This document shows, piece by piece, positions 1 through 29,599 of a DNA stretch of 29,599 nucleotides. Numbering within the stretch: the first letter of the stretch is position 1; every line of letters starts with the position of its first letter. Source of the stretch: a virus; the IMG/VR virus record IMGVR_UViG_3300030116_005613, positions 1 through 29,599 of that record, one strand, 5' to 3'. Below the pieces are notes generated by a model. It saw only the letters and a list, made by a program, of their open reading frames with translations. It was not told the origin of the DNA and ran no database searches. Position numbers and translations under genes: made by a program.

Positions 1-82
1 TTACAAATTTAAGTACAACAGAAGATATAAAACTAGCATTTGTAACAACAAATACTAATTATCAAGTAACATTACGTTCGGG
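1..82. repeat. Terminal direct repeat, left copy (contig circularity)
   Basis: Bases 1-82 match 29518-29599. The first 79 are identical, base 80 is g against a at 29597, and the last two match again. The repeat lies inside a gene whose reading frame stays open across the join, so it most likely marks a circular or circularly permuted assembly rather than a gene-free packaging terminus. The single mismatch is a synonymous serine change (TCG/TCA). Confidence 0.9.
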
Positions 83-236
83 TACATCACACGTATTATT
101 CCAAGCAGAAAATGGTGCTATTGGTGAAACTGATACAACACCTGCATTTGGTACATTAGAAGATATTACAAGTGTACAAGTTAGACCATCAGGTTCAGCT
201 GATGTACAAGTAGAAATATTTGCAGGGCTTGTATAA
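1..236 (+). CDS. Virion-associated protein, 3' part of the gene that starts at 29304
   Basis: This is the C-terminal part of a gene cut by the contig ends. The first complete codon begins at base 3 and the stop is TAA at 234-236, which shares its last base with the ATG of the next gene. Joined to 29304-29517 through the terminal repeat, it gives a 149-residue protein rich in Thr, Ser and Val. I see no signal peptide, membrane segment or catalytic motif. The sequence looks like a compact beta-rich protein, ending in alternating polar and hydrophobic strands (SADVQVEIFAGLV). It sits between a conserved protein of unknown function and an HK97 gp10-like neck protein, within the tail genes downstream of the terminase. 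A small virion or tail protein is likely; the precise role is unknown. Confidence 0.85.
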   Translation, partial: TNLSTTEDIKLAFVTTNTNYQVTLRSGTSHVLFQAENGAIGETDTTPAFGTLEDITSVQVRPSGSADVQVEIFAGLV

Positions 237-793
237 TGAAATTAACCAATTTAGAAAGATATTTACAAAGCTATGGTAAATATGTTGTGCAACAAAGTAG
301 AACAAATTTAACCAAAGCAAAAAAAAATGTCAGTAAAGATTTGTACAATTCTATAAGATACAAAGTTGAATTTGTTAATGGAGAATTTAGTATTGATTTT
401 TATATGAATGATTATGGAATGTATGTGGATAAAGGTGTAAGTGGTAAAAGCAAGATACAAGATTATGTAAATTATGATAATAAAAAAGTTGAAAGTCCAT
501 TTAAATATACAACAAAGGGACCCCCAATAGACATACTTTCTAAATGGATAAAAGCAAGAGGTATAAAACCAACAGGATTTAAACGTGGACGTTCTACAAA
601 AACAGGACAATATATATCTGGTTTTGCATATTTAATAAGTAGAAAAATATTAAGAGAAGGAATAAAAAGCACAAGTTTTTTTCAAAGACCTTTAAATTTA
701 GCAACAAGAAAATTTGGTGTTGGTATATTAAGAGCTTTTAGAGAAGATATAATAACAGTATTTAGTAAAGAAATTAAAACAAGCGTACAGTAA
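236..793 (+). CDS. HK97 gp10-like neck/tail-completion protein
   Basis: This 185-residue protein resembles the HK97 gp10-like family, whose members join head and tail or complete the tail. It opens with a helical, basic segment (LERYLQSYGKYVVQQSRTN), followed by a strand region with MYVDKGVSGK, a spacing typical of this family. A GPPIDILSKWIKARGI helix comes next, and then the segment with FAYLISRKILREGI and FFQRPLN. The length fits the family. The ATG overlaps the previous stop by one base (TAATG), and its own TAA overlaps the next ATG the same way, which suggests translational coupling in a late operon. It sits directly before the distal tail genes. The assignment rests on recognised sequence pattern only; a role as a tail-terminator partner would also fit. 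Confidence 0.65.
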   Translation: MKLTNLERYLQSYGKYVVQQSRTNLTKAKKNVSKDLYNSIRYKVEFVNGEFSIDFYMNDYGMYVDKGVSGKSKIQDYVNYDNKKVESPFKYTTKGPPIDILSKWIKARGIKPTGFKRGRSTKTGQYISGFAYLISRKILREGIKSTSFFQRPLNLATRKFGVGILRAFREDIITVFSKEIKTSVQ

Positions 794-2304
794 TGGCAAC
801 AATAGAGTTAAAACAACAACCTAAATTAAATCCATTTCCTGCAACACAAGATGTAATTTTTGCAGTATCTGAAAATAATATAGTAGCAAATAATACAAAA
901 GTAAAATTTATTGCAAATGTATATATAGATTGGAACAAAGCAAATTTAGGAACATCAGTAAGTTTAGTTGCAACATTAAAAACTACACCTAATAATGCAG
1001 GTATTGGTATGTTTGATTTGAGACCAATACTTGAAAGTTATGTAAATAGCGATAATATTCCTGAACACGCAATTGATCCTCAATATTTAATAATTCCAGG
1101 ATTTAACAATGGACAACCAAGATTTAAAACAAGTGTATATGCAAACAACAATCAATTTCCAATACATTTAATAGATAAATATAGTTGTGCAAAGCATACA
1201 ATTAAATGGTTAAAAGTTAAATTTCAAATAGAATATTTAGGTGCAGATGCAAGTGAACCAAACGAAGTAAGTGTTGACACAGATTTTTTATTTACAGGTT
1301 CATATTTATATTATAATGGATATTTAAGTAAACAAGATGTTTTAGATGTAGGTACATACAGTAATAATTTTGGTTGGAATTTAGAAAAAGCAGGTTTTGA
1401 TTTAGCAGGTAACACTATAAGTTATATACAAAATTCGCCAACATCTAAATTTTTAACTAATTGCCCAACAATACAATATGCAAGATTAAGTGATTATGGT
1501 ACTATTGCAACATTTAATACAATGGACAGAAGTTTTACAACAGGTGCCCCTCAAAGTGGAACGTGTAGAGTAGATTATATAGAAATTAAAATGTATAATA
1601 GTGCAAATGCACAAATAGGTAGTACAATACAAGTTGACAATTTAAATACAACAGGTGGTTATCATAATAAAGAAGATTATGCACTAACCAAATATTTATT
1701 TGCAGGTGTTTATCCTGCGAATTTAAGAGGTTGGAGTACAGATTTTCAAGGACAATTAAATAATATTAGTTATTATACAGTACAAGCGTTTGGAGCTAAT
1801 CATACAGCAATAACACAAATATATACTATAAATATAATTTGTCAAAGTAGTTTTGGGTATGAAGGAATTAGATTAGCGTGGTTAAATAAATTTGGTGCTT
1901 GGGATTATTACACGTTTAATCAAAGATCAGTACGTTCTATAAATACAAGCAAAAAACAATATACACAAAATTATGGTTCATGGAATAAAGAAGTATATCG
2001 TCCACATGGATATAAGGGTGGTATGAAAAATTTTAGAGTTGATGCGAAAGAAAGTATTAAAATAAATACTGATTATTTAAATGATTTAGAAAGCTCATGG
2101 ATGCAAGAATTAATAAATAGTCCAGAAGTATATATTATTAACGAATATTCTGCAGATGATACACCAGGAATAATTAACAAATATGTAGAACCTGTAATAT
2201 TGAAAAGCACTAATTACACAAGAAAAACAAAAGCTAATGATAAGTTAATACAATACACTTTTGATTTAGAACGTAACGCAAACCAAAGAACACAAGCAGT
2301 ATAA
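793..2304 (+). CDS. Distal tail-like protein (baseplate/tail tip)
   Basis: This 503-residue protein has no transmembrane segment or signal peptide. The clearest recognisable stretch is near residues 355-375 (IRLAWLNKFGAWDYYTF), followed by SVRSINTSKKQYTQNYG and a C-terminal part with ESSWMQELINSPEVYI. This pattern is familiar from large tail proteins of phages infecting Bacteroidota, where the gene lies just before the tail hub, and it is reminiscent of distal tail proteins. An N-terminal beta-rich part (residues 1-160) ends in a WLKVKFQIEYLG strand. It is followed by the large hub protein with only one base between the genes, and preceded by a TAATG overlap. I infer that it forms the tail tip or baseplate ring. 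It could instead be a tail-side host-recognition protein. Confidence 0.6.
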   Translation: MATIELKQQPKLNPFPATQDVIFAVSENNIVANNTKVKFIANVYIDWNKANLGTSVSLVATLKTTPNNAGIGMFDLRPILESYVNSDNIPEHAIDPQYLIIPGFNNGQPRFKTSVYANNNQFPIHLIDKYSCAKHTIKWLKVKFQIEYLGADASEPNEVSVDTDFLFTGSYLYYNGYLSKQDVLDVGTYSNNFGWNLEKAGFDLAGNTISYIQNSPTSKFLTNCPTIQYARLSDYGTIATFNTMDRSFTTGAPQSGTCRVDYIEIKMYNSANAQIGSTIQVDNLNTTGGYHNKEDYALTKYLFAGVYPANLRGWSTDFQGQLNNISYYTVQAFGANHTAITQIYTINIICQSSFGYEGIRLAWLNKFGAWDYYTFNQRSVRSINTSKKQYTQNYGSWNKEVYRPHGYKGGMKNFRVDAKESIKINTDYLNDLESSWMQELINSPEVYIINEYSADDTPGIINKYVEPVILKSTNYTRKTKANDKLIQYTFDLERNANQRTQAV

Positions 2305-2305
2305 A

Positions 2306-5182
2306 ATGAGTACACAGTTAATATTATACCCACAAGATTACAATGGATATTCTTTTACTAATGTACATCAATTAAATGATTACTTAGCTAATAAATCATT
2401 TGCATTCCAACCAATAAATACTATTGATATATCTGCATTTGGTTATCCATACGCATTAAGTTTATTTTCTACACAACCATCAATTGTTGGAAATTTTAGA
2501 TTGTTTTATACAGGTACAGCAACATCAACATTCAGTTCAACAACTGCACCTACAATAAGTAATGGTGATTTAACATTAACATCTTCTGCATTAGGAGTTA
2601 CAGCTGAGGGTTCACGTTCTGGATTTTATCAAAAAATGAGTACATCAGTTGTTGGACAACAATATTTGTTAACTATAAACCATTCAGCATTACCAACAGG
2701 TAGTATTATGCAAATAGGAGTTGTTGGAAATAGTCCATTAAATTGGGATAATAATTATGTAGGTACAGTTGGTAATATTCCAACACAATTTCACACAACA
2801 GGTAATACAAGCACAACATTAAGTTTTACTGCACAAAGCACAATATCACATATAGTTGTAACATATTTAAATGCAAATGCAACATCAATTACTATTTCAA
2901 GTTGTACTGTTACAGAAGAACCAAGTACAGTACCTGTATTAGCAGAAGATTTAAATGATGGACAAGTTATTTGTGATATTTACGAAGAAGAAGATATACC
3001 ACTAACATTAAGTATTGACAACTTTAAAAACGCAATAGAACAAACACAAAGTTATTCCAAAGATTTTGATTTACCTGCAACAAAAAGAAATAATAAAATA
3101 TTTACACACATTTTTGACGTACAAAAAACAATAGAGAATGTTTTTGATTTTAATCCATACGTTAAAACAAAAGCAGTTTTAAAACAAAATGGATTAGTAA
3201 TATTTGAAGGTTCGTTAAGATTAATAAATATAAAAGACAATAAAGGTGAAATAAGTTATAATGTAAATTTATTTTCAGAAGCAATTGTATTAAAAGAAGT
3301 TTTAGAAGGTAGAACAATAGCAAATCTAAATTTACAAGAATTAAATCATGCTTATAATTATGATAATATTGTAAATAGTTGGGAAGGAATATTGCAAGTA
3401 CAAAATGCATTAGCACCAGATAGTTTTGCTAAAAATAGTGCATCAAGTTTTACTACAAATGTAATAAAATATCCTTTTTGTGATTGGACAGGTGAAATAG
3501 ATTGTACAGGTAGTAAACCAGAAATAAGTAGATTAGAAGATGCATTTCGTCCATGGATTAGCATAAAATATTTACTCGATAATATTGCAAGAGCAAGTGG
3601 TTACAATTTTAAATCTGAATTTTTTGATAGTGCAGAATTTAGTAAATTGTATATGGATTTTAATTGGGGAAGTGAAGATGGACCCACAGAATTTACACAT
3701 ACAGGAAAAGCAATATATCATGACGACCATGGAAACCATTATGCAGGTACAAGTGCAACAACGTGGGTTTGGGTGCATGATGCAACAGATAGTTTTGATG
3801 CAGATACAGGTTGGAGTTTATCAGCTAATAAATTTACAGCACAACAAACAAATACATATTATGAACTTAGTTGTCGTTGCAGTATTGTTAACACCTCTGG
3901 AAGCTCTGCAACAGTTAATTATATAAGATTTGTTCGAAAAAATGTAAGTGGTGTTTTTGGAACAGCAGGAAGTTTTGATTATTTTCAAGAAGTTACAAAT
4001 GAAACAATACCAGATGGAGTTATTTGGCAATATACTGCAAGTGTTTTAAATCCTATTCCATTAGGTAAATCTGGTTCAGGTGCAGATGAATTATATATAG
4101 AATGGGAAAGTGATACAGCAACTGCATTAAGACAAAACAATTTATCACCAAGTACGTATGGTTCAGCTGAAAGTAGAATTTATGGAACAGTTTACAACAA
4201 TGCAGAATATTTAGAAAGTTCAATTTTTAATACAAAAAGAGGTGAAATAAAACAATGGGATTTTATAAAAGGTATAATGACAATGTTTAATTTGATTGCA
4301 ATGCCAGACCCTACAAATGCTAACAATATAATATTTGAACCATATCCAGATATGTTTGTGGTAGATACAGCAGGAACAACATTAGCAGAACGTAGTATAA
4401 AACATGATTGGACAGATAAAATAGATATATCAAACATAATTTTAGAACCATTGCAATTATCAAGATTTGTAAAATTTAAATATAAATTTGATGAAAATGA
4501 TTACTCATTAAATCAATATAAAAATGCATCACAGGGTTTTGAATATGGAAGTTATGAGTTTGATGGTTCAACTGCAATTTTAAGTGCTAATCAAGTTAGC
4601 AATTTATTAGGACAAGATGAAATAGTTGCAGAACCATTTAGTGCAACAATTATAAAACCAATACAAGATCTATTTCCAAATTTTGTTATACCTGTAATTT
4701 ATGGAAGTTCAGATGATGGATTAGAATTTTCAGCAATTGACAATGAACCTAGAATATTATACAATAATGGTAGAATAGATAATTATCAAGGTGCATCAAT
4801 AGATTATGTAGTTCCTGGTCAAAATGGTGTTGCTGGTGGTACAAAAACAGAATATTTACAATTTTCACATTTTAATCCAACTTTACCATGTGATAATACG
4901 TCTTATGATTATAATTTTGGTTCATGTCCATTATTTCCAAACGTTGCAGGTAATACTATGCCAGTAAACAATTTGTACATGATATATCATGCACCATATT
5001 ACAATGAGTTGTATGATGTTAACACAAGAGTTATGAAAGCAAAAGTATATTTAAATGCATCAGATATAAACACGTTTGATTTTAGAGATAAAGTAATGAT
5101 AAAGAACAAAGTATATAGAGTAAACAAAATTGAGTACACTCCAAATGGAATGTCAAAAGTAGAATTTATATTATTACCATAA
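2306..5182 (+). CDS. Large tail hub / baseplate protein with carbohydrate-binding-like inserts
   Basis: At 958 residues this is the largest protein in the window. Residues from about 210 to 345 carry the pattern EDIPLTLSIDNFKNAIEQTQ, then SKDFDLPATKRNNKIF, FNPYVKTKAVL, IFEGSLRLI and YNVNLFSEAI. That series is characteristic of tail hub/baseplate proteins of Bacteroidota phages. The C-terminus (MKAKVYLNASDINTFDFRDK, then NKVYRVNKIEYTPNGMSKVEF) is the usual end of the same family. Residues 1-210 form an extra N-terminal region with a jelly-roll-like pattern (GQQYLLTINHSALPTGSIMQ), and a second such region lies near residues 480-610; both could bind surface glycans. It lies between the distal tail-like gene and a fibre-like gene, and its stop overlaps the next ATG by one base. 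The family pattern is seen; the carbohydrate-binding role is inference. Confidence 0.65.
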   Translation: MSTQLILYPQDYNGYSFTNVHQLNDYLANKSFAFQPINTIDISAFGYPYALSLFSTQPSIVGNFRLFYTGTATSTFSSTTAPTISNGDLTLTSSALGVTAEGSRSGFYQKMSTSVVGQQYLLTINHSALPTGSIMQIGVVGNSPLNWDNNYVGTVGNIPTQFHTTGNTSTTLSFTAQSTISHIVVTYLNANATSITISSCTVTEEPSTVPVLAEDLNDGQVICDIYEEEDIPLTLSIDNFKNAIEQTQSYSKDFDLPATKRNNKIFTHIFDVQKTIENVFDFNPYVKTKAVLKQNGLVIFEGSLRLINIKDNKGEISYNVNLFSEAIVLKEVLEGRTIANLNLQELNHAYNYDNIVNSWEGILQVQNALAPDSFAKNSASSFTTNVIKYPFCDWTGEIDCTGSKPEISRLEDAFRPWISIKYLLDNIARASGYNFKSEFFDSAEFSKLYMDFNWGSEDGPTEFTHTGKAIYHDDHGNHYAGTSATTWVWVHDATDSFDADTGWSLSANKFTAQQTNTYYELSCRCSIVNTSGSSATVNYIRFVRKNVSGVFGTAGSFDYFQEVTNETIPDGVIWQYTASVLNPIPLGKSGSGADELYIEWESDTATALRQNNLSPSTYGSAESRIYGTVYNNAEYLESSIFNTKRGEIKQWDFIKGIMTMFNLIAMPDPTNANNIIFEPYPDMFVVDTAGTTLAERSIKHDWTDKIDISNIILEPLQLSRFVKFKYKFDENDYSLNQYKNASQGFEYGSYEFDGSTAILSANQVSNLLGQDEIVAEPFSATIIKPIQDLFPNFVIPVIYGSSDDGLEFSAIDNEPRILYNNGRIDNYQGASIDYVVPGQNGVAGGTKTEYLQFSHFNPTLPCDNTSYDYNFGSCPLFPNVAGNTMPVNNLYMIYHAPYYNELYDVNTRVMKAKVYLNASDINTFDFRDKVMIKNKVYRVNKIEYTPNGMSKVEFILLP

Positions 5183-6072
5183 TGAGTAAAACAATATTAA
5201 AAAAAAGAGGTTTTGTGTTAACACCACATTCTGTTGATGAAACAGGATTAGTAACATTTACAGATGGAACAACAACAGATTTGTTTGCCGATCAAAAAAC
5301 TTGTGAAGCGTATGGTTATAAATATAACGTTGCAACAGGAACGTGTAGTGCATTTGTAAATAAATTTAATATATTAAATGCAACAAGAAGTAAAAACAAA
5401 CAAATTTTAGGAGTAAACAACAGTATTGAAAATTTTTCACAAAACAATTTAGTTGTGGGTGCAAACAATACTAATAAAAGTTACAATTGCAACACTTTTT
5501 TATTAGGAAGTGAACATGAAACAGTAACAGGTATAAAAAATTCAGCTGTAATTGGTGGTACACGTGCAAAATTAACAAGACAAAGTGAAGTATCAATAGG
5601 TGGTGGTGTACGTGCAATATCAGATAGTACAAATGCAGTAACATTTAACAGTAGAAGAAAAACATCTACAATAGAATTATCATGTGTTACAATAGATAAT
5701 ACTGCAACTAATATGACAATACAAGGCGATGGAGAAAGTTTTATAAATGTAGAAAATAATTCTATAATTGGATATGATATATATATAACACGTTTAGAGC
5801 TTGGTGGTACATCTGGAGTTGCAGGAAATTATTCATATCGTAATATTAGAGGTGCAGTAAAAATAAATCAAGTTGGTGTTATGTCTTTTGTAGTAGGTTT
5901 TAGTAGAAATATAGCAAAAGTAGGTGTAAATGGAACTTGTATAATGGCAGATAGCACAACAGGTGGTGTACCATCTATTAGTGTAAACGTACAAGATAGA
6001 AATAACGTACAAAATTTATGGAGTGCGTCAGTTACACTACATGAGGTAATAAGTGAAACAAATATAGTATAA
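5182..6072 (+). CDS. Tail fibre-like / receptor-binding candidate
   Basis: This 296-residue protein starts with a short Cys-containing domain (residues about 10-65, with FADQKTCEAYGYKYNVATGT). It continues with repeated short units of a YadA-head or beta-helix type: ILGVNNSIE, LVVGANNTN, FLLGSEHETVTGI, SAVIGGTRAKLT, VSIGGGVRAIS. Such solenoid-forming Val/Ile-Gly-x-Asn repeats are common in trimeric fibres. The C-terminal third (residues 170-296) is a beta-rich domain without recognised motif, possibly the receptor-binding head. Its position directly after the tail hub and before the tape measure supports a tail location. No catalytic residues stand out. It might also be a fibre chaperone-like tip protein; the fibre call is based on repeats and context. 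Confidence 0.5.
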   Translation: MSKTILKKRGFVLTPHSVDETGLVTFTDGTTTDLFADQKTCEAYGYKYNVATGTCSAFVNKFNILNATRSKNKQILGVNNSIENFSQNNLVVGANNTNKSYNCNTFLLGSEHETVTGIKNSAVIGGTRAKLTRQSEVSIGGGVRAISDSTNAVTFNSRRKTSTIELSCVTIDNTATNMTIQGDGESFINVENNSIIGYDIYITRLELGGTSGVAGNYSYRNIRGAVKINQVGVMSFVVGFSRNIAKVGVNGTCIMADSTTGGVPSISVNVQDRNNVQNLWSASVTLHEVISETNIV

Positions 6073-6075
6073 AAT

Positions 6076-7512
6076 ATGGCAGGAAAAACAGAAACATTAA
6101 CCTTAAAAGTGCAATCCGATATTGGTGCAACAACTAAAGATGTACAAGGATTAGCAAGTGAATTTAAAATAATGGGAGTATCGTTAAACACTCTTAAAAG
6201 TAGTTTTGCATCAATGGGTAAAATTGCTAAGGCATCATTTGCAACAATTACTAAAGGTATAATGTCAACAGGAATTGGAGCATTACTAATTGCTTTTGGT
6301 AGTTTAGTAACATTTTTAACAAAAACAAAAAAAGGTGCAGAGCTTTTAGAAGTTGCATTTGCAGGTATAAGTGCAACATTTAATGTATTAGTTGACAGGG
6401 TAAGTAAATTTGGTGGTGCAATTGTGAAACTATTCCAAGGAGATACTAAAGGAGCGTTACAAGACGTAAAAAGTAGTTTTGTTGGTATTGGTGATGAAAT
6501 AAGACAAGATACGAAAGATGCAATAGCTTTAAAACAAGCATTTGTAAATTTAAGAGATAGTCAAAGAGAATTAAATGTTGAAACTGCAAGACAACGAGCA
6601 GAAATAGAAAGGTTAAAATTAATTGCAGAAGATGTTACGAAATCAGAGCAAGAAAGATTGGAAGCAGCTCAATCAGCTTTTAATATAGAAAACAAATTAT
6701 TAGATAGAAGGGTTGCAAATGCACGTGAAAATTTACGTATAATACAAGAAGAAAATGCAATTGGGCAAAGTATGGCAGAAGATTTAGATAAAGAAGCACA
6801 AGCAGAAATAGATTTGTTTAATATACAAGCAGAAAGTACAACAAAACAAATAGAATTAAATAACAAAATAAATGCAATAAAAAAAGAAGCAGAAACAAAA
6901 AGACAACAAGAGCTTGACGATTTAAAAAAATTAGATGAACACCAAACTGAATATTTGAAAAGAATACCTGTATTAACACAAGAAAGTAATAATGAAATTA
7001 TTAAATCTAATTATGAAGTGGAGTTAAATAGGAAAAAAGACGATGAAACAGATAAAAAAAGAAAAAAAATGATGCGAGATTTTGGTAAAAGTATGGCATT
7101 ATCTGGTTTGGAAATAGTTAAACAAACAGCAGGTGAAGGTTCACGTTTATCGAAACAAGTAGCAATAGCACAAGCAACAATAAGTGGTGGTGAAGCAGTA
7201 TTAAACGCATTTAAAACAGCGTCTGATAGTCCATTTAACACTCTCATACCTGGCTATAATTTTATACAAGCAGGATTGGCTGCCACTTTTGCTGCGATAC
7301 AAGTTGATAGAATTATTAGTGGAAGTAAACCAGACGCAAGTGCAGGAAGTGGTGGTGGAGAAAGTGCATCCCCACGTCCAAGTTTGGTTAGTGGTGCATT
7401 CGATTTAAGTGGTGTTGATGCTCCTGAACCTGTACAAGCGTTTGTTGTTACCGATGACGTTTCACAAAGTCAAGACAAATTATCAACAATTAGAAGAAGA
7501 AGTACAATATAA
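6076..7512 (+). CDS. Tail tape measure protein
   Basis: The tape measure protein sets tail length and is packed inside the tail tube. This 478-residue protein shows the expected plan. An N-terminal segment is followed by a hydrophobic stretch at residues 61-82 (GIMSTGIGALLIAFGSLVTF), then a long charged coiled coil from about 150 to 340 rich in Glu, Lys, Arg and Gln. A Gly/Ala-rich C-terminal hydrophobic region lies at about 364-413 (TISGGEAVLNAF, then AGLAATFAAIQVDRI). The C-terminal pattern is common in Bacteroidota phage tape measures. It is short for the family; at the usual rule of about 0.15 nm per residue it would predict a tail near 70 nm. It starts three bases after the preceding stop. 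A membrane-remodelling role during DNA entry is possible but not shown. Confidence 0.75.
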   Translation: MAGKTETLTLKVQSDIGATTKDVQGLASEFKIMGVSLNTLKSSFASMGKIAKASFATITKGIMSTGIGALLIAFGSLVTFLTKTKKGAELLEVAFAGISATFNVLVDRVSKFGGAIVKLFQGDTKGALQDVKSSFVGIGDEIRQDTKDAIALKQAFVNLRDSQRELNVETARQRAEIERLKLIAEDVTKSEQERLEAAQSAFNIENKLLDRRVANARENLRIIQEENAIGQSMAEDLDKEAQAEIDLFNIQAESTTKQIELNNKINAIKKEAETKRQQELDDLKKLDEHQTEYLKRIPVLTQESNNEIIKSNYEVELNRKKDDETDKKRKKMMRDFGKSMALSGLEIVKQTAGEGSRLSKQVAIAQATISGGEAVLNAFKTASDSPFNTLIPGYNFIQAGLAATFAAIQVDRIISGSKPDASAGSGGGESASPRPSLVSGAFDLSGVDAPEPVQAFVVTDDVSQSQDKLSTIRRRSTI

Positions 7513-7533
7513 AAAACAAATAAATAACAATTA

Positions 7534-7551
7534 AATATATTATATATTATG
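7534..7551 (+). promoter_or_regulatory. Partial copy of the late start-site motif
   Basis: The last 14 bases (TATTATATATTATG) are identical to the end of the 18-base motif found before the genes at 10715, 25899 and 27607; only the first four bases differ. The ATG of the protease gene forms the end of the motif, as in the exact copies. It lies in the 36-base gap after the tape measure gene, so it could start transcription of the head module. Confidence 0.4.
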
Positions 7552-8262
7552 CCATGTAAAAAATGTGAAAACGGAAAATATAAGCACGGAGAAACAGGAA
7601 ACTGTGAATACGATACAATAGAAGAATGTCGTGAAGCAAACAAAGATTATTATGAAGAAGAAAAAACAACAAAAATTGTTGAATTAGTAATTGAAGATAA
7701 TAATCAAGAATTAACAATAGATGCAATATCTTTGGTATCTGCACCTGCAATAGAACAAGATTTTGTGTTTTTTGGTAAAGATAAACACAATTTGACATTT
7801 GCAAAAGTAGATGAAGAAAAAAGAATGTTGGTTAGTCCTGCATTAATACCAAATAAACAAATATTTAGATATGACGCAAATACGGATAGTGAATATTACG
7901 TTTATTTTAGTCCAGAAACAGTTAGGCAAGCATCAGAACTATATTTAAAACACAATAACCATCATAAAGCAACTTATGAACATCAAGATAGAGTTGCAGG
8001 AGTATTGACAGTTGAAAGTTGGATAAAAGAAGGTGATATGGATAAATCAAAAATGTATGGTTTTGATTTGCCAAATGGCACATGGTTTGTCAAGATGCGT
8101 ATTGATAATAATGATTTGTGGAAAAAAATAAAAGCAGGAGAATTGAAGGGATTAAGTATTGAAGGGTTTTTTGTTGATCGTATGCAAAAAATGAGTGAAA
8201 GACAACCAACAAATCAAGAAATATTAAGTGCATTAAACGAAATAATACAAGAAATCAAATAA
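7549..8262 (+). CDS. Prohead serine protease (XkdF / Peptidase S78_2 type)
   Basis: This protease is expected to cleave scaffold and other head proteins during capsid maturation. The 237-residue protein carries the XkdF-like core from about residue 92 to 208. It begins with MLVSPALIPNKQIFRYD and YVYFSPETVRQASELYLK, then the His segment ATYEHQ (H145), WIKEGDMDKSKMYGF, and finally KGLSIEGFF with the likely nucleophile Ser (S203). His and Ser spaced like this match the herpesvirus-assemblin-like protease group. The N-terminus is unusual: MPCKKCENGKYKHGETGNCE, with a further Cys at about 27, looks like a small metal-binding knob. The gene precedes the acidic scaffold and the capsid gene, the classic order. 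The start is fixed by the upstream repeated motif that ends in this ATG. Confidence 0.8.
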   Translation: MPCKKCENGKYKHGETGNCEYDTIEECREANKDYYEEEKTTKIVELVIEDNNQELTIDAISLVSAPAIEQDFVFFGKDKHNLTFAKVDEEKRMLVSPALIPNKQIFRYDANTDSEYYVYFSPETVRQASELYLKHNNHHKATYEHQDRVAGVLTVESWIKEGDMDKSKMYGFDLPNGTWFVKMRIDNNDLWKKIKAGELKGLSIEGFFVDRMQKMSERQPTNQEILSALNEIIQEIK

Positions 8263-8272
8263 ACTATTAACT

Positions 8273-8286
8273 ATTCTATTATATTA
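8273..8286 (+). promoter_or_regulatory. Related late motif (displaced copy) before the scaffold gene
   Basis: TTCTATTATAT at 8274-8284 shares 11 bases with the core of the repeated late motif, but here the next start codon lies at 8300, some 14 bases further down. If the element is real, the different spacing argues for a promoter rather than a translation signal. In such AT-rich DNA an 11-base partial match is weak evidence. Confidence 0.25.
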
Positions 8287-8299
8287 AAAAAGTAAAACT

Positions 8300-8992
8300 A
8301 TGGATTTAAAATCACAAATCAAACAAGCACTAGGACTTGAAGATAAAATAAAACTAGAATATCAAGCTAAATTAGAAGATGGAACTATTGTTGTTTCAGA
8401 AGCTGATGCATTAGCAGAAGGTATTGATATTGCAGTTTTAACCGAAGATGGCAGTACAATTGCATTACCAGTTGGTACATATAAAACAGAAGATGGTGTA
8501 ATGTTCAAAGTAGAAGAAGAAGGTAAAGTTGCAGAAGTTATGGAAGCAGAAGAAGTTGAAGATGAAGTAGAAGAAACAGAAGAATTATCAAGTGAAGAAT
8601 TTAAACACAAGGAGGATCATAAGTATGCAGAAATTGAAGAAAGAATGACAAAATTGGAAGAAGCAATTGATGAACTTGTTAAAGAATTTGGAAAAGACAA
8701 AGAAAAAATGTCAGAAGAATTATCAGAAGAAACTGTTGAAACAACAGATGAAAAAAGTGATAGTCCAAAAACTGTTACAACTAAAACAACAGAAGTTGTA
8801 GAATTTTCAGCTGAGGATTTAATTGCAGAACTTAAAGCAGAAAACGAAAAATTAAAAGTGCAATTATCAGAAAGTCCTGCAGATGTTCCTGTTAATACAA
8901 ACAAATTTAGTTCAGATAAAAAAGAGTTAAGTAGAAAAGATTATAATAAACTTTCTAAACAAGAAAAGTTTTTATATAATTTAAATAAATAA
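8300..8992 (+). CDS. Capsid scaffold protein (acidic coiled coil)
   Basis: This 230-residue, strongly acidic protein lies between the protease and the major capsid gene, the usual place of a scaffold. Residues 75-100 are nearly all Glu, Val and Asp (VMEAEEVEDEVEETEEL). A coiled coil with heptad-like pattern follows at about 110-145 (AEIEERMTKLEEAIDELVKEF), and a second helix is near 172-192 (DLIAELKAENEKLKVQLSES). The C-terminus turns basic (SSDKKELSRKDYNKLSKQEKFLYNLNK), as expected for the capsid-binding tail of a scaffold. The N-terminal part (LEYQAKLEDGTIVVSE, then GTYKTEDGVMFKVEEEG) looks like a small beta domain seen in Bacteroidota phage scaffold proteins. The protease encoded just upstream probably degrades it during maturation. 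Confidence 0.65.
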   Translation: MDLKSQIKQALGLEDKIKLEYQAKLEDGTIVVSEADALAEGIDIAVLTEDGSTIALPVGTYKTEDGVMFKVEEEGKVAEVMEAEEVEDEVEETEELSSEEFKHKEDHKYAEIEERMTKLEEAIDELVKEFGKDKEKMSEELSEETVETTDEKSDSPKTVTTKTTEVVEFSAEDLIAELKAENEKLKVQLSESPADVPVNTNKFSSDKKELSRKDYNKLSKQEKFLYNLNK

Positions 8993-9019
8993 AAATAGTA
9001 ATAATTAAAAAATAAAAAA

Positions 9020-9934
9020 ATGGCATTAAACCCAACATCAAATTTTAGTGGTAAGGCGGCAGGATTTTATATTTCGGCGGCACTAAAAGAAGCAAAATCA
9101 TTAGATTTTTTAACTTCAATTGAAAACATTAAGTTTAAATCTAATATACAAAAAATGGATGCAACATCCATGGTACAAGACGCTACGTGTAATTTTACAG
9201 AAGCAGGTACGTTAAATATGACAGAAGCAGTTTTGGAACCAAAAAATTTAATGATAAACACAGATTTATGTAAAAAAGAATTGTTAGATTCTTGGGAAGC
9301 TCTACAAATGAGAGCAGGAGCAGGAGCACCACCACCAGCAAGTTTTGAAGATTATGTAATTTCATATTTAGGTGGTGTAATAGCAGATGGTGTAGAAGGT
9401 TCTATATGGAGTGGTAATGGTGCAACTGCAGGACAATTTACTGGATTTGTTCATGGTGGAGTTGGACATTTAGTTACTGATGCAACAGTTATTGACGTTG
9501 CAAATGACGGTGGAGCTGGAAATGCATATACTACTGCAAACATTATCACAAATTTATCTAATTGTGTGGCTAATATTCCAACAACTGTTTACACTAAAGA
9601 AGATTTATATATTTACATGGGTCCAAAAACTTATAGATTATATATTTCAAAAATATCTTCACAAGGATATGTAAATGCATACTCAATGAATGGTGATTAT
9701 GAGCCAGTATTTGAAGGAAAAAAGATAGCTGTATGTCCTGGTTTACCTGAGGATGTTTTAGTTGCAGGTGAGCAATCAAATCTATTCTTTGGTACTGATT
9801 TATTGTCAGACCACACAAGAATACAAATTATGGATATGGCTAATCTTGATGGTTCAGATAATATGAGAGTAGTAGCAAGATATAGTGGTGGTACAAAACA
9901 AGGAGTTGGTGCAGATATTGTATTAGTAAAATAA
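9020..9934 (+). CDS. Major capsid protein
   Basis: The product is 304 residues, a normal size for a HK97-fold capsid protein without a long N-terminal delta domain. It follows protease and scaffold and is itself followed by a hairpin, consistent with high expression. Residues 1-60 contain a hydrophobic helix (AAGFYISAALKEAKSLDFLT), then a strand region with MVQDATCNFTEAGTLNMTEAV like the E-loop/P-domain junction. A helix with FEDYVISYLGGVIADGVEGSIW is typical of the spine helix region, and a later part has YIYMGPKTYRLYI and FEGKKIAVCPGLPEDVLVAG, the usual A-domain pattern. The end (MRVVARYSGGTKQGVGADIVLV) also fits. Fold assignment is from sequence pattern plus gene order; no other gene here is as good a candidate. 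Confidence 0.75.
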   Translation: MALNPTSNFSGKAAGFYISAALKEAKSLDFLTSIENIKFKSNIQKMDATSMVQDATCNFTEAGTLNMTEAVLEPKNLMINTDLCKKELLDSWEALQMRAGAGAPPPASFEDYVISYLGGVIADGVEGSIWSGNGATAGQFTGFVHGGVGHLVTDATVIDVANDGGAGNAYTTANIITNLSNCVANIPTTVYTKEDLYIYMGPKTYRLYISKISSQGYVNAYSMNGDYEPVFEGKKIAVCPGLPEDVLVAGEQSNLFFGTDLLSDHTRIQIMDMANLDGSDNMRVVARYSGGTKQGVGADIVLVK

Positions 9935-9948
9935 AAAACTAGAATAAT

Positions 9949-9972
9949 GGTAGGGGTGTAAAAACCTCTACC
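9949..9972 (+). terminator. Stem-loop after the capsid gene (partial terminator / processing hairpin)
   Basis: GGTAGGGG (9949-9956) pairs with CCTCTACC (9965-9972) in an 8-bp stem with one G-U pair and an 8-base loop. It is followed by ttaactta rather than a clean U run, so it may be a weak terminator, an RNA-stabilising 3' end or a processing site that lets capsid mRNA accumulate. Confidence 0.6.
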
Positions 9973-9993
9973 TTAACTTAAAAAATAAATAAT

Positions 9994-10614
9994 ATGAGTA
10001 CAACAGCTTGTAGCAATTTAACTAAAGGAAGGCAATTACAATGTGATAGAATCGCTGGTGGTATAAAAAATGTTTATTTTGGACAATATGACGATTTTGA
10101 TGCTAACGCAAGTACAGGTGAAATACTTGGAACAGGTATTATTATAACAGGTACTGCACCGAACCAAGAAATTACAGATATTAATATGGCTAGTGGTTCT
10201 GCATTAAGAAGATACAGTTTACCACGTGGAGAAAGCAGTTTTACAGAAACAATTGTTGGTTCAACGGAAAATGGAACTGTACATTACACACCTCAATTAA
10301 CTCTTAAATTAAATCATTTAAGTACAGCCGACCAAAATGAATTAAAATTATTATCAACAGTTAAAGTAGTTATCTTTGCAGAATTAAATCAATTGAAAGC
10401 AAATGGTAAAAACGTTATACTATGCATGGGTATTAGAAATGGTATGCGTTTAAATAGTGGTACTAATTTAAGCGGAGCTGGGTTTGGGGATCATAACGGA
10501 TATTCTTGGACATTTGATGGCATGGAAGAAGATGTAACACAAGTTGTTGCAGATTATACTAACGTTCCATTTGATAATAGTGATTTTGCAAACGTTACAG
10601 TAGATATATCATAA
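9994..10614 (+). CDS. Putative major tail tube protein
   Basis: This 206-residue protein sits just after the capsid gene and is bracketed by two hairpins, suggesting its own regulated, abundant message. It has no membrane segment. The central part (SLPRGESSFTETIV, then ENGTVHYTPQLTLKLNHLST) and the region with LLSTVKVVIFAELNQ and NVILCMGIRNGMRLNSG are beta-rich. Together with the ending NGYSWTFDGMEED, they recall tail tube or major tail proteins of siphoviruses infecting Bacteroidota. No other gene in the tail block is a better candidate for the tube, yet a tailed phage with a tape measure needs one. Alternative: a capsid decoration protein. The call rests on pattern and elimination, not on a firm family match. 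Confidence 0.45.
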   Translation: MSTTACSNLTKGRQLQCDRIAGGIKNVYFGQYDDFDANASTGEILGTGIIITGTAPNQEITDINMASGSALRRYSLPRGESSFTETIVGSTENGTVHYTPQLTLKLNHLSTADQNELKLLSTVKVVIFAELNQLKANGKNVILCMGIRNGMRLNSGTNLSGAGFGDHNGYSWTFDGMEEDVTQVVADYTNVPFDNSDFANVTVDIS

Positions 10615-10648
10615 ATTCTAACATTAGTGTTTTTATATATTTTTGATT

Positions 10649-10676
10649 AAGAGGGCAATTAGCTCTCTTTTTCTTT
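10649..10676 (+). terminator. Rho-independent terminator
   Basis: AAGAGGGC (10649-10656) pairs with GCTCTCTT (10662-10669) across a 5-base loop, with one G-U pair. The stem runs into a T-rich tail (TTTTTCTTT at about 10668-10676). It stands in a 100-base gap after the putative tail tube gene and just before the repeated 18-base motif, so it separates two transcription units. Confidence 0.8.
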
Positions 10677-10699
10677 ATAATACAAATAAATTACGTAAT

Positions 10700-10717
10700 T
10701 TTCTATTATATATTATG
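10700..10717 (+). promoter_or_regulatory. Repeated late start-site motif, exact copy 1
   Basis: TTTCTATTATATATTATG, identical to copies at 25884-25901 and 27592-27609, ends with the ATG of the gene at 10715. It lies 24 bases after a Rho-independent terminator, which makes a fresh promoter here attractive. The T-rich context also differs from the A-rich sequence that precedes most other start codons in this genome. Confidence 0.6.
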
Positions 10718-11827
10718 ATACAATTAGATTATACTACACCAAATACAGAACAAAGTGTATATATATCAACACAAGACAATAGAATAGATACAAATGCAAC
10801 TAATTTAGCATTTCTGTTTGAAGTTACTAATGATATTTCAGGTAGTATAGTTTTTGTTTATTTAATTAAAACAGTTATTAAAGATAGATATACAACAGGC
10901 GCATTAATACCAGTAAACACTAGCCCTAATATGTATAATGGACAATTTATTGCTTTGCCTGTTGGATATTATGCGTATAAAGTTTATGAATGTTCAACAA
11001 GCTCTACAAATACTGTAAATGTAAGTGAATTAACAGCACCAATTGACAATACTGGTAAACTTGGAACAGTAACAGTTAGAAAAAACTCACAAAGTGGAAC
11101 AATAGTAGCAACTACTAATTTAACAAATGCAGATAAAGTAACAAATCTTAAAGTAAGTGATTTAACAACAGGAACATATTATTTAAGAATGGAAAGTAAT
11201 GGAGGAACTTTGATAAATAATCCTGGTCTATCCTCAATAGGTTTAACACAAGTACAAGCGCAAAGCGATGGTAAAAGATGGCTAGAAGTAACAGATGTTA
11301 CAGAAACAAGTACAGGAATGGATATTACAATAGTAAGTGAATGTCCAACTGGTTATTCTTATGAATTTGACAACAATGCAGGAGCATATCAAAGTTTAGT
11401 TGAAATTACAAGTAAACCACAAACAAACGTAATAAGTTTAAACGCATCAACAATGAGTGCGCCAATTTTAAGATTATATGACAGTTCTAATGGACATTCT
11501 GGAAGTGGTTCGCAAGTTTGGGGTGCAAGTAATGGTAGACAATTTGTAGTTGGTGGTACAACAGGAAACTATGGATTAGCGGGACCAACTGCATGGAACC
11601 CACAAATGATTGATAGTGGTGGAACTGCAATAAGTGGTGGTTCATTTTATTACAATGCAAGATATGGAACTGCAACTAATCAAAGCACACAAGAATTTTT
11701 TGTATTACAAGGTGAAGTAACAAAAGGAAAAATGTATATTAGTCAAACAGATGAAACATTAAAAGAAGTTACATACAAACAACATGAACAAGCAAGTAGC
11801 ACGAATTATATATATTATGGACAATAA
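10715..11827 (+). CDS. Accessory virion structural protein (head or neck fibre candidate)
   Basis: The product is 370 residues if read from the ATG at 10715. An upstream in-frame start at 10643 is rejected because it would lie inside the terminator hairpin. The N-terminus (MIQLDYTTPNTEQSVYIST) opens a beta-rich region, with FLFEVTNDISGSIVFVYLI and an Ig-like FIALPVGYYAYKVYE segment. A Thr/Ser/Asn-rich middle follows, and a Gly-rich part at about 255-330 that looks fibrous. The C-terminus ends TLKEVTYKQHEQ and then YIYYGQ. The N-terminal plan is common among minor structural proteins of Bacteroidota phages. Gene order (after capsid and tube, before LamG-like and portal genes) suggests a decoration or fibre protein. 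No enzymatic motif is visible. Existence is secure; function is not. Confidence 0.75.
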   Translation: MIQLDYTTPNTEQSVYISTQDNRIDTNATNLAFLFEVTNDISGSIVFVYLIKTVIKDRYTTGALIPVNTSPNMYNGQFIALPVGYYAYKVYECSTSSTNTVNVSELTAPIDNTGKLGTVTVRKNSQSGTIVATTNLTNADKVTNLKVSDLTTGTYYLRMESNGGTLINNPGLSSIGLTQVQAQSDGKRWLEVTDVTETSTGMDITIVSECPTGYSYEFDNNAGAYQSLVEITSKPQTNVISLNASTMSAPILRLYDSSNGHSGSGSQVWGASNGRQFVVGGTTGNYGLAGPTAWNPQMIDSGGTAISGGSFYYNARYGTATNQSTQEFFVLQGEVTKGKMYISQTDETLKEVTYKQHEQASSTNYIYYGQ

Positions 11828-11839
11828 AAAAATTAAAAA

Positions 11840-12118
11840 ATGGCAATAGACAGTAATAATGATTTATTAAGAGAACAACTAGGTAAGGGTTCAATAGAAA
11901 TATTTAATGCAAGTAGTGGCGCACAAACAGGTAAAGATTTTTATGCAGTATATTTTCCTGTAACATCAGTAATTAGTGCAATAACAATAGCAAACGCATC
12001 TGGCGATACTATACTGCAAACTACTATACCTGCAGGAACTACTCTATTTATGAATATAACAGCCATAACAATAACAAGTGGAATTGGTATTGGTTATGAC
12101 GAAGGAGGAAGTAGATAA
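11840..12118 (+). CDS. Small beta-rich virion protein of unknown function
   Basis: This is a 92-residue protein with no signal peptide; its hydrophobic runs alternate like beta strands rather than forming a membrane helix. After a polar N-terminus (SNNDLLREQLGKGSIEIFN) comes DFYAVYFPVTSVISAIT and a repeat of short Thr/Ile strands ending in GIGIGYDEGGSR. It lies 12 bases after the preceding structural gene and one base before the LamG-like gene. Small proteins of this type often decorate capsids or fibres in related phages. The function is not recognisable from sequence alone. Confidence 0.7.
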   Translation: MAIDSNNDLLREQLGKGSIEIFNASSGAQTGKDFYAVYFPVTSVISAITIANASGDTILQTTIPAGTTLFMNITAITITSGIGIGYDEGGSR

Positions 12119-12119
12119 T

Positions 12120-12818
12120 ATGTTAAACGTAAAATTAGGCAATAGCATAGAAAACTTAAAAACAGGATACAACATTTATTCTGTTGATTTAGATGGTGTA
12201 GATGATTATATTGATTTAACTGAAAGTAAAACACTATACAATGGACAAGCAGGATCATGTAGTGTATGGTTTACAATTGATACAACAAGTACAAGTAGCA
12301 CAATCTGGCAAGCAAGAGTAGATAGTAATAATTATGTTAATGTTTTTTACCATAATGGTAGTGAAGAATTAAGAATTGCATATAGATTAGGAGGTTCTAC
12401 AAAATTAGCATCTCAAGCCGTAGATTTTGAAGGTGATGGGCAATTCCATCATTTATTAGCAACTTGGACACCATCAAGAATAGAACTTTATGTAGATGGT
12501 GGTTCAGCTGTTGTAAATACATTTAGTGGTACATTTACAGGTACTTTTGCAAATTCAATGATTGGACAAAACACATTAAATGGTAATTATTTGCATGGTA
12601 AGGTAGCACATATAGGTTTATTTACGTCAGTCAAAAGTTTAAGTGATGTATATGTTTCAGGACAAGAACCAATAGATTTAACCAATTCTGATAATTTAGT
12701 AGCTTATTACAAGTTTGATGAAGGTAATGGAACAATAGGATTTGATGGTAGCAGAAGTAATAATAATGCAACATTAGTAAATACACCTACTTGGAGTAGT
12801 CAAGTACCAATAGTTTAA
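12120..12818 (+). CDS. LamG / concanavalin-like lectin domain virion protein
   Basis: Read from the ATG at 12120, the product has 232 residues. An in-frame start at 12078 would overlap the upstream gene deeply and lacks support. Residues about 20-190 show a laminin-G-like jelly roll: YSVDLDGVDDYIDLTES, CSVWFTIDTTSTSSTIW, then FHHLLATWTPSRIELYVDG and the closing KVAHIGLFTSVKSLSDV. After that comes YYKFDEGNGTIGFDGS, the usual end of these modules. Such domains bind glycans or form virion adhesins. A purine-rich AAGGAGGA lies about 10 bases upstream, a rare Shine-Dalgarno-like sequence in this genome, though it also encodes the end of the previous protein. Because it lies in the head block rather than among tail genes, a head-decoration adhesin is possible; that is inference. 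Confidence 0.7.
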   Translation: MLNVKLGNSIENLKTGYNIYSVDLDGVDDYIDLTESKTLYNGQAGSCSVWFTIDTTSTSSTIWQARVDSNNYVNVFYHNGSEELRIAYRLGGSTKLASQAVDFEGDGQFHHLLATWTPSRIELYVDGGSAVVNTFSGTFTGTFANSMIGQNTLNGNYLHGKVAHIGLFTSVKSLSDVYVSGQEPIDLTNSDNLVAYYKFDEGNGTIGFDGSRSNNNATLVNTPTWSSQVPIV

Positions 12819-12821
12819 AAT

Positions 12822-13046
12822 ATGAATTATACAATATTGAATACAGAAGAATTAGATAGTGTTAATTTTGATGAAGTATTAGAAACATCAGCAAACACAC
12901 TAAGATACAATAATACAAATACTAAATTTTTACTAAAATTTAAAGGAGATACACCTGCATTTTTAGATAATAAAGTATTATATGATTATAGTGATATAAT
13001 GGAGATACTTAACAGTCCTGATTGGACACATAATGACGAAATATGA
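12822..13046 (+). CDS. Small acidic protein of unknown function before the portal gene
   Basis: This 74-residue acidic protein has no membrane segment or known motif. It starts three bases after the LamG-like gene, and its TGA overlaps the portal ATG (ATGA), so translation of portal and this protein may be coupled. The sequence (NFDEVLETSANTLRYNNTNT, then FLDNKVLYDYSDIMEIL) is partly helical. A role as a portal or LamG-protein partner would fit the position but is not shown. Confidence 0.65.
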   Translation: MNYTILNTEELDSVNFDEVLETSANTLRYNNTNTKFLLKFKGDTPAFLDNKVLYDYSDIMEILNSPDWTHNDEI

Positions 13047-15220
13047 AAAACAATATATTAAATATAAATTTAGAAAGTCAAACAGCACCACAAGTTCAAG
13101 AAGTACGTGGCAAAGATTATATGGAATACGGTGATGCGTCTGGAGATTGGAAAAATTTATATCCACAGTTTTTAATTGATTTATATTATAACAGTAGCAC
13201 ACATTCAGCTATAATTAATGCTACAAGTGAAATGATTGCAGGTGAAGATATAATTTGTGAAGATGAACACAGTTTAGATACACTTGTAAAACTTAAAAAA
13301 TTTATGAAAAATGCAAATGGTAAAGAAAGTTTGCATCAAATTATAAAAAAATTAGCATTTGATTTTAAGTTACAAGGAGCATACGCAATACACATAATTT
13401 TTAACAATGCAAGAACAGAAATAGCTGAAATACATCACGTGCCTGTTGAAAGAGTTAGAGCTGGTAGACCAAATGCAATGGGTAAAATTGACACATATTA
13501 TATAAGTGCAGATTGGAGTAATACAAGAATTAACAAACCATATCCAATAAGTGCATTTAATTTAAACGATAGAACTTCACCAAGTCAATTGTTGTACACA
13601 GGTTCATATAGTCCAAACATGGATATATATTATACACCAGATTATCAAGCAGGTTGCCGATGGGCACTTATTGATAGTAAGGTAGCATCATTTCATTTAA
13701 ATAATATTTCTAATGGTTTTAGTGGCTCATATTTTATTTCTATGGCTAATGGCGTTCCAACGCAAGAGGAACGTTTTGAAATAGAACGTAGTTTAGCAGA
13801 AAAATTTGCAGGTAATGAAACAGCAGGTAGATTTATTTTGAGTTTCTCTGAAAGCAGGGATAGAGTGCCAGAAATTACACCAATTGCAGTAAGTAACGCC
13901 GATAAACAATATTTGGCATTACAAGAGCTTCTCGTTCAAAACATACTCACAGCACATAGGGTTACATCACCAATGCTTATGGGTATCAAAAATGATACAG
14001 GGCTTGGTTCAAATGTTGATGAATTAAATGCAAGTGCAGAATTTTTTAATAACACAGTTGTAAGACCATATCAAAAACACATATTAAAAACTTTATCTAC
14101 AATATTAGAAGTAAACAATATAAATTTACCATTAGAATTTGTACAGCTCAAACCAATTACTACAAAATGGACGTATGAAGATATGAAGGAAGTAATGACG
14201 CAAGACGAAATACGTGAAGAATTAGGTTTAAAACCACTTAAAGAAAATGAAGCTGCAGAAGCAAATCAACAACTTGCAAAAGTTGGTACAATGATAACAG
14301 ATGGTGTAGAACTGCCATTATTTGAAACAAAAGAAGAAGCAGAAGCAGAAGCAAAAAAACTTGGTTGTAGTGGCTCGCATTTGCATTCGCAAGATGGTAA
14401 AGAATATTATATGCCATGTGCAGATCATGAACAGATAAAAGAAAGTTTAAGTGAATGTAATTGCAAAGAAGAATTTATTACACCAAATCCATGCCAACCA
14501 GGATATGAAGCAATAGGAACAAAAATAAAAAATGGACGTAAAGTACCAAATTGTGTTCCTATAAATGCAAAAGAAGAAGTAAAAAGATTCTCTGAAAAAA
14601 CTGCACTTGAACAATTTATTGAAGATTTTGGTGAAGATATGCCAAAAGATTACGTTCTTATACATGAAGAAGATGTAGGTAATGAACATGATGAATTTGA
14701 TTTTGAAAGTGAATTAAATAAAATTGCAAATGATAAATTAGAATTAGCATCAACAGGACGTGCAAACAAAAACACAAGAAGTGAACAAGATGGTTTAAAT
14801 AAAAAACAAACTGCATTTTACAAAGTGAGATATCAATATGCTGAAAACAAATCACTATCACGTAAATCTTCATCAAGAGATTTTTGCAGATTAATGTTGA
14901 ACGCAAATAAATTGTATCGTAAAGAGGATATTATAAGAATGAATACACTACCTGTTAACCCAGGTTGGGGACCCAATGGTGCAAACACGTACAATTGCTG
15001 GTTTTACAAAGGCGGAGGTAATTGCCACCATTATTGGAAACGTATGATTTTCAAAACAATTGCAAGTGAAGATAACAACGTAGTTTATCCAAGTAATATT
15101 GAAAGTAATATTAGTATATCTACAACTAAAGCAAGAAGTGAAGGATTTACAATAAAAAGAAATGATAGTAAGGTTGCAAAAGCACCTAAAACAATGACAA
15201 ATAATGGTTTTTTAAATTAA
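13043..15220 (+). CDS. Portal protein with Cys/His-rich insert and extra C-terminal domain
   Basis: The portal forms the ring through which DNA enters the head. At 725 residues it is long for a siphovirus portal. Residues 1-420 match the portal plan: YPQFLIDLYYNSSTHSAIIN, the helix with TSEMIAGEDI, a wing region with VPVERVRAGRPN, the stem-like KQYLALQELLVQNILTAHRV, and GLGSNVDELNASAEFF. From about 441 to 506 lies a Cys/His-rich stretch: CSGSHLH, YYMPCADH, ECNC, then NPCQPGYEAIG and NGRKVPNCVP, a possible metal site. The C-terminal part (about 590-670) has FYKVRYQYAE, SSRDFCRLMLNANKLYRKED, NPGWGPNGANTY and YKGGGNCHHYWKR, a conserved-looking domain that may replace a separate minor head protein. 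It follows an ATGA overlap and precedes the connector. Confidence 0.8.
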   Translation: MKNNILNINLESQTAPQVQEVRGKDYMEYGDASGDWKNLYPQFLIDLYYNSSTHSAIINATSEMIAGEDIICEDEHSLDTLVKLKKFMKNANGKESLHQIIKKLAFDFKLQGAYAIHIIFNNARTEIAEIHHVPVERVRAGRPNAMGKIDTYYISADWSNTRINKPYPISAFNLNDRTSPSQLLYTGSYSPNMDIYYTPDYQAGCRWALIDSKVASFHLNNISNGFSGSYFISMANGVPTQEERFEIERSLAEKFAGNETAGRFILSFSESRDRVPEITPIAVSNADKQYLALQELLVQNILTAHRVTSPMLMGIKNDTGLGSNVDELNASAEFFNNTVVRPYQKHILKTLSTILEVNNINLPLEFVQLKPITTKWTYEDMKEVMTQDEIREELGLKPLKENEAAEANQQLAKVGTMITDGVELPLFETKEEAEAEAKKLGCSGSHLHSQDGKEYYMPCADHEQIKESLSECNCKEEFITPNPCQPGYEAIGTKIKNGRKVPNCVPINAKEEVKRFSEKTALEQFIEDFGEDMPKDYVLIHEEDVGNEHDEFDFESELNKIANDKLELASTGRANKNTRSEQDGLNKKQTAFYKVRYQYAENKSLSRKSSSRDFCRLMLNANKLYRKEDIIRMNTLPVNPGWGPNGANTYNCWFYKGGGNCHHYWKRMIFKTIASEDNNVVYPSNIESNISISTTKARSEGFTIKRNDSKVAKAPKTMTNNGFLN

Positions 15221-15226
15221 AAAAAG

Positions 15227-15793
15227 ATGGCATACGTATTATTTATATCAGAAAACAAATTAAAAGAAAGTACAGCAATAAATATGAATGTTGATATTGA
15301 TTTGTTGTTGCCTTATGTAAGGCAGGCACAGAAGCTCTATGTTGAGCCAAAACTCGGAACAGATTTATATAAAAAATTAGAAGCAGATATTACAGGTGGT
15401 ACGTTAACAGGTGTGTATAAAACATTAGTTGAAGAATACATTGGTGATATGCTTCCAAATTGGGCGTTATATCATTGCATACCATTTTTACGTTTTAAAG
15501 TACAGAATGGTAATATATTTAGTAAAACATCAGAAACAGGTACAGCATTAAGTACAGAAGAAGCACAGCATCTTAGAGAAGAAGTGAGAAACACAGCTGA
15601 ATATTATACAGAAAGGTTGATAGAACATCTTAAAAATAATATATCTAGTTTTCCAGAATATAGCACCAATAGTGGAGAAGATATTAGTCCAGATAAAAAT
15701 GCATATTACTCTGGTGTAAATATTGAAAGACCAAGACAAAAAGGAACAGAAATAACATTACGTAATTTTTTAACACCTGATATATCATATTAA
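15227..15793 (+). CDS. Head-tail connector/adaptor (DUF6712-like)
   Basis: The 188-residue product is helical and resembles the head-tail connector proteins of Bacteroidota phages grouped as DUF6712. Characteristic parts are FISENKLKESTAINMNVD near the start, LLPYVRQAQKLYVEPKLGTD, LYKKLEADI, and a central helix with YIGDMLPNWALYHCIPFLRF. The rest is a charged helix with EEAQHLREEVRNTAEYYTER. It lies six bases after the portal, the expected neighbour, since this protein binds the portal ring. Its TAA shares its last base with the ATG of the following basic peptide gene. There is no membrane segment or catalytic motif. Confidence 0.65.
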   Translation: MAYVLFISENKLKESTAINMNVDIDLLLPYVRQAQKLYVEPKLGTDLYKKLEADITGGTLTGVYKTLVEEYIGDMLPNWALYHCIPFLRFKVQNGNIFSKTSETGTALSTEEAQHLREEVRNTAEYYTERLIEHLKNNISSFPEYSTNSGEDISPDKNAYYSGVNIERPRQKGTEITLRNFLTPDISY

Positions 15794-15915
15794 TGAAAAA
15801 ACACTATAAAATTAAAGAAGTTAATAAAGTAAAATTAAAATCTTATTTAAACAATAAGAACAAAAGCAAAAAAAATGAAAGAACTACAAGACAACGCACA
15901 AGTAATTGTAGCTAA
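15793..15915 (+). CDS. Short basic peptide, unknown
   Basis: This is a 40-codon frame whose ATG overlaps the preceding TAA by one base (TAATG), the same junction used by several firm genes here. The product is extremely basic (for example KHYKIKEVNKVKLKSYLNNK) with no hydrophobic segment. Its last 41 bases overlap the next frame. It could be a real nucleic-acid-binding peptide or a coupling leader for the holin-like gene. AT-rich DNA yields Lys-rich frames by chance, so confidence is limited. Confidence 0.4.
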   Translation: MKKHYKIKEVNKVKLKSYLNNKNKSKKNERTTRQRTSNCS

Positions 15916-16045
15916 TGGTACAGCTATATCAATATCTTTAGTTGAAATAAATCATATATTAACTTTAATATCATTGTGTTTGGCAATAGCATTTTCAATA
16001 TATAAATTTGTAAATTATGACAAAAAAAAACAAACTAAACAGTAA
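15875..16045 (+). CDS. Holin-like small membrane protein
   Basis: This 56-residue protein has one clear membrane segment at about residues 28-46 (ILTLISLCLAIAFSIYKFV). Before it is a short amphipathic N-terminus (MKELQDNAQVIVANGTAISI), and after it a Lys-rich tail (YDKKKQTKQ). One membrane helix with a cationic tail and a position shortly before the M15 peptidase fit a small holin or pinholin, the protein that times lysis by opening the inner membrane. The frame overlaps the basic peptide upstream by 41 bases and the next small frame by 29. Other roles, such as a head or neck membrane peptide, remain possible. Confidence 0.65.
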   Translation: MKELQDNAQVIVANGTAISISLVEINHILTLISLCLAIAFSIYKFVNYDKKKQTKQ

Positions 16046-16151
16046 CAATCCACGATACAAAAAAGTGGAAAAAACTAAACAAAAAGTAGAAAAAAAGTTT
16101 GTACATGAAGTAAAAGGAGTGAAAGTTTACACAATTAATTATTTAACATAA
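16017..16151 (+). CDS. Short basic peptide downstream of the holin-like gene
   Basis: This 44-codon frame begins inside the end of the holin-like gene (29-base overlap) in another frame. The product is basic and polar (NNPRYKKVEKTKQKVEKKF, then GVKVYTINYLT), without membrane segment. It is followed by the 100-base gap before the peptidase gene. A small accessory lysis or nucleic-acid-binding peptide is conceivable. Support comes only from the frame and the compact gene packing. Confidence 0.35.
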   Translation: MTKKNKLNSNNPRYKKVEKTKQKVEKKFVHEVKGVKVYTINYLT

Positions 16152-16177
16152 TATAAATATAAAAAATTTGCTATATC

Positions 16178-16227
16178 TAGTGTTTTTAAGTTATATTTTT
16201 TTAGATAGTAATATACTAGAAACACTA
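16178..16227. repeat. Inverted repeat in the gap before the M15 peptidase
   Basis: TAGTGTTT (16178-16185) and AAACACTA (16220-16227) are perfect complements separated by 34 AT-rich bases. They lie in the 100-base gap 16152-16251. Just downstream, TAAAACGTCT, TAAAACGCT and TAAAAATGCCT form three loose tandem units running into the start of the peptidase gene. This could be an operator, an mRNA hairpin that delays lysis, or chance. Confidence 0.4.
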
Positions 16228-16251
16228 TAAAACGTCTTAAAACGCTTAAAA

Positions 16252-16626
16252 ATGCCTAAAACACTAAATTTTAAATATTTTAAAATAGAAGAATTTGCAA
16301 GTCCTGACGACCCTAAAAGTGGTGATAAAATGAACTATATTTTTTTAGAAAAACTTGACTATGCACGTGGAAATGCTGGTGTACCTTTTAAAATAAATAG
16401 TGGTTATAGAACAGAAGAATGGAATAAAAAAGTTGGTGGGCGTGTTGGTTCATCACATACAAAAGGTTTAGCAGCAGATATACAAGCTATTGGTAGTAGA
16501 GATAGAGGACTAATAGTAAAATCATTATTAGATGTAGGTATTAATAGAATTGGTATAGCTAAGACTTTTATACATTGTGATGTTGATAAAGATAAAGACC
16601 AAAATGTTATTTGGCTATATAATTAA
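16252..16626 (+). CDS. Endolysin: M15-family peptidase
   Basis: This is a single-domain peptidase of 124 residues, the normal size for the Peptidase_M15_3 type. It should cleave the peptide part of peptidoglycan. The zinc ligands are visible: His69 and Asp76 in SSHTKGLAAD, and His108 in FIHCD. An upstream Gly-Tyr-Arg (SGYRTEEWN at 50-58) is the usual arginine-containing loop. The N-terminus lacks a signal peptide, so export needs a holin; candidates lie on both sides (15875 and 16658). The protein begins with the typical phage form LNFKYFKIEEFASPDDP. It lies after the structural genes and closes the late region. Confidence 0.88.
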   Translation: MPKTLNFKYFKIEEFASPDDPKSGDKMNYIFLEKLDYARGNAGVPFKINSGYRTEEWNKKVGGRVGSSHTKGLAADIQAIGSRDRGLIVKSLLDVGINRIGIAKTFIHCDVDKDKDQNVIWLYN

Positions 16627-16657
16627 ATAAATTTGAGTATTAACTAAATTAAATAAA

Positions 16658-16852
16658 ATGAACGAATTACTAAAAAACTTTCTAATTGGTAAAATTTTAA
16701 AATCAAAAAAAGCATGGTACACAATAGCAGGTATTATTGTACAACTATTGCATGAACAATTTGGACTTGATCCACAAGAAACACAATCAATATTATATTC
16801 TATAATAGCACTTGTAATAGGTCAAGGTATAGCTGATAGTGCAAAGAAATAA
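16658..16852 (+). CDS. Small membrane protein, second holin candidate
   Basis: This is a 64-residue protein with two hydrophobic stretches, near 20-32 (AWYTIAGIIVQLL) and 45-58 (ILYSIIALVIGQGI), joined by a polar loop with FGLDPQETQS. The first is preceded by KSKK, so the N-terminus should be inside. Such two-helix proteins directly after an endolysin are common in marine and Bacteroidota phages and are usually taken as holins. The ending GQGIADSAKK is the familiar tail of this family. Its end overlaps the phosphoesterase start by 14 bases. A TAAATTTG box (16628-16635) lies upstream but is weak. Confidence 0.7.
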   Translation: MNELLKNFLIGKILKSKKAWYTIAGIIVQLLHEQFGLDPQETQSILYSIIALVIGQGIADSAKK

Positions 16853-17561
16853 TAGATACAGATTAAAGCCACACGAAATAGTGGCACTAAAAAGAATGAG
16901 GGAAACCGAAACTAGAAATGTTCTAGTTATCGGTGACCTTCATGAACCATTTTGTTTAGATGGATATTTAGATTGGTGTATTGAACAATATGAAACTTGG
17001 AACTGTAATGAAGTAGTTTTTATTGGTGATATTGTCGATAATCATTATAGTTCTTTTCATGAAATAGATATAGAAGCTGAATATACAGGTAAACAAGAAT
17101 TAGAAGTAGCTATTAAAAGAATAGCACGTTGGTATAAAGCATTTCCAAAAGCTAGTGTAGTTTTAGGTAATCATGATAGAATGATTATGCGTAAAGCACA
17201 AACATCATTAATACCAAGTAAATGGATAAAATCATATAAAGAAGTTTTAGAAGTACCTAATTGGAACTTTGTAGATAGATTAGAAATAGATGGTGTACAA
17301 TATATTCATGGTGAAGCAGGAACAAGTAGAAGTAAATGTCGTGCTGATATGATGAATACAGTACAAGGACACCTACACACACAATGTTATATAGAACACT
17401 ATGTAGGACAAAATTTTAGAGTATTTGGTATGCAAGTAGGTTGTGGTATAGATCATGATAGTTATGCTATGGCTTACGCTAAACGTGGTAAAAAACCTGC
17501 TATTGCTTGTGGAGTAGTTTTAGGTGGTACTACACCTATAAATCTTTTAATGCCTTTATAA
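16839..17561 (+). CDS. Calcineurin-like metallophosphoesterase
   Basis: The 240-residue protein has the full set of metallophosphoesterase motifs: GDLH (residues 32-35), GDIVDNH (63-69), GNHD (110-113), a later YIHGE and GHLH (177-180). These bind two metal ions and hydrolyse phosphoesters. The substrate cannot be read from the sequence: nucleic acid, nucleotide or phosphoprotein are all possible. The start is probably GTG at 16839, because the conserved-looking RYRLKPHEIVALK segment precedes the next ATG (16896). It overlaps the upstream membrane protein by 14 bases. It stands at the end of the late block, just before the non-coding early control region. Phages commonly carry such enzymes; they may modify nucleotides, repair RNA ends or disturb host signalling. 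Confidence 0.85.
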   Translation: MQRNNRYRLKPHEIVALKRMRETETRNVLVIGDLHEPFCLDGYLDWCIEQYETWNCNEVVFIGDIVDNHYSSFHEIDIEAEYTGKQELEVAIKRIARWYKAFPKASVVLGNHDRMIMRKAQTSLIPSKWIKSYKEVLEVPNWNFVDRLEIDGVQYIHGEAGTSRSKCRADMMNTVQGHLHTQCYIEHYVGQNFRVFGMQVGCGIDHDSYAMAYAKRGKKPAIACGVVLGGTTPINLLMPL

Positions 17562-17631
17562 TAAAGCCTAAGCATCAATTACCTATTATGATAGTATGGG
17601 CATTTGTTCTTATTATATTAGCAACCTTTAT

Positions 17632-17707
17632 ATAACTTTCTTAACATTATAATTGTTAATAACTTTCTAACCAAATTATGTTAGTAATTAATTTTATTGT
17701 ATATTTG
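17632..17707 (+). promoter_or_regulatory. Early control region with direct repeats, dyad and TANNTTTG box
   Basis: This is the core of the 174-base gap 17562-17735. ATAACTTTCT occurs twice (17632-17641 and 17659-17668). Between them, TTAACATTATAATTGTTAA (17641-17659) is a dyad with 6-base arms TTAACA/TGTTAA. A TATATTTG box at 17700-17707 matches the Bacteroidota -7 consensus TANNTTTG, but no clean TTG -33 box is seen at the right distance. The layout suits a regulated early promoter driving 17736 onward. A 15-codon hydrophobic frame at 17588-17635 is not convincing. Confidence 0.5.
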
Positions 17708-17735
17708 TACCATGTTTAACAATAAAAATAAGAAA

Positions 17736-17891
17736 ATGACTTTACAAAAATTATTAGAAGAAGCACAAAATAGATACCATAATGGATATTCAGAAAGTAG
17801 ATTAGTAGATTTTGTTTTTGAAAATGCTAATAACGAAACACAAGCGGAAATAATACTATGGAAAATATTAAAAAAACCAAATTTAAAATAA
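17736..17891 (+). CDS. Small unknown early protein
   Basis: I start this gene at the ATG at 17736, giving 51 residues, because it is preceded by the same AATAAGAAA as the next two genes. Earlier in-frame starts (17697 and 17712) lie in or next to the promoter box. The product is mostly helical and polar (LQKLLEEAQNRYHNGYSE, then ENANNETQAEIILWKIL). No motif is recognised. It is the first gene after the probable early promoter; such leading small proteins often take over host functions, but nothing in the sequence proves this. Confidence 0.65.
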   Translation: MTLQKLLEEAQNRYHNGYSESRLVDFVFENANNETQAEIILWKILKKPNLK

Positions 17892-17898
17892 TAAGAAA

Positions 17899-18114
17899 AT
17901 GACTTTAAAAAAATTAATTCAAAAGGGTAAAAAGGATATTAAAGAATTTATGACATCTAATCCACAATTAATAATTAATGAATTTAATGATTTACATAAT
18001 TACTATGATGCTAATTGTTATATAGAAACTTTATTTGATGATAATGGAGTATTGATAACAAATCAAGCAAATGAAGTTATTGAAGCGTTAGATATATTTA
18101 TAAAACAAAAATAA
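17899..18114 (+). CDS. Small unknown early protein
   Basis: This 71-residue protein begins with MTLKKLIQKGKKDIKEF, similar at the very start to the preceding gene (MTLQKLLEE), and shares the same AATAAGAAA before its ATG. The rest is mixed (NEFNDLHNYYDANCYIE, then NQANEVIEALDIFIKQK). No domain is recognised and no membrane segment is present. It lies between two other small early genes, with gaps of seven bases on each side, so all three are probably co-transcribed. Confidence 0.6.
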   Translation: MTLKKLIQKGKKDIKEFMTSNPQLIINEFNDLHNYYDANCYIETLFDDNGVLITNQANEVIEALDIFIKQK

Positions 18115-18121
18115 TAAGAAA

Positions 18122-18412
18122 ATGTATAAACTAATTAACAAGAAAACAAAAGCAGTTCATTTATTAAACAATGAACAATACAGAAAGTTCTTTGAATTAA
18201 AAAGAGCAACTAAACAAAGAAAGGTATCATACGAACATATAGGAGATAAATATTATAGTTATGATGTATCATGGTTTGCTAATAACTATGAAGATTATGA
18301 TATTATAAACCTAAAAGATGAAATGTATAATGATATAGTAAATATTGCATTAGCAGTAGCAACTGTTACTGTTGTTGTAGCTATAACAAAAATAGTAATG
18401 TATTATGTGTAG
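18122..18412 (+). CDS. Small early protein with C-terminal membrane segment
   Basis: The 96-residue product has a basic, soluble N-terminal part (residues 1-70; KLINKKTKAVHLLNNEQY, then KVSYEHIGDKYYSYDVSWF). One strong hydrophobic segment follows at the C-terminus (about 73-95: IALAVATVTVVVAITKIVMY). A tail-anchored membrane protein facing the cytoplasm is likely. The start has the shared AATAAGAAA leader. The last eight bases overlap the zinc-ribbon gene. It is not a recognised family; superinfection exclusion or a membrane-anchored takeover factor would be possible roles. Confidence 0.65.
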   Translation: MYKLINKKTKAVHLLNNEQYRKFFELKRATKQRKVSYEHIGDKYYSYDVSWFANNYEDYDIINLKDEMYNDIVNIALAVATVTVVVAITKIVMYYV

Positions 18413-18662
18413 TTATTATGTAAGTAATTGTTGTGGTGCTGAAATAGAACAATTAGATGAAGAAGTAAGTAATTGTTGTTCAGCTAGATATTATGATGAA
18501 ACACATTTTTGTAGTAAATGCAGAGAGGGTGCTGAAGCAATAGATAGAGTATGCTCTGAATGTGGTTATGAATGTGAAGAAATAGAAGAAAGAGAATATC
18601 AAGCTAAAGAAAGAGAAAACTATCTTGAAATTAGACAAGATGAAGAAAGATATAGAGGTTAA
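18405..18662 (+). CDS. Small multi-CxxC zinc-ribbon-like protein
   Basis: This 85-residue protein is rich in Cys. Two copies of SNCC (residues 7-10 and 22-25), CSKC at about 36-39 and CSECGYEC at about 50-57 suggest one or two zinc ribbons. The C-terminal third is a highly charged helix (EEIEEREYQAKERENYLEIR). Proteins with SNCCGA-type starts are widespread small phage proteins of unknown function. At DNA level GTAAGTAATTGTTGT is exactly repeated (18420-18434 and 18465-18479), showing an internal duplication. The ATG overlaps the previous gene by eight bases. Confidence 0.65.
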   Translation: MCSYYVSNCCGAEIEQLDEEVSNCCSARYYDETHFCSKCREGAEAIDRVCSECGYECEEIEEREYQAKERENYLEIRQDEERYRG

Positions 18663-18704
18663 AATTGTTTACCTTAAAAAACAATAAATATTAAATATAT
18701 AAAA

Positions 18705-19172
18705 ATGGCATTATTAAAAACAAGTAAAGTTAAAAGTGTACAAGCAAATGGTACATGGGAAGGTAAATTTGGATTAATGTACAAATTTGAAGTAGAAATG
18801 GAAAATGGAAATGCAGGTGAATATTCATCTAAAACAAAAGATCAAGAAAAATTTGTTGTAGGTGAAGAAGTGCAATATGAATTTGTAGATGGTAAATTTC
18901 CTAAAATTAAACCATATTACAATAAAGATAATTATTCTTTTACAAAAGGTGGTGATAATCTTGATAGACAAAAAGCAATAAACAGGTGGGCAGGTTTAGG
19001 TAGAGCAATAGATTATTTAGGTGCTTCAGCTAGTGAAGAACAATTATACAAACAAGCAGAAAGATTTATAGAATGGGTAAATGAAAAACAAAAAGAAACA
19101 TTAAACAATAATTCTACTGCTGATAATTGGCAAAAACATCACAATAGTAGTAATGATGATTTACCATTTTAA
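18705..19172 (+). CDS. Single-stranded DNA-binding-like protein with DDLPF tail
   Basis: The 155-residue protein probably coats single-stranded DNA. Residues 1-70 look like an OB-type beta barrel (LLKTSKVKSVQANGTWEGKF, then YKFEVEMENGNAGEY and VGEEVQYEFVDGKFPKIKPY). A helical part follows at about 85-125 (AINRWAGLGRAIDYLGASAS), then a polar Asn/Ser-rich linker. The last residues SSNDDLPF copy the acidic C-terminal tip of bacterial SSB (DDIPF), which recruits partner proteins. It does not look like canonical bacterial SSB, so the call depends on the tail plus context (replication genes follow). It stands before a strong hairpin terminator, consistent with separate, abundant expression. Confidence 0.6.
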   Translation: MALLKTSKVKSVQANGTWEGKFGLMYKFEVEMENGNAGEYSSKTKDQEKFVVGEEVQYEFVDGKFPKIKPYYNKDNYSFTKGGDNLDRQKAINRWAGLGRAIDYLGASASEEQLYKQAERFIEWVNEKQKETLNNNSTADNWQKHHNSSNDDLPF

Positions 19173-19177
19173 ATTAT

Positions 19178-19262
19178 AAGAGGTGTAGATATTGATAAAC
19201 AACAACAGAAATTAGTATTAACATAAAATTAATTTTACAACTTGGTACTACACCTCTTTTTT
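19178..19262 (+). terminator. Long-loop hairpin terminator after the SSB-like gene
   Basis: AAGAGGTGTAG (19178-19188) and CTACACCTCTT (19248-19258) form a perfect 11-bp stem that runs into TTTTTT, the signature of a Rho-independent terminator. The loop is unusually long (59 bases) and itself holds a perfect 14-base palindrome, TAAAATTAATTTTA. It fills most of the gap 19173-19275. A small structured RNA or attenuator is an alternative. Confidence 0.7.
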
Positions 19263-19275
19263 AAAACACTTAATT

Positions 19276-19794
19276 ATGAATGAATTACAAAAAATAGATA
19301 GAGTATTAAACATTACAAGCAAAGTTTGTAATGTAGATTATAAATTATTAAAAACAAGAAGCAGAAAATTAGAACTAAATTTAGCTAGACAAATAGCTTG
19401 TGTATTATCTATGAAACATTTAGGCATACATAAGGTTAAGGTTGCAAAACGTATTAACAGAGATAGAACAAGTATGAACCATTATTTGAGAAACCACGAA
19501 AACAATTATAATGGTTGGAAAATATACCAAGATAAATATGATGAAGCATTTGCAAAGCTATTAAAAGGTAATAGAAAGCGTAAAATACTACATAAAAATA
19601 AATTTACTAATATTGTAAGTAAAATTCAAACAATTTATTGTGAAGCACCTGATGTTACAATTACAGTTACTTGTGGTAAATATAAACATGAATTTTTTGT
19701 AGGTGTTTTTAATTTTGAAAGAGATATAAATACTATAAAAAAAGCATTTGAAAAATACGATCATAAAATAGATTATAAAACTTATGAAGGATAA
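19276..19794 (+). CDS. DnaA domain IV-like replication protein
   Basis: Residues 8-75 of this 172-residue protein resemble the DNA-binding domain IV of DnaA: VLNITSKVCNVDYKLLKTRS, then RKLELNLARQIACVLSMKHL, and a helix-turn-helix with VAKRINRDRTSMNHYLRNHE in the place of the usual GRDHSTV signature. No ATPase domain is present, so this would be a stand-alone origin-binding module. The C-terminal part (residues 100-172) is basic and then beta-rich (PDVTITVTCGKYKHEFFVGV) and unknown. It starts after the hairpin terminator and overlaps the winged-helix replication gene by 11 bases. It probably marks the origin or recruits host replication proteins. Confidence 0.75.
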   Translation: MNELQKIDRVLNITSKVCNVDYKLLKTRSRKLELNLARQIACVLSMKHLGIHKVKVAKRINRDRTSMNHYLRNHENNYNGWKIYQDKYDEAFAKLLKGNRKRKILHKNKFTNIVSKIQTIYCEAPDVTITVTCGKYKHEFFVGVFNFERDINTIKKAFEKYDHKIDYKTYEG

Positions 19795-20383
19795 ACCTAA
19801 TTATTATGCAATTATACCAGCAGATGTAAGGTATTCTAGTTTAAAACCTAATGCTAAGTTATTATATGGTGAAATTACTGCATTAAGTGGTAAACTTGGG
19901 TATTGTTATGCAGCTAATAATTACTTTGCAGATTTGTATGGAGTTAGTAAAAATACAGTAAGTAGATGGATTAGTGATTTAAATAAATTAGGGTTTATAA
20001 ATATAGAAGTAGAACGTAATGAAAAAAAACAAGTGATTAAAAGAAAGATAGGTATAGTCCAAAAAGATGATAGGACTATATACAAAATGAGCAAAGAGAA
20101 TACTACAAGTGTTAATAATACAAGTAATATAAATATAACTAAAGAAAAATTTATTGCTGAGGTTATGACTTTTGATTATCCAAAAGATATGTTAGAAGAT
20201 TTTATTAATTATTGGACAGAAGGTAAAAAGAAAATGAGATACCAAAAACAAAGTACATTTGAAATAAAATTAAGATTATTGCGCTGGTCAAAAAATCAAA
20301 AGAAGTGGGATAGACCTAAACAAACAGTATCTAAAATAGATAGTCAAATAGATGAATATTTAAAAGGTAAAGAATTATTATGA
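19784..20383 (+). CDS. Winged-helix replication initiator / helicase-loader-like protein
   Basis: This 199-residue protein opens with YYAIIPADVRYSSLKPNAKL followed by YGEITALSGKLGYCYAANNY and a clear helix-turn-helix (FADLYGVSKNTVSRWISDLN). That is the HTH_36-type N-terminus seen in phage replication proteins. The middle is basic (residues 85-110). The C-terminal part (about 120-199) has a helical segment with DYPKDMLEDFINYWTEGKKK and RLLRWSKNQKKWDRPK, like DnaD-type or helicase-loading domains. It overlaps the upstream DnaA-like gene by 11 bases and the next gene by four (ATGA). It likely binds the origin and loads a host helicase; no helicase is encoded here. Confidence 0.75.
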   Translation: MKDKPNYYAIIPADVRYSSLKPNAKLLYGEITALSGKLGYCYAANNYFADLYGVSKNTVSRWISDLNKLGFINIEVERNEKKQVIKRKIGIVQKDDRTIYKMSKENTTSVNNTSNINITKEKFIAEVMTFDYPKDMLEDFINYWTEGKKKMRYQKQSTFEIKLRLLRWSKNQKKWDRPKQTVSKIDSQIDEYLKGKELL

Positions 20384-20748
20384 AACAAATAAAAGAATAT
20401 AATCTAAAAGAACTATCATTAAAAATATATGATTTAGTTAGTATAACATCAGTAGAGATAGGACACAAAACAGATGGCAAAACTATGGCTGCACTATCTA
20501 AAATATTTGCTAGTGATTTAATAAAAGAAAATAGATTTAAAAACTTATACCTATATCAAATACAAGATGCTTTTAGATTAGGTGTAAGATTTGGTAAAGA
20601 TGAACCTTTTTTAAATATTAGAACTTTTTACAAATGGGTATATGCACATAAGAAAGTTATAGATCAAGCATATTATGAAGTACATACATTAAATAAACCA
20701 GCAACAGAAGTACCTTATTATCAAGAACCTAAAAAATTATTAAAATGA
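20380..20748 (+). CDS. Conserved-looking phage protein of the replication block, unknown
   Basis: This 122-residue protein is helical and basic. A central segment (ALSKIFASDLIKENRFKNLY) leads into IQDAFRLGVRFGKDEPFLNI, and RTFYKWVYAHKKVIDQAYYE follows. The C-terminus is Pro-rich. I recognise the pattern from replication clusters of Bacteroidota phages but know no function for it. It overlaps the winged-helix protein gene and the first methyltransferase gene by four bases each (ATGA), so it is translated with them. A helicase-loader partner is a reasonable guess from context only. Confidence 0.65.
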   Translation: MKQIKEYNLKELSLKIYDLVSITSVEIGHKTDGKTMAALSKIFASDLIKENRFKNLYLYQIQDAFRLGVRFGKDEPFLNIRTFYKWVYAHKKVIDQAYYEVHTLNKPATEVPYYQEPKKLLK

Positions 20749-21395
20749 AAATTTTAGAATTATTTGCTGGCAGCAGAAGTTTTAGTAAAGTAGCAGAAGA
20801 ATTAGGTTATAAAACTTTTACAAGTGATATAAAGGCATTTGATAAAATAGATTATGTAACAAATATATTAGAATTTGATTGTACAAAAGTTCCTTTTAAA
20901 CCTGATGTAATTTGGGCTTCACCACCTTGTACTTTTTTTAGTGTAGCAAGTATTGGAAAACATTGGAATAAAGACCATACACCTAAAACAAAAGAAGCAG
21001 TGTTAGGTTGTCAAATAGTTGTTAAAACTTTACAAATAATAGAACAATTACAACCAGATTATTTTTTTATAGAAAATCCAAGAGGCAAACTAAGAAAGTT
21101 AAGTTTTATGCAAAAATTACCAAGAACAACAGTAACATATTGTAGTTATGGGGATAAAAGAATGAAACCAACAGATATTTGGACAAATTTTTTATCAAGT
21201 AATGATTTGTTTGGTGATAATAAATTACAAGGTTGGTTGCCTAGACCTGTTTGTAATAATAGACAAAAAGATAATATATGTCATCATGAAAAAGCACCAC
21301 GAGGTTCAAAAACAGGAACACAAGGATTAAAAGATAATTATGAGAGAAGTAAAGTACCATACGATTTATGTTTAGAAATTTTAAAATCTTTATAA
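20745..21395 (+). CDS. C5-cytosine DNA methyltransferase (first of a tandem pair)
   Basis: The enzyme should transfer a methyl group from S-adenosylmethionine to C5 of cytosine. Motif I is LELFAGSRSFSKVAEELG (residues 4-21), motif IV with the catalytic Cys62 is WASPPCTFFSVAS, and motif VI is the ENP variant at 110-112. At 216 residues it is much shorter than typical bacterial C5 enzymes and seems to lack a large target-recognition domain; the part after KPTDIWTNF (with C..C/H residues in PVCNNRQKDNICHH) may do that job. No restriction enzyme is nearby, so it is an orphan, probably protecting phage DNA. It overlaps the upstream gene by four bases. Substrate specificity cannot be read. Confidence 0.85.
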   Translation: MKILELFAGSRSFSKVAEELGYKTFTSDIKAFDKIDYVTNILEFDCTKVPFKPDVIWASPPCTFFSVASIGKHWNKDHTPKTKEAVLGCQIVVKTLQIIEQLQPDYFFIENPRGKLRKLSFMQKLPRTTVTYCSYGDKRMKPTDIWTNFLSSNDLFGDNKLQGWLPRPVCNNRQKDNICHHEKAPRGSKTGTQGLKDNYERSKVPYDLCLEILKSL

Positions 21396-21396
21396 A

Positions 21397-22062
21397 ATGA
21401 AAATATTAAATTTATATGCTTGTCTTGGTGGTAATAGATATAAGTGGAACGAAGTTAAAAATGATATAGAAGTAACAGCAGTAGAATTAGATGAAGAATG
21501 TGCAAGATTATATCAAGAACGCTTTCCAAATGACAAAGTAATTATAGCTGACGCACATCAATATTTATTAGACCACTATAAAGAATATGATTTTATATGG
21601 AGTTCACCACCTTGTCCTACTCATAGTAGAGCAAGAGGTTGGAATACCAAAGTAGAAACTAAATATCCTGATATGAAATTATATGAAGAAATAATATTAT
21701 TAGAAACTGTTGTAAAAGGTGCAGACGCAAGATTTAAAGGTAAATATGTAGTTGAAAATGTTATACCTTACTATGAGCCATTAATACCAGCATATAAAAG
21801 GCATAGGCACTTATATTGGACTAATTTTAATTTACCTAATATATTAACTACTAGAAAAATAAAAATGTGTCAAGGAAAAGATGAATTAAAAAGATTAATA
21901 AAATTTCACGACTTTGACTTTACTAAATATAAAGGCAAACAAAGAGTTAACAAAATAGCAAGAAATTTAGTTGATTATGAAGCTGGTAAAACAATATTTG
22001 AAACAATGCTAGGAATTACAAAAAAAGAAAACGTAAAACAAACAAATTTATTTAAATTATGA
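21397..22062 (+). CDS. C5-cytosine DNA methyltransferase (second of the pair)
   Basis: This second, different C5 enzyme follows one base after the first. Motif I is ILNLYACLGGNRYKWNEV, an acidic residue for cofactor ribose lies in VTAVELDEECARLY, motif IV with catalytic Cys73 is WSSPPCPTHSRAR, and motif VI is VVENVIPYY (E120). The 221-residue length is again short, with only a small region (about 125-190) left for target recognition. The two proteins share only the motifs, so they are not a recent duplication. Two enzymes side by side suggest two sequence specificities or a fused-function pair. No cognate nuclease is visible. Its end overlaps the next gene by four bases. Confidence 0.85.
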   Translation: MKILNLYACLGGNRYKWNEVKNDIEVTAVELDEECARLYQERFPNDKVIIADAHQYLLDHYKEYDFIWSSPPCPTHSRARGWNTKVETKYPDMKLYEEIILLETVVKGADARFKGKYVVENVIPYYEPLIPAYKRHRHLYWTNFNLPNILTTRKIKMCQGKDELKRLIKFHDFDFTKYKGKQRVNKIARNLVDYEAGKTIFETMLGITKKENVKQTNLFKL

Positions 22063-22430
22063 AAACAAAAGAAATTATAAAAACATTATTAGAGCAAAGT
22101 CCACAATTAAGAGATAGTGATGCAAAACTAAAATGTAGGTTTTGGACAAATGAATTAAAAACAAGAGGTATAGATACAAAAAAAATTACTGCACATGAGT
22201 TTTTAGTTATGTTATCACAAAACAAATTGCACAATGCAGAAGGATTAACAAGAATGCGTAGAAAGGTACAAGAAGAAAATGAACATTTAAGAGGTGAATT
22301 GTATCAAGAAAGACAAACTACACAACAAAATAAAATGAAAACTAAACTAGGATATAATATAAAAATGAGTTGTGAAATACCAAAAAAAAATAATAAACCT
22401 TATGTAATAGGTAAATACGATGAGTACTAA
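22059..22430 (+). CDS. Conserved-looking helical phage protein, unknown
   Basis: The 123-residue product is polar and helical. The segment QLRDSDAKLKCRFWTNELK near residues 16-34 is followed by FLVMLSQNKLHNAEGLTRMR and RRKVQEENEHLRGELYQER. That pattern is common in small phage proteins near nuclease and replication genes, where it may act as a DNA-binding or terminase-related helper. I know no proven function. It lies between the second methyltransferase and NinG, overlapping both (4 and 11 bases). Confidence 0.65.
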   Translation: MKTKEIIKTLLEQSPQLRDSDAKLKCRFWTNELKTRGIDTKKITAHEFLVMLSQNKLHNAEGLTRMRRKVQEENEHLRGELYQERQTTQQNKMKTKLGYNIKMSCEIPKKNNKPYVIGKYDEY

Positions 22431-22836
22431 AAAACCTATAAGTAAATTAAAAAAAGAGTTGGATAAATGGTTTAGCTTGTATATTAGATTAAGAGAAGCT
22501 ACATCACAAGGTGTTGCACAATGTTTTACTTGTGGTAAAATAGATTATTATAAAAAACTACAATGTGGACACTTTCAAAGTAGAAGGCATCATGCAACAA
22601 GATGGAATGAATGGAATTGCCAAGTCCAATGTGTTAAGTGTAATATGTTTTCAGGTTCAGGTGAACAATGGAAGTTTGGTATGAATTTAAATGCAAAGTA
22701 TGGTGTAGGCACAGCTGATGAACTACAATTTTTAGCACAAACAACAGTTAAAATTACCAGATCAGAATACGAAGAAAATATACGTTATTACAAAACACTT
22801 GTTAATAACTTTAAAAAAGAAAAAGGATTAGATTAA
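22420..22836 (+). CDS. ninG: NinG (Rap)-like recombination nuclease
   Basis: This 138-residue protein matches lambda NinG/Rap, a structure-specific nuclease that helps phage recombination. Recognisable parts are the helix with LDKWFSLYIRLREATSQG, the first zinc pair CFTCG (C35, C38), LQCGHFQSRRHHATRW with C49 and H51, and CQVQCVKCN with C67, C71 and C74, an HNH-like zinc fold. The C-terminus has the usual YGVGTADELQFLAQTT. The family is normally about 200 residues, so this is a compact form. It begins inside the end of the preceding gene. With the NinB-like gene at 25500 it makes up a recombination set; no recombinase itself is visible. Confidence 0.8.
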   Translation: MSTKKPISKLKKELDKWFSLYIRLREATSQGVAQCFTCGKIDYYKKLQCGHFQSRRHHATRWNEWNCQVQCVKCNMFSGSGEQWKFGMNLNAKYGVGTADELQFLAQTTVKITRSEYEENIRYYKTLVNNFKKEKGLD

Positions 22837-22845
22837 TTTTTTTTT

Positions 22846-22853
22846 TATATTTG
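22846..22853 (+). promoter_or_regulatory. TANNTTTG-type promoter box
   Basis: TATATTTG matches the Bacteroidota -7 element and lies in the only gap of this part of the operon, six bases after a long T run. The ATG at 22859 follows five bases later, so a transcript from here would be leaderless or nearly so. No clear -33 box is seen, and such octamers arise often by chance in DNA this AT-rich. Confidence 0.3.
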
Positions 22854-22858
22854 TTTGC

Positions 22859-23215
22859 ATGGAAAAACCAATCTATGCAAATAATCTGCATAAAATTACC
22901 ATAGAAAATTATTTAACACTCATTAAAGAGTTTATAAGAGAAATATCAAATGATAAAAAATTTGATAATTTTCTTAATGTCTATGATACCATTATAGAAT
23001 ATCATAATGGATATGGCAAAAACGTAAAGCATAACAATTGGTATGATTGGATGATGGTGATACCTGTGAATATGTCAGTTATGGTTAATGGGTACTTAGC
23101 TGGTATTGAAACAAAACGAAATCAAAATAAAATAAATTCATATAAAATTCTATTAAATGAAATACTGCAAGATGTTGTAAATAAGATAGAAAAAATACAA
23201 CCAATTAATGAATGA
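22859..23215 (+). CDS. Unknown protein upstream of the sigma-like gene
   Basis: This 118-residue, mostly helical protein has no membrane segment or known motif. It contains KITIENYLTLIKEFIREISN in the N-terminal part and KHNNWYDWMMVIPVNMSVMV in the middle, and ends with a charged helix (SYKILLNEILQDVVNKIEK). The stop overlaps the start of the sigma-like gene by eight bases, so the two are probably translated together. An anti-sigma or sigma-partner role is conceivable from position only. Confidence 0.6.
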   Translation: MEKPIYANNLHKITIENYLTLIKEFIREISNDKKFDNFLNVYDTIIEYHNGYGKNVKHNNWYDWMMVIPVNMSVMVNGYLAGIETKRNQNKINSYKILLNEILQDVVNKIEKIQPINE

Positions 23216-23765
23216 TATATATATAAAAATATCAAAACTTAGTGATAAATTTATAACAATGTGTTATGGTTTAACAACTAACAAAACAGAAATAGAAGAT
23301 GCTGTACAAGAACTAATGTTGTATTTTTTAAATATGAACCCTGAAACATTAAAAAGTATATATGAAAAAGATGGTGAAAAAGGTATTATGGGTTTTGGTG
23401 CTGTTGTATTAAAAAGAGCTTTGACATCAACAAGAAGTCCATTTTATTATAAATACAAAAAATATTATACACATATAGATAGTATATATGAAACAAATAC
23501 AACATTAAATCATAAAACAATAATAAAATATTTAAATAATTTACCTGAAATAAAAGTGGATAATAGTGAAATAATAAAATTAGATCAAATTGATGCAATA
23601 TTGGACACAGTACATTGGTACGATAAAAAAGTATTTGAGTTATATTATTATGACAATAATACATTAGATAGTTTGGCAAAAAAAACAAAAATTAGTAGAA
23701 ATAGTTTATTTACAACAATAGACAAAGTTAGAAGTATAATAAAAAATGAATTGATTGATGAATAG
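23208..23765 (+). CDS. Sigma-70-family-like RNA polymerase factor
   Basis: This 185-residue protein looks like a compact sigma factor that would redirect host RNA polymerase. Residues about 25-80 resemble sigma region 2: NKTEIEDAVQELMLYFLNMN, then GFGAVVLKRALTSTRSPFY. A variable linker follows. Residues 135-182 resemble region 4 with a helix-turn-helix: YDKKVFELYYYDNNTLDSLA, then KKTKISRNSLFTTIDKVRSI. Relatives with the same IEDAVQEL...YFLNMNP pattern are common in Bacteroidota phages and usually labelled sigma-70 family. A late-gene sigma would fit the repeated 18-base motif before late genes. It overlaps its two neighbours by 8 bases each. Confidence 0.7.
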   Translation: MNDIYIKISKLSDKFITMCYGLTTNKTEIEDAVQELMLYFLNMNPETLKSIYEKDGEKGIMGFGAVVLKRALTSTRSPFYYKYKKYYTHIDSIYETNTTLNHKTIIKYLNNLPEIKVDNSEIIKLDQIDAILDTVHWYDKKVFELYYYDNNTLDSLAKKTKISRNSLFTTIDKVRSIIKNELIDE

Positions 23766-24165
23766 TTTTTTTGTTACAGATGCTATATATAAAGAACGTA
23801 TTGCAATATGTAAATCTTGTGATAAGTATATTAAATTTTTGGGAAATTGTTCCATTTGTAAATGTTTTATGAAAATAAAATCAAGAATTGCCAATCAAGA
23901 ATGTGCAGATAATCCAAAAAAATGGATAAAAACAACAGAAGTAAAAAGGATAAAAAATTTACCAAAAGATATTGTAGATGAAGTTTTAAAAATATATCCA
24001 GATATAGAAACAGGTAAAGCAAAAAACATAGAAGTAAAAAAACAAATAATACAATTGTATAATATAATACATAATACAGAATATGATACAAATACTAATT
24101 GTAGAAGTTGTTTAAATACAGTATATAAAGCAATTAAAAATTTATACAACGAACATAAAAAATGA
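23758..24165 (+). CDS. Zinc-ribbon-like phage protein with second Cys region
   Basis: I start this gene at the ATG at 23758 (135 residues); a TTG one codon earlier is less likely. Residues about 15-45 form a likely zinc ribbon: IAICKSCDKYIKFLGNCSIC, then KCFMKIKSRIANQECADNPK, a frequent small-protein module in phages. The C-terminal half (PKDIVDEVLKIYPDIETGKA, then CRSCLNTVYKAIKNLYNEH) has another Cys pair and is helical. DNA, RNA or protein binding is plausible. The start lies within the end of the sigma-like gene and its own TGA overlaps the next ATG (ATGA). Confidence 0.7.
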   Translation: MNSFFVTDAIYKERIAICKSCDKYIKFLGNCSICKCFMKIKSRIANQECADNPKKWIKTTEVKRIKNLPKDIVDEVLKIYPDIETGKAKNIEVKKQIIQLYNIIHNTEYDTNTNCRSCLNTVYKAIKNLYNEHKK

Positions 24166-24287
24166 TAGAATTTTTAAGACATGCAACAGGATTATGTGGT
24201 GAACCACACCCAAGTTTATTAACATTGTTATTTGGTACACCAATATTAGGATATATATTAATGAAATTTAAAAACAAAAACAAATGA
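24162..24287 (+). CDS. 41-residue protein with conserved-looking GLCGEPHP segment
   Basis: This short frame is linked to both neighbours by ATGA overlaps, which strongly supports that it is translated. The protein reads MIEFLRHATGLCGEPHPSLL, then one hydrophobic stretch (LLTLLFGTPILGYILM) and a basic end. Small proteins with a GxCGE-HP pattern before a membrane segment recur in aquatic phages. A small membrane protein is likely; the function is unknown. Confidence 0.65.
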   Translation: MIEFLRHATGLCGEPHPSLLTLLFGTPILGYILMKFKNKNK

Positions 24288-24436
24288 GTATATTTTTTGG
24301 AATAATAGTAGGTTTTTTTGTGTTTGCATTTATAATTATAAGTTATTTAGAATATAGAGCTGATTTACACGAAATGCATATACTAAAAGATAAATTAAAA
24401 AGATATGAAGAACAAGAAAAAATTAAAAATTCCTAA
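24284..24436 (+). CDS. 50-residue membrane protein with charged helix
   Basis: This frame has an N-terminal membrane helix (FFGIIVGFFVFAFIIISYL, about residues 4-22) followed by a charged helix (ADLHEMHILKDKLKRYEEQE). The plan resembles a very small inner-membrane spanin or membrane anchor, but spanins usually sit beside the endolysin, which is far away. It is joined by an ATGA overlap to the gene before and overlaps the DUF3310-like gene by 32 bases. Confidence 0.6.
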   Translation: MSIFFGIIVGFFVFAFIIISYLEYRADLHEMHILKDKLKRYEEQEKIKNS

Positions 24437-24629
24437 TTATTATATAGGTAAAGTTTATGGTTATGAAGCTCGTAAAATTGTAGAAGATTATGATTTAAGT
24501 TTTAATGTTGGAAATGCAGTAACATATTTGCTACGTGCTAACAATAAACATAAAACACCAAAAGAATGTATAGAAAAAGCTATTAATCATTTATATTTTG
24601 AATTAGATGTAATAAAAAACAAGAAATGA
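24405..24629 (+). CDS. DUF3310-like small protein
   Basis: This 74-residue protein resembles the DUF3310 family of phage proteins, sometimes labelled nucleotide kinase-like. Visible features are YEARKIVEDYDLSFNVGNAV, then TYLLRANNKHKTPKECIEKA and NHLYFELDV; the GNAVTYLLRA...KAINHL order is the family signature. The family is widespread in phages but its function is not established. It overlaps the upstream membrane protein by 32 bases and the next gene by four (ATGA). Confidence 0.7.
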   Translation: MKNKKKLKIPNYYIGKVYGYEARKIVEDYDLSFNVGNAVTYLLRANNKHKTPKECIEKAINHLYFELDVIKNKK

Positions 24630-24886
24630 TAAGATTTATTTGTGAATGTAGTAAAGAAATTAAAGAATTGCAAAAAGCAACAATAAAAGTTATAGATGGA
24701 AAAGTTAGAACTGTTGAAGCTCTTTGTGGTTGTGGTAAATATATGCAAGAAGTTGATAAAGAATTTAATGGTTTTCCAAATTTAATTAGAACAGAACCTA
24801 CGTTAAGCAAAAAACGTGATATGCTTTGGGATAGTGCAAAAGAAAAATTAACAGGTGAAAAAGGCATAAATGAAGATTTTAAATAA
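24626..24886 (+). CDS. Small Cys-containing phage protein, unknown
   Basis: The 86-residue protein has CEC near residue 6 and CGCGK near 34-38, which could form a small zinc ribbon. The second half shows FNGFPNLIRTEPTLSKKRDM, a pattern recurring in Bacteroidota phage genomes next to methyltransferase or replication genes. No function is established. It is joined to neighbours by an ATGA overlap before and a one-base TAATG overlap after. Confidence 0.65.
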   Translation: MIRFICECSKEIKELQKATIKVIDGKVRTVEALCGCGKYMQEVDKEFNGFPNLIRTEPTLSKKRDMLWDSAKEKLTGEKGINEDFK

Positions 24887-25503
24887 TGAAAATAACTAAT
24901 GAGGATAATATGGATTTAATGTCAAGATATGATGATAATTACTTCGACTTAGCAATAGTTGATCCACCTTATGGAATTGGTAATTTTATACCACAAAATA
25001 GAATTAATGGAAAATTTGATGAAGTTAAATGGAACGACACAATACCAAATAAAGAATATTTTAAAGAATTAAAAAGAGTGAGTAAAGAACAGATTATTTG
25101 GGGAGCCAATTATTATAATTGTTTTAACGACAAAGGTGGAGCGATAGTTTGGTTTAAAGATGTAAGACATCCTAATATGAGTAAATGCGAAATAGCAAGT
25201 TATAGCAGATTAAAAAAAGTAGATTTTTATAGATATGATTGGAGTAATACAGATAAATACAATAAGTTAAGAGGTGCAGATATACACCCATGTCAAAAAC
25301 CTGTAAGATTATATGAATGGTTGCTTATGAATTATGCAAAAAAAGGAGATAAGATATTAGATACACATCTTGGTTCTGGAAGCATTGCTATTGCTTGCCA
25401 AAATTTAGGTTTTGAATTAACTGCTTGCGAATTGGATAAGGAGTATTATAATGCAGCTATAAAACGAATAGAACAACATAAAGCACAAAAAAGAATATTT
25501 TGA
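24886..25503 (+). CDS. Amino-DNA methyltransferase (N6-adenine/N4-cytosine type)
   Basis: The enzyme would methylate an exocyclic amino group in DNA. The catalytic motif IV DPPYGIG is at residues 26-32, and the cofactor-binding motif comes late, LDTHLGSGSIAIAC at about 158-171. This order places it in the beta class. ADIHPCQKPVRLYEWLL is the motif usually seen just before it. At 205 residues it is compact. DPPY is compatible with adenine-N6, the commonest phage case. There is no restriction gene, so it is an orphan, the third methyltransferase in the genome. A TAATG overlap with the gene before and a TTGA overlap with the gene after suggest co-translation. Confidence 0.85.
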   Translation: MKITNEDNMDLMSRYDDNYFDLAIVDPPYGIGNFIPQNRINGKFDEVKWNDTIPNKEYFKELKRVSKEQIIWGANYYNCFNDKGGAIVWFKDVRHPNMSKCEIASYSRLKKVDFYRYDWSNTDKYNKLRGADIHPCQKPVRLYEWLLMNYAKKGDKILDTHLGSGSIAIACQNLGFELTACELDKEYYNAAIKRIEQHKAQKRIF

Positions 25504-25883
25504 AATTTGTAATAAAGGATAATAAAGATAAGCAAAGTCTGATAAACTATCTTAAAGAATTAGGTAGTGATTATATAGTTGAAGTTAAGAAACAAAAAAA
25601 CAATAGATCAATGATGCAAAACAATTATTATTGGAAATGTATAGTACAAGTATTAGCTGAAGAACTTGGTTACTTTAATGATGAAATGCACGATACACTA
25701 AAAGTTAAATTTGCAAGTGAATGGTCAAGTATAGAAGTAAACAATAAAACAATAGGACTACAAACAGTTAATAGTACTGCAAGAATGAATACTAAGGCAT
25801 TTGAGATATATACAGAAAACATACGTATATGGGCATTGAGTGAATTAAACATAAGATTAATGTTACCAAATGAATATAAATAA
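25500..25883 (+). CDS. NinB-like recombination protein
   Basis: This 127-residue protein resembles lambda NinB, a single-stranded-DNA-binding recombination mediator. The characteristic part is KKQKNNRSMMQNNYYWKCIV at about 30-49, followed by VLAEELGYFNDEMHDTLKVK. The start is taken as TTG at 25500, because the next in-frame ATG (in MMQNN) would cut into the conserved part; this TTG overlaps the methyltransferase TGA. The gene ends the early block; the repeated late motif begins at the next base. Together with NinG it suggests recombination-dependent replication or repair. Family assignment is by pattern only. Confidence 0.6.
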   Translation: MKFVIKDNKDKQSLINYLKELGSDYIVEVKKQKNNRSMMQNNYYWKCIVQVLAEELGYFNDEMHDTLKVKFASEWSSIEVNNKTIGLQTVNSTARMNTKAFEIYTENIRIWALSELNIRLMLPNEYK

Positions 25884-25901
25884 TTTCTATTATATATTAT
25901 G
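25884..25901 (+). promoter_or_regulatory. Repeated late start-site motif, exact copy 2
   Basis: TTTCTATTATATATTATG begins immediately after the NinB-like stop and ends in the ATG of the terminase small subunit gene. It marks the switch from replication to packaging genes. See the copies at 10700 and 27592. A promoter here would give a leaderless or nearly leaderless terminase message. Confidence 0.6.
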
Positions 25902-26258
25902 GATAGCGAACAAAAACGAACACAACTAAATAAACAAAAACTAATAGAAGCATTAGAAGTGTCATTAGGAATAGTTACTGAAGCGTGTAATAAAGCACAA
26001 CTAAGTAGAACACAACATTACAAGTGGTATAAAGAAGATGAAGAATATCGTAAAGCAGTAGATAGTATTGAAAATAAATTTATTGACTTTGCAGAAACAC
26101 ATTTAAAAAATCAAATAGAAAGCGGCAGTGTACAAGCAACAACATTTTTTTTAAGAACTAGAGGGCGTAAAAGAGGGTATGCTGAAAAACAAGATATAGA
26201 TTTAACATCTGGAAATGAACCAGTTAAATTAAGAATTAATATTAATGGTGCAGATTGA
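25899..26258 (+). CDS. Terminase small subunit
   Basis: The small terminase subunit recognises phage DNA and regulates the large subunit. This 119-residue protein begins with a basic helix and a helix-turn-helix-like part (LIEALEVSLGIVTEACNKAQ, then LSRTQHYKWYKEDEEYRKAV), the usual DNA-binding N-terminus. A helix follows that probably makes the ring (IENKFIDFAETHLKNQIE), then SVQATTFFLRTRGRKRGYAE, typical of the family. It overlaps the large subunit gene by 14 bases. Family pattern and position make the call secure. Confidence 0.82.
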   Translation: MDSEQKRTQLNKQKLIEALEVSLGIVTEACNKAQLSRTQHYKWYKEDEEYRKAVDSIENKFIDFAETHLKNQIESGSVQATTFFLRTRGRKRGYAEKQDIDLTSGNEPVKLRININGAD

Positions 26259-27576
26259 TGAAAAAGGTTGGCAAGATGTTAAGTTTACAAAAACACAGCA
26301 ACGTGCAGTAAAATATTTATTTGATAAAGTAACAACAGAAATATTATTTGGTGGTTCAGCTGGTGGTGGTAAATCATGGTTAGGTTGTGCATGGTTAATT
26401 GTAATGTGTTTGCAATATCCTAAAACAAGACATCTAATGGCACGTTCTAAACTTGATGCACTTAAAAAAACAACACTAAATACATTTTATGAAGTTTGTA
26501 TTACGTATAATCTAAAAGCAAACAAACATTATACATTTAATGGTTCAAGCAACATTATTACTTTTTACAATGGTAGTGAAATAATACTTAAAGATTTATT
26601 TTTATATCCATCAGATAGAAATTTTGACAGTTTAGGAAGTTTAGAAATTACAAGTGCATTTATAGATGAAGCAAACCAAATAACTGAAAAAGCAAAAAAC
26701 GTAGTTGCATCAAGATTAAGATACAAACTTGATGAAAACAATCTAATACCAAAATTATTAATGACGTGCAATCCTGCAAAAAATTGGGTTTACAATCAAT
26801 ACTATCGTCCAGAAAAAGAAGGCAAACAAAAACATTATAGAAAGTTTATACAAAGTTTGGTAGACGATAATGAATATATAAGTAAATATTATAAAAAACA
26901 ATTGCAAACACTTGATGAATTATCAAAGCAAAGATTGTTATATGGTAATTGGGAATATGATGCAACAAAAGATAATCTAATAGAATATGATGCAATATTA
27001 AATTTGTTTGATCAACAAGGCATAAAAGGCAATAAATACATAAGTTGTGATGTTGCACGTTTTGGAAGCGATAAAACGATTATAATATATTGGGAAGGGT
27101 TACATATTAAAAAAATAAAAACGTTGCTTAAAACGTCTATAAATGACGTTGTGGAAGAAGTTAGACAATTACAGCAACAGAATAGTGTACAATTAAGAAA
27201 TATTATAATTGATGAAGATGGAGTGGGTGGTGGTGCAAAAGATTATTTAAGATGTCAGGGTTTTGTAAATAATAGTAAAGCATTAAAAAACGAAAACTAT
27301 CAAAATTTAAAAACGCAATGCTATTATAAATTAGCTGATTTAGTTAATAAAGCTCAAATAGGTATAAGTTGCAATGATATAAATGTAAAACAAAACATTA
27401 TAGAAGAATTAGAACAAATAAGAACTAAAGACGCAGATAAAGATAATAAATTACAAATAATATCTAAAGATAATGTAAAGTCAATAATTGGTAGATCACC
27501 AGATTATGCAGATGCAATTGCAATGCGTATGTATTATGAAATAGATAGCAATTATGGACAATATTTTATATACTAA
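26245..27576 (+). CDS. Terminase large subunit
   Basis: This is the packaging motor and nuclease. The 443-residue protein has Walker A GGSAGGGKS at 36-44 and Walker B with catalytic Glu in SAFIDEAN at about 138-145. The coupling motif is in LLMTCNPAKNW. The C-terminal RNase H-like nuclease shows CDVARFGSDKT near 268-278, IIIDEDGVGGG near 320-330 and SPDYADAIAMR near 418-428, which supply the metal-binding acids. Length and motifs are complete. The start is ATG at 26245, within the end of the small subunit gene. The packaging mode (pac or cos) cannot be read; a circular contig with no obvious terminus would fit headful packaging. Confidence 0.93.
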   Translation: MVQIDEKGWQDVKFTKTQQRAVKYLFDKVTTEILFGGSAGGGKSWLGCAWLIVMCLQYPKTRHLMARSKLDALKKTTLNTFYEVCITYNLKANKHYTFNGSSNIITFYNGSEIILKDLFLYPSDRNFDSLGSLEITSAFIDEANQITEKAKNVVASRLRYKLDENNLIPKLLMTCNPAKNWVYNQYYRPEKEGKQKHYRKFIQSLVDDNEYISKYYKKQLQTLDELSKQRLLYGNWEYDATKDNLIEYDAILNLFDQQGIKGNKYISCDVARFGSDKTIIIYWEGLHIKKIKTLLKTSINDVVEEVRQLQQQNSVQLRNIIIDEDGVGGGAKDYLRCQGFVNNSKALKNENYQNLKTQCYYKLADLVNKAQIGISCNDINVKQNIIEELEQIRTKDADKDNKLQIISKDNVKSIIGRSPDYADAIAMRMYYEIDSNYGQYFIY

Positions 27577-27591
27577 ACTAAATTAATAAAA

Positions 27592-27609
27592 TTTCTATTA
27601 TATATTATG
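27592..27609 (+). promoter_or_regulatory. Repeated late start-site motif, exact copy 3
   Basis: TTTCTATTATATATTATG lies in the 30-base gap after the large terminase gene and ends with the ATG of the tail chaperone gene. It therefore heads the tail operon (27607 through the join to 7512). It is identical to the copies at 10700 and 25884. Confidence 0.6.
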
Positions 27610-28248
27610 AAAGTTAATGTTGTTAAAGACGGTAAGAAAAAAAATTACACAATTATAAATAATTGGAAAGATGTTACATTAGATAAGTGGATAAAATTAC
27701 TTAAATTAAAAAATTTAACACCAACGCAAGAAGCAATAGAAAATATTGCATTACTTTCAAGTATGTCAAAAAAACTTATTAAAGAACTAAGTTTAGTTGA
27801 TGTAACATTAATAATGCAACAATTAAAAGATATTGAAAATACAAGTGCAACAAGATTTAAAAACATTATTACAATAGATGGTAAAGATTATGGATTTCAT
27901 CCTAATTTTGAACAATTAACACTTGGTGAATGGGCAGATTTGGAAACATTTATACAACAAGATTTGCAAAATAATTTACCAAAAATATGTGCAATATTGT
28001 ATAGACCAATAAAAGAAAAAGGTAAAAATGCATATATAATAGAAGCGTATGATGGAAGCATAGACGTGAGAGCTGAAAAATTTAAAAGGATGAAAGCAGA
28101 ACAGGTACAACAAGCATTGGTTTTTTTTTGGACTTTCGTAAGCGTATTATCAAAGATTACAGTATCATATTTGACGGAAACAATACAGAAGATACAGAAC
28201 CAGTTGAAGCAGAAACATTTGCAAGTAAATGGGGGTACTTTGGCATGA
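27607..28248 (+). CDS. Tail assembly chaperone, upstream frame (lambda G-like)
   Basis: This 213-residue protein matches the upstream tail assembly chaperone of Bacteroidota phages in size and position. It has a helix-rich body with TLDKWIKLLKLKNLTPTQEA, then IENIALLSSMSKKLIKELS. The most typical part is HPNFEQLTLGEWADLETFI followed by LPKICAILYRPI. Near its end the gene runs over a T9 tract (28121-28129) where ribosomes can slip -1 into the 84-codon frame 28128-28382. The fused product would be about 258 residues. This chaperone coats the tape measure during tail assembly and is absent from the virion in known systems. The shared motif upstream fixes the ATG. Confidence 0.75.
   Translation: MKVNVVKDGKKKNYTIINNWKDVTLDKWIKLLKLKNLTPTQEAIENIALLSSMSKKLIKELSLVDVTLIMQQLKDIENTSATRFKNIITIDGKDYGFHPNFEQLTLGEWADLETFIQQDLQNNLPKICAILYRPIKEKGKNAYIIEAYDGSIDVRAEKFKRMKAEQVQQALVFFWTFVSVLSKITVSYLTETIQKIQNQLKQKHLQVNGGTLA
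28120..28130 (+). other. Probable -1 programmed frameshift site
   Basis: The run GTTTTTTTTTG holds nine T. In the upstream frame the codons are GTT-TTT-TTT-TGG, so T-TTT-TTT is a perfect slippery heptamer. A -1 slip continues as TTG-GAC-TTT-CGT into the open downstream frame. A stimulatory structure is not obvious in this AT-rich region. Confidence 0.65.
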
Positions 28249-28382
28249 TGTATCAGTTATGTAATGGAGATATTAGTAAACTTGAAAAAATAACAAAATT
28301 AAATGTAATGGAAGCATTTACATGGCTATGTTATGAAACAGATTTAAACAGTTTAAAAAAAGTAAATTTAAATGGTAAATAA
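28128..28382 (+). CDS. Tail assembly chaperone, downstream frame (lambda GT extension-like)
   Basis: This frame has no good start of its own: the first codon is a TTG inside the slippery T run. It is best read as the extension made by -1 frameshifting from 27607, like lambda G-T. Its 84 residues read LDFRKRIIKDYSIIFDGNNT, then a variable linker and ETFASKWGYFGMMYQLCNGD with DISKLEKITKLNVMEAFTWL. That second half is the typical domain of the downstream tail chaperone (W-x-x-x-x-x-x-L..G-D-I....). It overlaps the upstream frame by 121 bases and the tail terminator gene by 11. The tape measure, its expected client, is encoded at 6076. Confidence 0.75.
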   Translation: MDFRKRIIKDYSIIFDGNNTEDTEPVEAETFASKWGYFGMMYQLCNGDISKLEKITKLNVMEAFTWLCYETDLNSLKKVNLNGK

Positions 28383-28863
28383 TAAGACATACAACAACGT
28401 TATAAACACTTTAAAAAATTTAGGTACAAATCATTTTCAAATAAGTACAACAACTGTTGGCGATATATTTGATATTGATTTAGAAAAAAATACTAAATAT
28501 CCTTTAATGCACCTAAACCCAGTTAATGTACAAACAAGAAGAACAGAACTTGTATATAATTTTCAAGTATTTATAATGGATTTAGTAGAACCAGATGGAA
28601 GTAATGAACAAGAAGTATATAGTGATGTATTACAAATATGTATAGACATAATAGGTATATTAAGCAATTCACAATTTCAAGCACAATTATCTTTAGATAT
28701 TAATGCACCTGTATATTTTGCAGAAGGAGATTTTACTTGTGAACCATTTAAAGAACGTTTCGATCAATCAGTAACAGGTTGGGTTTTTAATTTGGGTGTA
28801 ACAGTTGAAAATAGTTTCCAAACTTGCGAAATACCATTTAATGAAACAGCAATAGGAGAATGA
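28372..28863 (+). CDS. Tail terminator-like protein
   Basis: This 163-residue protein resembles the tail terminator/tail completion proteins of Bacteroidota phages. The clear parts are YNNVINTLKNLGTNHFQIST at the start, the central TRRTELVYNFQVFIMDLVEP, VYSDVLQICIDIIGILSNSQ, and the end PVYFAEGDFTCEPFKERFDQ with VTGWVFNLGVTVENSFQTCE. A protein of this type caps the finished tail tube so that it can join the head. It lies directly after the chaperone genes. The ATG overlaps the previous frame by 11 bases. The call is by pattern and position. Confidence 0.65.
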   Translation: MVNNKTYNNVINTLKNLGTNHFQISTTTVGDIFDIDLEKNTKYPLMHLNPVNVQTRRTELVYNFQVFIMDLVEPDGSNEQEVYSDVLQICIDIIGILSNSQFQAQLSLDINAPVYFAEGDFTCEPFKERFDQSVTGWVFNLGVTVENSFQTCEIPFNETAIGE

Positions 28864-28928
28864 TAAAATTTAGAATAGGAAAATTAACAATACAATTAAT
28901 ACCACCAAAAATAACCTATGGATTATAA
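28860..28928 (+). CDS. Possible 22-residue peptide
   Basis: This tiny frame, MIKFRIGKLTIQLIPPKITY followed by GL, starts with an ATGA overlap on the preceding stop and ends inside the next gene (11-base overlap). The frame fills the only gap here exactly and has a clean start, which supports translation, perhaps only to couple the neighbours. The product is basic and amphipathic. Confidence 0.35.
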   Translation: MIKFRIGKLTIQLIPPKITYGL

Positions 28929-29301
28929 TGATATATTAGAAAAATTAGAAGCAATCAGTATCAAACTTGAAACATATAATGATTATCCAGAATCAGCAAG
29001 TAATAATGCTTGTAAAGTTTTACGTTGGATTGATGAACATGGTAGAGATGAAGTAAAAGGAATGACACGTGTAGGCATTACAAGAGCCAACCAGCTCTGC
29101 TCCAAAAGTAATATTTCAAGAGATACAATTTCACGCATGGCTTCATTTAAAAGACATCAAAAAAATGCAGAAATAAATCCTGAATACAAAGCAACACCAT
29201 GGAAAGATAAAGGATATGTAGCGTGGTTAGGTTGGGGTGGTACAAGTGGTATAAATTGGGCAATTAGAAAATTAAAACAAATAGATAAAAATAAAAAATA
29301 A
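28918..29301 (+). CDS. Conserved-looking phage protein with RANQL / GWGGTSGINWA motifs
   Basis: This 127-residue protein has a helical N-terminus (NDILEKLEAISIKLETYNDY) followed by a striking block. It runs YPESASNNACKVLRWIDEHG, TRVGITRANQLCSKSNISRD, TISRMASFKRHQKN and finally KGYVAWLGWGGTSGINWAIR. I recall this block from structural or protease-associated proteins of many phages, often fused to portal or head proteins, but know no proven function. Here it stands alone among tail genes. There is no membrane segment. A virion or assembly role is likely from position. Confidence 0.6.
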   Translation: MDYNDILEKLEAISIKLETYNDYPESASNNACKVLRWIDEHGRDEVKGMTRVGITRANQLCSKSNISRDTISRMASFKRHQKNAEINPEYKATPWKDKGYVAWLGWGGTSGINWAIRKLKQIDKNKK

Positions 29302-29303
29302 TT

Positions 29304-29599
29304 ATGGCAACATTAACAACAACACTTAGTGAAAGTTTAACATTAAATGGTTCTACAAGAGGTAGTACAAACATAGTAAACACAACAGATATTGTAGATG
29401 TGTTTGAACGTATTTTAACTTGTTCACATTCACAAACAACTACAATTGCAGTATTTGGTTCAACACCTCATGCATCAGCAGGTGCATTAGATGTAGAAAA
29501 CTGTAAATATTTAAGGATTACAAATTTAAGTACAACAGAAGATATAAAACTAGCATTTGTAACAACAAATACTAATTATCAAGTAACATTACGTTCAGG
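29304..29599 (+). CDS. Virion-associated protein, 5' part (continues at base 1)
   Basis: The ATG at 29304 opens a frame that runs off the end of the window. Because bases 29518-29599 repeat 1-82, it continues to the stop at 234-236, giving a 149-residue protein in total. The N-terminal part is Thr/Ser-rich (MATLTTTLSESLTLNGSTRG), then VVDVFERILT-like strands and a possible beta domain with TTTIAVFGSTPHASAGALDV. It starts three bases after the preceding gene. See the entry at 1-236 for the C-terminal part. Confidence 0.85.
   Translation, partial: MATLTTTLSESLTLNGSTRGSTNIVNTTDIVDVFERILTCSHSQTTTIAVFGSTPHASAGALDVENCKYLRITNLSTTEDIKLAFVTTNTNYQVTLRS
29518..29599. repeat. Terminal direct repeat, right copy
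   Basis: Same 82 bases as 1-82 with one mismatch (29597). It shows that the contig closes on itself. Confidence 0.9.

Follow-up and report, generated by a model that had tools for sequence, protein, structure and literature searches.

The window analysed here, a stretch of 29,599 bp with 28% G+C in which the genes used in the analysis all lie on the + strand, raises the question of what an 18-base motif is doing at the start codons of late genes. The first 79 bases (1-79) are repeated at the end of the record (29518-29596), so the record is complete or nearly so, whether as a circle, permuted or terminally redundant. The motif, TTTCTATTATATATTATG, was found exactly at 10700-10717, 25884-25901 and 27592-27609, always on the + strand and with no further copy in the record, and the ATG that ends each copy is the start of an open reading frame (10715, 25899 and 27607). 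The partial copies that the original prediction placed at 7538-7551 and 8274-8284 were also found. TTTCTATTATATATTATG is the sole 18-mer with three occurrences in the window; no 18-mer reached three copies in any of 100 order-3 Markov simulations, and the mean number of exact TTTCTATTATATATTATG copies was 0.0 per simulation over 300 simulations. As set out below, the motif is very probably a late-gene promoter of this marine phage that is read by a sigma factor encoded by the phage itself.

Architecture and distribution of the late element

The 18-mer had been taken as the element. It is a real repeat, but it represents only one half of a bipartite element, and its ATG lies outside the conserved part, at a distance that differs among relatives. 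The conserved unit is [C/A]AA[A/C]TAAA, followed after 10 nt by TTCTATTATATA: a second box, CAAATAAA, CAAATGAA or AAACTAAA, was located exactly 10 nt upstream of the TTCTATTATATA core at all five window sites. CAAATAAA is the box of the protease, scaffold and 10715 sites, AAACTAAA that of the 27607 site and CAAATGAA that of the site before the terminase small subunit gene (terS). The spacing between the centres of box and core is about 20 bp, slightly under the usual 23. The candidate promoters, and a hairpin next to one of them, are as follows.

7517-7546, + strand: late promoter 1, before the gene of an XkdF-like prohead protease (ATG 7549), with an orthologous site in relatives; box CAAATAAA at 7517-7524, 10-nt spacer, −10-like core ATATATTATATA at 7535-7546 (10/12)
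8256-8285, + strand: late promoter 2, before the scaffold-like and major capsid genes (ATG 8300); box CAAATAAA at 8256-8263, core TTCTATTATATT at 8274-8285, core to ATG 14 nt
10643-10680, + strand: terminator-like hairpin AGAGGGCAATTAGCTCTC with a T-run, immediately upstream of late promoter 3
10683-10712, + strand: late promoter 3, before gene 10715 and directly after the terminator-like hairpin; box CAAATAAA at 10683-10690, core TTCTATTATATA at 10701-10712
25867-25896, + strand: late promoter 4, before terS (ATG 25899); box CAAATGAA at 25867-25874, core TTCTATTATATA at 25885-25896
27575-27604, + strand: late promoter 5, before gene 27607 and right after the terminase large subunit gene; box AAACTAAA at 27575-27582, core TTCTATTATATA at 27593-27604

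At the 10715 and 7549 sites the upstream box is wholly intergenic in the window, and hence it is not a coding by-product; it also recurs at fixed spacing at independent sites, some of them fully intergenic. The region around the hairpin (10621-10690) gave a fold of −14.2 kcal/mol, and the pyrimidine run of the hairpin is conserved in relatives. In the window and its relatives the core usually stands 2 or 4 nt before the ATG, yet the gap varies between 2 and 41 nt, which places the start codon outside the element. This variable distance ruled out a mere start-codon context, and it does not sustain the earlier suggestion of a combined promoter and translation-start element: in relatives the ATG moves or leaves the motif, while the motif stays.

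Searches of IMG/VR with the large terminase (TerL) and sigma genes returned hundreds of relatives, from which 28 long, near-full-length contigs were taken, and sites were scanned for with thresholds of at least 7/8 for the box and at least 10/12 for the core. The scan for box plus core showed five sites on the + strand and none on the − strand of the window, and 108 sites on the gene strand versus two on the other strand in the 29 genomes; simulated sequences contained 0-2 such sites per ten genomes versus 35 in the real ones. The same five late positions carry the element in the 28 near-full-length relatives, and among 42 gene starts compared in the window and these relatives the core precedes only the five late ones. 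A core of at least 11/12 was present at 8/29 orthologs of the protease gene 7549 (16/29 at 10/12 or more), 20/27 of the scaffold-like gene 8300, 22/27 of gene 10715, 4/24 of terS 25899 and 22/28 of gene 27607. The terS count is low because many relatives have an extra gene inserted before terS, the promoter staying at the head of the unit.

The product of the inserted gene starts MKLKINELKPN or MKQQVK and appears ParB-like by eye (for example L007 2571, L045 107 and L078 1112). Many relatives also have, after the terS-side promoter, a leader of about 30 nt in which an inverted repeat (GATTGAATAATCAATC) and a T-run precede the ATG (L086 6024, L087 5254, L098 1991, L104 3226, L129 4442 and others), whereas the window is without it; this leader might act on the packaging genes as an operator or attenuator.

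In an exact two-box search of IMG/VR, which matched at least 228 loci, 226 of the 228 listed carry markers of this phage family, and an open reading frame starts within 30 nt of 237/237 exact two-box sites among the IMG/VR matches listed. Neither the more AT-rich variant TTTTATTATATA nor the variant TTCTCTTATATA had any IMG/VR match when combined with the AAACTAAA upstream box; the absence of TTTTATTATATA, together with the simulations, rules out chance in AT-rich DNA. The element thus consists of two boxes at fixed spacing, on the coding strand, upstream of transcription units and at the starts of late units only, which strongly supports the reading of the motif as a phage-specific late promoter; its presence at the same positions in relatives and its covariation with the phage sigma factor, described next, lend further support.

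The predicted phage sigma factor and its covariation with the core

The proposed reader of the promoters is encoded just before the late block.

23208-23765, + strand: gene of a predicted ECF-type sigma factor of 185 aa

The sigma gene is present in 28/28 relative contigs as well as in the window. The profile of the sigma70-ECF superfamily, TIGR02937, was matched by 40/40 sigma homologs (best 5.6e-12), and Sigma70_r4 was weakly matched by 30/40. The window sigma itself matched TIGR02937 over residues 13-182 with an E value of 1.5e-6 and 28 bits, below the curated cut-off of 42.9, and its Pfam and NCBIfam matches are likewise under curated cut-offs. An AlphaFold2 model of moderate confidence (pLDDT 76.5, pTM 0.44) predicted helices resembling sigma2, joined through a floppy linker to a helix-turn-helix of sigma4. 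The top Foldseek matches of this model in the PDB were the ECF sigmas SigL, SigH, RpoE and SigW, with a probability of 1.00; the full-length E value was only 3e-3 because the orientation of the sigma domains is uncertain, and sigma4 alone superposes on region 4 of sigmaE (2h27) at 1.6 Å. Searched against PDB sequences, the sigma profile yielded weak matches only (FliA at E 0.35), and no sigma homolog was found among 50,697 cultured phage records. The end of the sigma gene is overlapped by the gene of a small cysteine-containing DUF6171-like protein (23755-24165), a homolog of which occurs in 29/29 genomes; this protein could work together with the sigma or against it.

The sequence of the core varies with that of the sigma. 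Most sigmas have the loop S-x-R-S, the R of which is Arg76 in the window, and TCTATTA is the core sequence at their promoters; where Asn, Tyr, Thr or His replaces Arg76, the box is rewritten to TACATTA or TATATTA. In G006, G007 and G023, for instance, the sigma loop is CKNNA and TACATTA stands at all promoters of each genome. Among contigs fetched irrespective of the motif, R76 was accompanied by C at core base 3 in 172/185 sites and a residue other than R76 by a base other than C in 21/22 sites (Fisher 6e-19, the sites not being independent). When contigs were picked solely by a box with TTACATTATATA or TTATATTATATA, with the sigma loop covered, Arg76 was absent in 20/20 new contigs, as predicted, and Asn, Tyr or His was found instead. 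Position 76 is the best-associated of the 185 sigma columns (99% versus 7% Arg between the promoter classes). On the tree, residue 76 changed about three to four times, and all or nearly all of the independent pairs go in the expected direction; as there are only three such pairs, formal phylogenetic significance was not reached (sign test p = 0.25). A counterexample is the window protease site, which has A at base 3 despite Arg76 in the window sigma. T at core base 3 with the AAACTAAA box had no match in all of IMG/VR. We propose that Arg76 contacts core base 3 (C). Aligned by sequence, Arg76 would lie about one helical turn beyond the equivalent of Thr440 (region 2.4: LKRALT versus IRQAIT), a location that would fit a contact at −13.

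Host-type boxes, rival explanations and the proposed switch

Promoters of the primary sigma of Bacteroidota have a −7 box, TAnnTTTG (PMC9723704), and two such boxes were located in the window as follows.

17700-17707, + strand: host-type −7 box TATATTTG, read from the sequence, at the head of the early block
22846-22853, + strand: host-type −7 box TATATTTG, shortly before gene 22859, the gene next to and upstream of the sigma gene

TAnnTTTG precedes gene 22859 in 23/29 genomes versus 1.7 expected from shuffles, and the box at 22846-22853 is proposed to be the promoter of sigma expression. TTG-N17-22-TAnnTTTG occurs close to the 17700 position in most relatives. A scan of the window alone for two-box TTG-N-TAnnTTTG showed no + strand enrichment (two on + versus 11 on −), the host-type signal being visible only on comparing orthologous positions. 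The late promoters lack the TAnnTTTG −7 box and carry TTCTATTATATA instead; generic host promoters were ruled out for them, since the boxes differ. In most relatives the host-type box before 22859 (window 22846-22858) ends about 5 nt before the ATG, and transcripts of the sigma operon may therefore be leaderless as well. TAnnTTTG was also seen upstream of gene 16658 (window 16628-16657) in 14/24 relatives, which suggests that the late block contains a host-type promoter, near lysis-type genes.

It is improbable that the late promoter is read via a host sigma or another phage activator and that the phage sigma covaries by shared descent only. Such a reading draws on the small number of independent changes (three pairs) and on the presence of another conserved small protein (23755-24165) beside the sigma. 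However, the late sequence differs from the TAnnTTTG box of the host (PMC9723704), the best-associated position, 76, is in the part of the sigma expected to read the −10 element, and the out-of-sample prediction held in 20/20 contigs. A T-rich, ATG-linked translation-start element that directs ribosomes on mRNAs with a short leader or none and plays no part in transcription would account for the three exact copies that end in ATG and for the dominance of the 2- and 4-nt spacings, but it is very improbable, given that the core persists with the ATG 12-41 nt away and is preceded, at 10 nt, by a second box, and it leaves the covariation of the sigma without explanation. Least credible is a repeat family with a role in replication, packaging or recombination that stands before genes by happenstance, since the sites, although they flank the terminase genes, keep strict gene orientation and lie immediately upstream at five separate late units and none elsewhere.

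We hold with high confidence, on sequence evidence, that host RNA polymerase with the phage ECF-type sigma (23208-23765) reads the bipartite late promoter. What the sequence shows is the bipartite element, where it lies and how it is conserved, together with the predicted fold of the sigma and the covariation; from these we infer binding, start points, timing and leaderless translation along the following lines. Early in infection, the host primary sigma would read TAnnTTTG promoters, one of them just upstream of the 22859-sigma pair, from which host RNA polymerase would make the phage sigma (sigma2 plus sigma4). The new sigma would then read the five late promoters and so feed the packaging, head and tail genes. 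With TATTAT set as −12 to −7, the C would fall at −13, the upstream box would span −33 to −26 and +1 would be at about the A of the ATG at 2-nt spacing and just before the ATG at 4-nt spacing. Because +1 would fall at about the A of the ATG, four of the five window promoters may give mRNAs that are leaderless or nearly so, and the 8274 promoter would give a short leader. The leaderless mRNAs of the original prediction are therefore plausible by geometry at 4/5 window sites, whereas a leader is expected at the 8274 site (14 nt to the ATG) and in many relatives. A leaderless product is thus not obligatory for this promoter, since the scaffold promoter and several relatives have leaders.

A wider proposal, which we regard as evenly balanced, is that in a widespread uncultured group of marine phages, probably on Flavobacteriia, late mRNAs without leaders are made with the help of an ECF-type sigma of the phages' own, under a rule in which Arg76 goes with C(−13) and Asn, Tyr or His allow A, the sigma and its promoters co-evolving. 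The main reading gives, on sequence evidence only, a whole early-to-late gene switch for a large group of uncultured phages, with its regulator named, and the residue-to-base rule is open to test by one mutagenesis experiment. Bacteroidota, in which small orthogonal sigma/promoter pairs are scarce, would gain such pairs, and the joint change of a sigma and all its promoters could be studied in a natural example. The leaderless prediction bears on translation start by Bacteroidota ribosomes, which is not reliant on Shine-Dalgarno pairing.

Host and comparison with known systems

By large terminase, the nearest cultured relatives are Flavobacterium phage 11b (53%) and Cellulophaga phage phi10:1 (51%), the genome layout of which differs from that of the window; no close DNA match was found in cultured phages. 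These terminase relatives, the TAnnTTTG boxes and the A-rich leaders point to a host among the Flavobacteriia. A search of cellular genomes returned two metagenome bins with phage contigs, GTDB-labelled Pseudooceanicola and Euryarchaeota; the contigs of this phage family in them are L446 (PAPR01000004.1) and L447 (PBGL02000003.1), and both bins are most likely mis-binned.

No report of the late promoter or of a late sigma of a Bacteroidota phage was found in the open-licence literature. Phage sigmas that switch on late genes are already known as a kind; the open literature searched describes no ECF-type sigma that combines, in uncultured phages of small size and high abundance, a defined two-box promoter close to the start codon with a residue-base rule.

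Phage sigmas for middle and late genes include gp28 and gp33-gp34 of SPO1 and gp55 of T4; gp55 uses a −10 element, TATAAATA, alone and needs the sliding clamp. The SPO1 and T4 sigmas are alike in role to the one proposed here, in that a phage sigma takes the host core RNA polymerase to late promoters unlike those of the host. The sigma described here is a small two-domain ECF-type protein with a two-box promoter, and the likeness is one of role rather than a demonstrated sequence relation. With the ECF sigmas (TIGR02937; SigH, SigL, RpoE and SigW) it shares size, the order sigma2, linker and sigma4, the predicted fold, the profile and two-box promoters. It differs from them in being phage-borne, in its boxes (CAAATAAA / TTCTATTATATA rather than the GGAAC / GTC-TCTAA type) and in that no anti-sigma partner was identified for it. 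Promoters of the Bacteroidota primary-sigma type (PMC9723704) are those used by the early region and by the gene before the sigma gene, not by the late promoters, and in Flavobacterium psychrophilum only 5.5% of mRNAs are leaderless (PMC9723704). In Deinococcus-Thermus, a −10 box adjoining the open reading frame is a proven leaderless design (PMC12340547). The late promoters resemble it in having a −10-like element a few bases before the ATG, which implies leaderless transcripts; Deinococcus-Thermus uses the host primary sigma for this, whereas a dedicated phage sigma is proposed here.
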